From assembly GCF_900215535.1 (NCBI RefSeq), contig NZ_OCND01000001.1:1-64000 (forward strand): a stretch of 64,000 bases of DNA, given 5' to 3'. Of the stretch, positions 1 to 64,000 are shown in pieces. Below the pieces are notes generated by a model. It was given only the letters and a program-made list of their open reading frames with translations, did no database searches and had not been told where the DNA came from. How positions within the stretch are numbered: position 1 is the stretch's first letter; each line of letters starts with the position of its first letter. This DNA is from Pseudoxanthomonas wuyuanensis (GTDB lineage: Bacteria > Pseudomonadota > Gammaproteobacteria > Xanthomonadales > Xanthomonadaceae). The position numbers were made by a program, and so were the translations under genes.

Positions 1-4
1 AGAC

Positions 5-25
5 CCCAGAATATCGACTTCTGGG
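5..25. repeat. Short inverted repeat at left window edge
   Basis: A perfect 7-bp stem (CCCAGAA / TTCTGGG) with a 7-nt loop lies just downstream of the first cassette gene. It does not look like the array's usual attC, whose continuation would lie outside the window. It could be a terminator-like hairpin or part of an unusual attC. Confidence 0.35.
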
Positions 26-39
26 AGATGCAAGCCAGC

Positions 40-291
40 TCAGACTGCCCATATGCCTTGGTGCTGCGGGCTTTCAGGGATTTTGCAGGGCCGACTAAAT
101 AGCGCGCCGTGCACGAAGAGTATAGAAACGCATAGCGGAACTACACCGCACCAGCAGGCCAACTTGTAATAGAGCGGAAGTGCTTTGTAGCGCTCGCCCT
201 TTTCCGGGCAGCGATTGAACTCTCTTTTGTTTAGCAGCGCGACGAGCGCTAAGGCTACGGCATACGTTAGTAGGATCCATCCCAGTCTCAT
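40..291 (-). CDS. Cassette gene: small membrane protein, unknown function
   Basis: 83 residues. Two hydrophobic segments (about residues 3-20 and 43-65) are separated by a charged loop with two cysteine-containing stretches, so an inner-membrane protein is likely. The ATG lies 15 bp from the neighbouring attC (306-419), the usual tight packing of an integron cassette, and orientation matches the rest of the array. I recognise no family. Its own attC should lie to the left, near or beyond the window edge. Confidence 0.65.
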   Translation of the reverse strand: MRLGWILLTYAVALALVALLNKREFNRCPEKGERYKALPLYYKLACWCGVVPLCVSILFVHGALFSRPCKIPESPQHQGIWAV

Positions 292-305
292 AACCTCTCC
301 CTGAG

Positions 306-419
306 CCCTAACGACTGAGTTAAGCCGACCCGTGGCGGGGCGGCGACTGGGTGCTAGCGTAGCGGAAAAGCACCCAGGCGTTGCCCCGATGCGGGTTCGG
401 CTTGAACGAATTGTTAGGC
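306..419 (-). other. attC site A (114 bp)
   Basis: Bounded by CCCTAAC and GTTAGGC. The complementary outer arms (TTAAGCCG / CGGCTTGAA) enclose a long imperfect hairpin containing GGTGCTAGCGTAGCG. It belongs to the long attC class shared with sites at 3079 and 5267. Confidence 0.9.
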
Positions 420-425
420 CGCAGA

Positions 426-761
426 CTATGTGGCAGTGAGAGCCGGGTCATACCAGACATCCGTCTGCTCGGGCGCAAGCAAAACGCGCCAGCCTGGAGC
501 AAGTGCAAGGTATGGAACCAACTTTGGTGCGTGCTCCACAATGTGATGCACATGCAGCGGCTGGAAAAAGTCTGGATCCTCCGAATAGTCGCCGCCCCAG
601 ATGTACCAGCCGCATGTCCCATGCTCTGGTGGGTGTCGAAGAGCATTGAGAGGCAGTTGCGAGAGCGTGGAGAGTGCGACTCCCAAACGATCGACCTCAG
701 CGGGTGGCTGATAGAGCGATCCGAACTGTTTGCATGTGTCCGATTGCGACGCCTGCTTCAT
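426..761 (-). CDS. Cassette gene: unknown protein, possibly immunity-like
   Basis: 111 residues from the ATG at 761. An upstream GTG at 773 is in frame but lies inside attC B, so the ATG is preferred. The protein is soluble and rich in aromatic residues in its second half, with GWYIWGGD, SEDPDFFQPLH and a C-terminal WRVLLAPEQTDVWYD. This general pattern reminds me of small Imm33-like immunity proteins, but that is memory of a motif, not a search result. The stop codon is 7 bp from attC A. No partner toxin is visible nearby. Confidence 0.6.
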   Translation of the reverse strand: MKQASQSDTCKQFGSLYQPPAEVDRLGVALSTLSQLPLNALRHPPEHGTCGWYIWGGDYSEDPDFFQPLHVHHIVEHAPKLVPYLALAPGWRVLLAPEQTDVWYDPALTAT

Positions 762-764
762 GCG

Positions 765-824
765 GCCTAACACCTGAGTTAAGCCGACCCGCGAAGCGGG
801 TTCGGCTTGAACGAATTGTTAGGT
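765..824 (-). other. attC site B (60 bp)
   Basis: GCCTAAC ... GTTAGGT boundaries with a compact stem (AAGCCGACCCGC GAA GCGGGTTCGGCTT). Short class. The next gene reads into it, which gives that protein its C-terminal tail. Confidence 0.92.
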
Positions 825-1144
825 GATGACACGGATGCCATACGAGAGAGAAGAACAAGAAATAATCCAAGCACGATCATGAAGGCTCCTGAGGCGAACA
901 AAACCCAGAATGTATTGCTTAGAACGTCGATCAAAGCGAGTCCAGCGCTATGAGAATCCTTGGCGATATAAGCCTTGTCTCCGGTGAGCGTACTCACAAC
1001 CTGCGCCGAGTGGCGACGGAGAGGCGACCCCATGTGTTGTGAAGCATCCCAAGCGTAGAAGATCCAGACCCAGCTGAACAATCCAGCCGCGATCGAAGCT
1101 ATACCGAGGATCAGGCTTGCGGAACTAGCAGGGGCTGATTTCAT
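779..1144 (-). CDS. Cassette gene: two-TM membrane protein with attC-encoded tail
   Basis: 121 residues from the ATG at 1144; a GTG one codon upstream is possible. Hydrophobic segments at about residues 8-30 and 78-100 flank a polar loop. The last 14 residues (ending NNSFKPNPLRGSA) are translated from attC B, and the stop TAA is formed inside the attC. I recognise no family. The same tail appears on two other membrane proteins in this array. Confidence 0.65.
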   Translation of the reverse strand: MKSAPASSASLILGIASIAAGLFSWVWIFYAWDASQHMGSPLRRHSAQVVSTLTGDKAYIAKDSHSAGLALIDVLSNTFWVLFASGAFMIVLGLFLVLLSRMASVSSPNNSFKPNPLRGSA

Positions 1145-1145
1145 C

Positions 1146-1235
1146 ACCTAACGCCTGAGTTAAGCCGGCCCGCCCTGGCCGACTGTCAGATCAAAGCCGT
1201 AACGATGCGGGCTCGGCTTGAACGAATTGTTAGGC
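1146..1235 (-). other. attC site C (90 bp)
   Basis: ACCTAAC ... GTTAGGC. Intermediate length; the central part (GACTGTCAGATCAAAGCCGT) is nearly the same as in the attC at 7833-7922, so these two form a sub-family. Confidence 0.9.
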
Positions 1236-1250
1236 ACCGGACAAGGCCTC

Positions 1251-1514
1251 TCAAAGAGAAGTATCCCAAAGTACAAAGCTATCTGTCTCAGGGGACCGCA
1301 AAGGGAGTAACGGCTTTGGGTCAACGCACCAGCGGCGAAATACGATTAGGAGCTGCCGAACGGTGTCCGCACTCACCGGATGCGCCAGCTCCAAGTCCAA
1401 GGTGGTGCCTCTGCCGCGAATGTCCTTGTACTCAGGTAGCGAGTACAGCCACCCAAAGAACTGACCCTCGTCCTCAGATGCAAAGAATGTTGGACCTTTG
1501 AAGGAGATGATCAC
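1251..1514 (-). CDS. Cassette gene: unknown soluble protein
   Basis: 87 residues starting at a GTG four bases from the attC D boundary. The protein is compact and acidic/aromatic (SEDEGQFFGWLYSLPEYKD) with no signal peptide or membrane segment. I do not recognise the family. The stop codon lies 16 bp from attC C. The GTG start fits the spacing, since no in-frame ATG lies nearby. Confidence 0.65.
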   Translation of the reverse strand: MIISFKGPTFFASEDEGQFFGWLYSLPEYKDIRGRGTTLDLELAHPVSADTVRQLLIVFRRWCVDPKPLLPLRSPETDSFVLWDTSL

Positions 1515-1517
1515 GGG

Positions 1518-1577
1518 GCCTAACGCTTGAATTAAGCCGCGCCGCGAAGCGGCGTCGGCTTGAATGAGTTGTTAGGG
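1518..1577 (-). other. attC site D (60 bp)
   Basis: GCCTAAC ... GTTAGGG, short class with stem GCCGC / GCGGC. The final base departs from the GTTRRRY consensus. The adjacent gene's reading frame enters it. Confidence 0.9.
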
Positions 1578-1876
1578 CTCATGCGGCGAGCGATGAAGCC
1601 CCAGGCCAGCCAAGTGAGCAGAACTAAAAATGTTGGCAGGACCCAGCCGAAGAGTGCTGCAAATGCATGGGCGGCTCCATTGATCCCGGAAACGTCTTTG
1701 GCCGTGATCGCTTGGGCCGCAATGGCGTACGCAAAATTGAATGACCAGCCTGTTGCCACTGCGGCAATAGCGGCGAACAAGCAACGCAAGTGGGAACGCG
1801 GACGAAAGAGCAGGAACACAATGACGGGCAGTGCCAAAGCGGTAAGCCACAGAACGGAGATGGCAAAACGTTCCAT
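1532..1876 (-). CDS. Cassette gene: three-TM membrane protein with attC-encoded tail
   Basis: 114 residues. Hydrophobic segments at about 5-24, 28-55 and 68-95 indicate an integral membrane protein. The C-terminus (PNNSFKPTPLRGAA) is encoded by attC D. The ATG is 4 bp from attC E. The function is unknown and there is no recognisable family motif. Confidence 0.65.
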   Translation of the reverse strand: MERFAISVLWLTALALPVIVFLLFRPRSHLRCLFAAIAAVATGWSFNFAYAIAAQAITAKDVSGINGAAHAFAALFGWVLPTFLVLLTWLAWGFIARRMSPNNSFKPTPLRGAA

Positions 1877-1879
1877 GGG

Positions 1880-1939
1880 GCCTAACGCCTGAAATAAGCC
1901 GACTTGCGAAGCAAGTTCGGCTTGATTGAATTGTTAGGC
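1880..1939 (-). other. attC site E (60 bp)
   Basis: GCCTAAC ... GTTAGGC, short class. The stem is variant (GACTTGCGAAGCAAGTTCGG), and compensatory changes keep the pairing. Confidence 0.92.
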
Positions 1940-2320
1940 GCCATGCTGCAGATCTTCAAGGCTCAACTCAAGTGCCTGGGAGAAGTGTCCTGAAAATTCA
2001 GGAAGCCGGACGGCCACGAGCTCGGCCATGAGAGATGATAGTACTGAACCACCAGGAGTAGCCACGCGACAATACTGGCCCGTGGGCTCATGCCAGTCAT
2101 AGGCGAAAAGGCCGGCAGCCGCATAACTTGCCCAGACTTGCGGCGAGCCCCACCCAGTCACCGGAATAAGATCATTAGCACTGCCGTGGAGCTCCAATGC
2201 CTCCAGGACGCAGTCCGGAACAGCTCCGTTACCCGCCGTGGCAAATAGTGCTAGTGCTCCCGACGAGTCCCGGGCAAACCAATCGAACTCTTGCCCTTGA
2301 ACTACGGAGATGTTGGTCAT
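1934..2320 (-). CDS. Cassette gene: unknown soluble protein
   Basis: 128 residues from the ATG at 2320, 4 bp from the attC F boundary. A longer in-frame start would sit inside the attC and is rejected. It has an N-terminal EFDWFARDSSGALALFATAG stretch and a C-terminal amphipathic region. I recall similar short proteins as recurring integron-cassette hypotheticals, but no function is established. The stop falls inside attC E. Confidence 0.7.
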   Translation of the reverse strand: MTNISVVQGQEFDWFARDSSGALALFATAGNGAVPDCVLEALELHGSANDLIPVTGWGSPQVWASYAAAGLFAYDWHEPTGQYCRVATPGGSVLSSLMAELVAVRLPEFSGHFSQALELSLEDLQHGA

Positions 2321-2323
2321 GGT

Positions 2324-2440
2324 GCCTAACGCCTGAATTAAGCCGGCCCGCAGCAGGGCGGCGACTGAGTGCAAATATAGCCGAAGGCATGCACTTAGGC
2401 GCCGCCCTGATGTGGGCTCGGCTTGAATGAATTGTTAGGC
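2324..2440 (-). other. attC site F (117 bp)
   Basis: GCCTAAC ... GTTAGGC, long class. It is nearly identical to the attC at 4897-5013, including the central GAGTGCAAATATAGCCGAAGG segment. Confidence 0.92.
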
Positions 2441-2488
2441 GCCTGCACGTAACCGAATCCGCTATCCCGAACCGCCGAAGCCTAGTTG

Positions 2489-2722
2489 CTACACGTTGTG
2501 CCTGGGGTACCAAACGCCTTTTACTACAATGGGCCCGACGTTTGGAGCGATATGATCCTGATCTAGTTCGGCAAAGGTCACCCCTGGAATAACGCTCGTT
2601 ACCTCCTCGCCAGCGTAGGGATAACCGTATCCCCTGAGCAGCTGCACAGCCTCACCTTGTGACGTGGCAGTTACGCCATATCCAAGACCGCGATTCGTGT
2701 TGAACCAGAAAGGAATAAGCAT
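2489..2722 (-). CDS. Cassette gene: unknown small soluble protein
   Basis: 77 residues with N-terminal MLIPFWFNTNRGLGYGVTA followed by a region resembling a small alpha/beta fold. No signal peptide or membrane segment. The ATG is 5 bp from attC G. I recall the N-terminal sequence type from other cassette arrays but know no assigned function. Confidence 0.7.
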   Translation of the reverse strand: MLIPFWFNTNRGLGYGVTATSQGEAVQLLRGYGYPYAGEEVTSVIPGVTFAELDQDHIAPNVGPIVVKGVWYPRHNV

Positions 2723-2727
2723 TTAGC

Positions 2728-2842
2728 GCCTAACACCGGAGTTAACCGGACCCGCCATGGGTCCGTCCCGAAGCCAATCATAGCCGGTTCTCTGGCGAAG
2801 ACGCGGCCCTGAGGCGGGTTCCGGTTGAACGACTAGTTATGC
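2728..2842 (-). other. attC site G, divergent type (115 bp)
   Basis: GCCTAAC ... GTTATGC. The sequence between (CCGGAGTTAACCGGACCCGCC and onward) differs from all other sites except its twin at 8299-8413. It is the attC of the ORF-less duplicated cassette, which points to a separate origin for that cassette. Confidence 0.88.
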
Positions 2843-2925
2843 GGCAGCGGTCCGGATGCGTGCGATGCGGAGCGTCCGCTTCCGTGATGCCGGCTACCTG
2901 GAACCCCTCCGCCGAAGCGCCCGGC

Positions 2926-2986
2926 AAAAGCGGCTGACCGGAGCACCGCAAGCCCCGGCTTGTGGCGCGCCGGTTGCGCCGCTTTT
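2926..2986. ncRNA. Nested hairpin inside duplicated cassette (possible structured RNA)
   Basis: Outer arms AAAAGCGGC (2926-2934) and GCCGCTTTT (2978-2986) pair perfectly. Inside, ACCGG pairs with CCGGT, and CAAGCC CC GGCTTG forms a central hairpin. The same structure is in the second copy at 8497-8557. It might be a structured RNA, a terminator or a protein-binding site; nothing in the sequence decides between them. Confidence 0.4.
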
Positions 2987-3078
2987 GTAGCAGGTGGTCA
3001 ACGTCGCTGGCAATCGGAAAGCGGCGCGCAGTCATGTCGGACTTTGCCCACGTCACAGGGAGCTGATTCCGCTCTGCC

Positions 3079-3190
3079 GTATAACGCCTGAGTTAAGCCG
3101 GCCCGAAGCGGGGCGGCGACTGCGTGCTAGCGTAGCGTAGGCACGCAGGCGCTGCCACGATTTTGGCTCGGCTTGAACGAATTGTTAGGC
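3079..3190 (-). other. attC site H (112 bp)
   Basis: GTATAAC ... GTTAGGC, long class containing GTGCTAGCGTAGCG. The GTATAAC core belongs to the ORF-less cassette that follows it in array orientation. Confidence 0.88.
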
Positions 3191-3193
3191 GCG

Positions 3194-3619
3194 CTACGGC
3201 TCGCCAACCAGTGTGATCTGGCTTTCATTGCTGAGGACGACACGTAAGGCTGCGTCGAGGCGGGAAAGCTCTGGACCAGTGTCTATTCTTTTGAGCAGCC
3301 GAGACAAGAACGGAACCTCGGCGGCGGGGAAGCAGTGCCAAGTCACGGACTCTTTAGATGGCAACGGGTCGTCTGGCTTGGCATCGAAATCCTCGATGCT
3401 CCCGCATGCGACAAATAGTCTGTGCGATTCACAGTTGCACTCAACGCACCAACCCCAGTCCTCCGGGAAGACATCTGCAACGGCGTAGCCATGCCGTTCC
3501 AATTGAGGTTTCAGCCAATGGGCGAGTTGACGCCCATAGATACGCGGATTGACCTCCTCATCCTCGCCAGGTTCGATCTCAAACAATGTTGATTTGAACC
3601 AGTATCCAGGAAGTGTCAT
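3194..3619 (-). CDS. Cassette gene: unknown soluble protein
   Basis: 141 residues starting MTLPGYWFKSTLFEIEPGED, with a central DWGWCVECNCESHRLFVACG containing four cysteines spaced C-x2-C-x-C then C, which might bind a metal. No signal peptide. The ATG is 5 bp from attC I and the stop 4 bp from attC H. I recall this sequence type in other Gram-negative genomes, without a function. Confidence 0.7.
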   Translation of the reverse strand: MTLPGYWFKSTLFEIEPGEDEEVNPRIYGRQLAHWLKPQLERHGYAVADVFPEDWGWCVECNCESHRLFVACGSIEDFDAKPDDPLPSKESVTWHCFPAAEVPFLSRLLKRIDTGPELSRLDAALRVVLSNESQITLVGEP

Positions 3620-3623
3620 AAGC

Positions 3624-3683
3624 GCCTAACGCCTGAATTAAGCCGACCCGCGAAGCGGGTTCGGCTTGAATGAATTGTTAGCC
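3624..3683 (-). other. attC site I (60 bp)
   Basis: GCCTAAC ... GTTAGCC, short class with the standard CCCGCGAAGCGGG stem. Confidence 0.92.
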
Positions 3684-4088
3684 CGCACGCGACGCACAAT
3701 CGTCACCGGGCTCAGTGCAGACGAACTCAACATTTGCCATGCCGCGGATCGTTGGAACGGCAACAAACGAAATTGGCGTGGGGAGCGTTGTCTCTTGCAC
3801 CCCAATCCATGTGTCACCCTCCCAGATGGAGATTGCCTCAAGTTGATCACTCTGGGAGTGGTAGCTGGCAGAGCCAATGATGTTGCTGCCCTTGACCATG
3901 AGGGTAATGACCGGCTCAGTCATTGCCTCAGAGACGTCCGATGTATCAAGAACAGGGCATTGCCAAGTCTCATCGTCAGCCTCTCCCTCTAACCCAGCCT
4001 CCCAGACCCAGAGCCAAATGGGATGCGTCTGCACGTCTTGTGCAGAGATCTCATCGAGTGGTTTTGGGGTTCCTACCTTGAACGCCAT
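3678..4088 (-). CDS. Cassette gene: unknown soluble protein
   Basis: 136 residues, acidic, with HPIWLWVWEAG and DETWQCPVLD in the first third and a predicted beta-rich remainder. No signal peptide or membrane segment. The stop lies within attC I. Function unknown; small acidic cassette proteins of this size are sometimes immunity proteins, but nothing specific supports that here. Confidence 0.68.
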   Translation of the reverse strand: MAFKVGTPKPLDEISAQDVQTHPIWLWVWEAGLEGEADDETWQCPVLDTSDVSEAMTEPVITLMVKGSNIIGSASYHSQSDQLEAISIWEGDTWIGVQETTLPTPISFVAVPTIRGMANVEFVCTEPGDDCASRAG

Positions 4089-4103
4089 GAAGGCTCCTAT
4101 GCG

Positions 4104-4163
4104 GGCTAACGCCTGAATTAAGCCGACCCGCGAAGCGGGTTCGGCTTGAATGAATTGTTAGAG
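4104..4163 (-). other. attC site J (60 bp)
   Basis: GGCTAAC ... GTTAGAG, short class; standard GCGAAGC hairpin. Confidence 0.9.
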
Positions 4164-4442
4164 CGCGCCAGCATGAACTGCAAGCCCTAGGAAGAAGATG
4201 ATGCCGCCAACTAAACCAGCCAGAACAGACCCACGTGTTAGCTTCTTGGTGGGATGTTGGTAATAGTAGATGGGGACCGTGATCAAAGCCCAACCTAGTG
4301 CGCAAATTACGAGCCCAGGCTTCTCAGAAAGGATGCCGGAAGCTAGGAAAACGCCGGCGAATAAAGCGCTAGACGCGACCATCAAGCTGGCCGTTAGCCA
4401 GTGAACTGCATTTAAGAATCTTGATGTGGCGGGTTGTGTCAT
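4158..4442 (-). CDS. Cassette gene: three-TM membrane protein
   Basis: 94 residues with hydrophobic segments at about 14-38, 43-61 and 71-94, joined by short polar loops (HPTKKLTRG). The protein ends in its last membrane segment; the stop is inside attC J. No family recognised. Confidence 0.65.
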   Translation of the reverse strand: MTQPATSRFLNAVHWLTASLMVASSALFAGVFLASGILSEKPGLVICALGWALITVPIYYYQHPTKKLTRGSVLAGLVGGIIFFLGLAVHAGAL

Positions 4443-4446
4443 AGCG

Positions 4447-4506
4447 CTCTAACGCCTGAATTAAGCCGAGCCGCGAAGCGGCTTCGGCTTGAATGAATTG
4501 TTAGGT
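4447..4506 (-). other. attC site K (60 bp)
   Basis: CTCTAAC ... GTTAGGT, short class with GAGCCGCGAAGCGGCTTCGG stem. Confidence 0.9.
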
Positions 4507-4510
4507 GTCA

Positions 4511-4891
4511 CTAGTCCATGAAGACCGTGTGCACCTCGGCGATCAACTTGCTGTTACGGAACAGCCCGATGATATCGACACCTCCGGGCCCTCGGCGCGG
4601 AACGCACCAGACATTGCGCAACTCATCACCGGGCTCCATGATTTTTATCATCTCTATCCAATCGATGCGTTGATCAATTTGTGGAGCCCCGACCAACTCA
4701 GCACCCTTTACTGCCTCGTATAGCGTAAGCGGTACAGAAACCGCGCACTTAGGAAAGCCGAAGCGCGATATGAATTCTTGTTTGCTGATTTTTGAGGAAG
4801 TGTCAATCTTCGGGCCAAGAGTGTCGTGCGCACAGGCGGATAAGAGCCATATCAGCATGAATGCTTTTGTCAGATGGCTTGAAACTTTCAT
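4511..4891 (-). CDS. Cassette gene: putative lipoprotein
   Basis: 126 residues. An N-terminal signal peptide with lipobox LSAC predicts lipidation at Cys20. The mature part is soluble and contains a paired Cys region and EPGDELRNVWCVPR. Probably exported and membrane-anchored; role unknown. The stop is 4 bp from attC K and the start 5 bp from attC L. Confidence 0.7.
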   Translation of the reverse strand: MKVSSHLTKAFMLIWLLSACAHDTLGPKIDTSSKISKQEFISRFGFPKCAVSVPLTLYEAVKGAELVGAPQIDQRIDWIEMIKIMEPGDELRNVWCVPRRGPGGVDIIGLFRNSKLIAEVHTVFMD

Positions 4892-4896
4892 GTGAC

Positions 4897-5013
4897 ACCT
4901 AACGCCTGAATTAAGCCGGCTCGCAGCAGGGCGGCGACTGAGTGCAAATATAGCCGAAGGCGCGCACTTAGGCGCCGCCCTGATGTGGGCTCGGCTTGAA
5001 TGAATTGTTAGGC
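4897..5013 (-). other. attC site L (117 bp)
   Basis: ACCTAAC ... GTTAGGC, long class, near-identical to the site at 2324-2440. Confidence 0.92.
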
Positions 5014-5226
5014 CGCAACATCAGGCCCAATTTCCGATTCGTAAACCTCGGCGCCCCATCGATACTTTCCATCTCGCCCTACACAGTACACAAGGCATCC
5101 GGGCTCGCCGTCAGGAAAGGTGAAACCCTGGTCCAGCTCGACGACGTCACCGACTTGAGGCGTGCTCCCATCGTACGAACTGAATCGCGACGGGGGAATC
5201 TCTGCGATTAGCGGGGCCCTCTTCAT
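5008..5226 (-). CDS. Cassette gene: unknown small soluble protein
   Basis: 72 residues, acidic, with GDVVELDQGFTFPDGEPGCL and YRWGAEVYESEIG. This suggests a small beta-barrel-like fold, but I know no function. The stop lies in attC L. A 40-bp leader separates the ATG from attC M, longer than for most cassettes here. Confidence 0.68.
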   Translation of the reverse strand: MKRAPLIAEIPPSRFSSYDGSTPQVGDVVELDQGFTFPDGEPGCLVYCVGRDGKYRWGAEVYESEIGPDVAA

Positions 5227-5266
5227 CGCCTACCTCTGCAACGGTGCGACATCTGACCGCAGTACG

Positions 5267-5380
5267 GCCTAACGCCTGAGTTAAGCCGACCCGTAGCGGG
5301 GCGGCGGATAGGTGCTAGCGTAGCGTAAAAGCACCTAGGCGGTGCCCCGATACGGGTTCGGCTTGAACGAACTGTTAGGC
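5267..5380 (-). other. attC site M (114 bp)
   Basis: GCCTAAC ... GTTAGGC, long class related to sites A and H. Confidence 0.92.
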
Positions 5381-5730
5381 TGCGCGCCGGCCAGCTTGCG
5401 GACCAGATACCTCACGGCAAACGCAACCACCTCAAGGACGATATACCAGATGCCGATGCCTGCTACGTAGATCCAGCCACTTGCCCGATTGGGGCCGCAG
5501 TGCTCACCAATGAGGCAGCTAAATATGCGCACAACCAAGTGCCCCTGTGCGACCAGAAGGGCTGTGGCTACAAGCGCAAAGAACACAATTGCGAGCTTGG
5601 CAAGAATTGAGACGTGCCAGTAGCCGACAATCTGCCGCATGACCAGAAAGGACCGTATCGGAATCAGTGAGATGCCCGCCAGTCCAACGAAACCAAGGGC
5701 ATAGAAAGCAAACTGCAGAAGCGTGTCCAT
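5335..5730 (-). CDS. Cassette gene: three-TM membrane protein with attC-encoded tail
   Basis: 131 residues with hydrophobic segments at about 7-30, 43-65 and 88-112. The last 14 residues (PNSSFKPNPYRGTA) are translated from attC M, a divergent version of the tail on two other membrane cassette proteins. No family recognised. Confidence 0.65.
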   Translation of the reverse strand: MDTLLQFAFYALGFVGLAGISLIPIRSFLVMRQIVGYWHVSILAKLAIVFFALVATALLVAQGHLVVRIFSCLIGEHCGPNRASGWIYVAGIGIWYIVLEVVAFAVRYLVRKLAGAQPNSSFKPNPYRGTA

Positions 5731-5734
5731 AGCA

Positions 5735-5794
5735 GCCTAACGCCTGAATTAAGCCGACTTGCGAAGCAAGTTCGGCTTGAATGAGTTGTTAGCG
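5735..5794 (-). other. attC site N (60 bp)
   Basis: GCCTAAC ... GTTAGCG, short class, with the variant ACTTGCGAAGCAAGT stem also seen at 1880-1939. Confidence 0.92.
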
Positions 5795-6241
5795 GGCATG
5801 CGCGCGCCAATGGAGCCCGTGCTGTCCGGATTTATGTCGGCCCACCCAGGTGGCCGCGGATGAGAACGGTACGTCGCCGTCGCAGCGATAAAAGTCGAAC
5901 ACGCGCTCGAGTGAGTCACGAGGTGGCCACCAGCTACGAGAGAACCGAGGCGAGGTCATTTGCGAGTACTTGACGGGCTGGCAATCATCAGGGACTTCCC
6001 AGCTCTCGGCGGGATCGTACTTGAAGGCCAGCATGCTCTCATTTGTGTCGATGTCATGCATCTCTTGGATGGCCGTTGCGCTGGAGGGAATCCACGCGGG
6101 GATCCAGCCCTTATCAACCGCCCCGGCACGTTTAGCTTCTGCGAAGGACGAGTAGGAGGATTCTGGCCGCTCCCAGAAGCATGACGACACGGCCACAGTG
6201 AGTAGCAGTACAAGTGGAAGTCGCCGTGGAAAATGCTTCAT
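5789..6241 (-). CDS. Cassette gene: putative lipoprotein
   Basis: 150 residues. A signal peptide with lipobox VSSC predicts lipidation at Cys21. The mature region carries GWIPAWIPSSATAI and a HDIDTNESMLAF motif that I recall from small hypothetical lipoproteins in other proteobacteria, without known function. The stop is within attC N. Confidence 0.7.
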   Translation of the reverse strand: MKHFPRRLPLVLLLTVAVSSCFWERPESSYSSFAEAKRAGAVDKGWIPAWIPSSATAIQEMHDIDTNESMLAFKYDPAESWEVPDDCQPVKYSQMTSPRFSRSWWPPRDSLERVFDFYRCDGDVPFSSAATWVGRHKSGQHGLHWRAHAR

Positions 6242-6244
6242 GCC

Positions 6245-6304
6245 CGCTAACGCCTGAATTAAGCCGAGCCGCGAAGCGGCTTCGGCTTGAATGAATTGTT
6301 AGGC
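6245..6304 (-). other. attC site O (60 bp)
   Basis: CGCTAAC ... GTTAGGC, short class. Confidence 0.9.
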
Positions 6305-6337
6305 CCCGCAGCCAATAGATGTGCAGACCATGTGCTG

Positions 6338-6745
6338 TTACAAGTTGAGTAGATGAATATGGTTGCGCAAAGGATCAGAAAAGTCGCACGTGGCAAGGGA
6401 CTCATACAGAGCCACAGCCATTTCGCTGCGGTCGGGGTCTAGGTCCCGCTGGTGTGGCTCAACGATATCTCGGAATCGCCGGACGGAAATGTTGGACTCT
6501 TTTGTGTAGGTGTACTGGTCGTACGAGATGTTCCAGAGGAGGGCGCTAATAACTTTTCTGATGCCGATATGGTTGGTGTGAGCAAACGTGAATGACCAAA
6601 GATCTCCGTTTGAGTCAATCACATGGCAAGTCTTGTTGTTAAGCATGTTGTGACGGGTCTGCATGACGGCATTTAAGAAGACCCCGTCAAACTCCGTCAG
6701 TACTGCAAGATTATGCTGTCGAACTTCAACTATCGGAGTTTTCAT
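6338..6745 (-). CDS. Cassette gene: unknown soluble protein, atypical composition
   Basis: 135 residues, unusually rich in Asn, His and Ile for this genome, with lower GC and less biased codons than neighbours, suggesting recent capture from a lower-GC donor. No signal peptide, membrane segment or recognisable motif. The ATG is 5 bp from attC P. Confidence 0.65.
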   Translation of the reverse strand: MKTPIVEVRQHNLAVLTEFDGVFLNAVMQTRHNMLNNKTCHVIDSNGDLWSFTFAHTNHIGIRKVISALLWNISYDQYTYTKESNISVRRFRDIVEPHQRDLDPDRSEMAVALYESLATCDFSDPLRNHIHLLNL

Positions 6746-6750
6746 CGCGG

Positions 6751-6810
6751 GCCTAACACCTGAATTAAGCCGAGCCGCGAAGCGGCTTCGGCTTGAATGA
6801 ATTGTTAGGC
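6751..6810 (-). other. attC site P (60 bp)
   Basis: GCCTAAC ... GTTAGGC, short class. Confidence 0.92.
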
Positions 6811-6819
6811 TTGGCGCCC

Positions 6820-7368
6820 TTATCGATGCAGACGCTCACGCCAGTTACGCTTCTCGATAGCGCGGACGTTTGGTTGCGCACTAAGGTTCTCCAAGTAATG
6901 GGGGAGATGTGCCAGCTCGTCATCTGATGGGTCGCCGGTGAACTCTTGTACTAAAACGAGATTGCCGTAGTTCCTGGCGTATTTGCTGGGAGTGTCATCT
7001 ATGCCAATTATCTGCTCGAGCTTGAACCCGAGCTTCTTGAGTTTGGCCAGGCGCTTCTGGGTCGAATGGGCACCTGTCTCCCAATCTCTGGCCAAGCTGC
7101 ACCGCATAGAAGACCACACGAACTCTATTGAACGGTTTGGCATCAACTGTGCGACCAGCGGCTCTGCATAAAGCCTCCCAGATGATGTCCATACCCCGAC
7201 TTTGAACCTAGAGAAGGCAAATTCTAGAAATGAGTCGAGGTGTGGGCGCTTGTACACGTGATAGCCGACGACGCTCAGGTCAGCGGGGCGATCTAGCTGC
7301 CGCTCAGTCGAAAAGACGAGAGTCTCATCGAGGTCAAGTACCAGCAGCTTTTGATCCTGAGTAATCAT
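6820..7368 (-). CDS. Cassette gene: HAD-family phosphatase, FCP1/NLI-interacting-factor type
   Basis: 182 residues from the ATG at 7368; an in-frame TTG at 7383 touches the attC and is less likely. The N-terminus has the HAD nucleophile motif DLDETLV (Asp12, Asp14), then KRPHLDSFLEF and VWTSS (motif II) and a late IDDTP motif. This arrangement is typical of the small CTD-phosphatase-like (NIF) branch, which dephosphorylates proteins in eukaryotes. The bacterial substrate is unknown. It is the only cassette gene here with a clear catalytic signature. Confidence 0.8.
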   Translation of the reverse strand: MITQDQKLLVLDLDETLVFSTERQLDRPADLSVVGYHVYKRPHLDSFLEFAFSRFKVGVWTSSGRLYAEPLVAQLMPNRSIEFVWSSMRCSLARDWETGAHSTQKRLAKLKKLGFKLEQIIGIDDTPSKYARNYGNLVLVQEFTGDPSDDELAHLPHYLENLSAQPNVRAIEKRNWRERLHR

Positions 7369-7383
7369 GAGCCTTCTTGCCAA

Positions 7384-7473
7384 GCCTAACGCCTGAATTA
7401 AGCCGGCCCGCTACGAGACGGCTGAAGTTTGCCGAGACCGCGAGGCGGGCTCGGCTTGAATGAATTGTTAGGC
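7384..7473 (-). other. attC site Q (90 bp)
   Basis: GCCTAAC ... GTTAGGC, intermediate length, with a central segment (ACGAGACGGCTGAAGTTTGC) unlike other sites. Confidence 0.9.
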
Positions 7474-7474
7474 C

Positions 7475-7816
7475 CTACAACTGATCGCGTAACGACCATA
7501 AGATCAGTCCAAACGTTAGGGTCAGGGTAGCCAACAGCCAAACAACAAGAGCTGGAATAAAGGTGACTACGATCTTGAATCGATTGTTATAAAAATCCGC
7601 CTCCGAATATTTGCCTTTGGCAATACTGGCTCGCATATCGCGCCATAGGTAGCCCGTCAATGCCAGCGCCGATATCCAAAGGATGGCTATCGACCCGGAG
7701 GAAACATCAAACCCATTTGACTCATACAGCGCTAGGAGAATTACAGCGAAAGGGAGAGAGATCATCCCACAAACGATCAGGAATCGAGTCCAGCCAAGAC
7801 TAAAGGTTCCAATCAT
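7475..7816 (-). CDS. Cassette gene: three-TM membrane protein
   Basis: 113 residues from the ATG at 7816; a TTG lies one codon upstream. Hydrophobic segments at about 10-31, 40-58 and 83-108, with a charged central loop (AKGKYSEADFYNNRFK). The stop is 2 bp from attC Q. No family recognised. Confidence 0.66.
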   Translation of the reverse strand: MIGTFSLGWTRFLIVCGMISLPFAVILLALYESNGFDVSSGSIAILWISALALTGYLWRDMRASIAKGKYSEADFYNNRFKIVVTFIPALVVWLLATLTLTFGLILWSLRDQL

Positions 7817-7832
7817 CAAAGATCTCTCAAGG

Positions 7833-7922
7833 GCCTAACGCCTGAGTTAAGCCGGCCCGCCCTGGTCAGCTGTCAGATCAAAGCCGTAACGATGCGGGCT
7901 CGGCTTGAACGAATGGTTAGGC
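7833..7922 (-). other. attC site R (90 bp)
   Basis: GCCTAAC ... GTTAGGC; sister of the 1146-1235 site. Confidence 0.9.
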
Positions 7923-8285
7923 GGCACGAGAGACACTGTATGCCGCCCCGCAGTGAATGCAAACAAATTGCTGGCGCTTGACCACGCCAAGAACTACACC
8001 GGCCCAGCCATCCATAGCCGAAGTCCGAGCCTGCGGATGAACAGGAGCAAATCCTTGGATAGTCGGATGCTTTGAACACTCAGGGCATCTGTGTGCAAAG
8101 GCAAGTAGCAAATGGGCAGTTACCGAGAGCAGGAACAACGCGCCTGCCACAGAAAGTAGTGGCAGAAGTGGCAAGCCGACCAAAACTAGAACAAGAAGGA
8201 TGGCTACCAAGCCCAGGCTCGCCCACGCGGCCACGACCGAGTAGGCATCAAATCTAATGACTTTGGATTGTGGGTACTCGCGCAT
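7917..8285 (-). CDS. Cassette gene: membrane protein with C-terminal zinc-ribbon-like cysteines
   Basis: 122 residues. A long hydrophobic stretch (about 16-64) forms two membrane segments, followed by a cytoplasmic part with CPEC (67-70) and CIHC (109-112), a CxxC...CxxC pair that could hold zinc. The stop lies in attC R. No family assigned. This is the last protein-coding cassette before the attI-proximal end. Confidence 0.68.
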   Translation of the reverse strand: MREYPQSKVIRFDAYSVVAAWASLGLVAILLVLVLVGLPLLPLLSVAGALFLLSVTAHLLLAFAHRCPECSKHPTIQGFAPVHPQARTSAMDGWAGVVLGVVKRQQFVCIHCGAAYSVSRAA

Positions 8286-8298
8286 AACCTTCCATGCC

Positions 8299-8413
8299 GC
8301 CTAACACCGGAGTTAACCGGACCCGCCATGGGTCCGTCCCGAAGCCAATCATAGCCGGTTCTCTGGCGAAGACGCGGCCCTGAGGCGGGTTCCGGTTGAA
8401 CGACTAGTTATGC
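8299..8413 (-). other. attC site S, divergent type (115 bp)
   Basis: GCCTAAC ... GTTATGC, identical to attC G as far as I can read. It is the attC of the attI-proximal copy of the ORF-less cassette. Confidence 0.88.
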
Positions 8414-8656
8414 GGCAGCGGTCCGGATGCGTGCGGTGCGGAGCGTCCGCTTCCGTGATGCCGGCTACCTGGAACCCCTCCGCCGAAGCGCCCGGCAAAA
8501 GCGGCTGACCGGAGCACCGCAAGCCCCGGCTTGTGGCGCGCCGGTTGCGCCGCTTTTGTAGCAGGTGGTCAACGTCGCTGGCAATCGGAAAGCGGCGCGC
8601 AGTCATGTCGGACTTTGCCCACGTCACAGGGAGCTGATTCCGCTCTGCCGTATAAC
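8299..8656 (-). repeat. Duplicated ORF-less cassette, attI-proximal copy
   Basis: Second copy of the 358-bp unit at 2728-3085, one substitution apart. It is the first cassette of the array in array orientation, the expected place for the latest insertion. Its right edge ends at GTATAAC (8650-8656), after which the sequence is no longer cassette-like. The nested hairpin is preserved at 8497-8557. Confidence 0.9.
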
Positions 8657-8760
8657 AACTATTCGACCCCTCAAATGGGGCGTTGCGCGGAGTATGGGGT
8701 AGTTTTCGGACAAATCCAATCAGAAGATTCCTACCTGTAAACAAGGGGTTAGGCGATAGG
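8657..8760 (-). other. Putative attI site or remnant
   Basis: The cassette array stops at 8656, so the adjoining sequence occupies the attI position. On the minus strand it ends with GAATAGTT, leading into the GTTATAC core; a second core-like GCCTAAC / GTTAGGC lies at 8748-8754. There is no match I can verify to a known attI. No integrase gene follows before mfd. Confidence 0.45.
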
Positions 8761-8918
8761 CGCGTGGTCGGAGAAAAGGCAAGCTCCATGCGTTATCGGA
8801 CTGAAGTGGGGGCGTATGAAATACGCAGGTACCAAGGGGGTGTATCGGGTACGGGCAGCGGGGTGGTGTGGCATGCGTAGGGCCCGGCCTACGACGCGGT
8901 TTTGGGCGTTGGCGGTCC
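8761..8918. other. Non-coding stretch between array and mfd
   Basis: No gene seen. A GTAGG/CCTAC hairpin at 8877-8892 follows the mfd stop codon and could be a weak terminator. Translation in all frames gave no integron-integrase motif. Confidence 0.5.
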
Positions 8919-11900
8919 TCAAGCTGCCCGGCTCAACGTGGTCAGCAGGCCTTTGGCCGCGCTGAAGCGGTCGGGCGCTTCGGGTAGCGGCAGTTTGATG
9001 CGCAGTTTGTCCGGGCCGTCCATCGAGTACAGCCGGGGCTGTTTCTGAATCAGCTGGATGACGGCCATCGGGTCGATGTTGGGCTTGGCGTCGAAGGCGA
9101 TACGGCCGCCGTTCTCGCCCAGTTCTAGCTTGCGGATGCCCAGGTCGGTGGCGGCGAGTTTGAGTTCGGCAATGGCGAACAGATACTTGGCCGGGTCCGG
9201 CAGCAGGCCGAAGCGGTCGATCATCTCGACCTGCAGGTCGCGCAGCTCATCGGCGTCGCGGGCGCTGCTGATGCGCTTGTACAGGGTCAGGCGGGTATGC
9301 ACGTCGGGCAGGTAATCGTCGGGAATCAGCGACGGCACATGCAGTTCGACTTCGGCGCCGCGGTGCTCGTGCCCGGCATCCACGTCCGGCAGCTTGCCTT
9401 GTTTGATGCTGCGTACCGCGCGTTCCAGCAGTTCGGTGTACAGGCTGAAGCCGATCTCGGCCATCTGTCCGCTCTGGTCTTCGCCCAGCAGCTCGCCGGC
9501 GCCGCGGATTTCCAGGTCGTGGGTGGCAAGGGTGAAGCCGGCGCCCAGTTCGTCCATCGAGGCGATGGCATCCAGCCGGCGCTGCGCGTCGGCGGTGATG
9601 CCGCGCTTGTCCGGCACCACCAGGTACGCGTACGAGCGGTGGTGCGAACGGCCGACGCGGCCGCGCAACTGGTGCAGCTGGGCCAGGCCGAACTTGTCGG
9701 CGCGGTTCATGATGATGGTGTTGGCGTTGGGAATATCGATGCCCGATTCGATAATCGTCGTGCACAGCAGCACGTTGAAGCGCTGCTTCTGGAAATCCAG
9801 CATCACCTGTTCCAGCTCGCGCTCGGGCATCTGCCCGTGCACCACGCCGATGCGCGCTTCCGGTACCAGTTCCTGCAGTTCGCGTTGCATGCGGCCGATG
9901 CTTTCGACGTCGTTGTGCAGGAAATAGGCCTGGCCGCCGCGCGCCAGTTCGCGCTGGAAGGCCTCGCGCAGCATCGCGCCATCCCATGGCGTGACGAAGG
10001 TCTGCACCGCCATGCGGTTGGCCGGCGGCGTGGCGATGATGGAGAGGTCGCGCAGGCCAGCCATGGCCATGTTGAGCGTGCGCGGGATGGGCGTGGCGGT
10101 CAGGGTCAGCAGGTGCACATTGGCGCGCAGCGCCTTCAGCGCTTCCTTCTGGCGCACGCCGAAGCGCTGTTCCTCGTCCACAATGACCAGGCCCAGATCC
10201 TTGAACTTGACGTCCGGCTGCAGCAGGCGGTGCGTACCGACGATGACGTCGATCTTGCCTTCGGCCAGTTTTTCAAGCTCGGCCTTGATTTCCTTGGTGG
10301 TCTTGAAGCGCGACAGCACTTCCACCTTCAACGGCCAGTCGGCGAAGCGGTCGCGGAAATTGCGGTAGTGCTGTTCGGCCAGCAGCGTGGTCGGCACCAG
10401 TACTGCGACCTGCTTGCCGGCGCTGGCGGCGGCAAAGGCGGCGCGCACCGCGACTTCGGTCTTGCCGAAGCCCACGTCGCCGCAGACCACGCGGTCCATC
10501 GGCTGGCTGGAGGCCAGGTCGCGGATCACCGATTCGATGGCGTGGTGCTGGTCGGGGGTTTCCTCGAACGGGAAGCCGGCCGCGAACGGTTCGTACATGG
10601 CCCGGTCCAGATGCAGCGCCAGGCCGGCACGGGCCTGCCGGCGGGCCTGGATTTCCAGCAGTTCGGCGGCCACGTCGCGGACTTTTTCCGCTGCCTTTTT
10701 CTTGGCCTTGCTCCAGGCCTCGCCGCCCAGCGAGTGCAATGGCGCGGTTTCCACCGATGCGCCGGAATAGCGGCTGATCAGGTGCAACTGCGCCACCGGC
10801 ACATACAGGCGGTCGCCCTTGGCGTATTCGATTTCCAGGAACTCGCCCGGCATGCCGCCGGCTTCCAGCACCACCAGGCCGCGGTAGCGGCCGACGCCGT
10901 GATCCTCGTGGACGATCGGCGCGCCTTCGCTCAGTTCGCCCAGGTCGCGGATGATCGCTTCGGGTTCGCGGCCGGTGCGCTTGCGCCGGTGCGCCTGGGT
11001 GGCGCGCTCGGGGAACAGCTGGCGTTCGGTCAGGACCGCAATCTGCGGCGCGTCAAGCGCAAAGCCGTCTTCAAGCGGGGCGACGGCGATGGCGAAACGG
11101 GCGTCCTGCTGCAGGAATTGCGGAAGACCACCAGTCGTCGGCGGTTGCAGATCCGCGGCCTGCAACACTTCCAGCAGCGCTTCGCGCCGGCCCGGGGAAT
11201 CGGCGGCAATCAGCACGCGGCCGGGGTAGCTGGACAGGAACGACTTCAGCGCTTCGGCGGGCTGATGGTCCTTGGCCGCCAGCGGCAGCACCGGGACCGG
11301 TTGTTCGCCCAGCGGCCGCGCCTCGTCGCGGCGCGCGTGCTCGACCCCGCAAACCTCGATGCGCGCCAGTTGGTTGAGCCGTTCGCGCAGCTTGTCCGGC
11401 GGCAGGTAAAGCTCTTCCGGCGGCAGCAGCGGCCGTTCGATGTCGTGGCGGCGCTGCTCGTAGCGGTTCAGCGTCTGCGCCCAGAACGCTTCGGCAGCGT
11501 CGCTGGCGCCATCGCCCAGCACCGGCATCACCTTGTCGTCCAGGTAGTCGAACAGGGTGGCGGTCTGGTCGAAGAACAGCGGCAGGTAGTACTCGATGCC
11601 GGCAGGCACCAGGCCGGACTTCAGATCCTGGTACAGCGCGCTGCGCCGGGTGTCGACATCGAAGCGTTCGCGCAGCAGCCGGATCGCGCGTTCGGTCGCC
11701 GCGTCGTCCAGCGGCACTTCGCGGCCGGGCAGCATCTGCACCGCGTCGGTCTTTTCCAGCGAACGCTGGGTTTCCGGGTCGAAGGCGCGAATCGAGTCGA
11801 TGCTGTCGTCCAGCAGTTCGATGCGCAAGGGCGAATCGGCACCCATCGGGTAGACGTCCAGCAGGCCGCCGCGCACGGCAAAGTCGCCCGGGTCCAGCAC

Positions 11901-12401
11901 CTGCGGCACGTTGCGGTAGCTGGCCGATTCCAGCCGGAGTTTTTCGGCATCGAAGTCCAACTGCTGGCCGACCCGGTAGTCGAAGCTGCCGCCGGCGATA
12001 TGGCGCAGCGGAGGCAGCCGTTGCATCAACGTCTGCACCGGCACTACCACGATGCCGTGCGTTAGCGTTGGCAGCGTATGCAGGGCGGCCAGGCGCTGGG
12101 AAATGATGTCCGGGTGCGGGCTGAACTGGTCGTAGGGCAGGGTTTCCCAATCCGGAAACGGCAGCACCGGCAGGTCGCCAGCAGGCCCCAGCAGCGTATG
12201 CAGATCCGCTTCCAACTGGTGCGCGTCATGGTTGTCGCGCGCGATGGCCAGCAACGGGCCGTCATGATTCTCGGCCGCACGGGCCAGGAACCACGCCAGC
12301 GCGGTGGGCGAGGTCGGCGCACGCCACCAGGCGCGGGTCTGGCCGCGCTTGGGCAGGGGAGGAATGGGGAATGCGGGGGGACGTGAGGTGGGTTTGGTCA
12401 T
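8919..12401 (-). CDS. mfd: Transcription-repair coupling factor Mfd
   Basis: 1160 residues, the normal family length. The enzyme removes RNA polymerase stalled at DNA damage and recruits UvrA. The N-terminal third is the UvrB-like module; the RNA-polymerase-interacting region is followed by a RecG-like translocase with Walker A GDVGFGKTE (about residue 640), DEEQ box (about 742), the motif VI region RGRVGRSHHRSYAYL and the C-terminal TRCF domain. The ATG at 12401 (MTKPTSR) is preferred; an in-frame ATG 16 codons upstream lacks support. It is transcribed toward the cassette array and is not part of it. Confidence 0.97.
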   Translation of the reverse strand: MTKPTSRPPAFPIPPLPKRGQTRAWWRAPTSPTALAWFLARAAENHDGPLLAIARDNHDAHQLEADLHTLLGPAGDLPVLPFPDWETLPYDQFSPHPDIISQRLAALHTLPTLTHGIVVVPVQTLMQRLPPLRHIAGGSFDYRVGQQLDFDAEKLRLESASYRNVPQVLDPGDFAVRGGLLDVYPMGADSPLRIELLDDSIDSIRAFDPETQRSLEKTDAVQMLPGREVPLDDAATERAIRLLRERFDVDTRRSALYQDLKSGLVPAGIEYYLPLFFDQTATLFDYLDDKVMPVLGDGASDAAEAFWAQTLNRYEQRRHDIERPLLPPEELYLPPDKLRERLNQLARIEVCGVEHARRDEARPLGEQPVPVLPLAAKDHQPAEALKSFLSSYPGRVLIAADSPGRREALLEVLQAADLQPPTTGGLPQFLQQDARFAIAVAPLEDGFALDAPQIAVLTERQLFPERATQAHRRKRTGREPEAIIRDLGELSEGAPIVHEDHGVGRYRGLVVLEAGGMPGEFLEIEYAKGDRLYVPVAQLHLISRYSGASVETAPLHSLGGEAWSKAKKKAAEKVRDVAAELLEIQARRQARAGLALHLDRAMYEPFAAGFPFEETPDQHHAIESVIRDLASSQPMDRVVCGDVGFGKTEVAVRAAFAAASAGKQVAVLVPTTLLAEQHYRNFRDRFADWPLKVEVLSRFKTTKEIKAELEKLAEGKIDVIVGTHRLLQPDVKFKDLGLVIVDEEQRFGVRQKEALKALRANVHLLTLTATPIPRTLNMAMAGLRDLSIIATPPANRMAVQTFVTPWDGAMLREAFQRELARGGQAYFLHNDVESIGRMQRELQELVPEARIGVVHGQMPERELEQVMLDFQKQRFNVLLCTTIIESGIDIPNANTIIMNRADKFGLAQLHQLRGRVGRSHHRSYAYLVVPDKRGITADAQRRLDAIASMDELGAGFTLATHDLEIRGAGELLGEDQSGQMAEIGFSLYTELLERAVRSIKQGKLPDVDAGHEHRGAEVELHVPSLIPDDYLPDVHTRLTLYKRISSARDADELRDLQVEMIDRFGLLPDPAKYLFAIAELKLAATDLGIRKLELGENGGRIAFDAKPNIDPMAVIQLIQKQPRLYSMDGPDKLRIKLPLPEAPDRFSAAKGLLTTLSRAA

Positions 12402-12492
12402 CTGCGCACAAAACAACGGCAGCGCCGGGTGCGGTCGCACCCAGCGCAAGGGAGGCCAGTTTAACCGCTGCCGTCCGGCGGTGCGCCGCCGC

Positions 12493-12765
12493 TCACTCCG
12501 CGGTAAGCGGGTCGATGATGGTGTTTACTTCAGAAACCCGGTCGGCCGGAAATCCGCCCTGGCGGGCGTGTTCGCGGATCATCTCGGCGTTCGGTGCGAT
12601 GTAGACGCAATACACCTTGTCGGCGGTGACGTAGCTGTGCTGCCACTGGATTTTCGGCCCCAGCGATTGCAATACATCGCAGGACTTCTGCGAGATGGCG
12701 TGAAGTTCCTGCGGCGACAGCTTGCCGGCGCCGGGGATGTCGCGTTCGATGACGTAGCGGGGCAT
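12493..12765 (-). CDS. DUF4242 family protein
   Basis: 90 residues, a complete small ferredoxin-like domain starting MPRYVIERDIPGAGKLS with the conserved VYCVYIAPN and HARQGGFP segments. Members of DUF4242 (SCO4226-like) include nickel-binding proteins; the physiological role is not known. It starts 15 bp after the stop codon of the upstream methyltransferase gene on the same strand, so the two are likely co-transcribed. Confidence 0.85.
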   Translation of the reverse strand: MPRYVIERDIPGAGKLSPQELHAISQKSCDVLQSLGPKIQWQHSYVTADKVYCVYIAPNAEMIREHARQGGFPADRVSEVNTIIDPLTAE

Positions 12766-12780
12766 GTCGGTCTCCTCATG

Positions 12781-13830
12781 TCAGGGGCGTGCTTCGAATA
12801 CCAGGTTGAAAGGGGTTTGCGCGGCGCGGCGGAACTGGCTGAAACCGGCCTCTTCCATGACTGCCCGCAAGCGGACCTCGCCGGCCTGCGCGCCCAGCGC
12901 CGGTCCTTGGCGCGCCAGCGACACCGGCACGCAGATCTGCGAAGACGCGCCGTAGTACACGCGCCCCACCGGGTTGAGATTGTCTTCGACGCGGTCGCCG
13001 GCAAACGGTTCCACCAGCAGGCAGTGACCGTCGGCTTTCAACGCCTGCCGCGCGTGCCGCGCTGCGCCGGCCGGGTCGCCCATGTCGTGCAGGCAGTCGA
13101 AGAACGCGATCAGGTCGAAGTCGCTATCGTGGTAACCGGTCGCATCGGCCACCTCGAAGCGCGCATTGTCGGCGCCGACGCTGCGCGCGCGTTCGCCGGC
13201 GATGCGGATCGACTCGGGGTGATAGTCGTAGCCGACGAACTGCGACTGCGGGTAGGCCTGCGCCATCAGCACCGTGCTGGCGCCATGGCCGCAGCCCACG
13301 TCGGCCACCTTGGCTCCGCTGCTCAGCTTGGCGGCGGCGCCGTCCAGCGCCGGCAACCATTCGTTCAACAGATGCGCGTTGTAGCCGGCGCGGAAGAAGC
13401 GCTCGGTGCCGTGGAACAGGCACGGGTGGTGTTCGCCCCATTCCAGCCCTTCGCCGCTGCGGAAGTTGTCGACCGTACGGTCCAGCGCGTGGAACACCGC
13501 CTCGATGATGTAGTAGGCGCCGGGCAGATCGACCGGCCCGCCCGGGTCGGCCAGGCACAGCGCCTGTTCTTCCTCCAGCCGGTAGCGGCCGCTGTCGGGC
13601 TCGTAGCTCAGGTAGCCGCCGGCGGCCTGGTTGGCCAGCCATTCGCGCACGTAGCGCTCGTGGGTGCCGGTGCGTGCGGCCAGTTCGGCCGACGTGGCAG
13701 GGCCTTGCGCCAAGGCCTTGTACAGGCCCAGCCGGTCGCCGGCCAGGATCAACGTGGCGCTGATTGCCGCGCCCAGGTCGCCGACCGCCTTGCCGAGAAA
13801 ATCGTTGAGTTTCGCTTCGCTGATGCTCAT
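12781..13830 (-). CDS. Class I SAM-dependent methyltransferase with N-terminal winged helix
   Basis: 349 residues from the ATG at 13830, preceded by GGGAG. Residues about 20-110 form a winged-helix-like dimerisation domain (TGTHERYVREWLANQAAGG). The SAM-binding motif is VADVGCGHGAST near residue 180, followed by AFFDCLHDMGD. This architecture matches the Rv2258c-type methyltransferases; the substrate is unknown. It overlaps no gene and is followed closely by the DUF4242 gene. Confidence 0.88.
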   Translation of the reverse strand: MSISEAKLNDFLGKAVGDLGAAISATLILAGDRLGLYKALAQGPATSAELAARTGTHERYVREWLANQAAGGYLSYEPDSGRYRLEEEQALCLADPGGPVDLPGAYYIIEAVFHALDRTVDNFRSGEGLEWGEHHPCLFHGTERFFRAGYNAHLLNEWLPALDGAAAKLSSGAKVADVGCGHGASTVLMAQAYPQSQFVGYDYHPESIRIAGERARSVGADNARFEVADATGYHDSDFDLIAFFDCLHDMGDPAGAARHARQALKADGHCLLVEPFAGDRVEDNLNPVGRVYYGASSQICVPVSLARQGPALGAQAGEVRLRAVMEEAGFSQFRRAAQTPFNLVFEARP

Positions 13831-14019
13831 GGGACCACTCCCGCGCCGAACAACGGCAGGGCCTGCCGCGGGCTCCCCACTAGGGGCAACGGGGGCCGGG
13901 GCACAGGCAGGACAAACGGGAAGCGACGGCGAATCCGCCGGCGGTGCGGGCATTCAATCCGGCCGGACACCCAGACGGAGAATCGAGGGGCTCAGCCCCA
14001 AGCGGGCCAGGCCGTTCTG

Positions 14020-14562
14020 TCAGGGATTGAGATCCAGCACCACCCGCACCAGGCCGGGGGTATCGAGTTCGCGTACGCGGTTGAAGCCCAGCGACTGCGC
14101 CAGCTGCAGCATCGGCAGGTTGCTGTCCAGCACGTCGCCGTACAGCCGGTCCAGCTTCTTGGACTTGGCCCATTTGACCAGTTTGCGCATCAGGTGCCGG
14201 CCCAGGCCCTGTCCGGCGATGAAATGGCTGACCAGGATGGCGAACTCGGCATCGCGGCTGCGTCCGACGACCGCCGCGCGCGCCACCGCGCCAACCAGCG
14301 CTTCGCCGGGCGGCAGCGGCTCGGTGGCCACCAGCGCAAATTCGTTCTGCGGGTCCGGCTGACTCAGCCGCTGCGCCATTTCCGGGGTCAGTTCCTTGAG
14401 CGCGTACAGGAAACGCTGGCGGATTTCGTCCGGCCCCAGCAGGCTGAAGGCGCCGCGGATGGGACCGGCATCCTCCGGGCGAATCGGACGGATCAGCAGC
14501 TCGCGTCCGCTGGGAAGGCGGAACTGCTCGTGCCAGGGAGGAAGTCGCTTGTGGCCGGTCAT
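14020..14562 (-). CDS. GNAT family N-acetyltransferase
   Basis: 180 residues. The acetyl-CoA-binding motif appears as GQGLGRHLMRKLVKWAK, preceded by the beta-strand EFAILVS and followed by LDSNLPMLQLAQSLGF. The LLIRPIRPEDAGPIRGAF start resembles the acetyltransferase domain found at the end of protein lysine acetyltransferases of the Pat type, but the CoA-ligase-like part is absent. The target is unknown. It stands alone, divergent from the CDF gene. Confidence 0.85.
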   Translation of the reverse strand: MTGHKRLPPWHEQFRLPSGRELLIRPIRPEDAGPIRGAFSLLGPDEIRQRFLYALKELTPEMAQRLSQPDPQNEFALVATEPLPPGEALVGAVARAAVVGRSRDAEFAILVSHFIAGQGLGRHLMRKLVKWAKSKKLDRLYGDVLDSNLPMLQLAQSLGFNRVRELDTPGLVRVVLDLNP

Positions 14563-14608
14563 GATGGCTGGATCATCCCACGTCTGCAGTGAATGGTTGC
14601 TCTAGGGC

Positions 14609-14651
14609 GTGTCGTCGATTCCCGAGCGGCCTGCCCGGGAAGCGACGACAC
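14609..14651. repeat. Inverted repeat, 16-bp arms
   Basis: GTGTCGTCG-a-TTCCCG pairs with CGGGAA-g-CGACGACAC around an 11-nt loop. A half copy of the left arm and loop recurs at 19637-19663 after the azoreductase gene, so this is a dispersed element of the genome. Confidence 0.7.
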
Positions 14652-14827
14652 GTTCTGGACCGATAGGGAAAGTCACGGTGTTTTCCAGCGGTTGCCAGGT
14701 GGTTGCGCATGGCCGACCCGAGCGACGACGGGCGCACCGGCCGGCGGCGGCGACCCGGGCACAATGCATCCGCCCCCAAAGTTAATGGCTCCGCCTAGAA
14801 TTACCGCCGGACGAAGAGGATATTCCC

Positions 14828-15772
14828 ATGGCAGGTGGCGGTGATTCTACGCGCGCGATTTTCTTTGCGCTGGGAGCGAATCTGGCGATTGCCGCCGCCA
14901 AGGGCGTGGCGGCCTTTGTAACCGGTTCCGGCGCGATGCTGGCCGAAACCGTCCATTCGCTGGCCGACTGCGGCAACCAGTTGCTGTTGCTGCTGGGCCT
15001 GCGCCAGGCGCGGCGGCCGGCCTCGTCGGAATATCCGCTGGGTTATGGCCGCGCCATTTACTTCTGGTCGTTTCTGGTGGCGGTGATGCTGTTCAGCATC
15101 GTCGGAATGTTCTCGCTGTACGAGGGCGTACACAAGCTGCAGCGGCCCGAGCCGCTGCGGCAATGGGGCTGGGCGGTGGGCGTGCTGGCCTTCGCCATCG
15201 TGGCCGAAGGCATATCGATGCGCGCCTGCCTGCAGGAGGTAAACAAATCGCGCGGCGGCCGTTCGCTGTGGCGCTGGTTCCGCGACAGCCGGCAGGCCGA
15301 ACTGGTGGTGATTTTCGGTGAGGATCTGGCCGCGCTGCTGGGCTTATTATTCGCGCTGTTGGCGGTGGTGCTGTCGGTGATCACCGGCAATCCGCTGTGG
15401 GATGCCATCGGCACCATGGCGATCGGTGCGCTGCTGATCGTCATTGCGGTATTGGTGGCCATCGAAATCAAGGCCATGCTGATTGGACAGAGCGTCGATC
15501 CGGTGCTGGAACAGCGATTGCTGGACTATCTGAAAGCGCGCGCCGAAATCGAAAAGCTGATCCATGTCATTACCTTGCAGCAGGGCAATGAGGTGGTGGT
15601 GTCGGTGCAGGCGGTCATGCGGCAGCGCGAGGATGTGCATGCGTTGCTGTTGGACATCAACCGGGTGGAAGACGAACTGAAGGCCGATTTTCCGGTGGTG
15701 CGCTGGACATTCTTCGAACCGGATCTGCCGCGCGCCCAGCAGGTGGGCAGGCAGGGCGCACCGGCCGCATGA
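14828..15772 (+). CDS. Cation diffusion facilitator transporter
   Basis: 314 residues with about six membrane segments. Metal-site residues are visible as HSLAD (His45, Asp49) in the second helix and a GEDLAALLG motif in the fifth, the pattern of the SLC30A9/ZnT9-like branch rather than of YiiP. The C-terminal cytoplasmic domain (about 215-300) carries IEKLIHVITLQQGNEVVVSV. It probably exports a divalent cation by proton antiport; which metal is not shown. Its stop overlaps the next start by 4 bp (ATGA). Confidence 0.9.
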   Translation: MAGGGDSTRAIFFALGANLAIAAAKGVAAFVTGSGAMLAETVHSLADCGNQLLLLLGLRQARRPASSEYPLGYGRAIYFWSFLVAVMLFSIVGMFSLYEGVHKLQRPEPLRQWGWAVGVLAFAIVAEGISMRACLQEVNKSRGGRSLWRWFRDSRQAELVVIFGEDLAALLGLLFALLAVVLSVITGNPLWDAIGTMAIGALLIVIAVLVAIEIKAMLIGQSVDPVLEQRLLDYLKARAEIEKLIHVITLQQGNEVVVSVQAVMRQREDVHALLLDINRVEDELKADFPVVRWTFFEPDLPRAQQVGRQGAPAA

Positions 15773-16713
15773 GAACTCCCGCCGCCATCGCCTTGTCCGC
15801 CGCCATCGTCCTGGCCGGCCTGGCCGCGCTGGCCGGCTTATCGTTTGTCGGTTACCGGGCAATGCAGGGGCCGCTGAAAACAGAATCGCAGAAGAACCGT
15901 GGGGGCGACATGACAGAATCGGCGCAACGCGCATTGCAACCCCATCAGGCGGCGCTGGCGGCGACGGTCCGCGCCAAGCGGGAACTGATCCCGCAGCCCT
16001 GGGCTGGAGACGAACTGCTGGCCAGCAAACTGGGCGGCCGCGCGTACTGGCCGGCTGGACAGCCATTCCCCGCCACCGCCGACGGTACGCCGATGACGCT
16101 GCTGGCGCAGATCGATCTGGCCGAAGCCGCGATGCCCGGCTATCCGCAGCATGGTCTGCTGCAGTTCTTCATTTCCGCCGGCGATTTCTATGGCGCCGGC
16201 CTCGATGGGCCGATGGAGATGGAGGCGCTGGCCGAGCCGCACGGTTTTCGCGTGGTGTACTGGCCGCAGCCGTTGTCCGCCGACGCCGCTCCCGTGCCCG
16301 AGCCGCGGCCGGGCGACTTCCTGCCGTTCGACCCGACCAGGCCGCGACGGATCCTGTTCGCCGCCGGCGAAGAGACCATCGGCGCCAACGATGCCGGTTT
16401 CGAACAGGTGGCCGGCGCTTCGGTCGACGAGATTGCCACCCGCTATGCCAGCGCCAACGGCTTGCCGCAGGATGAGGTAAGCGATGCGCTGTACGAATCG
16501 CTGGAACGTTTTGGCCACAAGCTGGGCGGCCACCCGGACTTTACCCAGAGCGATCCGCGCGCACCGGGCGGGGGCTGGCTGCTGCTGCTGCAACTGGACA
16601 GCGACGATCAGATGATGTGGGGCGATTCGGGCGTGGCCAATTTCTTCATTCGCCAGCAGGATCTGGTGCGTGCGGATTTCAGCCGCGTGGCGTTTCATTG
16701 GGATTGCTACTAG
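15769..16713 (+). CDS. YwqG family (DUF1963) protein with N-terminal membrane anchor
   Basis: 314 residues. A hydrophobic N-terminus (about 5-30) is an anchor or signal peptide; the rest matches the YwqG/DUF1963 fold: KLGGRAYWPAGQPFP, LAQIDLAEA, LLQFFIS, and KLGGHPDFTQ followed by WLLLLQLDSDDQMMWGDSG. Function of the family is unknown. Translational coupling to the CDF gene by a 4-bp overlap suggests a shared role, perhaps in the envelope. Confidence 0.85.
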   Translation: MRTPAAIALSAAIVLAGLAALAGLSFVGYRAMQGPLKTESQKNRGGDMTESAQRALQPHQAALAATVRAKRELIPQPWAGDELLASKLGGRAYWPAGQPFPATADGTPMTLLAQIDLAEAAMPGYPQHGLLQFFISAGDFYGAGLDGPMEMEALAEPHGFRVVYWPQPLSADAAPVPEPRPGDFLPFDPTRPRRILFAAGEETIGANDAGFEQVAGASVDEIATRYASANGLPQDEVSDALYESLERFGHKLGGHPDFTQSDPRAPGGGWLLLLQLDSDDQMMWGDSGVANFFIRQQDLVRADFSRVAFHWDCY

Positions 16714-17028
16714 CCGGCGCCATGACGCTTCAAGGCTGCACGGTCGCTCCAGGGCGCCGGCGTTGCAGCGCGTGTAGGAGCGAGGTCAGCCGAGTGGGTC
16801 CCGATAGCCGCTCGGTGCGCAAGGCGAACAATGCGCCGCCGCGCACGCGGATGGCGAACAGGCAAGCGGCATCGTTGGCGGGCCCGCAATCGCGATTGAG
16901 GTTGCTCCGGACAGGCTTGTACGAACCAGCCCGCTTCCGTATTCGGCTGTTGTGGGAGCGACGTGAGTCGCGACGGGCTCCCGGAAACACTCCATCGCGA
17001 CTGGTCCGCTCCACAGGGCGCGGATGGA
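16714..17028. repeat. Intergenic stretch with extragenic palindrome-type repeat
   Basis: No gene seen between two convergent genes. From about 16773 the sequence carries TGTAGGAGCGAGGTCAG and, near 16950, TGTGGGAGCGACGTGAGTCG, both versions of a repeat that recurs at 22014-22085 and 25640-25778. The arms here are degenerate. Confidence 0.6.
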
Positions 17029-17883
17029 TTATTCCTGTTTCAACCACTCCAGCCGGGTGGTGGCGCCGGCCTCGCCCAGCACGCGTTTGAGCATTGGCAG
17101 GGCGGGGGCCAACTCCTGGTCGAACTGCCAGGGCGGGTTGAGGATCAGCATGCCGCTGCCGTTGAGCCGCAGCGGCGAATCGTCCGGGCGTATCTGCAGT
17201 TCGGCCAGCAGCACGGACTTGGCCGGCAGCGCTGCCGCCTTGCGGAAGAAATGCATCAGGCTGCGGCGCAGCTTGATCGGGTACCAGACCGCGTAGATCG
17301 CATTGGGCCAGCGCGCCATCGCCTCGCGCAGGGTGGCGATGATTTGCGGGTATTCGGCGTCCTGTATCTCATACGGCGGGTCGATCAGCACCAGCCCGCG
17401 TGCGAACCGGGTTTCGCCAATCCTGGGCGGCAGCAACGCCTTGATGGCGGCGTAGCCATCGCGCGCATGCACGGCCACCCTGCCATCGTGGGCGAACAGT
17501 TCCTTCAGCGCCTGCGCTTCCTCCGGTTGCAGTTCGCAGGCGGCCAGGCGGTCCTGAATGCGTAATGCCTGCGCCACCAGCAGCGGCGAGCCGGGGTAGG
17601 CGACCAGTGCGCCGACCGGGTTGATGGCCTGGACGGCGCGCAGGTAGCGTTCCACCGCTTCCGGCGCTTTCGGCTCGCCCATCAGCTTGAGGATGCCGGC
17701 ATCGGCTTCGGCGGTCTTGCGGCTTTCCGCTGCGCTCAGCAGGTAATGCCCGCGTCCGGCATGGGTGTCCAGCACGAAGAACGGCGAGTCCTTGCGTTTC
17801 AGCGCTTCAATCAGCGCCAACAGCGTGATGTGCTTGAGGACGTCGGCATGGTTGCCGGCATGGAAGGCGTGGCGGTAGTTCAT
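17029..17883 (-). CDS. rlmJ: 23S rRNA (adenine(2030)-N(6))-methyltransferase RlmJ
   Basis: 284 residues. It methylates N6 of A2030 in 23S rRNA using SAM. N-terminal NYRHAFHAGNHADVLKH is the family signature; DTHAGRGHY is the SAM-binding loop and LIDPPYE the catalytic DPPY motif. Length fits the family. Single gene; convergent with the YwqG-like gene and nearly adjacent (9 bp) to the LysR gene's end. Confidence 0.96.
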   Translation of the reverse strand: MNYRHAFHAGNHADVLKHITLLALIEALKRKDSPFFVLDTHAGRGHYLLSAAESRKTAEADAGILKLMGEPKAPEAVERYLRAVQAINPVGALVAYPGSPLLVAQALRIQDRLAACELQPEEAQALKELFAHDGRVAVHARDGYAAIKALLPPRIGETRFARGLVLIDPPYEIQDAEYPQIIATLREAMARWPNAIYAVWYPIKLRRSLMHFFRKAAALPAKSVLLAELQIRPDDSPLRLNGSGMLILNPPWQFDQELAPALPMLKRVLGEAGATTRLEWLKQE

Positions 17884-17892
17884 GCGATCAGT

Positions 17893-18840
17893 CTACGCGG
17901 TCGGCGGCCCGGGGCTGCGCAGCTGACAGGCTGCGGCTTCATTCTTCAACCATTGCCTTACCCGCAACAATGCAGGATCCGCATCGCGAGCCGATGGCCA
18001 CACCAGGTGCGAGTCGAACCCGCGCAGTACCGGGCCGGGCAATGCCTGCAGCGTTCCGTCGCGCAGTTCGTCGGCCACCAGGACGCGGTTGGCCAGCACC
18101 GCGCCTTGTCCGGCGATTGCCGCCTGGATGGCATGCGCCTCGTCGGAAAACTGCAGCAGACGGATTCCTTTGGGCATGGTCAGCCCGGCCTCGCGAAACC
18201 AGCGCGGCCAATCCGGCGTGCGCTCATCCTGCAGGCGCCAGTCGTAGGCCAGGATGGACGTATGCGCCAGTTGCGCGGACGTCAGCGGTCCCAGCCAGGG
18301 GCTTGCGACGGCGACGAACTCGTTGGACAGCAGATATTCCGCGCTCAGGCCGGGGTACTGGCCGCCGCCGTAGCGCACCGCCAGATCCGCACCGTGGTTG
18401 TGCAGGTCGGCCGGCTCGTCGGAAGCGTGCAGGTGCAGATCGATGTCCGCGCCGGTAGCCGCAAAGCCGGGCAGGCGCGGCACCAGCCAGCGCGCGGCGA
18501 ATCCGCGGGTGACCGACAGCGTGACGATCGGCCGCGCATGCCCGGGGCGCAGGCTGTCCAGCGTCTGCGCGATGTCGTCCAGCGCGTTGCGCACCACCGG
18601 AAACAGCATTGCGCCCGCCCGCGTCAGCTGCACCGCACGCGACTGCCGCTTGAACAACGACACCCCCAGACGTTCCTCCAGCGCGCGGATCTGGTGGCTG
18701 ACGGCGGTGGGTGTGATGGCCAGTTCGTCGGCAGCGCGCCGGAAGCTGAGGTGGCGCGCGGCAGCCTCGAACACCCGCAGCGAACCCAACGGCGGCAGCT
18801 GGCGCCTGGGACGAGCCTGATCTGGATGAGAAATTTTCAT
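17893..18840 (-). CDS. LysR-type transcriptional regulator, GcvA-like
   Basis: 315 residues. N-terminal helix-turn-helix at about 20-80 (PLGSLRVFEAAARHLSFRRA, then AVSHQIRALEERLGVSLF), then an effector domain with RGFAARWLVPRLPGFA typical of the GcvA subgroup. It is divergent from the azoreductase gene with 99 bp between starts, the usual LysR arrangement, so it probably controls that gene. Inducer unknown. Confidence 0.92.
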   Translation of the reverse strand: MKISHPDQARPRRQLPPLGSLRVFEAAARHLSFRRAADELAITPTAVSHQIRALEERLGVSLFKRQSRAVQLTRAGAMLFPVVRNALDDIAQTLDSLRPGHARPIVTLSVTRGFAARWLVPRLPGFAATGADIDLHLHASDEPADLHNHGADLAVRYGGGQYPGLSAEYLLSNEFVAVASPWLGPLTSAQLAHTSILAYDWRLQDERTPDWPRWFREAGLTMPKGIRLLQFSDEAHAIQAAIAGQGAVLANRVLVADELRDGTLQALPGPVLRGFDSHLVWPSARDADPALLRVRQWLKNEAAACQLRSPGPPTA

Positions 18841-18939
18841 CTTATGGCAGAGAAATCATCGCTTTTGTTGGTTGGCGCGGCTTGAAATCATGTCGCCAAC
18901 GGGGCTGGTTGTCCCGGTCTTTCAAATGATAGGTGAGAT
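18841..18939. promoter_or_regulatory. Divergent promoter region of LysR gene and azoreductase gene
   Basis: 99 bp containing AT-rich TTGAAATCAT and TTTCAAATGAT segments in an otherwise GC-rich setting. LysR proteins bind such shared regions; no single operator can be assigned with confidence. Confidence 0.4.
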
Positions 18940-19635
18940 ATGTTCAGGATTCTGCATCTGGATGCCAGCGCGCGCCCCGGCCGGTCCGGCCAACAGGCTC
19001 ATGGCTCCCATACGCGCCGGCTCAGTGCGCGTTTCGTCGAACGCTGGCGCACGCTGCGGCCGGGCGACACGGTGACCTACCGGGACATCGGCGCGGCGCC
19101 CCCTTCCCCCGTCACTGGCGACTGGATCCGCGCCGCGTTCACGCCGCCGGCGCGGCGGGAACCCTGGATGCAGCAGGCGCTGGCCGAGAGCGACAGCCTG
19201 GTCGATGAGCTGGTAGCCAGCGATCTGATCGTCGCCGGGGTGCCCATGTACAACTTCGGGATGCCCGCGCAGTTCAAGGCCTACATCGACAACGTGGTCA
19301 GGGTCGGGCGTACGTTCGGGTTCGACCGCAAGCGCCCGGGCGAGCCTTACTGGCCCATGCTGGCGGGGCAGGGCAAGCGGCTGGTCATCCTCAGCGCGCG
19401 CGGTGATTTCGGCTATGCGCCGGGACAGCGGCTGGTGCACATGAACCACGTCGAAAACGGCGTCGCCACGCCATTGCAGTACATTGGCATCGATTGCGCC
19501 GCCAGCGTGGCAGTGGAGTACGACGAGTTCGGCGATGAGCGCCTGGCGCAATCGTTGCGGCAAGCCGAAGCCGAAGTGGACCGCTGGGTGGACGTGCTGG
19601 CCGGGGATGCGGGCGCAGCAACGGCGTGCGGCTAG
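18940..19635 (+). CDS. azoR: FMN-dependent NADH-azoreductase family protein
   Basis: 231 residues. Flavodoxin-like fold with an N-terminal phosphate-binding LDASARPGRSGQ, the family signature VPMYNFGMPAQFKAYID and a flavin-contacting ILSARGDFGY. The enzyme reduces quinones, azo or nitro compounds with NAD(P)H. Divergent from a LysR gene, as in many azoR/LysR pairs. The symbol is by family; substrate preference is not determined. Confidence 0.88.
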   Translation: MFRILHLDASARPGRSGQQAHGSHTRRLSARFVERWRTLRPGDTVTYRDIGAAPPSPVTGDWIRAAFTPPARREPWMQQALAESDSLVDELVASDLIVAGVPMYNFGMPAQFKAYIDNVVRVGRTFGFDRKRPGEPYWPMLAGQGKRLVILSARGDFGYAPGQRLVHMNHVENGVATPLQYIGIDCAASVAVEYDEFGDERLAQSLRQAEAEVDRWVDVLAGDAGAATACG

Positions 19636-19636
19636 C

Positions 19637-19663
19637 GCGTGTCGTCAATTCCCGAGCAGGCCG
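19637..19663. repeat. Half copy of the 14609-14651 inverted repeat
   Basis: GCGTGTCGTCAATTCCCGAGC follows the azoreductase stop immediately; the matching right arm is missing here. Confidence 0.6.
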
Positions 19664-19708
19664 CGCCGCGGCTGCCCAACGGCGCCATTGCCCTATATCC
19701 TGCCCGCC

Positions 19709-20383
19709 ATGCCGACGATTCTGATTGCCGAAGACGAGCCCGCCATTGCCGATGCGGTGCTGTATGCGCTGCGCAGCGAGGGCATGCAGGCCGAACACCG
19801 TCTGCTGGGACGGGACGTGGTGCCGCGCCTGCGCGCTGGCGGCGTGGACCTGGTGGTGCTGGATGTCGGCCTGCCGGATGTCAGCGGTTTCGATGTGTGC
19901 CGCGAGCTGCGCGGCTTCAGCCAGGTGCCGGTGATCTTCCTGACCGCGCGCAACGACGAGATCGACCGCGTGCTGGGCCTGGAACTGGGCGCCGACGACT
20001 ACATGGCCAAGCCGTTCTCGCCGCGCGAGCTGGTGGCGCGGGTGCGCGCGCGGCTGCGCCGCAGCCAGCCGCCGATGCCGCAAGGCTGGACCACGCATGG
20101 CGAATTCGCCGTCGACCGCGAAGGCCACCGCATCCGCTTCCGCGACCAGCCGCTGGAACTGACCCGCTACGAGTACGCGCTGATGGCTGCGCTGCTGCAG
20201 CGCCCGGGCGCCATCCTCAGCCGCGCGCAGCTGATGGACCGCGGCTGGGACAGCGATGCCGACAGCGCCGACCGCACCGTCGATACCCACATCAAGACGC
20301 TGCGGACCAAGTTGCGCGCCGCCGGGGTGGAGAACGATCCCATCCGCACCCACCGCGGCCTCGGCTACGCGTTCGAGATCTAG
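19709..20383 (+). CDS. creB: Two-component response regulator CreB
   Basis: 224 residues from the ATG at 19709. Receiver domain with phosphoacceptor Asp52 (LVVLDVGLPD), Thr (FLTARND) and Lys (YMAKPFSPREL), then an OmpR-type winged helix ending THRGLGYAFEI. The linked sensor kinase and creD downstream identify it as CreB of the CreBC system, which in enterics responds to carbon source and cell-wall stress. An in-frame longer ORF starting inside azoR is rejected. Confidence 0.93.
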   Translation: MPTILIAEDEPAIADAVLYALRSEGMQAEHRLLGRDVVPRLRAGGVDLVVLDVGLPDVSGFDVCRELRGFSQVPVIFLTARNDEIDRVLGLELGADDYMAKPFSPRELVARVRARLRRSQPPMPQGWTTHGEFAVDREGHRIRFRDQPLELTRYEYALMAALLQRPGAILSRAQLMDRGWDSDADSADRTVDTHIKTLRTKLRAAGVENDPIRTHRGLGYAFEI

Positions 20384-20468
20384 AGGATGTCATGGGCTTG
20401 GAGATGAGATGCATTGTCCGCCAGCGCCGTTGCAGCAGGACGCCCGGCGCCGTCCTTCCGGCGGCGCC

Positions 20469-20519
20469 CACGCCGGGCGGGTGCCCACGCCGGGCAGGTG
20501 CTCAAGCCGGGCAACGCGG
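20469..20519. repeat. Three 17-bp direct repeats between creB and creC
   Basis: Tandem units CACGCCGGGCGGGTGCC, CACGCCGGGCAGGTGCT and a degenerate CAAGCCGGGCAACGCGG lie in the 178-bp creB-creC spacer. They could be a regulator-binding array or a simple repeat. Confidence 0.6.
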
Positions 20520-20561
20520 CGGCGGCCTTCGCACTCGCTCCAACGTTGATAACACCCTCTG

Positions 20562-21992
20562 ATGCGCCTGGGCCTGCGGCTGTTCCTGGGGTTCTTCCTG
20601 ATCGTCGGGCTGGCCGCGTTCTTCGTGATGCGCGTGTTCGTCAACGAGGTCAAGCCGGGAGTGCGGCAGGCGATGGAGTCGACCCTGGTCGATGCCGCCA
20701 ATGTGCTGGCGGTGATGGCTGCCGACGATCTGAAGGCCGGGCGCATCAATGACGGCAAGTTCATGCGCGACCTGGCCCAGGCGCAGCAACGCGACCTGCG
20801 CGCCACCATCTGGCGCTTTCCCAAGCGCCGCGTCGACTACCGCATCACCATCACCGATGCGGCCGGCATTGTCGTGTTCGATTCCGAAGGCCGCGACCTG
20901 GGCCGCGACAATTCGCGCTGGAACGACGTCTACCGCACCTTGCGCGGCGAATACGGCGCCCGTTCCAGCCCGGAAACGCCGGGCGACGATACCCGCACCG
21001 TGATGCACGTTGCCGCGCCGATCCGCGACGGCGATCGGCTGATCGGCGTGCTTACCCTGGCCCAGCCCAATGCCAGCATCGACCCGTTCATCACTGCCAG
21101 CCAGCGCAGCATCATTCGTCAGGGAGGATGGCTGATCGGCTTGTCGGCGTTGATCGGCATTCTGATGACGTGGTGGTTGATGCGCGGCATCAACCGGCTC
21201 AACCGCTATGCGCAGGCGGTCAGCGCCGGCCAGCCGGTGGCGCCGCCGCCGCCGCGCCGCGACGAAATCGGCGACCTGGGCCGTGCGGTGGAGCAGATGC
21301 GCCGCAAGCTGGAAGGCAAGGCCTATGTGGAGCAGTACGTGCAATCGCTGACCCACGAGATGAAGAGCCCGCTGGCGGCCATTCGGGGCGCCGCCGAACT
21401 GCTGCAGGAGCCGCTGCCGGAACAGGAGCGCCAGCGTTTTGCCCGCAACATCCAGACCCAGCAGCAGCGGCTGACCGAAACCATCGACAAGCTGCTGGCG
21501 TTGGCCGAAGTCGAACAGCACGGCTGGCTGCAGAAGCACGAACCGGTCGCCGTCGCGGCGCTGCTGGCGGAAGCAGGCGAAGGCGTATCGGCCAAGCTGG
21601 CGGCGGCGGGACTGGCATTGTCGGTGGAGGTCGAAGACCCCGCGGCGATCATCCATGGCGACGCCTATCTGCTGCGCCAGGCGCTTTCCAACCTGCTCGA
21701 CAACGCCATCGCGTTCTCGCCGCCCGGCGGAACGATCTTCCTGTCCGGCACGATAGACGACGGCATGCTGGAGCTGCGGGTGAGCGATCAGGGGCCGGGC
21801 ATTCCGGACTACGCCCACCAGCGCGTATTCGAACGCTTCTATTCGCTGCCGCGTCCCGGCGGCGAGCCGCGCAGCTCCGGGCTGGGCCTGCCATTCGTGG
21901 CCGAAGTGGCGCGACTGCACGGCGGCCAGGCGGATCTGACCAATCTGGAATCCGGCGGCGCGCAGGCGAGGCTGCGGCTGCCGTTGGCTTAG
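20562..21992 (+). CDS. creC: Sensor histidine kinase CreC
   Basis: 476 residues. Membrane segment at about 5-25, periplasmic CreC-type sensor domain (30-185), second membrane segment (187-208), HAMP, then the phosphoacceptor His265 in LTHEMKSPLAAI. ATP-binding N box LLDNAIAF, G1 DQGPGI and G2 SGLGLPF follow. It phosphorylates CreB. Starts 178 bp after creB rather than overlapping it. Confidence 0.93.
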   Translation: MRLGLRLFLGFFLIVGLAAFFVMRVFVNEVKPGVRQAMESTLVDAANVLAVMAADDLKAGRINDGKFMRDLAQAQQRDLRATIWRFPKRRVDYRITITDAAGIVVFDSEGRDLGRDNSRWNDVYRTLRGEYGARSSPETPGDDTRTVMHVAAPIRDGDRLIGVLTLAQPNASIDPFITASQRSIIRQGGWLIGLSALIGILMTWWLMRGINRLNRYAQAVSAGQPVAPPPPRRDEIGDLGRAVEQMRRKLEGKAYVEQYVQSLTHEMKSPLAAIRGAAELLQEPLPEQERQRFARNIQTQQQRLTETIDKLLALAEVEQHGWLQKHEPVAVAALLAEAGEGVSAKLAAAGLALSVEVEDPAAIIHGDAYLLRQALSNLLDNAIAFSPPGGTIFLSGTIDDGMLELRVSDQGPGIPDYAHQRVFERFYSLPRPGGEPRSSGLGLPFVAEVARLHGGQADLTNLESGGAQARLRLPLA

Positions 21993-22013
21993 CGGACCGA
22001 AGCCTTTGTTTCT

Positions 22014-22085
22014 TTGTGGGAGCGACGTCAGTCGCGATGAAGCTCTCCCGGTAAAGCTTCATCGCGACTGACGTCGCTCCCACAA
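22014..22085. repeat. Perfect 31-bp inverted repeat (extragenic palindrome)
   Basis: Arms 22014-22044 and 22055-22085 are perfectly complementary around a 10-nt loop, with core GAGCGACGTCAGTCGCGATGA. It lies between creC and creD and relates to repeats at 16773-17015 and 25640-25778. As RNA it would form a very stable hairpin between the two genes. Confidence 0.92.
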
Positions 22086-22208
22086 GGAGAAGGTTCTCGA
22101 TTGGGCGCAGAATGCCGGGCGCCACTTCACACAGACTTCAAACCCGGCACAACGCCCGCCCACAACCGGGCCGCAAGCTGCGCCCTGTATTCCAACCGGG
22201 GCAAACCG

Positions 22209-23588
22209 ATGAAGTCGCTGAAGTTGCTGTTGCGTTTTCTTACCGTGGGCGGGCTTGTGCTGCTGCTGCTGATTCCGCTGCTGATGATTCGCGGCACCGT
22301 GCACGATCGCGAACGCTACCGCGCGCAGGCCGAGGAGCGCGTTTCGCAGAGCATGGCCGGTCCGCAGCAATTGGTCGGGCCGTTGCGGGTCGTGCCGTGG
22401 ACCGACACCCGCACCGTCGCCGCCACCGGCGCCGATGGCCGGCCGGAAACGCGGGTGGAAACCACCGAGGGCTATCTGTACCAGACGCCGGAAACGATGG
22501 ATGTCAGCGGCGGCATGGCGCCGGACACCCGCCGCATCGGCTTGTACGACGTGCGCGTGTTCCAGTGGTCGGCGCAACTGCATGCCGGTTTTCCGGAACT
22601 GGCGCTGACCGAAACCGAAGGCCGCAAGTATGGCCAACCCTATCTGGTCGTAGGCATTGTCGACGTGCGCGGCCTGGTCGGTACGCCCAAGCTGACCATC
22701 GACGGCGCCGACCTGGCGCTGCAGTCCGGTACCGGTGCAATGTCCGCCAGGATGGCCGGCGTGCACGCGATGCTGCCGGCGCCGGGCGCCGACGCTGCGG
22801 CAACGCTGCCCGCCAGCCAGCTGCAACTGGATTTCGCGCTGGCCGGTACGCAGTCGCTGGGCATCGCGCCGGTTGCCGACAGCAACCGCATCCGCCTGCA
22901 CTCGGAATGGCCGCACCCGCTGTTCGGCGGCCGCTTCCTGCCCAATGACCGCACCATCGACAGCAAGGGCTTCAGCGCAAGCTGGGAAATCTCGTCGCTG
23001 GCCAGCGATGCGCAGGCCCAGCTTGGCCGCCATGACGGCGAAAAGCTGACCAGCCGGCAGAAGGCCTATGGCGGCGCGGCCATGGAAGGCGCCAGCGTAA
23101 CCGCCATCGACAGCATCGATGTCAGCCTGGTCGACCCGGTCGACGTCTACACCCAGGCCGACCGCGCCAGCAAGTACGGCATCCTGTTCGTGGTGCTGAC
23201 CTTTGTCGGCTTCGCCTTGTTCGAACTGATCAAGCGCCTGCCGATACACCCGCTGCAGTACCTGCTGGTCGGCCTGGCGCTGGCGATCTTCTTCCTGCTG
23301 CTGCTCAGCCTGTCCGAGCACATTGAATTCTGGAAAGCGTATTTGGCTTCGGCGGGCGCGTGCATCGGTTTGCAGGCGGTGTACCTGTCCGGCGTGCTGA
23401 AGAGCTGGCGGCGCGCGGCGGGCTTTGCGGCGATGCTGACCGCGCTCTATGGCGTGCTGTACGGGCTGCTGGTGTCAGAAAACAACGCGCTGTTGATGGG
23501 CTCGCTTCTGCTGTTCGGCATCCTGGCCGCCATCATGTGGGTGACCCGCAAGGTCGACTGGTACGAGCTGGGCAGTTCGCTGCGCTGA
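22209..23588 (+). CDS. creD: Cell envelope integrity protein CreD
   Basis: 459 residues from the ATG at 22209 (MKSLKLLLRFL). One N-terminal membrane segment, a large periplasmic domain with KSLKL...RVVPWTD and PDTRRIGLYDVRVF, then five or six C-terminal membrane segments. Known as an inner-membrane protein and main CreBC target, tied to envelope and beta-lactam responses in related species. A stable palindrome separates it from creC. Confidence 0.93.
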   Translation: MKSLKLLLRFLTVGGLVLLLLIPLLMIRGTVHDRERYRAQAEERVSQSMAGPQQLVGPLRVVPWTDTRTVAATGADGRPETRVETTEGYLYQTPETMDVSGGMAPDTRRIGLYDVRVFQWSAQLHAGFPELALTETEGRKYGQPYLVVGIVDVRGLVGTPKLTIDGADLALQSGTGAMSARMAGVHAMLPAPGADAAATLPASQLQLDFALAGTQSLGIAPVADSNRIRLHSEWPHPLFGGRFLPNDRTIDSKGFSASWEISSLASDAQAQLGRHDGEKLTSRQKAYGGAAMEGASVTAIDSIDVSLVDPVDVYTQADRASKYGILFVVLTFVGFALFELIKRLPIHPLQYLLVGLALAIFFLLLLSLSEHIEFWKAYLASAGACIGLQAVYLSGVLKSWRRAAGFAAMLTALYGVLYGLLVSENNALLMGSLLLFGILAAIMWVTRKVDWYELGSSLR

Positions 23589-23595
23589 GACCGAC

Positions 23596-24024
23596 ATGCT
23601 GGACCCGCAAATCCTGCACCAGCGTGCCAGCCGGGTGTTGCCCATACGCCTGCAGACCACTGCGCTGATGTCCGATGCGGATGGCGCCGAGCGGCCGGAC
23701 GCGATGCGGTTGCTGATCCGGCGCTGCCGGAGCGGAGCCATCCGTTTCCGGCTGGCGACGGAAACCCTGGCCGGGCTGGCGCAGGCACCGCTGGACTATC
23801 TGAAGCAGGCGACCACGGCCCGGGAAGGCCTGGGCCGCAGGCGGCCGCCGCTGCGCTACGGTCCATGGCAGACGGTGGCGGCACCGCACGGGATGGGCTT
23901 TGTCACCTGCAGCGTCGATGGCCGCGCCACGCTGTGGCTGATCCCTGGCCAGCAGCTGGCGGTGTACGGATGGAACGACCGCGGCCTGTGCGCTGGCTGG
24001 GAGGCAGGCCCATGGACATGCTGA
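23596..24024 (+). CDS. Hypothetical protein downstream of creD
   Basis: 142 residues, Arg-rich, no signal peptide or membrane segment. It starts 8 bp after the creD stop, so it is probably co-transcribed. The C-terminal part contains GFVTCSVDGRATLWLIPGQQ, which could be a small beta domain. I do not recognise the family. Codon use is like the neighbours, supporting a real gene. Confidence 0.6.
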   Translation: MLDPQILHQRASRVLPIRLQTTALMSDADGAERPDAMRLLIRRCRSGAIRFRLATETLAGLAQAPLDYLKQATTAREGLGRRRPPLRYGPWQTVAAPHGMGFVTCSVDGRATLWLIPGQQLAVYGWNDRGLCAGWEAGPWTC

Positions 24025-24135
24025 CGCCGGCTCGGCTGGCGGCGTCGAGTGATTGGAGCCGGGCGGGTGCGGCAAGGACAAGCTGCCAACCCCCGGCGTT
24101 TCGCCCCGGCCGGTGGCGTGCGTTAGAGTTCAGGG

Positions 24136-24741
24136 ATGGATTCTGCGCATGCCATCGGCCTTTTCCGCGGCCCGGAAATCGTTCCCTATCTCGATGAGGT
24201 CGCCCGCCTGCGCATTGCCGTGTTCGGCGACTGGCCGTATCTGTACCGGGGCGATATGGGCTACGAACGCGATTATCTGGCCGCCTATGCGCAGTCGAAG
24301 GACAGCCTGTTCGTGCTGGCCTTCGACGGAGGACAGGTCGTCGGCGCATCGACCGGGCTGCCGCTGGCCGACGACGGCGCGGCGTTCTCGCGGCCGTTCG
24401 TCACCGCCGGCATCGCGGTGCCGGACGTGTTCTATTTCGGCGAATCGGTGCTGCTGCCGCAGTACCGCGGACGCGGCATCGGCCATGCGTTCTTCGACCA
24501 CCGCGAGCAGCACGCGCGGCAGCTGGGCCGGTTCCGCTGGACCGCGTTCTGTTCGGTGGATCGCGACGCCGGCGACCCGCGCAGGCCGCCGCACCACCGC
24601 GGCAACGAGGCGTTCTGGCAAAAGCGCGGTTACGTGCGCCAGCCGGGCATGACCATGCTGCTGCCATGGGAGGAAGCGGGAGAAGGCGAAGTGATCCATG
24701 CGCTGACCTTCTGGTTGCGTCCGCTGGAGCCAAGGGCATGA
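24136..24741 (+). CDS. GNAT family N-acetyltransferase
   Basis: 201 residues. The acetyl-CoA loop is QYRGRGIGHAFFDHRE, preceded by the substrate strand VFYFGESVLL and followed by GNEAFWQKRGY. Its stop overlaps the start of the next gene (ATGA). In many bacteria a GNAT of this kind occurs as one polypeptide with a carbon-nitrogen hydrolase; here the two are separate but coupled. The acetyl acceptor is unknown. Confidence 0.86.
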   Translation: MDSAHAIGLFRGPEIVPYLDEVARLRIAVFGDWPYLYRGDMGYERDYLAAYAQSKDSLFVLAFDGGQVVGASTGLPLADDGAAFSRPFVTAGIAVPDVFYFGESVLLPQYRGRGIGHAFFDHREQHARQLGRFRWTAFCSVDRDAGDPRRPPHHRGNEAFWQKRGYVRQPGMTMLLPWEEAGEGEVIHALTFWLRPLEPRA

Positions 24742-25619
24742 AGACAGCCGTGGCCAAATACCCGATTGAGCCGGTGCGCGACTTTGCCGCCTTTGCCGAC
24801 AAGCAGGCCCGCCTGCTGGAAGCGGCGGCGCGGCAGGGCGCGCGCATCGCGGTGCTACCCGAATACCTGTCGCTGGAACTGGGGGCGGTCTTCGATGACG
24901 GCGTACGCGGCGATCTGGCCGCCTCGCTGCAGGCCATCCAGTCCCTGCATGCGCCGTGGCTGGAGCTGTTTTCGCGGATCGCAGCGGAACAGCGCATGCA
25001 TGTGATTGCCGGCAGTTTCCTGTTGGCGTCCGGCGAAGGACGCTACCGCAACCGTTCGTACTGGTTTACCCCGGAAGGCCGCCACGGCTGGCAGGACAAG
25101 CTGCAGCTGACCGGCTTCGAGAAATCGGCCGGCAGCATCGACGGTGGCGATGTGTTGAAGGCCTTCCAGGCCGACGGCATCCGCGCCGGCATTTCGGTCT
25201 GCTACGACGTCGAGTTCCCGTTGCCGGTGCGTGCACAGTACGAGGCCGGCGTCCGATTGCTGCTGGTGCCCAGTTGCACGGACACGCTTGCCGGCGCCAC
25301 CCGGGTGCGTGTTGGCTGCCTGGCGCGTGCGCTGGAAAACCGCATGTTCGTTGCGCAATCGGTCACCGCCGGCCACGCGCCGTGGAGTCCGGCGCTGGAT
25401 GTGAATACTGGCGAGGCGACGATCTATGCGCCGATGGATGCGGGTTTCCCGGCCGATGGCATCGTTGCGCAGACAACCGGCGATCAGGTCTGGGCGATTG
25501 CCGATCTGGATTTTGCCGCGTTCGAAGCCAGCCGTGCCGTGGCGCAGGTGGCCAATGATCGCGACTGGCCGGCGCAGTCGCTGCCGACCATCGTGCGTGC
25601 GCAGGTCGAGCCGCTATAG
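24738..25619 (+). CDS. Carbon-nitrogen hydrolase (nitrilase superfamily)
   Basis: 293 residues from the ATG at 24738. The catalytic triad is visible: Glu in VLPEYLSLE, Lys in QDKLQLTGFE and Cys in SVCYDVEFP. The enzyme should hydrolyse an amide or nitrile. The 4-bp overlap with the GNAT gene implies translational coupling and probably joint action on one compound. Confidence 0.9.
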   Translation: MKTAVAKYPIEPVRDFAAFADKQARLLEAAARQGARIAVLPEYLSLELGAVFDDGVRGDLAASLQAIQSLHAPWLELFSRIAAEQRMHVIAGSFLLASGEGRYRNRSYWFTPEGRHGWQDKLQLTGFEKSAGSIDGGDVLKAFQADGIRAGISVCYDVEFPLPVRAQYEAGVRLLLVPSCTDTLAGATRVRVGCLARALENRMFVAQSVTAGHAPWSPALDVNTGEATIYAPMDAGFPADGIVAQTTGDQVWAIADLDFAAFEASRAVAQVANDRDWPAQSLPTIVRAQVEPL

Positions 25620-25639
25620 CGCGCGGTATTTATCCCTAC

Positions 25640-25778
25640 TGTAGGAGCGAGGTGAGTCGCGATGGCACCCCGCCAGCCGCTCGGGGCGCACGATGAAAAC
25701 GCGCCGCGGCGTGCGCGGATGAACAGGCAGGCTGCCATCGTTGCCGGACTCGCAATCGCGACTCACGTCGCTCCTACA
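25640..25778. repeat. Long-spaced inverted repeat (extragenic palindrome family)
   Basis: Arms TGTAGGAGCGAGGTGAGTCG... (25640-25663) and its complement (25755-25778) differ at one position and enclose about 90 bp. Located between convergent genes; same family as 22014-22085. Confidence 0.85.
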
Positions 25779-25800
25779 AGGACAGCGGGTATAGACGAAC

Positions 25801-26352
25801 TCAGGCGAATAGACTGACGCCCGGTACGATCCAGATCGACAGCGCTGCCAGCAGCGAGCCGATTGCCGTGGCTGCCAGGACATCGCTGGGATAGTGCAAC
25901 CCCAGCACCACGCGCGACACCGCCACGCAGGCGGCGAACGGAATCAGCAACGGCGCCAGCGATGGGTAATGCGCCAGCGCGACGATGGTGAAGGCGACCG
26001 CGTGCAGGGTATGCCCGGACGGGAACGAGAATTCGTCCAGCGGCGCAATCCAGGCGCGGATGCGCATGTCGGCGGCGAACGGCCGTGGCCGCCGGGTCCA
26101 GCGCTTCAGCAGTTTGTACAGCGTCAGCGCGATGACGCCGGTCGTAGCCAGATGCGCCGCCGCCGCCAGCCCATGCAGGCCGTCGAACGCGATCAGCGCG
26201 CCCATCAGCGCGTACCAGAACACGCCATCGCCCAGGCGGCTGACCGCGGCGAAGAAGCGCCGCACCGGGTGGCGTTCGCACCAACGGTTGGCGCGCAGGC
26301 ACCAGCCGGTGTCGCGGCCAAGCAGAACGTTACGCGACGGCGGCTGGCGCAT
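25801..26352 (-). CDS. PAP2-family phosphatase
   Basis: 183 residues from the ATG at 26352. Several membrane segments with the three PAP2 motifs: KRWTRRPRP, PSGH (in FSFPSGHTLHAVAF) and SRVVLGLHYPSD. It probably dephosphorylates a lipid phosphate at the membrane. The start lies 23 bp inside the end of the upstream glycosyltransferase gene, so the two form an operon and may act on the same glycolipid. Confidence 0.9.
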   Translation of the reverse strand: MRQPPSRNVLLGRDTGWCLRANRWCERHPVRRFFAAVSRLGDGVFWYALMGALIAFDGLHGLAAAAHLATTGVIALTLYKLLKRWTRRPRPFAADMRIRAWIAPLDEFSFPSGHTLHAVAFTIVALAHYPSLAPLLIPFAACVAVSRVVLGLHYPSDVLAATAIGSLLAALSIWIVPGVSLFA

Positions 26353-27469
26353 GGCGGTTCCTCGTGTCGACCAATCCGGAAAGCAGCTCATCGAAATCGG
26401 CGGCCACCTGCTCGGGCTGCAGCGACTGCACCGAGGCGCAGGCGGCAGCGCCCATCGCCTGGCGCAGCGCATCCTGTCGGCCCAGCTCGACGGTGGCGGC
26501 AATGAATCCGGCATCGCTGTCGACTGCCGCGCCGTGCGCGCCGTCGCGCAGATGCTCGCGCGCGGCGCCGTAGTTGAACGCCACCGTCGCCACGCCGCTG
26601 GCCATGGCCTCCAGCGTCACGTTGCCGAACGTCTCGCTGTGGCTGGGGAACAGGAACAGATCGCCGCTGGCGAAATGCCGCGCCAGGTCGTCGCCGCGCT
26701 GCACGCCGCAGAAAATGAAATCCGGGTTGGCGCGCGCCAGCGATTCGCGCATCGGGCCATCGCCAACCCAGATGAAGCGCGCGTCCGGACGGCTGCGCTG
26801 CAGTTCGCGAAAGGCGGCGACCGCCAGAAGCAGGTTTTTCTCGGCAGCGATGCGGCCCACGTAGATTGCCGCCAGCCCGTCCTGGCCCAGTCCCCATTGC
26901 GAACGCAACGCGTCGTCGCGGCGGCCTGGGCCGAACTGGCCGATATCGACCGCCCGCGCCAGCCGCACCACCCGTTCGAATCCATGCGATTGCAGGAATT
27001 CCGCCAGTTCGCGCGTCGGCACCAGCGTGGCCTGGGCGCTGTTGTGGAAACGGCGCATCCAGCGCAGCGCGCTCTTCTGCAGGAACGCGGCGCCGTAGTC
27101 GCGCATGTATTCGTCGAAGCGGGTATGGAAACCGGTTGCGGCGGGAATGCCGCAGCGCCGCGCCGCGCGCAGCGCCGACCACCCCAGCGGGCCTTCCGTG
27201 GCCACATAGATCGCATCCGGCGTTGATTCCTTCCACAATTGCATCAGCTTGCGGGTCGCCGGCAGGCCGAACTTCAGCCCCGGATAGCGCGGCAGGCTGG
27301 CGCCGCGGACCAGCAGGTCGCCGTTGGGCGCCGCATCGCCGTCCTGGCGCGGGCGCACCACCGAAACCAGGTGGCCGCGGTTGCGCAGCCCCTGTTCCAA
27401 TCCCTGCACGGTCAGCGCAACGCCGTTGACCTCGGGCGGGTAGGTTTCGGTGACGATGGCATAGCGCAT
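26330..27469 (-). CDS. Glycosyltransferase family 4 (GDP-mannose-dependent type)
   Basis: 379 residues from the ATG at 27469, with GGAG just upstream; a GTG four codons earlier is also in frame. GT-B fold: N-terminal ETYPPEVNGVALTV, central YVGRIAAEKNLLLAVAAF, and FLFPSHSETFGNVTLEAMASG for the nucleotide-sugar site. Similar to MgtA-like alpha-mannosyltransferases. Pairing with a PAP2 phosphatase suggests glycolipid synthesis. Confidence 0.9.
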   Translation of the reverse strand: MRYAIVTETYPPEVNGVALTVQGLEQGLRNRGHLVSVVRPRQDGDAAPNGDLLVRGASLPRYPGLKFGLPATRKLMQLWKESTPDAIYVATEGPLGWSALRAARRCGIPAATGFHTRFDEYMRDYGAAFLQKSALRWMRRFHNSAQATLVPTRELAEFLQSHGFERVVRLARAVDIGQFGPGRRDDALRSQWGLGQDGLAAIYVGRIAAEKNLLLAVAAFRELQRSRPDARFIWVGDGPMRESLARANPDFIFCGVQRGDDLARHFASGDLFLFPSHSETFGNVTLEAMASGVATVAFNYGAAREHLRDGAHGAAVDSDAGFIAATVELGRQDALRQAMGAAACASVQSLQPEQVAADFDELLSGLVDTRNRHAPAAVA

Positions 27470-27556
27470 ACGCGGCTCCACGTTTTGCGTATGCTGCGGC
27501 GGCGCAATGACCTGGTTGTTGCAGACAGATGACGCTGCGGTGACGGCGCCGCAGGT

Positions 27557-29086
27557 TCAGGCAACGAAGGGCCTGAAAACGACACCCAGGCCCTGCATGT
27601 CCTCCGGTTCTCCCAGCAGGTCCGATTTCAGCAGCGGCCGCGCGTGAATCCAGTCCTTGCCCACCACCAGCCGCAGTTCTTCGCCGATGGCGGTCAGATC
27701 CAGGGTCGGGATGGGTTCGGCCTCGTGCGCGCGGTGCAGCAGCACCGCCAGCCGCAGCAACGCGGCCTTGCGCTTGGCGCTGACCAACAGGCGGTCGGGA
27801 ATGGCGTCGAAGGCATTCTTGGGGATGCCGCGGCGGTGGGTGCGCACCAGCGCGGCCAACACCTGCTGTTCCTGCCGCGAGAAGCCGGAAATATCCGAAT
27901 GCTCCAGCACGTAGGCGCCGTGCGCATGGTATTGGCTGTGCGCGATGGCCAGTCCGATCTCGTGCAGGCGCGCGGCCCAGATCAGCATGCGCGCGTCGTC
28001 GTCGTCCAGGCCCCAGCTGTCCTCCACCTGTTCGAACAACCGCATCGCCGTGGCTTCCACGCGCGCGGCCTGGAATTCGTCGATGCCGTAGCGCTGCATC
28101 AGCGCGGCGGTGGACAGGTCGCGCGGGTCGTTGTCGCTGCCGCGGCCCAGCATGTCGTAGAGGATGCCTTCGCGCATCGCCGCCTTGCTGACCATCAGCC
28201 GTTGCAGCCCCAGCGCCTCGAACGCGGCCTCCAGCACCAGCACGCCGCCGGCGATGATCGGGCGGCGGTCGTTGGACAGCCCGGGCAGGTCGATGTCGTC
28301 GATGCGGTCCGCCTGCAGCAGCCGGTCGCGCAATTGCGGCAGCGCGTCGGCGGTGATGGCGCCCTTGGTCAGCTTCATCGCCGCGCAGATTTCGCCGATG
28401 GCCTTGTGCGTGCCGGAAGAGCCGACCGCTTCCTGCCAGCCCAGATTGCGGTACAGCCCGGAGAACTGCTGGAATTCCGAACCCAGTTCGGTCAGCGCGT
28501 CCTTCCAGCGCTTCTTCGACAGCTTGCCGCCGGCAAAGAAGCGGCGGGTGCTGGCAATGCAGCCGGCCTGCAGGCTTTCGCGTTCCAGCGTCTCGAAACC
28601 GCGGCCGATGATGAATTCGGTGGAACCGCCGCCGATATCGATGACCAGCCGCAGCTGCCCCGGCTTGGGCGGTTGCGCATGGGCCACGCCCAGGTAGATC
28701 AGGCGCGCCTCTTCGCGCCCGGACACCACTTCGATCGCCTTGCCCAGCGCCGCTTCGGCGGGCACCAGGAACTGCTGCGGCGACGACAGCTGGCGTACGG
28801 TATTGGTTGCCAGCGCACGTACGCGGGCGGGCGGCACCTCGCGGATGCGCTGGCCAAAGCGGGCCAGGCAATCCAGCGCGCGCTGGCGCGCTGCGTCCGA
28901 GAGTCCACCCTTGCCATCAAGCCCATCGGCCATGCGTACGGTTTCGCGCAACCGGTCCACCACCCGCAGCTGCCCCAGCACGTAGCGTGCGACCACCATG
29001 TGGAAACTGTTGGACCCCAGATCGATCGCTGCGAACAGATCGCCATCCTGAAGCGGCGGCGAGGCGGGAGGGGGAAGGGGCGGCAT
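27557..29086 (-). CDS. ppx: Exopolyphosphatase Ppx
   Basis: 509 residues from the ATG at 29086. The N-terminal ASKHA fold has FAAIDLGSNSFHMVV and VIDIGGGSTEF as phosphate-binding motifs; the C-terminal half is an HD-like domain (AARLHEIGLAIAHSQYHAHG). It degrades polyphosphate from the end. Downstream of ppk on the same strand, within the phoB-phoR-ppk-ppx cluster. A longer in-frame ORF upstream is rejected because it runs through the ppk-ppx spacer. Confidence 0.95.
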   Translation of the reverse strand: MPPLPPPASPPLQDGDLFAAIDLGSNSFHMVVARYVLGQLRVVDRLRETVRMADGLDGKGGLSDAARQRALDCLARFGQRIREVPPARVRALATNTVRQLSSPQQFLVPAEAALGKAIEVVSGREEARLIYLGVAHAQPPKPGQLRLVIDIGGGSTEFIIGRGFETLERESLQAGCIASTRRFFAGGKLSKKRWKDALTELGSEFQQFSGLYRNLGWQEAVGSSGTHKAIGEICAAMKLTKGAITADALPQLRDRLLQADRIDDIDLPGLSNDRRPIIAGGVLVLEAAFEALGLQRLMVSKAAMREGILYDMLGRGSDNDPRDLSTAALMQRYGIDEFQAARVEATAMRLFEQVEDSWGLDDDDARMLIWAARLHEIGLAIAHSQYHAHGAYVLEHSDISGFSRQEQQVLAALVRTHRRGIPKNAFDAIPDRLLVSAKRKAALLRLAVLLHRAHEAEPIPTLDLTAIGEELRLVVGKDWIHARPLLKSDLLGEPEDMQGLGVVFRPFVA

Positions 29087-29346
29087 GGCGGGAAGTTTAG
29101 CGGGTGTTGGTTGCGGATGCCGCAATCTGCGGGAGTCGTACCGGCATGCCGACACGGATGAGTCGCGATCGTATCGCCCAAGGGTGTCGAAGGTCCTGCA
29201 AGAAGCGCCGCAGATGCCGTTGCGTAGGGCGGGCCCTGGCCCGTCGTTGCCATCCTTCGGACATCCCGGCAATCATCGGGACCATCCGGCAGCGGAAAAG
29301 ACGGCGGGCCAAGTCCGGCACTGCCGGCGCAACGCCGGTCGGCGCG
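29087..29346. other. ppk-ppx intergenic spacer
   Basis: 260 bp without a gene. It contains a hairpin GGGCGGGCC CT GGCCCGTC near 29230 that may be a repeat or a weak terminator between ppk and ppx. Confidence 0.4.
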
Positions 29347-31437
29347 CTACACCTTCGACAGCAGCATCGCCTGCGCCGAGTGGGGCAGCTGTCCTTCCGC
29401 CGGGACCAGCTTGCGGTACTCGCCGTTGGCATCCAGCTCCCATGCGTTCACGTTGTCGTCCAGGTAGTTCTGCAACACGTCTTGATAGACCTGGCGGGCC
29501 AGGTCCGGGTCCAGAATGGGGAAGCAGGTTTCCACCCGGTGCAGCAGATTGCGTTCCAGCCAGTCGGCGCTGGCGCAATACAGTTCCGGCGCGCCGTCGT
29601 TGCCGAACCAGTACACCCGGCTGTGTTCGAGGAAGCGGCCGACGATCGAGCGTACGCGGATATTGTCGGAGATGCCGGGGACGCCTGGGCGCAGCGCACA
29701 GGCGCCGCGCACGATCAGGTCCACGCTGACGCCGGCTTGCGATGCGGCGTACAGCGCACGGATGATGCGCGGTTCGTTGAGCGCATTGATCTTGGCGACG
29801 ATGCGGCCCGGCTTGCCGGCGCGCGCCAGTTTCGCCTCGCGTTCGATTTTCTTGAGCAGCCCGGCGTGCAGGGTGAATGGCGACTGCAGCAGGCGCTTGA
29901 GCTTGGTCAAGGGCGCCAGCCCGGACAACTGCTGGAACAGCAGGTGCACGTCGTTGCCGATATCGTTGTCGGAGGTGATGAGGCCAAGATCGGTGTAAGC
30001 GCGTGCGGTGCCGCTATGGTAGTTGCCGGTACCCAGGTGCACGTAGCGACGCAGTTTCTTGCCCTCGCGGCGCACGATCAGCAGCATCTTGGCGTGGGTC
30101 TTGTAGCCGACCACGCCGTAGACCACCTGCACGCCGGCTTCCTGCAGCCTGTCGGCCACGCCCAGATTGGCGTCCTCGTCGAAACGCGCGCGCAGTTCCA
30201 CCACCACGGTCACGTCCTTGCCGTTGCGCGCGGCCTGCACCAGCGCATCGACGATGGCCGAGTCCTTGCCGGTGCGGTAAAGCGTCTGCTTGATCGCCAG
30301 CACATGGGGATCCAGCGCCGCCTGCTTGATCAGTTCGAGCACCGCCGCAAAGGAATCGAACGGATGGTGCAGCAGGATGTCGTCTTCGGCGGCCTTCTCG
30401 AAGATGGTGTCGCTGTCGCGCAGCGTGCGCGGGGTGAAGGCGGGATACTTCAGTTCCGGGCGTTGCACCAGATCGTAGACCTGGATGACCCGGTTGAGAT
30501 TGACCGGGCCATCGATGGGGTACACCGCATTTTCGGTCAGGTCGAAGTTCTGCAGCAGCGTGCGGACGATGGGCTTGGGGCAGTCGTGCGCGATTTCCAG
30601 CCGCACCGCCGGCCGGTAGCCGCGCCCCACCAGTTCGTCGCGCAGCGCCAGCGCCAGGTTTTCCACTTCCTCCTCGTCGACCACCAGTTCGGAATTGCGG
30701 GTCACCCGGAACTGGTACGAGCCCTTGACCTCCATGCCGGGGAACAGCTCGTCCACGAACACCGACAGCACCGAGGACAGCAGCACGAAGTCGTTTTCGC
30801 CGCCCGAGACACGCTGCGGCAGGTGGATGATGCGCGGCAGCGAGCGCGGCGCACGCACGATGGCCAGGTGGCCGGCGCGCCCGAACGCATCCTTGCCCTT
30901 CAGCACCACCACGATGTTCAGCGACTTGTTGAGGATCTTCGGGAACGGATGCGCCGGGTCCAATCCCAGCGGCGACAGCACCGGCATGATCTCGTTGCGG
31001 AAATACGCGCGCAGCCAGCGCGTCTGCCGCGCATTCCAGCTGCCGCGGCCGAACACCCGCACGCCGGCCTCGTTCATCGCCGGGCGCAGCACTTCGTTCC
31101 AGCATTTGTACTGCGCATCGACCAGTTCGGCGGCGCGGTCGTGGATGCGGTTCAGGACCACCGCCGGGCTCAGGCCGTCGGCACCGGGCGGCAGGCCGAA
31201 ATCCAGCGCATGGCGCACGGTGGCGGCGCGGATTTCGAAGAACTCATCCAGGTTGGTGCAGGAAATGCACAGGAAGCGCAACCGCTCCAGCAGCGGCACG
31301 GACGGGTCCTGCGCCTGCGCCAGCACGCGGAAATTGAAGTCCAGCTGCGACAGTTCGCGATTCAGGTACAGCGCCGGGTCGCGCAGCGCATCGTCGACAT
31401 TGCCTCCGGCGGCAGGGGTTTCGAGGGCGGCATTCAT
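29347..31437 (-). CDS. ppk1: Polyphosphate kinase Ppk1
   Basis: 696 residues. It makes polyphosphate from ATP. N-terminal NRELSQLDFNFRVLAQ, and two phospholipase-D-like halves with catalytic histidines in YKTHAKMLLI and the HLGTGNYHSGTARAYTD region. Full family length. Its start overlaps the phoR stop by 4 bp, so it is co-expressed with the phosphate sensor. Confidence 0.97.
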   Translation of the reverse strand: MNAALETPAAGGNVDDALRDPALYLNRELSQLDFNFRVLAQAQDPSVPLLERLRFLCISCTNLDEFFEIRAATVRHALDFGLPPGADGLSPAVVLNRIHDRAAELVDAQYKCWNEVLRPAMNEAGVRVFGRGSWNARQTRWLRAYFRNEIMPVLSPLGLDPAHPFPKILNKSLNIVVVLKGKDAFGRAGHLAIVRAPRSLPRIIHLPQRVSGGENDFVLLSSVLSVFVDELFPGMEVKGSYQFRVTRNSELVVDEEEVENLALALRDELVGRGYRPAVRLEIAHDCPKPIVRTLLQNFDLTENAVYPIDGPVNLNRVIQVYDLVQRPELKYPAFTPRTLRDSDTIFEKAAEDDILLHHPFDSFAAVLELIKQAALDPHVLAIKQTLYRTGKDSAIVDALVQAARNGKDVTVVVELRARFDEDANLGVADRLQEAGVQVVYGVVGYKTHAKMLLIVRREGKKLRRYVHLGTGNYHSGTARAYTDLGLITSDNDIGNDVHLLFQQLSGLAPLTKLKRLLQSPFTLHAGLLKKIEREAKLARAGKPGRIVAKINALNEPRIIRALYAASQAGVSVDLIVRGACALRPGVPGISDNIRVRSIVGRFLEHSRVYWFGNDGAPELYCASADWLERNLLHRVETCFPILDPDLARQVYQDVLQNYLDDNVNAWELDANGEYRKLVPAEGQLPHSAQAMLLSKV

Positions 31438-32774
31438 GCGAGCTGGCTTTGATTGAGAGGGAGGGAAGCGTCATTGCGCGGATGCACGCGTTCGGGGCCG
31501 AAATGCACCGAGAACAGACTGCCGTGGCCCACCTCGCTTTCGATTTCCAGGCGCGCCTGGTGCAGGTTGAGCACATGCTTGACGATCGACAGGCCCAGGC
31601 CGGTGCCGCCGCTTTCGCGCGAACGGCTGGTCGAGACACGGTAGAAGCGCTCGGTGATGCGCGGCAGGTGCGAAGCGGGAATGCCGTAGCCGGTGTCGCG
31701 CACGCCCAGCACGGCGCTGCCGTCGGCCTCCCGGCTGAAACGGATGGTGATGGTGCCGTCGACCGGCGTGTAGCGCACCGCATTGCTGACCAGATTGGAG
31801 AAGGCGCTGTGCAGCTCCTTGTTGGAACCCCATAGATCCACGCCCGCCTCGTCCTGCACGATGATGGTGTGGCGCTTGTGGCTGAGCGCTTCGGCTTCGC
31901 GCCGCAGCGTGGCCAGCATCGGCGCCATCGCCACGCTTTCGTCGGGCAGGCTGTCCTGCGCTTCCAGCCGCGACAGCGTCAGCAGGTCCTCGACCAGTTG
32001 CGTCATCCGCTGCGACTGCTTCTGCATTTCCGCCAGCATCGGCGCCCATTCCGGCGATTCCGCCGGATCCAGCATGTCCAGATAGCCATGCACCACGGTC
32101 AGCGGGGTGCGCAGCTCGTGCGAGACGTTGGCGACGAAGTCGCGGCGCATCTGCTCCAGCCGCAGCATCTTGCTGACATCGCGCGCCACCAGCAGCCAGT
32201 ACTCGTCCGAGTACGGAATCAGGCGCAGGTTCAGCCGCAGGTTGGAGTCCACTGGCGAAGCCGCGTCCAGCATCGGCTCGGCATTGCGGCCGGCGGCCAG
32301 CCAGTGCGACATCGGCAGCGGCTGCAGGCGGTCGCCGATGGCGGCGCCGATGTCGCCCGGGTACTGCAGCCCCAGCAGCGAAGTGGCGGCCTTGTTGAAC
32401 CACTGCACCCGCTGGCTGTTGCGTTCGACCACGACCACCGCATCGGGCAGCGCCGCCGCCGCCGCGCGGTAGGCGCGCAGCATGTCCAGCAGGCGGCGCT
32501 TGCGCGCGCGCATCTCGGCCTGGCTGCGGTACAGCAGGCGGTCCAGTTCGTTCCAGACGCCTTTGCCCTTGGCCGGTTCAAGCCGCTGGCGCGCGGTCAG
32601 CCGTACCAGCACTTCGCGCAGGCGCCAGTAGTGCCACGCCACCACTCCCAGCGCCGCCAGCGTGACTACCGGCCAGACCTGGCCCAGCAACAGACCCGCC
32701 ACCACCGCTGCGACCAGTATCGCGGCCAGCTGACCGAGCGTTTTGAACCAGGCGGAACGGGCGTAGTAGGGCAT
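31434..32774 (-). CDS. phoR: Phosphate regulon sensor kinase PhoR
   Basis: 446 residues from the ATG at 32774. Two N-terminal membrane segments (about 13-50), a PAS domain (about 103-205), phosphoacceptor His219 in VSHELRTPLTVVHG, and ATP-binding motifs SNAVRYTP, VRDTGYGIP and GGTGLGLSI. It senses phosphate through the Pst/PhoU system and phosphorylates PhoB. Longer in-frame starts fall in the repeat-rich spacer and are rejected. Confidence 0.95.
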   Translation of the reverse strand: MPYYARSAWFKTLGQLAAILVAAVVAGLLLGQVWPVVTLAALGVVAWHYWRLREVLVRLTARQRLEPAKGKGVWNELDRLLYRSQAEMRARKRRLLDMLRAYRAAAAALPDAVVVVERNSQRVQWFNKAATSLLGLQYPGDIGAAIGDRLQPLPMSHWLAAGRNAEPMLDAASPVDSNLRLNLRLIPYSDEYWLLVARDVSKMLRLEQMRRDFVANVSHELRTPLTVVHGYLDMLDPAESPEWAPMLAEMQKQSQRMTQLVEDLLTLSRLEAQDSLPDESVAMAPMLATLRREAEALSHKRHTIIVQDEAGVDLWGSNKELHSAFSNLVSNAVRYTPVDGTITIRFSREADGSAVLGVRDTGYGIPASHLPRITERFYRVSTSRSRESGGTGLGLSIVKHVLNLHQARLEIESEVGHGSLFSVHFGPERVHPRNDASLPLNQSQLA

Positions 32775-33100
32775 GGACCGATTGTGGCAGATGTGTATGA
32801 CAGTGTTGGGGAATGGGGATGGGCTGGGAAGGAGAGATGAGGAGCGAGGAACGAGGAGTGAGGAGTGAGGAGTGAGGAGTGGAATTGGGCGGTGGGTCGC
32901 AGGCGGGCGGAGCTGCGCGCATCTCCTTGTGCTGGTCATCCCAGCGCAAGCTGGGATCCATTTTGACGTTTCTGTTGCCCCGATCTTCTCGGCGCATCCG
33001 GGGTCAGCGCCACGGGGTGCGGCACGCCCACCATGCCGAGCGCACGCCGCCCAGGGTGCCCGCGCCGCCGCCTCGATTCCGCGTTCGGCCGCTTACCGCC
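32775..33100. repeat. phoB-phoR spacer with tandem repeat and GNRA hairpin
   Basis: 326 bp without a gene. Four tandem copies of GAGGAGT lie at 32853-32880, and ATCCCAGC-GCAA-GCTGGGAT forms a perfect 8-bp hairpin with a GNRA-type loop at 32938-32957. phoB and phoR are usually closer together. Confidence 0.7.
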
Positions 33101-33790
33101 TCAGACCGAAGCCGAGAACCGGTAGCCGGAGCCGCGTACCGTCTGCACCATGTTTTCCAGTCCATGCGGCTCCAGCGTCTTGCGCAGGCGGCGGATGTGG
33201 ACATCGACCGTGCGCTCCTCGACATAGACGCTGCCGCCCCAGACGTGATCCAGCAACTGGGTGCGGCTGTAGACCCGCTCGGGGTGGGTCATGAAGAAAT
33301 GCAGCAGGCGGTATTCGGTAGGGCCGATCGGCACCGGGACGTCGCCGGCGAACACCCGGTGGGCCGCGCCATCGATGCGCAGCTCGCCCACGCCCACGCT
33401 GCCGTCCTCGTCGTCCTCGCGCGAACGGCGCATGACTGCGCGGATGCGGGCCAGCAGTTCGCGCGCCGAGAACGGTTTGACCACGTAGTCGTCGACGCCG
33501 GCTTCCAGGCCGCCGACGCGGTCGTTCTCCTCGCCGCGCGCGGTCAGCATGATGATGGGAACGTCGCGGGTCATCGTGTCCTTGCGCCAGCGCCGCGCCA
33601 GTTCCAGCCCGCTGGTGCCGGGCAGCATCCAGTCCAGCAGGATCAGGTCGGGGACGCGGTCGGCGATGGCGTTCTGCGCTTCGCGCGCGTCGCCGGCATG
33701 GATGGGTTCGTAGTCGCCCTTGCGCAGGGCAAAGGCGACCATGTCGCGGATGGCGGGTTCGTCGTCAACGATCAGGATGTGCTTCTGCAC
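33101..33790 (-). CDS. phoB: Phosphate regulon response regulator PhoB
   Basis: 229 residues from a GTG at 33790 (first residues MQKHILIVDDEP); this matches the E. coli length. A TTG 14 codons upstream is an alternative. Receiver with Asp53 (ILLDWMLPG), Lys in YVVKPFSA, then the OmpR-type DNA-binding domain ending VRGSGYRFSASV. It activates phosphate-starvation genes at Pho boxes. Confidence 0.95.
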   Translation of the reverse strand: MQKHILIVDDEPAIRDMVAFALRKGDYEPIHAGDAREAQNAIADRVPDLILLDWMLPGTSGLELARRWRKDTMTRDVPIIMLTARGEENDRVGGLEAGVDDYVVKPFSARELLARIRAVMRRSREDDEDGSVGVGELRIDGAAHRVFAGDVPVPIGPTEYRLLHFFMTHPERVYSRTQLLDHVWGGSVYVEERTVDVHIRRLRKTLEPHGLENMVQTVRGSGYRFSASV

Positions 33791-33873
33791 GCGGATACCG
33801 TTGCCTGTGGGGTCGGTGCCAGTAGACGACAATTTTATGACTAAAACATGACAGTCCCGGCCCTGTCATGTAA

Positions 33874-35517
33874 TCAGCGGCGCCGCACATCCGGGTCGCG
33901 CACGCCTTGGCGGCGCAGTTCCAGCACCTGCGGGGTGATGAAGGCGATGCGGGCATCGATGCGGGCGCGGGCGTAGTAATCCAGGTCGTCGCGCTTTTTC
34001 AGGTTCTGCAGCTGGATCAGCGCCTGCTCGGGCCGCCCGTTCAGGAAAGCGGCCTCGGCGTAGGCCTCGCCGGCGCGGACCTGGTCGCCGGCCAGTTCGT
34101 TGGCACGGGCAAACGACTGCTGGAACACCGGATCGTCGCCCGAGCGGCCCAGCAACGGCCGCAAGACGGCCTGGGCGTGCCGGCCGGACTCGGGGCCGCC
34201 CTGTTCGTTCAGCACCTTGGCGAAGGTCAGCGCCACCGCGCGGTTGTTGGGCATCCGCTGCAGCAGCGCCGCAAAACGCTGGTTGGCCGCCACGGTCCGC
34301 CCGCTGCGCGACTCGGCCTCGCCCAGCGCCAGTTCCAGCCACAGATTGCCGGGGTGCTTGTCCAGCAGGGCGGCCAGTTCGGTGACGGCCGCGCTGCCGT
34401 TGCCGCCCTGCAGATGGGCCAGGGCCAGGCCGTAGTTCTGCGCGTCGTTGAGCGGCTTGCCGCTTTCCCGGCGCAGGCTCTCGTATTCGCGCGCCGCCGC
34501 CTGGGGGGTGGTGGCGCTGAGCACGCGCAAGCGCTCGCGCGCCCAGTCGAACTGTCCGCTGGCGCCGCCGCTGAACATCTCCGACGGCAGCCGCACGTTG
34601 AGCGGCATCAGCGGGTTGTCGCTGGCCGTTTCCGGCACGACGATGGCATTGGGATTGAAGCTTTCGATCCGCTCGCCGCCGCCGGGCACGCGGGTGATTA
34701 GGGTGACGTGATCCTTGCGCATCTGCTCGGCGCGTTGCTGGGCCTCGCTGATGCGGGTGGTGGTGACCGGGTGGGTGCGCAGGTAGTCGGGGACTTCGTA
34801 GTATTCGTTGCTGCGGTTGCCGCGCATGGCCTGCGACATCCGCGCGAAGAAACCGGCCATCGCGTCGGCATCGTAGCCGGCCCGGGCCAGGGTGCGGATG
34901 CCGACCCGGTCGGCTTCGGATTCGTTGGAACGGGTGTAGTCGATCTGGCGCTGCGCCATCAGTCCCATCGCCGAGGCGATGGCCGCCTGCGAGGCGTCGC
35001 CGCTGGAGGTGCCGCCGGCGCTCTGCGCGACCAGGATCGCCCCCAGCATGCCCAGCAGGATCGGAATCTGATCGCGCTGGGCGCGTTCGACCCCGCGCAG
35101 CACATGCTGCTGGGTGACGTGGGCGATTTCGTGCGAAAGCACCGCTGCCATCTCGTCCTCGCGCTCGGCGGTCAGGATCAGCCCGGCATTCATGCCGATA
35201 TAGCCGCCCAGCGTGGCGAAGGCGTTGATCTGGCGGTCCTTCATCAGGAAGAACGTGTAGGACTGCCGGGGCAGGTCGCTATCGGCTCCCAGCCGGTTGC
35301 CGATGCCCTGCAGCCAGTCGTTGAGCAGCGGGTCCTCCAGCAGGTAACCGTAGTTGCGCAGCTCGCGCAGCATCATCGAGCCGTACTCGGCCTGGCGCGC
35401 GGGCGTCAGCAACTCGCCGGCCGACGAGCCGATGTCCGGAAGGCTGGAATCCTGCGACGATGCCAGCGGAGCGGCCAGGGCCAGGGTCAGTGCGGTACAG
35501 AGCAGCAGGCGGCGCAA
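33874..35517 (-). CDS. bepA: Periplasmic M48 metalloprotease/chaperone BepA
   Basis: 547 residues with a cleavable signal peptide (first 21). Zinc site HEIAH (in LSHEIAHVTQQH) with the distal Glu in NESEADRVG; after residue 300 a TPR region with alternating helices. In E. coli BepA (YfgC) helps LptD assembly and degrades misfolded outer-membrane proteins. Divergent from grxC. Confidence 0.93.
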   Translation of the reverse strand: MRRLLLCTALTLALAAPLASSQDSSLPDIGSSAGELLTPARQAEYGSMMLRELRNYGYLLEDPLLNDWLQGIGNRLGADSDLPRQSYTFFLMKDRQINAFATLGGYIGMNAGLILTAEREDEMAAVLSHEIAHVTQQHVLRGVERAQRDQIPILLGMLGAILVAQSAGGTSSGDASQAAIASAMGLMAQRQIDYTRSNESEADRVGIRTLARAGYDADAMAGFFARMSQAMRGNRSNEYYEVPDYLRTHPVTTTRISEAQQRAEQMRKDHVTLITRVPGGGERIESFNPNAIVVPETASDNPLMPLNVRLPSEMFSGGASGQFDWARERLRVLSATTPQAAAREYESLRRESGKPLNDAQNYGLALAHLQGGNGSAAVTELAALLDKHPGNLWLELALGEAESRSGRTVAANQRFAALLQRMPNNRAVALTFAKVLNEQGGPESGRHAQAVLRPLLGRSGDDPVFQQSFARANELAGDQVRAGEAYAEAAFLNGRPEQALIQLQNLKKRDDLDYYARARIDARIAFITPQVLELRRQGVRDPDVRRR

Positions 35518-35689
35518 TCGGACACTCCATGGGAGATAATGACGGGCGCCGGCAGGATGACGTGTCCACCAGCGGAAGGCGTGAATCTGCGGTTAACCGG
35601 CCCGGGACGGGCCGCAGTGTTCCGCCACGCGACTGGAAACCGGCCAGCGGGCGACCCATATTGGACCTGAATCCCGCCGGAGAATTCCC

Positions 35690-35971
35690 TTGAGCGAAGG
35701 CAACACCGGTGCTGCGGCACCCGAAATCATCATATACACCATCGCCATATGCCCTTACTGCGTGGCGGCGAAGAACTTCCTGAAAAGCAAAGGGCAGTCC
35801 TGGAGCGAGGTCCGTATCGATCTGGACCCGGCCGCCCGCGAAACGATGCTCGGCAAGACCCGGCGCACCAGCGTGCCGCAGATCTTCATTGGCGAGACCC
35901 ACGTCGGCGGCTATGACGACCTGATTGCGCTGCACCGGGCCGGCAAACTCGAACCGCTGCTGGCCGGCTGA
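35690..35971 (+). CDS. grxC: Glutaredoxin 3
   Basis: 93 residues. Redox centre CPYC at 21-24, cis-Pro in TSVPQIFIG and glutathione-binding GGYDDL. The start is an uncommon TTG at 35690, supported by GGAGA seven bases upstream and by no alternative ATG before the first strand. It reduces disulfides with glutathione. Confidence 0.94.
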   Translation: MSEGNTGAAAPEIIIYTIAICPYCVAAKNFLKSKGQSWSEVRIDLDPAARETMLGKTRRTSVPQIFIGETHVGGYDDLIALHRAGKLEPLLAG

Positions 35972-36112
35972 GCAGGCGCGCGGGGCGGTATTGCCGCCTG
36001 CGCCCGCGAACGCCCGGCTACGGATGGCCGGGCCGGACGAGCCGCCAACCGGTTTTGCGGCGCCTGCGATGGCGACCGGCATCCCTCCCTTCCTCCCCCT
36101 TCTGGAACCGCC

Positions 36113-36514
36113 ATGGGCAAAGACCGCGCCAACCCTACCGAAGACCGCCTGCGCGAATTCACCGAATTCCGTCAGCGCATGAACCAGCGCATCCTGGCCG
36201 AGCCCAACCAGGTGGTGCGCCGGTTTTTCGCGCTGGACACCCAGACCTACCAGGCCGGTGCGCTCGACGTGAAGACCAAGGAACTGCTGGGCCTGGTGGC
36301 GTCGATGGTGCTGCGCTGCGACGACTGCATCAGCTACCACGTAGCCCAGTGCAAGGAGGCCGGAGTGAGCCGCGAGGAGTTCTTCGAAACGTTCTCGGTC
36401 GGCCTGGTGGTTGGCGGCTCCATCGTCATCCCGCATCTGCGCCGGGCAGTGGATTTCCTGGATCAGCTGGAGGCCGGCGAGGCCGGTATGCCGGCGGCGC
36501 ACGACCACGGCTGA
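36113..36514 (+). CDS. Carboxymuconolactone decarboxylase family protein (AhpD-like)
   Basis: 133 residues, all-helical CMD domain. The CxxCxxxH motif is at Cys69, Cys72, His76 (RCDDCISYH), as in AhpD-type peroxidase partners, which argues for a redox role rather than a true decarboxylase. Downstream of grxC by about 140 bp on the same strand. Confidence 0.9.
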   Translation: MGKDRANPTEDRLREFTEFRQRMNQRILAEPNQVVRRFFALDTQTYQAGALDVKTKELLGLVASMVLRCDDCISYHVAQCKEAGVSREEFFETFSVGLVVGGSIVIPHLRRAVDFLDQLEAGEAGMPAAHDHG

Positions 36515-36856
36515 GGGGTTGGGGACCCGGGACCGGGGACCAGGGACCACGGGCTTGGACGAGTTCCGTTCCTCTTGTTGCCGGGCTGGCTGGGCGGACC
36601 GGGGATTTGCTTGGCTGTTGGGGAGCAACAGCAACCCCTCCTCAAATGCTCTTCAACCGCCGAATGGCGGTCACCCCCTTGCCAGGAGAGAAGCAAGGCC
36701 AGAAGAGCACCTTCTGGTTCCTCGTTCCTCGTCCTTCAGACCAAGGTCGATTTGGGCCCCTGCCGACCGTTCAGGCATAATTGGTAAACCAATCTTCCTT
36801 TCGCGAGCGCGCCACGGCCCCGGCCGGCGCTCGCCCCCTGTTCGGAATACTACTCA
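36515..36856. other. Intergenic stretch with GGGACC tandem repeat
   Basis: 342 bp without a recognisable gene. Four copies of the 7-mer GGGACCN lie at 36522-36548 just after the CMD gene. The remainder includes short matches to common intergenic repeats but no clear ORF with genome-like codons. Confidence 0.5.
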
Positions 36857-37864
36857 ATGACCCAGACGATTACGGTCATCCGCGGCGATGGTATCGGCCC
36901 GGAGATCATGGACGCCACCCTGCATGTGCTCGACGTTCTGAAGGCAGGCCTGACCTACGAGGAAGCCGATGCCGGCATGGTCGCGCTGGAAAAGCATGGC
37001 GAGCTGCTGCCGCAGGCGACGCTGGATTCGATCCGCAAGAATCGCGTGGCGCTGAAGAGCCCGTTGACCACGCCGGTGGGCGAGGGCTTCAGTTCCATCA
37101 ACGTGGCCCTGCGCCGCCATTTCGACCTGTACGCCAACGTCCGCCCGGCCAAGTCGTTCCCCAACACCAAGTCGCGCTTCCCCTCGGGCGTGGACCTGAT
37201 CACGGTGCGCGAGAACACCGAAGGCGCCTACATCGGTGAAGGCCAGTCCCTGTCCGAGGACGGCGAAACCGCTCTGCTGACCCAGAAGGTCACCCGCAAG
37301 GGTTCCGAGCGCATCGTGCGCTATGCCTTCGATCTGGCCCGCAAGACCGGCCGCAAGAAGGTCACCGTGGTGCACAAGGCCAACATCCTGAAGACCACCT
37401 CCGGCCTGTTCCTGAAGGTGGCGCGCGAAGTGGCTGCGCAATACCCGGAGATCGAGTGCAACGAGATGATCGTGGACAACACCTGCATGCAGCTGGTGAT
37501 GCGCCCGGAACAGTTCGACATCATCGTCACCACCAACCTGTTCGGCGACATCATCTCCGATCTGTGCGCGGGCCTGGTTGGCGGCCTGGGCCTGGCGCCG
37601 GGGGCCAATATCGGCACCGAAGCGGCCATTTTCGAGGCGGTGCACGGTTCGGCGCCGGATATCGCCGGCAAGGGCGTGGCCAATCCGTGTGCGTTGCTGC
37701 TGGGCGCCGCGCAGATGCTGGACCACATCGGCCAGCCGGAGAAGGCCGAGCGCCTGCGCGCGGCGATCATCGCCACGCTGGAAGCCAAGGACTCGCTGAC
37801 CCCGGATCTGGGCGGTACCGGCACCACCATGAGCTTCGCCAAGGCCATCGCCAGCCGGGTCTGA
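36857..37864 (+). CDS. icd: NAD-dependent isocitrate dehydrogenase
   Basis: 335 residues, the short isocitrate/isopropylmalate dehydrogenase form. RGDGIGPEIMDAT at the N-terminus, substrate-site RENTEGAYIGEG, and HGSAPDIAGKG, where the Asp following Ala-Pro favours NAD over NADP. It converts isocitrate to 2-oxoglutarate. The symbol is by function. A strong terminator follows at 37891. Confidence 0.92.
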   Translation: MTQTITVIRGDGIGPEIMDATLHVLDVLKAGLTYEEADAGMVALEKHGELLPQATLDSIRKNRVALKSPLTTPVGEGFSSINVALRRHFDLYANVRPAKSFPNTKSRFPSGVDLITVRENTEGAYIGEGQSLSEDGETALLTQKVTRKGSERIVRYAFDLARKTGRKKVTVVHKANILKTTSGLFLKVAREVAAQYPEIECNEMIVDNTCMQLVMRPEQFDIIVTTNLFGDIISDLCAGLVGGLGLAPGANIGTEAAIFEAVHGSAPDIAGKGVANPCALLLGAAQMLDHIGQPEKAERLRAAIIATLEAKDSLTPDLGGTGTTMSFAKAIASRV

Positions 37865-37890
37865 ACGTCGCAACGGCTGCGGATACGGAA

Positions 37891-37915
37891 ACGGGACGCA
37901 GGGCGTCCCGTTTTT
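37891..37915 (+). terminator. Terminator after NAD-IDH gene
   Basis: Stem ACGGGACGC / GCGTCCCGT with a 3-nt loop, followed by a T run. Confidence 0.9.
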
Positions 37916-37997
37916 GTTTCGTCGCTGTCCTATTCAGGGACTTGGTGCGGCCGGTGGCAGGCCGCAGAATCGCCGGATTGCCGAACCAGGTACCCCA

Positions 37998-39326
37998 ATG
38001 ACCGTCCGCCCCAATGCCGCCGCGCTGACCCCGATCCTGCTGTTCCTGGCGCTGTTCTTCGGCGCCGGCATCTATTACACGCTGCAGGGCGAGCCGATGG
38101 GCTTTTATCAGCTGCGCGCGCCGGTCGCGATCCTGCCCGCGCTGGCGTTGGGCGCGTGGCTGGCCAAGCGCCGTGGCGTTGCGCCAATGCCGACGCTGTT
38201 GTCGGGCATGGGCGAAAGCAACGTCATGCTGATGTGCCTGATCTTCCTGCTGGCAGGCGCCTTCGCTACGGTGTCGCGGGCCATCGGCGCGGTGGACGCG
38301 GTGGTGGCGCTGGGCCTGGGGGCGCTGCCGGCCAGCCTGATCCTGCCGGGGTTGTTCCTGGTGGCGGCGTTCGTGTCGCTGTCCATCGGCACCTCGATGG
38401 GCACGCTGGCGGCGGTGGTGCCGATCGCGCTCGGAGTGGCGGATGCGGCGGGAATGGACCGGGTGCTGGTGATCGGGGCGGTGATCGGCGGGGCCATGTT
38501 CGGCGACAACCTGTCGATCATTTCCGACACCACCATTGCAGCCACCCGTAGCCAGGGCGCGGACATGCGCGACAAGTTCCGCGAGAACTTCAAGATCGCC
38601 GTGCCGGCCGCGCTGGCGACGATCGCATTGCTGGTGGCATTTACCGATGCCGCGCCGGTACAGGCACCCGGCGGCGCGTCCGCCTGGCTGGTGCTGCCGT
38701 ATCTGGTGGTGCTGGCGCTGGCGCTGCTGGGGCTGGATGTCGTCGTCGTGTTGGGAATCGGGCTGGTGGTGGCCGGATTGTTCGGTTTCTTTTTCGGCAG
38801 CGACTACGATCTGGTGGCCTTCGCCGGCGATATCTACACCGGCTTCGAGAGCATGCTGGAAGTGACCTTGCTGTCGATCCTGGTCGGCGGCCTGGCCGCG
38901 CTGGTGAAAGCCGCCGGCGGCATGGACTGGCTGGCGCAGACCATCGCCCGCTTCGCCCGCGGCCATACCGGACGGCGGTCGGGCGAGTTCAGCATTGCCG
39001 CGCTGGCCGCAGGGACGGACGTGCTGAGCGCCAACAACACCGTGGCGATCCTGATTTCCGGCAGCCTGGCCAAGGACATCGCCGAACGCCACGACATCAC
39101 GCCGCGCCGTTCGGCCAGCGTGCTGGACATCTTTGCCTGCGTGATGCAGGGCGTGCTTCCCTACGGCGCCCAGATACTGCTGGCATCGTCGCTGGCGGCG
39201 GTGTCGCCGTTGGCGTTGGCCGGCAGCGTTTACTACTGCTGGCTGCTGGCGCTGGTGGCGGTCGGTTTCATGCTGTGGCCGGCAAGACGCCGCCATGCAC
39301 CGGTGGAGCCGTCTGGCGGCACGTGA
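37998..39326 (+). CDS. Na+/H+ antiporter NhaC family protein
   Basis: 442 residues from the ATG at 37998; about eleven membrane segments. Family signature LSIGTSMGTLAAVVPIALG and GAMFGDNLSIISDTTIAAT. It probably exchanges sodium (or malate/lactate-type substrates in some relatives) for protons. Single gene ending before a bidirectional terminator. Confidence 0.9.
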   Translation: MTVRPNAAALTPILLFLALFFGAGIYYTLQGEPMGFYQLRAPVAILPALALGAWLAKRRGVAPMPTLLSGMGESNVMLMCLIFLLAGAFATVSRAIGAVDAVVALGLGALPASLILPGLFLVAAFVSLSIGTSMGTLAAVVPIALGVADAAGMDRVLVIGAVIGGAMFGDNLSIISDTTIAATRSQGADMRDKFRENFKIAVPAALATIALLVAFTDAAPVQAPGGASAWLVLPYLVVLALALLGLDVVVVLGIGLVVAGLFGFFFGSDYDLVAFAGDIYTGFESMLEVTLLSILVGGLAALVKAAGGMDWLAQTIARFARGHTGRRSGEFSIAALAAGTDVLSANNTVAILISGSLAKDIAERHDITPRRSASVLDIFACVMQGVLPYGAQILLASSLAAVSPLALAGSVYYCWLLALVAVGFMLWPARRRHAPVEPSGGT

Positions 39327-39516
39327 ACGCCCGGGGTTTTGCCGGCATTGCCGTTGAAAAGCAATTCGACGTATCGCCAGTCTGCGCCGGTTCTTGCCAG
39401 AAGACCGGTTCCAAAAAAGGTTCTTCCCCCAAGAGCGGGGAAGGTATGTATGGAAGCCGGTGACCAGGGCAGTGCGGGAGAAGCCGACATTCCCGGAAGC
39501 GGGGGAAGAGCAAAGA

Positions 39517-39540
39517 AAAGGGGCGCCAAGGCGCCCCTTT
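39517..39540. terminator. Bidirectional terminator between convergent genes
   Basis: Stem AAAGGGGCGCC / GGCGCCCCTTT with a 2-nt spacer, flanked by A- and T-runs on the two strands; it serves both the antiporter gene and the Bax-inhibitor gene. Confidence 0.88.
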
Positions 39541-39563
39541 CTCGACTCATTGCATCAACCGAC

Positions 39564-40325
39564 TCAGTTGCGCGAATTCAACTTGGCCAGCAGGCGCAGG
39601 AACTCGATGTACAGCCACACCAGCGTCACCATCAATCCGAATGCCCCGTACCATTCCATGTACTTCGGCGCACCCTGTTCCACGCCGCTTTCGATGAAGT
39701 CGAAATCCAGCACCAGGTTCAGCGCCGCGATGACGATGACGAACAGGCTGAAGCCGATGCCGATCAGGCCGGATTCGTGGATCAGCGGGATCTGGATGTT
39801 GAAGAAGCCCAGCACGATGGTGGCCAGATAGACCAGCGCGATGCCGCCGGTGGCGGCGACCACGCCCAGCTTGAAGTTCTCGGTGGCCTTGATCAGGCCG
39901 CTGCGGTAGGCAAACAGCAGCGCGAACAGGGTGCCGAAGGTCAACATCACCGCCTGCATGACGATGCCTTCGTACAGGTGGTTGTAGATGGCCGAGATGG
40001 AGCCCAGGAAGAAACCTTCTACCAGCGCGTAAAGCGGCGCGGTGACCGGAGCCCAGGTCTTCTTGAACACGGTGACCATGGCCAGGATGAAGCCGCCGAT
40101 CAGGCCGCCCCACATGTAAAGCGACGCGCCCGGGGCCACTTCGCCGGTCGGCGACAGGGTCTGGCTCCAGGCGAACGCGGCGGTCAGCACGGTCAGCAGC
40201 AGCAGTACGCCGGTCTTGTTGACGGTGCCGTTCAGCGTCATCGCCCCGGCATCGCGGGAGACGACGGTGCCGCTGCCCAGGTCGAGGAAGGTGGATTCTT
40301 TCAGTACAGGATTGCCGCTGCGCAT
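39564..40325 (-). CDS. Bax inhibitor-1/YccA family protein
   Basis: 253 residues from the ATG at 40325. Seven predicted membrane segments after a polar N-terminus of about 35 residues; contains VEGFFLGSISAIYNHLYEGIV and a late SLFVIVIAALNLVLDFDFIE, typical of the BI-1-like subgroup with extended N-terminus. Role in bacteria not settled (membrane proteostasis or calcium leak). A longer frame through the tRNA genes is rejected. Confidence 0.92.
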   Translation of the reverse strand: MRSGNPVLKESTFLDLGSGTVVSRDAGAMTLNGTVNKTGVLLLLTVLTAAFAWSQTLSPTGEVAPGASLYMWGGLIGGFILAMVTVFKKTWAPVTAPLYALVEGFFLGSISAIYNHLYEGIVMQAVMLTFGTLFALLFAYRSGLIKATENFKLGVVAATGGIALVYLATIVLGFFNIQIPLIHESGLIGIGFSLFVIVIAALNLVLDFDFIESGVEQGAPKYMEWYGAFGLMVTLVWLYIEFLRLLAKLNSRN

Positions 40326-40486
40326 ATCGCTTCTCTCATCGGTTTTCGGACCGCAGTCCCCTGAACGCGAGGATATCGCATCGCGATGAACTGCACATGC
40401 CATTGCGACAGGTCCGTTGACAGCAGGCCCGCAGCTTCCGACAATACGCGGCCTTGTTGCACTTCGGTGCCACGCCGGGCCCTCGT

Positions 40487-40563
40487 CGGGGTATAGCGCA
40501 GTCTGGTAGCGCATCTGCTTTGGGAGCAGAGGGTCGGGGGTTCGAATCCCTCTACCCCGACCA
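40487..40563 (+). tRNA. tRNA-Pro (TGG)
   Basis: Cloverleaf with anticodon TGG in CTGCTTTGGGAGCAG, T arm GGGGGTTCGAATCCCTC, encoded CCA. First of a four-tRNA cluster. Confidence 0.97.
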
Positions 40564-40618
40564 GTCTGGCATTCCCGGGCGGGTAGGGTGCGACAATCCG
40601 GTGCGACGGAAGTTCCAG

Positions 40619-40695
40619 GCGCCCGTAGCTCAACCGGATAGAGCACCGGCCTTCTAAGCCGGCGGTTACAGGTTCGAGTCCTGTCGGGCGCGCCA
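40619..40695 (+). tRNA. tRNA-Arg (TCT)
   Basis: Acceptor GCGCCCG/CGGGCGC, anticodon TCT in CCGGCCTTCTAAGCCGG, encoded CCA. Confidence 0.97.
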
Positions 40696-40730
40696 CCTTC
40701 GCGTTCCGGTGGTAGGTTAGACGTTTCAAT

Positions 40731-40808
40731 GGTGGCTGTAGCTCAGCTGGTTAGAGTACTGGATTGTGATTCCAGATGTCGGGGGTTCGAGTCCCCTCAG
40801 CCACCCCA
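40731..40808 (+). tRNA. tRNA-His (GTG)
   Basis: Acceptor GTGGCTG/CAGCCAC with the extra 5' G typical of tRNA-His at 40731, anticodon GTG, encoded CCA. Confidence 0.97.
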
Positions 40809-40883
40809 TTCAAGTAGTGCCTCGCTCCGGCGGGGATTTGTAACAAGCGGATGAAGCGGTTACACTACGCGACCAGTTTTTCG

Positions 40884-40959
40884 GGGCCGTTAGCTCAGTT
40901 GGTAGAGCAGTTGACTCTTAATCAATAGGTCCAAGGTTCGAATCCTTGACGGCCCACCA
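40884..40959 (+). tRNA. tRNA-Lys (CTT)
   Basis: Acceptor GGGCCGT/ACGGCCC, anticodon CTT in TTGACTCTTAATCAA, encoded CCA. Its last 25 nt are the start of a 135-bp tandem repeat that continues downstream. Confidence 0.97.
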
Positions 40960-41261
40960 AACCCGAAGCGCCCGGCACAGCCGGGCGTTTTCTTTATGCG
41001 GCAGTCAAAGCCACGGGCGCGCTGCGGCGCGTTCGTGGGTCATGGGGGGCTTGGAGCGGGTCGCGGCGCGGTTCGAATCCTTGACGGCCCACCAAACCCG
41101 AAGCGCCCGGCACAGCCGGGCGTTTTCTTTATGCGGCAGTCAAAGCCACGGGCGCGCTGCGGCGCGTTCGTGGGTCATGGGGGGCTTGGAGCGGGTCGCG
41201 GCGCGGTTCGAATCCTTGACGGCCCACCAAACCCGAAGCGCCCGGCACAGCCGGGCGTTTT
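40935..41261 (+). repeat. 135-bp tandem repeat starting in the tRNA-Lys 3' end (2.4 copies)
   Basis: Units begin at 40935, 41070 and 41205, exactly 135 bp apart; the third is partial (about 57 bp). Each begins with GGTTCGAATCCTTGACGGCC plus CACCA (last 25 nt of tRNA-Lys), then a hairpin CGCCCGGC-ACA-GCCGGGCG with T run. The layout resembles the tyrT repeats of E. coli, where each unit carries the tRNA 3' end. Confidence 0.93.
40969..40995 (+). terminator. Terminator of the tRNA cluster, repeated in each 135-bp unit
   Basis: CGCCCGGC-ACA-GCCGGGCG followed by TTTTCTTT. Copies recur at about 41104 and 41239, so read-through transcripts meet three terminators in series. Confidence 0.88.
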
Positions 41262-41442
41262 TTATGGTTCTTTTCACATTCCCGGGGATGTCGGCTTCGG
41301 CGGGAGTCGCCGGTCGTCAGGCTGGGGGTGCTCCGCCCTCCTGACGACGTCGTGTCTTTACGTCGGGCCGCAGGCCATCGTGGCCTGCTCTCCGCACCCC
41401 CAGCCCGCCGACCGTCGCCTTTCGCGAGTTGGTAGATCGTGA
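40996..41442 (+). CDS. Possible repeat-encoded basic peptide (tpr-like position)
   Basis: Because 135 bp is 45 codons, an open frame runs through the repeats: a 45-residue unit starting MRQSKPRARCGAFVGHGG is present twice, rich in Arg and Gly, and begins right after the first terminator. E. coli tpr, a protamine-like peptide, sits in the comparable place. There is no clear ribosome-binding site, so this may be a chance frame. Confidence 0.2.
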   Translation: MRQSKPRARCGAFVGHGGLGAGRGAVRILDGPPNPKRPAQPGVFFMRQSKPRARCGAFVGHGGLGAGRGAVRILDGPPNPKRPAQPGVFYGSFHIPGDVGFGGSRRSSGWGCSALLTTSCLYVGPQAIVACSPHPQPADRRLSRVGRS

Positions 41443-41569
41443 CTTCGGAAAGTCTTTCTTCGTGCGCCGACCTGGCCACCGGCTTCCACATAGACGTCCC
41501 CGCATTTGGGAGAAGGAGCTTTTCTGTGGCGACGGAGTACCGGCGGCGGGTTAGAATGTCGGCGCACCT
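41262..41569. other. Structured intergenic stretch before tRNA-Leu
   Basis: 308 bp with no convincing gene. A perfect 12-bp inverted repeat GGCTGGGGGTGC (41320-41331) / GCACCCCCAGCC (41394-41405) encloses a CAGGCCA-TCG-TGGCCTG hairpin and overlaps a CGTCAG/CTGACG pair, suggesting a folded RNA or a decayed mobile-element end. Confidence 0.5.
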
Positions 41570-41987
<418 letters not shown>

Positions 41988-43283
41988 ATGCAAGTTTCGG
42001 TCGAATCGGTCGGCAATCTCGAACGCCGCATGAGCTTCAGCCTGCCGGCTGAACAGCTGGATACGCATGTCGGCGGACGCCTGCGTGAACTGGCGCGCAC
42101 CGCGCGCATCAAGGGCTTCCGCCCCGGCAAGGTCCCGACCAAGGTCATCGAGCAGCGCTACGGCCAGCAGGTGCGCGCCGAGGCGCTGGACGGCCTGCTG
42201 CGCGAAACCTTCAATTCGGCCGTGCGCGAACAGGCGCTGCAACTGGCCGGCAACCCGCGCATCGAGAAGCAGGGCGAGGACGGGCTGGATTTCGTGGCCA
42301 CCTTCGAAGTGGTGCCGGATTTCGGCGATGTCGACGTGGCCAAGCTCAGCGTCGTCCGCCATACCGCCGAGGTCACCGAGGCCGACATCGACCAGATGAT
42401 CGAGAACCTGCGCCTGCAGCGCCGTACCTTCCAGCCGGTCGACCGCGGCGCGAAGGAAGGCGACCGCGTCGCCCTGGAAACCTGGTCGCAGGCCGGCGAT
42501 GAGCGCATGCCGGCCGAAGGCAGCGAGAAGGGCGCCACCCTGATCGGTTCGGGCGTGATGTTCGGCCAGATCGAACAGGCGCTGGTGGGATTGGCCAAGG
42601 GCGAAGAGAAGTCGGTTACGGTCGACTTCCCGGCCGACTGGCGGGTGCCGGCGCTGGCCGGCCGCCAGGTCGAAGTGCACGTCAAGGTCACCGAAGTCTC
42701 CGAACCGGTGCTGCCGGAAGTGGACAAGGAGTTCATCCGCAGCTTCGGCGTCAAGAACGGCGACGTCGAGCAGTTCCGCGCCGACATCCGCACCAATCTG
42801 GAGCGCGAGCTGAAAGGGGCGCTGATGACCCGGTTGCGCCGCGAAGTGGGCGAACAGCTGATTGCGGCCTACTCCCATGTGGAAATGCCGCCGCGTCTGG
42901 TCGAGAACGAAGCCCGGGCAATGGTCCAGCAGGCGCTCGAACAGGCCCAGCGCCAGGGCCAGCAGGTCCAGCAATTGCCGGAAAACGCCCACGAAGGCTT
43001 CATGGACCCGGCCCGCAAGCGCGTGCTGGTGGGCCTGCTGGTGGGCGAAGTGGCGCGCCGCAACAGCCTGAAGCTGGAGCCGAAGCGGGTGAACGAAACC
43101 CTGCGCTTGATCGCCTCGACCTACGAAGAGCCGGAACAGGTCATTGAGTTGTATCGCAACGACCCCCAGCTTATGAACGGTCTGCAGGCACGCGTGATGG
43201 AAGAGCAGGTGATCGACTGGATCGCCGAGCGCGCCCAACACACCGAGCAGGCGCTTTCGTTCCAGGAAGCCATCCGCAACTGA
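41988..43283 (+). CDS. tig: Trigger factor
   Basis: 431 residues from the ATG at 41988, with GGAG upstream. Ribosome-binding loop [18 protein letters not shown] in the N-domain, a central FKBP-type PPIase domain (about 155-245) and a helical C-domain. It is the ribosome-bound chaperone for nascent chains. First of the tig-clpP-clpX-lon order. Confidence 0.97.
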
Positions 43284-43312
43284 GGTTCCGGGCTGCACGC
43301 CCGGATCCGCCG

Positions 43313-43349
43313 AGGTCCGGTTATGGCTATGCTTGGCCGGACCTCTTTA
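43313..43349 (+). terminator. Terminator after tig
   Basis: GAGGTCCGG / CCGGACCTC arms (43313-43321, 43338-43346) followed by TTT. A smaller CCGGGC-TGCAC-GCCCGG hairpin precedes it. Confidence 0.75.
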
Positions 43350-43372
43350 CAACACTAGGGCGCGAACAGCCG

Positions 43373-43999
43373 ATGATCATTCCAACCAAAGCCTTGAACC
43401 TGGTGCCGATGGTGGTCGAACAGACCAGCCGCGGCGAACGCGCCTACGACATCTACTCGCGCCTGCTGAAGGAACGCGTGATCTTCCTGGTCGGCGGCGT
43501 CGACGACCACGTCGCCAACGTCATCGTTGCGCAGATGCTGTTCCTGGAAGCGGAAAATCCCGAGAAGGACATCAGCTTCTACATCAACTCGCCCGGCGGC
43601 GTGGTCACCGCCGGCATGGCGATCTACGACACCATGCAGTACATCAAGCCGGACGTCAGCACCATCTGCGTCGGCCAGGCCGCCAGCATGGGCGCGCTGT
43701 TGCTGGCTTCCGGCGCCAAGGGCAAGCGTTATGCGCTGCCGAACTCGCGGGTGATGATCCATCAGCCGCTGGGCGGCTTCCAGGGCCAGGCGACCGATAT
43801 CGACATCCACGCGCGTGAAATCCTGACCCTGCGCGCGCGGCTGAACGAAATCCTCGCCCATCACACCGGCCAGTCGCTGGAAACCATCGCCCGCGACACC
43901 GAGCGCGACAACTTCAAGAGCGCGGTCGACGCGCAGGCCTACGGCCTGGTCGACCAGGTGCTGGAACGCCGCCCTGACGACTCCATCCAGGCGGCCTGA
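43373..43999 (+). CDS. clpP: ATP-dependent Clp protease proteolytic subunit
   Basis: 208 residues. Serine protease with catalytic Ser105 (GQAASMGA), His130 (MIHQPLGG) and an Asp near residue 179. It forms the barrel that ClpX or ClpA feeds. Followed after 126 bp by clpX. Confidence 0.98.
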
Positions 44000-44125
44000 C
44001 CGGCCTTGCGCCGGGCCTGTTCCGGCGGCATCTACCTCCATCGCACCTCCCGCCGACAGGGCGGGGGCGTGTGCTATTCTGCGATTGAAAGCCCGCCAGC
44101 GGGCAGGTGATTGGGTAAGCGAAGC

Positions 44126-45409
<1,284 letters not shown>

Positions 45410-45464
45410 GCCCGCCCGTGCAGCCTGCACAAGTGGCTGATTAGAAACGGGTTTAACGTTTCCT

Positions 45465-45493
45465 CTTGCATCCATACGGCAATGGCCCCATAA
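45465..45493 (+). promoter_or_regulatory. Sigma-32-like heat-shock promoter of lon
   Basis: CTTGCAT (45465-45471), 14 bp, then CCCCATAA (45486-45493), close to the sigma-32 consensus CTTGAAA / CCCCATnT. A palindrome AATGGCCCC-ATAAC-GGGGCCATT (45481-45503) covers the -10 region and could be a repressor site or the clpX terminator. Confidence 0.7.
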
Positions 45494-45544
45494 CGGGGCC
45501 ATTGGCATTTATGCCTGTCTTTCCGCAATCCGCTGGAGCCCCCC

Positions 45545-47986
<2,442 letters not shown>

Positions 47987-48046
47987 ACGCAGGTTTTCCG
48001 ACGAACGAAAAACCGGCGAAACCCGCGCCAATATTGGGTTTTGCGG

Positions 48047-48075
48047 TTGCGTGGTATTTTCACCGCTGGTATAAC
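48047..48075 (+). promoter_or_regulatory. Candidate sigma-70 promoter of hup
   Basis: TTGCGT (48047-48052), 17 bp, TATAAC (48070-48075), about 120 bp upstream of the HU gene. Confidence 0.55.
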
Positions 48076-48197
48076 AACGCCACCCGCGAGCGCGTCGGAA
48101 CGATGCGCGTCGCGGCAAAATAGATCGGATTGCCGGCGCACATCGCGTCCGCAGGTCCGGTTACACATCCGCGGATATTCCGCTCAGGGAGTAATTA

Positions 48198-48470
48198 ATG
48201 AACAAAACCGAATTGATTGATGCCGTTGCCGACGAAGCCGACATGTCCAAGGCCGAAGCCGGCCGTGCTGTCGATGCCGTCATCGCCAGCGTCACCAAGG
48301 CTCTGAAGAAGGGCGACACCGTGACCCTCGTCGGCTTCGGTACCTTCCAGGTCCGCGAGCGCGCCGCCCGTACCGGCCGCAACCCCAAGACCGGCGACAC
48401 CATCAAGATCGAAGCCTCCAAGAACCCTGCGTTCAAGGCTGGCAAAGCGCTGAAGGATGCCGTAAACTAA
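48198..48470 (+). CDS. hup: DNA-binding protein HU
   Basis: 90 residues, the usual HU length. [18 protein letters not shown] at the N-terminus and the DNA-arm region [19 protein letters not shown] nucleoid protein that bends DNA. Downstream of lon, as in E. coli (hupB). Confidence 0.98.
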
Positions 48471-48481
48471 TCGACTCGCTT

Positions 48482-48556
48482 GGGTGCTTAGCTCAGCGGT
48501 AGAGCGTCGCCCTTACAAGGCGAGGGTCGGGGGTTCGAAACCCTCAGCACCCACCA
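48482..48556 (+). tRNA. tRNA-Val (TAC)
   Basis: Acceptor GGGTGCT/AGCACCC, anticodon TAC in TCGCCCTTACAAGGCGA, encoded CCA; 11 bp after the hup stop. Confidence 0.97.
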
Positions 48557-48642
48557 TCCCGGGGCGATGCGACGGCAGACGAAAAAATCTCGGTAGCTAT
48601 AGCCGAAATATCGAAGTCGCCGTACAATAGCTGTCTCAAAGC

Positions 48643-48719
48643 GGAGTGGTAGTTCAGTCGGTTAGAATGCTGGCCTGTCACGCCGGAGGTCGCGGGTTCG
48701 AGTCCCGTCCACTCCGCCA
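48643..48719 (+). tRNA. tRNA-Asp (GTC)
   Basis: Acceptor GGAGTGG/CCACTCC, anticodon GTC in CCTGTCACG, encoded CCA. Confidence 0.97.
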
Positions 48720-48730
48720 CTTATTTTCAG

Positions 48731-48755
48731 AAAGCCCGCGAAAGCGGGCTTTTTG
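48731..48755 (+). terminator. Terminator after tRNA-Asp
   Basis: AAGCCCGC-GAAA-GCGGGCTT followed by a T run. Confidence 0.92.
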
Positions 48756-48890
48756 TTTGCCTGGAGCCGGAGGCCGGATTCAGCCGCGCCCGGGCCGTCG
48801 GCCGGCAGGCCGTTCCCGCCCGGGCGGGCGGCGGAAACCGCTCAACCGCGGTAAACTGCATGGCTTAACGAAATCAGGCTCCGTGCACCG

Positions 48891-50864
48891 ATGCTGCAAA
48901 AACTCCGCGACAAGACCACCGGCTGGATCGCCACCCTCATCCTCGGTTTGCTGATCGTCCCGTTCGCCTTCGTCGGCGTGAACGAATACATGGGCGGCGG
49001 CGCCGCCAACGATGTGGCCACGGTCGAAGCGCCGCCGAGCTGGTGGCAGTCCGCGCCGGCCTGGTGGCCGTTGTCGATGCTATGGCAGAGCAAGGAAGTC
49101 ACGCTGGACGAATTCCGCACCGAGTTCGAACAGGTACGCGCGCAGGAGCGCCAGCGGTTGGGCGAAAGCTTCGACCCGCGCGAGTTCGAGAGCAAGGAAA
49201 ACAAGCTGAAGGTGCTGCAGCAGCTGATCGACCGCAAGGTGCTGTCGCTGGCTTCCGAACGCGCCGGCATCGTGATCGGCAATGCCGCGGTGGCCAAGGC
49301 TATCGCGGCCGAGCCGGCATTCCAGGTGGACGGCAAGTTCAATGCCGAGCGCTATCAGTTGCTGCTGTCGTCGCAGGTGCCGGCGCTGACGCCGCTCAAG
49401 TTCGAGGAACAGCAGCGCGAGCAGCTGAAGATGCTGGTGATTCCGCAGGGCATCAGCGAGTCCGATTTCGTCACCGCATCCGAACTGGACCGCCTGCTCA
49501 AACTGCTGGGCGAAACCCGCGACGTCACCATGGCCATACTGCCGCCGGCCGAGGCCGATACCGCGCCGGTCAGCGACGCCGACATCAAGGCCTGGTACGA
49601 CAGCCATGGCAACGACTTCCGCCAGCCCGAATCGGTGGCGCTGGAATATGTGGAGATCAACGCGGCCAACCTGCCGGCGGCTGCGCCTGACGAGGCGGCG
49701 CTGCGCAAGCGCTACGAAGACGAAAAGGCGCGTTTTGTCGCGCCCGAGGAGCGGTTGGCTGCACATATCCTGATTGCCGCGCCGGCCGACGCCGACGCCG
49801 CAACGCTGAAGGCGGCGGAAGAAAAGGCTGCGGCGCTGGCGCAACAGGCCAGGAGTGGCGCGGATTTTGCCGCTCTGGCGCGAGCCAACTCCGAAGACCC
49901 CGGTTCCAAGGACGCCGGCGGCGAACTGCCGTGGGTGGCGCGCGATGGCTCCATGGTCAAGCCGTTCGAAGATGCGCTGTTTTCGATGCAGGCCGGAGAA
50001 ATCAGCGCGCCGGTGAAGACCGACTACGGTTACCACGTACTGAAGCTCAACGACATCCGCGGCGGCGGTGGCCGCAGTTTCGAGGAAGTGCGCGATGAGC
50101 TGGCCAGCGAGCAGGCCGCCAGCGAATCCGAACGCGCCTATAACGATGTTGCCGGGCGTCTGGTCAACGAGGTGTTGAAGAATCCGACCGAGCTGGCGCC
50201 GGCGGCGAAAGCGATGGATCTGCCGGTACAGCAGTTGGGACCGTTCCCGCGCAACGCGCCGACCGGCATTGCGCTGAATCCGGCGGTGTTGCGTGCGGCG
50301 TTCTCCGACACGCTGGTGCAGGATGGCACCGTCAGCGACCCGATCGAGCTTGCGCCCAATCACAGCGTGGTCATCCGGGTCACCCAGCACACGCCGGAAC
50401 AGGCGCAGCCGCTGGAGAAGGTCCGCGACGCGGTGATTGCCGCCGTGCGCGCCGACCGCCAGCGGAAGGCCGCAGAAGCGGCGGCCGATGCGGTGATCGC
50501 GCGGGTGCAGAAAGGCGAGAAGCTGCCGGACATCGCCAGCAGCGAAAAGCTGCAGAGCGGCGAACTGCCGGGCTTGCAGCGCGGCATGCCGATGCCGTCG
50601 CCGGAAGCCAACGAAGCGATTTTTGCCGCACAACCGCCGGCCGAAGGCAAGCCGTCGGTGGGGAAGGTCGAACTGGGCAACGGCACCTATGCGGTCTTCG
50701 TGGTCGACAAGGTCAACCAGGCCGATCCCAAGGAAGTGCCGGCCGAGCAGCGCACGATGCTGCAGCAGCAGCTGACCCAGCTCAGTGGCGTTGGCGCCAC
50801 CCAGGCCTACATCGACGCCATGCGCAAGCGGTTCAAGGTCAAGGTGATGGAGGAGCGGCTCTGA
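48891..50864 (+). CDS. ppiD: Periplasmic peptidyl-prolyl isomerase PpiD
   Basis: 657 residues. One N-terminal membrane anchor (about 12-32), a SurA-like N-domain and a parvulin domain at about 285-390 (ERLAAHILIA ... FAALARANSEDPGSKDAGGEL). It assists folding of proteins leaving the Sec channel. Same position after lon/hup as in E. coli. Confidence 0.95.
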   Translation: MLQKLRDKTTGWIATLILGLLIVPFAFVGVNEYMGGGAANDVATVEAPPSWWQSAPAWWPLSMLWQSKEVTLDEFRTEFEQVRAQERQRLGESFDPREFESKENKLKVLQQLIDRKVLSLASERAGIVIGNAAVAKAIAAEPAFQVDGKFNAERYQLLLSSQVPALTPLKFEEQQREQLKMLVIPQGISESDFVTASELDRLLKLLGETRDVTMAILPPAEADTAPVSDADIKAWYDSHGNDFRQPESVALEYVEINAANLPAAAPDEAALRKRYEDEKARFVAPEERLAAHILIAAPADADAATLKAAEEKAAALAQQARSGADFAALARANSEDPGSKDAGGELPWVARDGSMVKPFEDALFSMQAGEISAPVKTDYGYHVLKLNDIRGGGGRSFEEVRDELASEQAASESERAYNDVAGRLVNEVLKNPTELAPAAKAMDLPVQQLGPFPRNAPTGIALNPAVLRAAFSDTLVQDGTVSDPIELAPNHSVVIRVTQHTPEQAQPLEKVRDAVIAAVRADRQRKAAEAAADAVIARVQKGEKLPDIASSEKLQSGELPGLQRGMPMPSPEANEAIFAAQPPAEGKPSVGKVELGNGTYAVFVVDKVNQADPKEVPAEQRTMLQQQLTQLSGVGATQAYIDAMRKRFKVKVMEERL

Positions 50865-50882
50865 GCCGCTTTCCATAGCCCC

Positions 50883-50913
50883 AAAAAAAGCCCGGGATTG
50901 CCCGGGCTTTTTT
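50883..50913. terminator. Bidirectional terminator between ppiD and fabI
   Basis: AAAAAAGCCCGGG / CCCGGGCTTTTTT stem with a 3-4 nt loop, flanked by A and T runs; serves both convergent genes. Confidence 0.93.
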
Positions 50914-50935
50914 ATGGAAGCCGGACGGCGGCGCG

Positions 50936-51730
50936 CTACTCGCCGTCGCCGAGCCCGGTCATGCCGACGATGCTGTAGCCGCCGTCCACGTAGGTGACTT
51001 CGCCGGTGACGCCGGCGGCCAGGTCCGAGCACAGGAATGCGCCGACGTTGCCGACGTCCTCGATGGTGACGGTGCGGCGGATGGGGGCGTTCTGCTCGAC
51101 ATGCCCGAGAATCTTGCGGAAGCCGCCGATGCCGGCGGCGGCCAGCGTCTTGATGGGGCCTGCGGAGATGGCGTTGACGCGGATGCCTTCCGGGCCCAGG
51201 TTCAGCGCCAGGTAGCGGACCGTGGCTTCCAGGCTGGCCTTGGCCACGCCCATCACGTTGTAGTTCTGCAGCGCGCGCTCGGCGCCCAGATAGCTGAGCG
51301 TCAGTACGGCGCCGTTGCGGCCCTGCATCAGCGGGCGCGCCGCCTTGGCCAGCGCGGCCAGCGAATAGGCCGAGATGTCATGGGCCAGGGCGAAGTTCTC
51401 GCGGGTCAGGCCATCGAGGAACTGGCCGGTGATCGCTTCGCGCGGGGCGAAAGCGATGGCGTGGACCAGGATGTCGAAACCGTCCCAGCGCTGGCCCAGC
51501 GCATCGAAGCAGGCGGCGATCTGGGCATCGTCGGCCACATCCAGCGGCAGCACGATATCGCTGCCGAACTCGGCGGCGGCTTTCTCCACGCGCGACTTGA
51601 GCTTGTCGTTCTGGTAGGTGAAAGCCAGTTCGGCGCCTTCGCGATGCATCGCCTCGGCGATACCGGAGGCGATCGAGCGTTCGCTGGCGATACCGGTGAT
51701 CAGGGCGCGCTTGCCTTGCAGAAAACCCAT
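50936..51730 (-). CDS. fabI: Enoyl-[acyl-carrier-protein] reductase FabI
   Basis: 264 residues from the ATG at 51730. SDR fold with [15 protein letters not shown] for NADH and the catalytic Tyr-x6-Lys in [15 protein letters not shown]. It carries out the last step of fatty-acid elongation and is the usual target of triclosan. Not next to V/K-type isoforms. Confidence 0.97.
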
Positions 51731-51797
51731 GGACGTTCTCACTGATTGAGCAATCGCTCTATTTTGCCACGGCCCAGCCGCAATCGCTTGCGCGCGG

Positions 51798-53063
51798 TCA
51801 GGGGACGCCGGTAGCGGCCTGGCGCGACGCGTCCTCGTCCACCTTCAGCACCATGCCAGGGCGCAGCACGCTGTCGGCCTTCAGCCCGTTGCGAAGCAGC
51901 AGTTGCCGCGGCGTGATGCCGTAGCGGCGGGCGATGAGCCAGGCCGATTCGCCGCTGCGGACGGTATGCGCGCGCAGTCTTGCCGCCGTGTCGGCGGTTG
52001 GCCTGCCGGCAGCAGGGGCCGGCGGCGCGCCAGCGGCGCCGGGCGGCGCGGCAACCGGGGGCGCGTTGCCGGTGGGCTGGACGGCAAGCGCGGCGGCCTC
52101 CAGGGCGGACGTGCGGCCGGTGACGGGCGCCAGCACCCGCATCGGCCGATCACCGCGGCTGAAGGCGTCGGCCAGCGCCGGATTGAGCCGGCGCAGCAGG
52201 GCGGCATCGTGGCCGTTTTCGGCGGCCCAGCGTTCCAGGCTGGCGGTGCCTTTCGGCCAGGCATGCGCGGCCAGCCGCGGCACCGGCCGGTCCAGTTGCT
52301 GCAACCATTCGTCGCGGTCGTCGGCCTGCTGGAAGATGCAGGCCAGGGCATGCAGCTTTTCGACATAGGCGTAGGTGATGCCGGCCAGACCCGGCAGTTC
52401 GGCCGGGCGCGCGTTCTGCGCGTTCATGCCGGCCCGGCGCATCGATTGCAGGATGCGGTACTCGCCGGCGTTGTAGGCCATCACCGCCAGCCGCCAGTCG
52501 CCGCCGAACATGCCATGCAAGGTCTTCAGGTAGCGCACCGCGGCGCGGGTGGAATCGACCGGCGACAGGCGCCCGTCGTAGCCGCCGCGGATCGGGATGT
52601 TGTGGTTGCGCGCGGTGACGCCAATGAACTGCCAGAGGCCGGCCGGGCCGTTGGGGTTGCGCGCACCCGGCTTATAGCCGCTTTCGACGAACGGAATCAG
52701 CGCGTATTCGGTAGGCAGGTGCGCTTCGCGCAGCGCGTCGACCACGTAGCCGAACAGCGGCAGCAGGTCGTCGTCGGGCTTGACCAGGCGTCCGGGTGCA
52801 TGGCTGAACTGTTTTTTCCAGCGGCCGCTGCTGGCGTCCGCATCGCATTCCGGCTCGGCCAGGCCGTCGCGGAAACGCTGGTAGATTTCCAGGCCGTTGG
52901 TCTGCCAATTGAGCGGCAGCGAATCCAGCGGGATAGGCGGCACCTCGGGCAGTGCGGGGGCGGTACTGGCGGGCGATGCCGGTGGCGGCGGTTCGGCCGC
53001 AGGCGCCGGACCGGCCAGCAGCGCCAGCCACAGCGGCCATGCCGGCAGGCACCGGCGGCTCAT
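51798..53063 (-). CDS. mltD: Membrane-bound lytic transglycosylase, MltD-like, with LysM
   Basis: 421 residues from the ATG at 53063. Signal peptide (about 1-22), Pro-rich linker, transglycosylase domain with catalytic Glu in [15 protein letters not shown] and the GLWQF and [10 protein letters not shown] motifs, and one C-terminal LysM ([17 protein letters not shown]). No lipobox is evident. It cleaves peptidoglycan strands. The start overlaps the gloB stop by 4 bp, the gloB-mltD order of E. coli. Confidence 0.93.
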
Positions 53064-53839
53064 GCGCGAAAACCGTCCTTCCACCGCCGCAATTCGGCGA
53101 AGGTCTCCACGCGGTCCGCCGGCGCGCGGCCCAGCCGGCGGCCAACCGCGTCCCGTACCGCGGGCGAATCGACGCGCAGGAACGGATTGCAGGCGGTCTC
53201 GCTGGCGAGCGTGGTGGGCAGGGTGGGGCGTCCGGCTTGGCGCATGGCCTGGGCTTCCTCGGTACGGCGACGCAGAGCGTCGTTAGCGGGATCGACGGTG
53301 CGGGCGAACGCCGCGTTGGCCAGGGTGTACTCATGGCCGCAGCAGACTGCCGTCTGGTCCGGCAACGCGGCCAGACTGTCCAGCGAAGCCAGCATCTGTG
53401 CGGGGGTACCTTCGAACATGCGCCCACAGCCCAGGCTGAACAGCGTGTCGCCGCAGAACAGGTGCGGCTGGCCGTTGTCGCTGCCGCCGTGGAAGGCGAT
53501 GTGGCTGGAGGTATGGCCCGGCACCGCCAGCACCGACAATCGCCAGCGCTTGACGGCGATCTGCGAACCGGCGCCGACGCGCTCGCTGGCGTCCTGGATA
53601 CGGGCGTCCTCCGGCGCGAACACCGGCAGGGTCGGCCAGCGTTCGCGCAGCGCCGGCACGCCGCCGCAGTGGTCCGGATGGTGATGGGTCACCAACACCG
53701 CCGCCGGCCACAGCCCGTGCGCGGTCGCCGCCAGCACCGGCGCGGCTTCGCCCGGATCGACGATCAGCGCATCGCCGTCGTCGTCCACCAGCGCCCAGAT
53801 GTAGTTGTCTTCGAAGGCGGGAATGGCTAGCAGGCGCAT
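53060..53839 (-). CDS. gloB: Hydroxyacylglutathione hydrolase (glyoxalase II)
   Basis: 259 residues from the ATG at 53839. Metal-binding THHHPDHCGG, HTSSHIAF, FCGDTLFSLGCGRMFEG and CGHEYTLAN. It splits S-lactoylglutathione to lactate and glutathione in methylglyoxal detoxification. Coupled to mltD and divergent from the methyltransferase gene. Confidence 0.97.
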   Translation of the reverse strand: MRLLAIPAFEDNYIWALVDDDGDALIVDPGEAAPVLAATAHGLWPAAVLVTHHHPDHCGGVPALRERWPTLPVFAPEDARIQDASERVGAGSQIAVKRWRLSVLAVPGHTSSHIAFHGGSDNGQPHLFCGDTLFSLGCGRMFEGTPAQMLASLDSLAALPDQTAVCCGHEYTLANAAFARTVDPANDALRRRTEEAQAMRQAGRPTLPTTLASETACNPFLRVDSPAVRDAVGRRLGRAPADRVETFAELRRWKDGFRA

Positions 53840-53893
53840 GGCGAGGCTCGGAAGGTCGGGCGCGCGGGGGCGGGGTCCACTACAATTCCGACC

Positions 53894-54547
53894 ATGCCTG
53901 CCTTCGCGTTCAACCGTCAACCCGTTGCCCTGGGATGGTTCGATACGGCGGCAGGCGAATCGCTGCTGACCGCCGAGCAAACGGTCATCGCCGCCGCGTT
54001 GAGCGGCCCGACCCCGCAACCCTGGCTGTGGCTGGCTCCGGAAACCGCGGCCGCGCCCGCCTTGCCGCCGCTCAAGGCCCGCGGTTTGCGGCTGCAAGCC
54101 GCAGATGGCGGCTTCAGCGGTCCGGTGCGCTGCGGACTGCCGCTGCCGCTGCATGGCGAGTCGTTCGACCGCATCGTCGTTCAGCATGCGCACGAATACG
54201 CCGATGGCGAGCTGCTGGAAGAATGCGAGCGGTTGCTGGCCCCCGGCGGCCGCCTGTGGCTGTTCAGCCTGAACCCGTTGAGCCCGTACCGGTGGCGTTG
54301 GCGCAAGGCCGGCCTGATTGCCCGCAACGCCGCCGGCTGGCGCCTGCGGCTGCAGGCGGTCGGCCTGCAGGTCGCCACGCCGGCCAGCCATCTGGGGCCG
54401 CTGTGGCGCATCAGGCACGACCGCGTCGGCAGTCAGCCGACGGGGTTGCGAGCGGTCTGCCTGTTGCAGGCGCAGAAGCGCGCATCGGCGATGATTCCCC
54501 CTTCTCCCGCCCGGCGCCGTTGGCACCCTGGCGCAGCCACCGCATGA
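53894..54547 (+). CDS. SAM-dependent methyltransferase, YafS-like
   Basis: 217 residues. Divergent class I methyltransferase with [32 protein letters not shown] in the motif II-III region; the first glycine-rich loop is poor. In E. coli the equivalent position between gloB and rnhA is held by yafS. Substrate unknown. A TACAAT element just upstream of the ATG could be its -10, implying a very short leader. Confidence 0.82.
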
Positions 54548-54560
54548 GATCGAAAGCTGC

Positions 54561-55013
54561 ATGAAAGAAATCAGTATCCACACCGACGGCTCCTGCCTCG
54601 GTAACCCCGGCCCGGGCGGCTGGGCAGCGCTGCTGCGCTACCAGGACAAGGAACGCGAACTGGCCGGCGGCGAAGCGCAGACCACCAACAACCGGATGGA
54701 GCTGATGGCGGCCATCGTTGCGCTGGAGACGCTGACCGAGCCCTGCGCCATCGCCCTGTACATCGATTCCCAGTACGTGCGCCAGGGCATCACCGAATGG
54801 ATGCCGAACTGGGTGCGGCGCAACTGGAAGACCGCCGGCGGCGACCCGGTCAAGAACCGCGACCTGTGGGAACGCCTGCATGCGGCCACCCAGCGCCACC
54901 GGATCGACTGGCACTGGGTCAAGGGCCACAACGGCGATCCGGACAACGAACGGGTGGACGTACTGGCGCGCAATCAGGCGCTCAGGTTCCGCGCCGGCAC
55001 GCCGGTAAACTGA
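54561..55013 (+). CDS. rnhA: Ribonuclease HI
   Basis: 150 residues. Active-site carboxylates in [21 protein letters not shown] and IDSQYVR, with the late [13 protein letters not shown]. It removes RNA from RNA-DNA hybrids. Next to dnaQ as in E. coli, but a GNAT gene intervenes. Confidence 0.98.
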
Positions 55014-55017
55014 GCGC

Positions 55018-55551
55018 ATGACCACTGCCGTGCTTGAAACCGAGCGGTTGAGCCTGTTCCGGTTGTCGGAACGCTCGCCGGAAGATTGCGCGTTCACGCT
55101 GCGCCAGCTCAACGAGCCGTCGTTTCTGCGCAATATCGGCGATCGCGGGGTGCGCACGCTGGAGCAGGCGCGCGACTACGTGTTCTCCCGGATGGTCAGC
55201 AGCTATCGCAGCCATGGCTACGGCCTGTACGGAGTGCGGCTGAAGACGACCGGGCAAACCATCGGCAGTTGCGGCCTTATCCGGCGCGATGCCCTGGATG
55301 CGCCGGATCTGGGCTACGCGCTGCTGCCCGAATTCGAATCGTGCGGCTACGCCTCCGAAGCGGCCGCCGGCGTGCTGGCGCATGCGCGCACGACGTTGGG
55401 CCTGCACCGGATCCTGGCCATCACCGATCCGGCCAATGCAGGCTCGATCCGGGTACTGGAAAAACTCGGCTTCCGGTTCGAGAAAATGGTGCGGCTGCCG
55501 GCCGAGGATATCGACCTGAAGCTGTTCGTATCAGATGTAGCGGAGAGTTAG
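55018..55551 (+). CDS. GNAT family acetyltransferase, RimJ/RimL-like
   Basis: 177 residues. LETERLSLFRLSE start, GYALLPEFESCGYASEAAAGVL as the acetyl-CoA loop and NAGSIRVLEKLGFRFE at the end, typical of the RimJ/RimL class. It starts 4 bp after rnhA and ends 10 bp before dnaQ, so it is in the same operon. Confidence 0.9.
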   Translation: MTTAVLETERLSLFRLSERSPEDCAFTLRQLNEPSFLRNIGDRGVRTLEQARDYVFSRMVSSYRSHGYGLYGVRLKTTGQTIGSCGLIRRDALDAPDLGYALLPEFESCGYASEAAAGVLAHARTTLGLHRILAITDPANAGSIRVLEKLGFRFEKMVRLPAEDIDLKLFVSDVAES

Positions 55552-55561
55552 AGCAACCGAC

Positions 55562-56299
55562 ATGCGCCAGATCATCCTCGATACCGAAACCACCGGCCTG
55601 GAATGGAAAAAGGGCAACCGCGTGGTCGAAATCGGCTGCGTCGAACTGCTGGAGCGCCGGCCCAGCGGGCGCACCTACCACCAGTACATCAATCCGCAGC
55701 GCGATTTCGAGCAGGGCGCGGCCGAGGTGACCGGGTTGAGTCTGGATTTTCTCAGCGACAAGCCGCTGTTTGCCGACATCGCCGATGAGTTCCTGGCCTT
55801 TGTCGACGGGGCCGAACTGATCATCCACAACGCGGCGTTCGATATCGGTTTCCTCGATTACGAGCTGTCGCTGCTGGGCGAGCGCTATGGGCGCATGCGC
55901 GACCGGGTGCAGGTGGAAGATTCGCTGCTGTTGGCCCGGCAACGCTTCCCCGGCCAGCGCAATTCGCTGGATGCGCTGTGCAAGCGGCTGGGGGTGGACA
56001 ACGCCCACCGCCAACTGCACGGCGCGCTGCTGGATGCCCAGCTGCTGTGCGATGTCTATCTGAACCTGACCGCCGGCCAGCGCGAAATCGGCTTTGGCGG
56101 CATGGACGAGCCCGGCCAGGCGACGACCAGCGTCGTTCAGGTATTCACGACCGTCGCCGCCGGCCCGCGCCCGCGCGTACAACCCTCCGCCGAAGAACTG
56201 GCTGCGCACGAAGCCCGGCTGGCCAAGCTGCGCAAGAAGGCCGGCGGGCAATGCCTTTGGGACGACCCTGAAGCCCTGCTGGAGGCGGCGGCAGTCTGA
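55562..56299 (+). CDS. dnaQ: DNA polymerase III epsilon subunit
   Basis: 245 residues. Exonuclease motifs ILDTETTGL (Exo I), HNAAFDIGFLDYE (Exo II) and HGALLDAQLL (Exo III with the DnaQ-H pattern). It proofreads for Pol III. The C-terminal tail (about 180-245) should bind the alpha subunit. Confidence 0.97.
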   Translation: MRQIILDTETTGLEWKKGNRVVEIGCVELLERRPSGRTYHQYINPQRDFEQGAAEVTGLSLDFLSDKPLFADIADEFLAFVDGAELIIHNAAFDIGFLDYELSLLGERYGRMRDRVQVEDSLLLARQRFPGQRNSLDALCKRLGVDNAHRQLHGALLDAQLLCDVYLNLTAGQREIGFGGMDEPGQATTSVVQVFTTVAAGPRPRVQPSAEELAAHEARLAKLRKKAGGQCLWDDPEALLEAAAV

Positions 56300-56443
56300 G
56301 CGGCGGTAGGTCGCCGGCGCGAGCCGGGCGGCCGAGATGCCCGAGCGAAGATTTCCTCCTGCCGCTTGCGGGGGGCGAGGTCGTATTGGGCAAGGGGCCG
56401 ACCCCGCGAGCGAGGGAGAGGGGCTTGATTGAGCGCCGCAGGG

Positions 56444-57148
56444 CTACTGGCAGCGCACCAGAATGGCGGTGACGTTGTCCGAGCCGCCGCCGTCCAGCGC
56501 CGCGGCAATCAGCGTGTCCACGCATTCCTGCGCGCTGCAGTCGTTGTGGCTCAGCGTCTCGGCGATGCCCGAATCGTCCACTTCCTCGGTCAGCCCGTCG
56601 CTGCACAGCAGCAACTGCATGCCCGGGCGCAGATCGCCCGTCATCGTTTCCACGTTCAGATGGCGCGGGTCGGTGACGCCCAGCGCCTGGGTGACCACGT
56701 TGCGGTGCGGGTGCGAGCGCGCCTGCTCGCTGGTCAGTGCGCCCTGGGCGATCAGTTCCTGCACGTAGCTGTGGTCCTGGCTGAGCTGGGCCAGCTGGCC
56801 GTCGCGCCACAGGTAGGCGCGGCTGTCGCCGACCCAGGCCACCTCGAAACGGTTGCCATGCACGCGCGCGGCGACCACGGTGGTGCCCATCGGCAGGGTG
56901 TCGTTGCGGCGCCTTGAGGTGCGGATGATTTCCTCGTCGGCGATGCGGATGGCCTGCGCCAGCGGAGTGCCGTCGCGGATCTCGCGCACGATGGTTTCGC
57001 GCGCCAGCGCACTTGCCACCTCACCGCAGGCGTGCCCTCCCATCCCGTCGGCCACCAGCCACAGTCCCAGCTCGCTGTCGCCGTAGTAGGTGTCCTCGTT
57101 GAGTTCCCGTCGCAGGCCGACGTGGGTGATATGCCCGAATTCGATCAT
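56444..57148 (-). CDS. PP2C-family Ser/Thr phosphatase
   Basis: 234 residues from the ATG at 57148. Metal-binding Asp motifs NEDTYYGD, VADGMGGH, VGDSRAYL, CSDGLTEEVDD and GGSDNVTAIL, the Stp1-type bacterial PP2C pattern. It probably counters a Hanks-type kinase or acts in secretion signalling; no kinase gene is in the window. Confidence 0.94.
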   Translation of the reverse strand: MIEFGHITHVGLRRELNEDTYYGDSELGLWLVADGMGGHACGEVASALARETIVREIRDGTPLAQAIRIADEEIIRTSRRRNDTLPMGTTVVAARVHGNRFEVAWVGDSRAYLWRDGQLAQLSQDHSYVQELIAQGALTSEQARSHPHRNVVTQALGVTDPRHLNVETMTGDLRPGMQLLLCSDGLTEEVDDSGIAETLSHNDCSAQECVDTLIAAALDGGGSDNVTAILVRCQ

Positions 57149-57345
57149 GGTGCCCTGATTGTAAGAGACGGGAATATCCTTACCCGTGTACACGGAATCA
57201 TCCCGGGGAAGCGGACACCGGGCAAGGCTGAAGTGCTCGATCGCCGGATTCCGGTATGGATTGGGTCATCGAACAGGCCTATGGCTTGTCCGCAGCAGGT
57301 GCGACCCGTATCATTCTCGCCCCCGGCCGCGGCCGGGGAACCACC

Positions 57346-57436
57346 GGAGAGGTGGCAGAGTGGTTGAATGTACCTGACTCGAAATCAGGCATACGTTAAT
57401 AGCGTATCGGGGGTTCGAATCCCCCCCTCTCCGCCA
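57346..57436 (+). tRNA. tRNA-Ser (CGA)
   Basis: Class II tRNA, acceptor GGAGAGG/CCTCTCC, anticodon CGA in CCTGACTCGAAATCAGG, long variable arm, encoded CCA. Confidence 0.97.
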
Positions 57437-57486
57437 GATACGCAAAGGCCCCCGCAAGGGGGCTTTTGCGTATCTGGCGGAGAGGG
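57425..57486 (+). terminator. 29-bp hairpin that takes in the tRNA-Ser 3' end
   Basis: Arms 57425-57453 and 57458-57486 pair along 29 positions (one G-U in RNA) around GCAA. The left arm includes the acceptor 3' strand and CCA of tRNA-Ser, so the hairpin competes with the tRNA acceptor stem. It may terminate or delay maturation. Confidence 0.75.
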
Positions 57487-57910
57487 AGGATCTGACGAGA
57501 ACCCCTGGTTCGACAGAACGGCAGGATTGCCGTTCTGCACGGCGAAGCCGCCCGGCGGGCGAGGCACATGGATGTGCCGAGTGAATCCCCCCGCACCATC
57601 AGCCGAAGACTGATGCGAGAAGCCCCGCAAGGGGGCTCTGCGTATCTGGCGGAGAGGGGGGAGCTGACGAGAACCCCTGGTTCGACGGTTCGACAGAACG
57701 GCAGGATTGCCGTTCTGCACGGCGAAGCCGCCCGGCGGGCGAGGCACATGGATGTGCCGAGTGAATCCCCCCCGCACCATCAGCCGAAGACTGATGCGAG
57801 AAGCCCCGCAAGGGGGCTCTGCGTATCTGGCGGAGAGGGGGGATCTGACGAGAACCCCTGGTTCGACAGAACGGCAGGATTGCCGTTCCGCACGGCGAAG
57901 CGGTCGCGCT
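57471..57910 (+). repeat. Tandem structured repeats after tRNA-Ser (period 172-181 bp)
   Basis: Units start at 57471, 57643 and 57824; the last is partial. Each holds an antisense copy of the tRNA-Ser 3' end (TATCTGGCGGAGAGG) and hairpins AGAACGGCA/TGCCGTTCT, GGCACAT/ATGTGCC and CATCAG/CTGATG. Unit two has a 9-bp internal duplication (GTTCGACGG). Frames that stay open through the repeats are probably not genes. Confidence 0.88.
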
Positions 57911-57922
57911 GCTCGGTTGCCT

Positions 57923-58618
57923 TCAAACCCGCCCGGTCACTGGAATCAGCGCGCCGGTGATCGCACGGGCCGGTTCCGAAAGCAGGAAGGCGATCGTCGC
58001 GGCCAGTTGCTCCGGCTTTACCCAGCGCTCGAATTCGGCCCCCGGCATGTCGGCGCGGTTGGCAGGAGTGTCGATGATGCTGGGCAGCAGGGCATTGACG
58101 GTGACGCCCTTGTCCTTGAGTTCTTCGGCCAGGGCCTCGGTCAGCTTGGCCACGCCGGCCTTGGAGGCGGCGTAGGCGCCCATGCCGGTGCCGGCCTTCA
58201 GCGCGCCGGCCGCGCCGATATTGACGATGCGCCCATCGCCCGAGGCCAGCAACCGCGGCAGGGCCGCCTGACTGGCGGCCACCGCGGTCCGGACATTGAT
58301 CCGGTACATCAGGTCCCAGGTGTCCGGACTGCCGGCCTGCACGGTTTCCCAGCGGAAGGCGCCGGCGATATTGATCAGCGCGTCGATACCGCCGCCCAGC
58401 GCTTGCGCGGCGCGGTCGATTGCGTCGGTGGCCGCGGTCGGGTCGGCCAGGTCGATGCCGCCCAGGCTGGCGGCGGCCGGCGCGTGGGGATCGTCGGGCG
58501 CTGCAGCATGATCGATGGCAACCACGCTGCCGCCGTCCGCGGTCAGGACCCGTATCACCGCACGGCCAAGGAAACCGAAGCCGCCGGTTACCACGATGCG
58601 TTTGCCTTCCAGGTTCAT
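57923..58618 (-). CDS. Short-chain dehydrogenase/reductase family protein
   Basis: 231 residues from the ATG at 58618. Rossmann motif VTGGFGFLGRAV and the YxxxK motif AYAASKAGV are present, but at the usual catalytic Ser position (13 residues before Tyr) there is Ala (NIGAAGALK). The enzyme may be inactive or use a different residue. Isolated gene, convergent with the tRNA-Ser repeats. Confidence 0.88.
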   Translation of the reverse strand: MNLEGKRIVVTGGFGFLGRAVIRVLTADGGSVVAIDHAAAPDDPHAPAAASLGGIDLADPTAATDAIDRAAQALGGGIDALINIAGAFRWETVQAGSPDTWDLMYRINVRTAVAASQAALPRLLASGDGRIVNIGAAGALKAGTGMGAYAASKAGVAKLTEALAEELKDKGVTVNALLPSIIDTPANRADMPGAEFERWVKPEQLAATIAFLLSEPARAITGALIPVTGRV

Positions 58619-58773
58619 CGGTCGTTGTCCTGTCATTGCGATGCGACATCTTAGAGCTTTGGGAGGCGCGGCACACACGCACGTTCGCCCGACAGGCGAC
58701 ACCCCGCATTCATGCCGTGCTCCGCAAACGGCGTCTCTTGGCCGTTAAACTGCGCCATTCCCTCATGTGGTGA

Positions 58774-59187
58774 ATGGCCATGTCCGAAATCCTGGTTCCC
58801 GTCTCCTTCGGCGAGTTGCTCGACAAGATCGCCATCCTGCAGATCAAGTCCGAGCGCATCGCCGATGCGGCCAAGCTGGCCAATGTGCGCAACGAGCTGT
58901 CGGCGCTGGAGAAGACCTGGATGGCGCACCCGGCGGCCGGCGGCAACATCGCCGAGTTGCGCGCGCAGCTGAAGGCGGTCAACGAGCGCCTGTGGGTGAT
59001 CGAGGACGACATCCGCATCAAGGAAAAAGCGCAGGCCTTCGACGAAGAGTTCATCAAGCTCGCCCGCAGCGTGTACTTCGAAAACGACGAACGCGCGCGC
59101 ATCAAGAAGGACATCAACCTGGCGCTGGGTTCCAGCTACGTCGAGGAAAAGTCCTACCAGGACTACAGGACCGGTTCGGCGCCGTGA
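58774..59187 (+). CDS. DUF6165 family protein
   Basis: 137 residues, mostly helical, starting MAMSEILVPVSFGELLDKI (a second ATG two codons in is possible). Family of unknown function that I recall beside lipopolysaccharide glycosyltransferase genes; here an LPS heptosyltransferase and Kdo kinase are within 4.5 kb. Confidence 0.8.
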   Translation: MAMSEILVPVSFGELLDKIAILQIKSERIADAAKLANVRNELSALEKTWMAHPAAGGNIAELRAQLKAVNERLWVIEDDIRIKEKAQAFDEEFIKLARSVYFENDERARIKKDINLALGSSYVEEKSYQDYRTGSAP

Positions 59188-59274
59188 TCCGAGTCCGGCG
59201 ATGCCGCAGCCGTCGCCATGGCGCGGATTGCGGATTGCTGAAGCCCGCAGGGCGGAAGCGGTCGGGCGTTTGAG

Positions 59275-62200
59275 TCAACCCGGGGGCGGAACCGTTACCG
59301 GTACCGCATCCTGGATCTGCGGCTGCGGTTTCCCGGCCCCCGGCTGGCGGCGGTCCAGCGCCCAGACCCGGATCAGGTGGCGCACCAGCCGCAGCCGCTC
59401 GCTGTGCGGCAGCGCCACGCCGTAGCCCTGGTGCAGCGATTCCACCGCAGCGAAGTCGCGCTGGCCGATGGCGCCCAACTGTGCGATCAGCAGTGCCTGC
59501 TCCTGCATTTTCACCGGCAGGCTGTCAGGCAGTTGCAGCACCGCTTCGCCGGTTTGCCGCATGCCTGCGCTATCGCGGTGAGCGGCGGCGGCGTACATGG
59601 CCAGGATGTGGCGGACCGCCGGGTGCTGATCGCTGCCGCGATCGATCCAGCTCGGTGCGATCCAGGCGCCGCGCAAGTCATCGGCCGGCAGCAGGCCCAG
59701 GCTGGCTTCGGCAATGTCGGCTGCGGCCACCGACCATGACCACAGGTTGTCGATCGGGGTGCGGCCCGACATCGCCAGCAGCGCTTCCAGCCGCATCAGC
59801 CGGTCCTCGTCGCCGATGGCCAGCATGTCCGCGGTTTCCGGCCCGTTGCGCAACGCCCCGGCCAGCGTCGCCGCTTCGCGGTGGGCGATGGTGAAGCGAT
59901 GATCGACGAATGTCTGGATGTCGGCCGAAGCCGGCAACGGCGTCCGACCGTCCAGCATGTCCAGCACCGGCAGCCCGCCATCGACCAGCAATTGCAGCGT
60001 TTGCGAGCTTTCGCCGCGAAAGCGTGCCGCGGGCGCCCGCAGCGCCACCAGCGGGTGCGCATCGGTATGCACCGGCGCGTTGAGCGCGCGCACGAACGCC
60101 TGCAGCACGTCGCGGCCGCCGATCCGGCGCAGCGCCAGCTCGTCGGCATTGCCCAGGCCGACGCGTTTCAGTTCGCGGCTCAAGTCCGGATGCTGCAGGC
60201 GCGCATGGTCGGCGCCGTGGCGGGTGCCGGGATAGGCGACGATGATCAGATCGACGTTGTGCGCCAGGTAGGCCTCGGCATCGGGGAATTCCTGCAGCAC
60301 TGCCGCCAGCATCGTCGCCAGCAGCGCATCGTCGATTTCGTAGGTCTGCAGCCATTGCACCAGCACGCCGTCTTCGGCCAGATGGCTGCGCAGGAAGGCG
60401 TAGAACTCGCGGGTGAACAGGCTGGCCACGCCGCTGACCCAGGGATTGGACGGTTCGGAGACGATGACGTCGTAGCGGCGCTGGCCGCTGGCGAAGAAAC
60501 GCCGCGCATCGTCGAAATGCACCCGCGAGCGCGGATCGCCATAGGCGCGGGCCACCCGCTCGCCGAACATCCGTGCGCCGGCATGGATGGCCGGTTCGAT
60601 TTCCACCGTTTCCACCCGTTCCACCTTCGGGCTGCCCAGCAGCGTATGCGTGGACAGGCCCGAGCCCCAGCCGATCACGCCGACCGAACGCGGATGGGGA
60701 TGCAGCGCCAGCGGCAGCGCGCCCAGCGCCACCATCGTGAACTCGTCGCCGCGCGGCGACGCGTCCAGCGACAGCGTCATCGCCGCGTCGGACTTGCCGT
60801 TGGTGATGATGGCGGCCGAATCGTGGGCGCCGGAACGCGCCACCGCGATGGTGGCGGTCTTGCCATCGCGCAGGAAAGCGATTTCGGACTCGTCGGAAAG
60901 CCGGACCGTGCCGCTGCGGAACACGCCCGCCGCCTGTTCGCGCGGGTCCGGTTTGCCCATCGCCATGCTCAGGCCCAGCGCGGCGCCCAGCGCCAGCGCG
61001 GCCAGGCCGGCGGTTCGCGCCAGCCCGCTACGCACGGTTCCCAGCAGCCAGAATCCCAGCAGCGCGTCGCCGACTGCGGCCAGGGTGATGCCCCAGCGGA
61101 CGCCGATCAGCGGAATCAACACATGCATCATCAACAGTACGCCGCCAATGGCGCCCAGCGTATTGGCGGCATAGATGCGGCCGATGCCGGCTTCGCCGCC
61201 GCCGGCGCGCAGCAGCGATACCGTGAACAGCGGCAGAGCCATGCCGGCAAAGAATGCGGCCGGAAACATCACTGCGATGGCCACGGCTGCGCTGCCCAGC
61301 GAAAACAACAGGTAGCCGCTGTCGTTGCGCGATACGGCTTCCATCAGCCAGCCCACCCATTGGAACGACTGCGCGAATACCACCAGCGACAACAGCGCCG
61401 ATACGCCCATCCAGATCTGGGCGAAGCCGGCCGCCTGCAACGGATTGGCCAGTGCCGCCGCGCGTCGCCGCACCCGCCAGCCGCCAAAGGCCAGTCCCAG
61501 CAGGAATGCCGCCAGCATCAGCTCGAACGCGTGCAGCGTGGTGCCCAGGGCCTGGTTGAGCAGCCGGATCCAGCCGATTTCGTAGACGAAGGAAAAGCCG
61601 CCGGACAGCGCGGCGACCAGCAACAGCTTGCGTGCCAGCCGGGTATCGGTGGACCTCGGGGGGGTGTGGGCCGCTTCGCGCGCGCCGACAGGGGCTGGCG
61701 CGGCTTGCTCGTGCAGGCGCAGCGAAACCAGCGCGGCGCCTGCGGCGACCAGCAGGTTGGCCACGCCGGCAAAGCGCATCGCGCCGGGCAAGCCGTAGGC
61801 AGGCAACAGCAGGAAGGTGGCGACCAGCGCTCCGGCGGCCGCACCCAGGCTGTTGGCGAAATACAGGCCGCCGAACACGCGCCCGTTGGGCTCGCCGCTG
61901 GCGCGCAGATAGCCGGCGCTGAGCAGCGGAAAGGTCGCGCCCAGCAGCACGCAGGCCGGCAGTATCAGCAAAGCCGCCGAAACCCACGGGTACAGCTGTC
62001 CCGCCAGGCCAACGCCGAGTGCCGGCAGCACGCGGTCCTGCGATAAAGCGGTATAGCTGGCGAACACGCCGGGAAACGCCAACCCGAACAGGCCGATCAG
62101 CGCCTCGGCAGCGGCATACAGCATCAGCAGCCGTTTCCAGCGCACGCCGCGCTGACCCGCCAGCCACGCGCCCAGTGCCATACCGCCCATGAAGATCGCC

Positions 62201-62385
62201 AGCACCAGTCCCTGCGCGTACGCCGCATGGCCCAGCGTCAGCCCCAGGTAGTGCGACCACAACGACTGGTAGATCAGCCCGGCTAAGCCGGAGACGACGA
62301 ACAACGACAGCAGCATCGCGCCCAGGCCGGGCAGGGTACGCGCCGGCATGGCGCCAACCCCGTGGCCGAGTTCACCCGGCGGCAT
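59275..62385 (-). CDS. Fused membrane protein/spermidine synthase-like protein
   Basis: 1036 residues (1024 from an alternative ATG at 62349). About twelve membrane segments (15-455) precede a spermidine-synthase-type Rossmann domain with GVIGWGSGLSTHTLL, VETVEIEPA and VSEPSNPWVSGVASLFT near residues 560-670; a helical extension of about 250 residues follows. The synthase-like domain lacks the usual Asp-rich active-site string, so true spermidine synthesis is uncertain. The first ATG lies inside the end of the upstream heptosyltransferase gene, suggesting coupling. Confidence 0.88.
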   Translation of the reverse strand: MPPGELGHGVGAMPARTLPGLGAMLLSLFVVSGLAGLIYQSLWSHYLGLTLGHAAYAQGLVLAIFMGGMALGAWLAGQRGVRWKRLLMLYAAAEALIGLFGLAFPGVFASYTALSQDRVLPALGVGLAGQLYPWVSAALLILPACVLLGATFPLLSAGYLRASGEPNGRVFGGLYFANSLGAAAGALVATFLLLPAYGLPGAMRFAGVANLLVAAGAALVSLRLHEQAAPAPVGAREAAHTPPRSTDTRLARKLLLVAALSGGFSFVYEIGWIRLLNQALGTTLHAFELMLAAFLLGLAFGGWRVRRRAAALANPLQAAGFAQIWMGVSALLSLVVFAQSFQWVGWLMEAVSRNDSGYLLFSLGSAAVAIAVMFPAAFFAGMALPLFTVSLLRAGGGEAGIGRIYAANTLGAIGGVLLMMHVLIPLIGVRWGITLAAVGDALLGFWLLGTVRSGLARTAGLAALALGAALGLSMAMGKPDPREQAAGVFRSGTVRLSDESEIAFLRDGKTATIAVARSGAHDSAAIITNGKSDAAMTLSLDASPRGDEFTMVALGALPLALHPHPRSVGVIGWGSGLSTHTLLGSPKVERVETVEIEPAIHAGARMFGERVARAYGDPRSRVHFDDARRFFASGQRRYDVIVSEPSNPWVSGVASLFTREFYAFLRSHLAEDGVLVQWLQTYEIDDALLATMLAAVLQEFPDAEAYLAHNVDLIIVAYPGTRHGADHARLQHPDLSRELKRVGLGNADELALRRIGGRDVLQAFVRALNAPVHTDAHPLVALRAPAARFRGESSQTLQLLVDGGLPVLDMLDGRTPLPASADIQTFVDHRFTIAHREAATLAGALRNGPETADMLAIGDEDRLMRLEALLAMSGRTPIDNLWSWSVAAADIAEASLGLLPADDLRGAWIAPSWIDRGSDQHPAVRHILAMYAAAAHRDSAGMRQTGEAVLQLPDSLPVKMQEQALLIAQLGAIGQRDFAAVESLHQGYGVALPHSERLRLVRHLIRVWALDRRQPGAGKPQPQIQDAVPVTVPPPG

Positions 62386-63409
62386 AACGCTCGAATGCGG
62401 CGATGGCGTCTTCCACGGTGATCAACGCCATCACATCGTCGAATTCGATCTTGCTGCCCCACTTGAGTTCGCTGGCCGGCTTGCCCAGGAACTTCCTGGC
62501 GGCGTCATCGTAGCGGTCCACGCAGTAGCGCCGGTCCGAATACGGCCCGCTGCGCTGCGGATTGCTGGCCGCGTGCAGTCCCAGCACCTTGGTTCCCATG
62601 GCGTTGGCGATATGCATCGGCCCGGAGTCCGGCGTCATCACCAGGTCCGCGCGCGCCAGCAGCGCCGGCAGCTGTTTCAGCGTGTCCTTGCCGACCAGAT
62701 CCAGCGCCGGCTGCCGCATCGCGGCCAGTATGGCGTCGGCGGTGCTGCGTTCCAGATCGCTGCGGCCACCGCACAGCACCACCCGCCAGCCGCGCTGGAC
62801 CGCGTGATCGGCTACGGCGGCGTAGCGGTCGGCATACCAGTTGCGGCGCGCATGGCTGGAGCAGGGGGAAATCATCAGCACCAGCTTGCCGTCCTGCGGC
62901 CACTGCGCGGCCGCCCAGGCATGGGCATCGGCCGGTACCGGCAGGTCCCAGACCACCTCGGTCTGCTGCAATCCCAGCGGCTCGCAGAAACTGCCGATGG
63001 CGTCCAGCACATGGATGCCGGGACGGTCGGGGATGCGTTCGTTGACGAACAGGCCATGCAGATCTTTCGAACGCGACCGGTCGTAGCCGATACGCCGGCG
63101 CGCCGGGATGAAACCCGACAGCACGTTGGCGCGGAACGCCACCTGCATCTGCAGCAAGGCGTCGAAGCCTGCCGCCGGCAGTTCGCGCCGCAGTGCGCGC
63201 ATGCCGGCCAGCCCGGATTTCTTGTCGTAGATGTGGAAATCCACGCCCGCCAGTCCGTCCAGCAGCTTGTGGCCGGCCTTGTCGATGACCCAGTGCAGCC
63301 GCGTCTGCGGCCAGTGCTTTTGCAGCGTGCGGATCAACGGCACCACATGGGTGACATCGCCCAGGGCGGACAGGCGGAGCAGGCACAGCGAGGCGGGAAT
63401 CTGGGACAC
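62372..63409 (-). CDS. Glycosyltransferase family 9 (heptosyltransferase)
   Basis: 345 residues. N-terminal LLRLSALGDVTHVVPLIRTL and C-terminal VMTPDSGPMHIANAMGTKVLGL are the GT9 signatures. It should add heptose to the LPS inner core from ADP-heptose. Divergent from the Kdo kinase gene by 152 bp, a typical LPS-core setting. Confidence 0.92.
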   Translation of the reverse strand: MSQIPASLCLLRLSALGDVTHVVPLIRTLQKHWPQTRLHWVIDKAGHKLLDGLAGVDFHIYDKKSGLAGMRALRRELPAAGFDALLQMQVAFRANVLSGFIPARRRIGYDRSRSKDLHGLFVNERIPDRPGIHVLDAIGSFCEPLGLQQTEVVWDLPVPADAHAWAAAQWPQDGKLVLMISPCSSHARRNWYADRYAAVADHAVQRGWRVVLCGGRSDLERSTADAILAAMRQPALDLVGKDTLKQLPALLARADLVMTPDSGPMHIANAMGTKVLGLHAASNPQRSGPYSDRRYCVDRYDDAARKFLGKPASELKWGSKIEFDDVMALITVEDAIAAFERYAAG

Positions 63410-63561
63410 GCTTCAGGACCACGGCAGCAGGGGTGGGCGGACCCGCCTGTTCAAGCACAAGCGCGGTGGCCGATGGTCGCCAGTGTATGACACGCCCGGA
63501 TGCCGGGACGATGCGCGGGATCCGGTTGGCGCGACAGGCGCGCAGGCCCTAGACTCGTCGG

Positions 63562-64000
63562 ATGGTCAGTTTCGACGCCAGCGAATCCCTGACGCCCTTT
63601 CGCCAAGGCAGCGGATACGGCGCGATCCTGTTCGATCGCAAGCATCTGCGGAAGGCCGAACCGGACTGGTTCGATCCTGAAAAGTGGGGCGAACGCGCCC
63701 GGCCGGTCGACAGCGGTGGACGTGGCGGCGCCTGGTTCGTCGACGCGCCTTCCAGCCAGTGCGTGCTGCGCAAGTACCGGCGCGGCGGCCTGGCCGCGCG
63801 CTTCAGCCGTGATCGCTACCTGTGGCATGGTTCGGACCGCACGCGCAGCTTCGCCGAGTTCCGGCTGACCCGCGCCCTGCTGTCGCGCGGCTTGCCGGTG
63901 CCCCAGCCGGTGGCGGCCAGCTACGTGCGCGAGGGCATGTTCTACCGTGCCGCAATCCTGGTCGAGCGCCTGGTCGGCGTGCGTTCGCTGGGCGATCTGA
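63562..64000 (+). CDS. kdkA: 3-deoxy-D-manno-octulosonic acid kinase (partial)
   Basis: About 146 residues seen; the right edge of the window truncates it. [20 protein letters not shown] and [21 protein letters not shown] match the Kdo kinase family (KdkA/WaaP-like fold), which phosphorylates Kdo in the LPS core. Start chosen at the ATG at 63562. Confidence 0.92.

Follow-up and report, generated by a model that had tools for sequence, protein, structure and literature searches.

Why should the 3′ end of a tRNA gene be repeated, at exact intervals, behind the gene itself? To our knowledge, such tandem repetition of a tRNA 3′ end, known from tyrT, has until now been a curiosity of single genomes. 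The window analysed here (64,000 nt of Pseudoxanthomonas wuyuanensis) has such an array behind tRNA-Lys(CTT), in a cluster of tRNA-Pro, -Arg, -His, -Lys and -Leu genes that is conserved in most of the genus and is followed by what, judged by eye from the sequence, is presumably a trigger-factor gene. An earlier note had described three copies of a 25-nt tRNA tail at 135-bp spacing, each with a hairpin, and this arrangement was recovered by Tandem Repeats Finder and by a repeat search of the window, the third unit being truncated. Tandem Repeats Finder gave a period of 135 at 40935-41261, with 100% matches, no indels, a score of 654 and 2.4 copies, an exact copy number that could reflect assembly, given a source genome in the form of a 33-contig draft of 4.67 Mb. 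Equivalent arrays, however, occupy the corresponding place in six other genomes, and a tandem repeat of 135 bp without a single mismatch lies far outside what chance would produce. The two 135-nt copies are 100% identical and the third copy is 57 nt long (Table 1).

Each array unit opens with the last 25 nt of tRNA-Lys(CTT) (GGTTCGAATCCTTGACGGCCCACCA), and each tail copy is followed by the GC-rich hairpin GAAGCGCCCGGCACAGCCGGGCGTTTT and a T run. The strict terminator consensus is matched by the third hairpin only; the first and second have the same stem and a shorter T run. Both full units terminate in a sequence that we call element E, and the last unit is without it: its tail and terminator are present and the sequence diverges past TTTT. 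The first E copy ends in GGCGCGG at 41065-41071, with the tail copy TTCGAATCC abutting from 41072, and in the unit frame of Table 1 the final 2 bases of E fall at the beginning of the unit that follows. At tRNA-Lys the outcome is a multiplied operon terminator, with three hairpins in place of one. Past unit 3, positions 41262-41560 (the rest of the spacer in relatives) have partial matches to several other places in the genome, and another repeat may have inserted there. Our reading, in which we have good confidence, is that the Lys array would have arisen when the final 23-25 nt of tRNA-Lys, the terminator and the Lys-Leu spacer were duplicated in tandem, with limits set by E.

Table 1. Features of the tRNA-Lys(CTT) locus in the window.
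Feature	Position	Strand	Basis
tRNA-Lys(CTT), source of the repeated tail	40884..40959	+	ARAGORN; Rfam tRNA, 76.8 bits
Array unit 1: tail (within the tRNA gene), terminator, spacer with E	40935..41069	+	Repeat finding
Unit 1 terminator hairpin	40965..40991	+	Same sequence as the unit 3 site, 135-bp register
Element E, copy 1	41016..41071	+	Pattern matches, junction table
Array unit 2, 100% identical to unit 1	41070..41204	+	Repeat finding
Unit 2 terminator hairpin	41100..41126	+	Same sequence as the unit 3 site, 135-bp register
Element E, copy 2; tail copy abuts from 41207	41151..41206	+	Pattern matches, junction table
Array unit 3, truncated: tail and terminator only	41205..41261	+	Repeat search
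Unit 3 terminator hairpin	41235..41261	+	Terminator consensus match
tRNA-Leu(TAG), downstream neighbour	41570..41655	+	ARAGORN; comparison with relatives

The earlier note had likened the array to the rtT repeats of E. coli tyrT, a kinship that did not survive comparison with RNA models. The Rfam RtT model (RF00391) has no match on the Lys locus at an E-value ≤ 1, and a family model (R1, a covariance model built from the RtT RNAs of 17 relatives) has no match on the Lys arrays; the Lys array as an RtT RNA is ruled out by these two models. Elsewhere in the source genome RF00391 matches with 69.8 bits behind tRNA-Tyr (cut-off 45) and with 40.7 bits behind tRNA-Ser(GGA), and in the family, where RtT matches occur in 17/109 genomes (5 above the cut-off), the tRNA upstream is tRNA-Tyr, either of the two tRNA-Ser or, in one genome, tRNA-Gln. 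Since the RtT models miss the Lys array and match other tRNA loci, the tyrT analogy points to the wrong locus.

The window holds a second array, at 57437-57926 with a period of about 172-181, behind tRNA-Ser(CGA) (57346-57436). R1 matches there at 57474-57601 (83.6 bits), 57646-57782 (82.6 bits) and 57827-57926 (30.3 bits), and on this model the array looks like a tandem array of RtT RNAs; Rfam's RtT model missed it, and Rfam sX4 overlaps its start. In the RtT-like RNAs of the source genome (L053, L095) and of the family (L097-L118), most of which fall below the Rfam cut-off, the outer stem varies with the host tRNA tail. Taken together, the RtT-like RNAs behind Tyr, Ser and Gln tRNAs look like a wider RNA family than tyrT. 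The source genome also has an array of 113 bp × 3.2 at tRNA-Arg(CCG) (L071), which carries about 16 nt of the tRNA 3′ end and is without E.

A survey of close relatives, as the earlier note had proposed, found the repeat present but patchy: the tRNA was matched in 38/38 genus genomes and the array in 4/38, the window included. Across the family, the pattern of a repeated Lys tail matched 9/395 genomes; G248 and G259 were ruled out as arrays, each being two full tRNA-Lys genes. A tRNA-Lys array is known in seven genomes from four genera, with G049, G236 and G319 representing three further genera, and matches in a database scan include Luteimonas marina, Lysobacter sp. M2-1 and a proteobacterial MAG. 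The G022 array has three copies of 140 bp, both later tails ending in ACCC rather than ACCA, while that of G005 has a unit of 151 bp, two changes in the tail copy and an E junction in common with a Pseudoxanthomonas helianthi array. The Lys arrays start at either of two GGs of the tRNA, between AAGG and TTCG or between ATAGG and TCC, the second being used in two genera. Because the start points differ, there were probably at least two events at tRNA-Lys. To this extent, and with the ends of other tRNAs copied as well, the earlier suggestion of a recurring process is borne out.

In G028 the 135-bp array is separated from its tRNA: tRNA-Lys(CTT) is intact at C1:1454877, while a severed 3′ part, together with the array, is found at C1:1497129 (L014, C1:1454877-1497345), as if an element of about 42 kb had integrated into the tRNA gene and left the array on its far side. 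This apparent integration site is the one observation that would suit a reading of the tails as scars of integrative elements using the tRNA-Lys 3′ end as attachment site. The DNA between the tails is host Lys-Leu spacer. In single-copy relatives that have no array (G009, L017; G033, L013) this spacer is homologous to the unit spacer, and its last bases, GGCACGG or GGCGCGG, immediately precede TACAATCG, which resembles a -10 box for tRNA-Leu. The homology implies that the array unit is duplicated host DNA, not a foreign insert. The scar reading, which must also contend with the constant spacing, the presence of E in every full unit and the same pattern at protein genes, is hardly credible; with ancestral intergenic region and no foreign DNA between tRNA and tail, it is largely refuted. 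Matches to plasmid and phage DNA covered about a fifth of the query, the tRNA gene part, and not the array.

Could the units nonetheless yield a processed small RNA carrying the tRNA 3′ end, in the manner of rtT, for which the array is kept? A terminator follows each tail, the RNA form of the unit has a better fold than shuffled sequences (z -3.1), RtT RNAs exist in the source genome behind other tRNAs, and paired changes in the second terminator stem of G236 suggest that such a stem can be kept. Set against these points are the absence of an RtT match on the Lys array with either model, the patchy distribution within the genus, the lack of any promoter-like site found inside the Lys array, and the form that the array shares with arrays at protein genes. 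The earlier note had expected a processed RNA ending in CCA; CCA is lost in the later tails of G022 and the tail is mutated in G005, and the copied tail has no 5′ partner strand for the acceptor stem. We found nothing in support of a processed RNA from the Lys array, and regard an array kept for its RNA as quite unlikely. Given the loss or mutation of CCA in two relatives and the protein-gene arrays of the same form, the tail copies are most likely passengers of the duplication.

The sequence within the unit spacer recurs elsewhere in the source genome. Its 19-mer GGCGCGCTGCGGCGCGTTC is present in 18/38 genus genomes, and the E pattern (the 19-mer plus GGCGCGG) gave 76 matches in 23/38, the reversed control giving 0 in each case. 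E occurs in 46/217 sampled family genomes and 21/54 genera, with 3 control matches in all, and is absent from 141/141 other families of the class sampled. It consists of a hairpin arm GCGCGCnGCGGCGCG, about 28 unconserved bases and GGCGCGG, mostly 52-54 bp in total: 111/125 distinct copies measure 52-54 nt, where the pattern allowed 35-85 nt, and the base following the end is T or C in 93% of these 125. The left hairpin is constant across copies. An end-to-end hairpin was rejected as a general trait, being clear in the window copy (z -3.2 against shuffles) and not in most copies tested (-1.5 to +0.7 in the others). Single E copies lie within pairs of inverted REPs (two classes) or directly before -10-like boxes. 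No GTAG or CGTC tag was found in the conserved positions of E, and tagged REPs flank some single copies. A link between E and REP transposases was sought by co-occurrence and flanks and was not found: PF01797 (RAYT) is present in 35/38 genus genomes without tracking E, and of the RAYT-type genes examined some are flanked by REPs and none by E.

E arrays are not confined to tRNA-Lys(CTT). Their unit, composed of E and the gene 3′ end before it, also copies the end of tRNA-Lys(TTT) in G193, of tRNA-Leu(TAA) in G097, probably of another tRNA in G233, and of many protein genes. Behind one protein gene G001 has 7 copies of 121 bp; other arrays lie behind a gene ending WQKVDGLEVQ, several more protein genes and, in many genera, a gene that we take from its sequence appearance, not from a family search, to be M23 peptidase-like. 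Arrays of one gene across many genera may descend from one old event. In G097 (L238) CCA is not encoded by the full tRNA-Leu(TAA) gene that precedes E but is present at the end of the tail copy that follows, which also differs in its T arm. The earlier idea of a process or function tied to tRNA is thus not upheld, as E repeats protein gene 3′ ends by the same junction rule. Judged by these sequences, array formation is tied to E and is indifferent to whether the gene encodes a tRNA or a protein.

The rule itself is sharp. The terminal GG of E (GGCGCGG) immediately precedes the copied piece in all E arrays seen. At the native site, the start follows GG in 16/19 distinct contexts, hand-picked from arrays met via E or the Lys tail and not a blind sample, against 2.2 expected from local GG frequencies (P ~3e-13). 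The exceptions are two contexts that begin after AG or CG and one with a disrupted source. First seen in the window's genus, the rule also proved to apply to most arrays subsequently met in other genera. It bears directly on the suggestion that the arrays are ordinary tandem duplications via chance short homology, in which E has no role. Such duplications would suit the mere 2-3 bases of homology shared at the junctions and the tRNA-Arg(CCG) tail array of the source genome, which lacks E; they would not account for a right breakpoint at the exact end of E in every E array seen, over many genes and genera, or for GG starts so far above chance, and we consider them very unlikely to be the explanation.

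In a different order of events, E would not be copied along with the gene end but would insert with a long target duplication, giving gene end, E, gene end. The last window unit lacks E, as such insertion would have it, and the arrays of G236 and G043 can be read in that order, with E between two gene ends; elsewhere E sits inside REP pairs, and mobile miniature elements are also found inside REP pairs. Against insertion, the Lys locus of single-copy relatives (L017, L013) has a single E without a second gene end, the arrays of G001, G016 and G022 finish in E and then pass into unrelated sequence, and the implied target duplications would be variable, at 40-120 bp. We think insertion unlikely overall, although it may apply at some loci, and prefer co-duplication of the gene end with E.

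How might E set the limits of such a duplication? E is a family-specific, dispersed sequence and forms the right end of each full unit. We infer that a DNA strand whose 3′ terminus coincides with that end (...GGCGCGG-3′) pairs anew with, or is joined again to, a GG in the gene end upstream; the stretch from that GG to E would then be copied again, and unequal recombination would subsequently alter copy number and keep the copies alike. Template switching or slippage during replication at E has in our estimate about an even chance of being the route, and is favoured over a route in which a single-strand nuclease, for instance a REP transposase or an unknown HUH enzyme, cuts and rejoins the DNA; the latter we rate as possible but less probable. 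The simplest form of re-pairing would be slippage at E in a folded state. A pure hairpin-slippage model is weakened by the fold of E, which in most copies tested is no better than that of shuffles, while an enzyme measuring the distance from hairpin to end would explain a constant length with an unconserved middle. Such an enzyme is counterweighed by RAYT genes that do not track E, by the lack of E beside any RAYT gene examined, and by the absence of a CT site. More doubtful is the further idea that E is a minimal one-ended mobile element, in which an unknown nuclease would recognise the hairpin, cut after GGCGCGG at a fixed distance, pair the end with an upstream GG and re-insert the gene 3′ end plus E. 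If this were true, a rule-based enzyme reaction would capture the tails of tRNA or protein genes and multiply them.

In the literature searched, the sequence of E was not found, and E as a family, with its exact end, its GG rule and its occurrence at the ends of tRNA and protein genes, appears to be undescribed. One bacterial family thus has two unrelated kinds of array, the one made of RtT RNAs downstream of several tRNAs and the other linked to E and including protein gene ends. The E arrays are a warning that a repeated tRNA tail is not always an RNA gene, and their sharp rule, with a fixed right end and a GG on the left, makes the origin of such repeats accessible to experiment.

Several known systems share features with E. 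Like REP, BIME and REPIN sequences, E is short, GC-rich, hairpin-bearing, palindromic, dispersed and intergenic. Large REP clusters are tandemly reiterated along with flanking DNA (PMC3733652), as E is, and single E copies sit inside inverted REP pairs. Unlike those sequences, E has no GTAG tag, and it has a constant length, an unconserved middle and a fixed GGCGCGG end; in its arrays there are gene 3′ ends, beginning behind a GG, and REPs are mostly missing. Like the single-strand transposon ends recognised by HUH enzymes (IS200/IS605, TnpA-REP), E has a subterminal hairpin whose distance from a cut-like end is constant, and the other end has a short target sequence; unlike them, it has no linked enzyme. 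The REP transposases of Stenotrophomonas and E. coli use a CT site (PMC8266576), which is absent at the E junction. With the RtT repeats of E. coli tyrT (RF00391), finally, the Lys array has in common tandem units behind a tRNA gene and a copy of the tRNA 3′ end in each; it differs in that its unit lacks the RtT sequence and structure and carries instead E, which also repeats the ends of protein genes.
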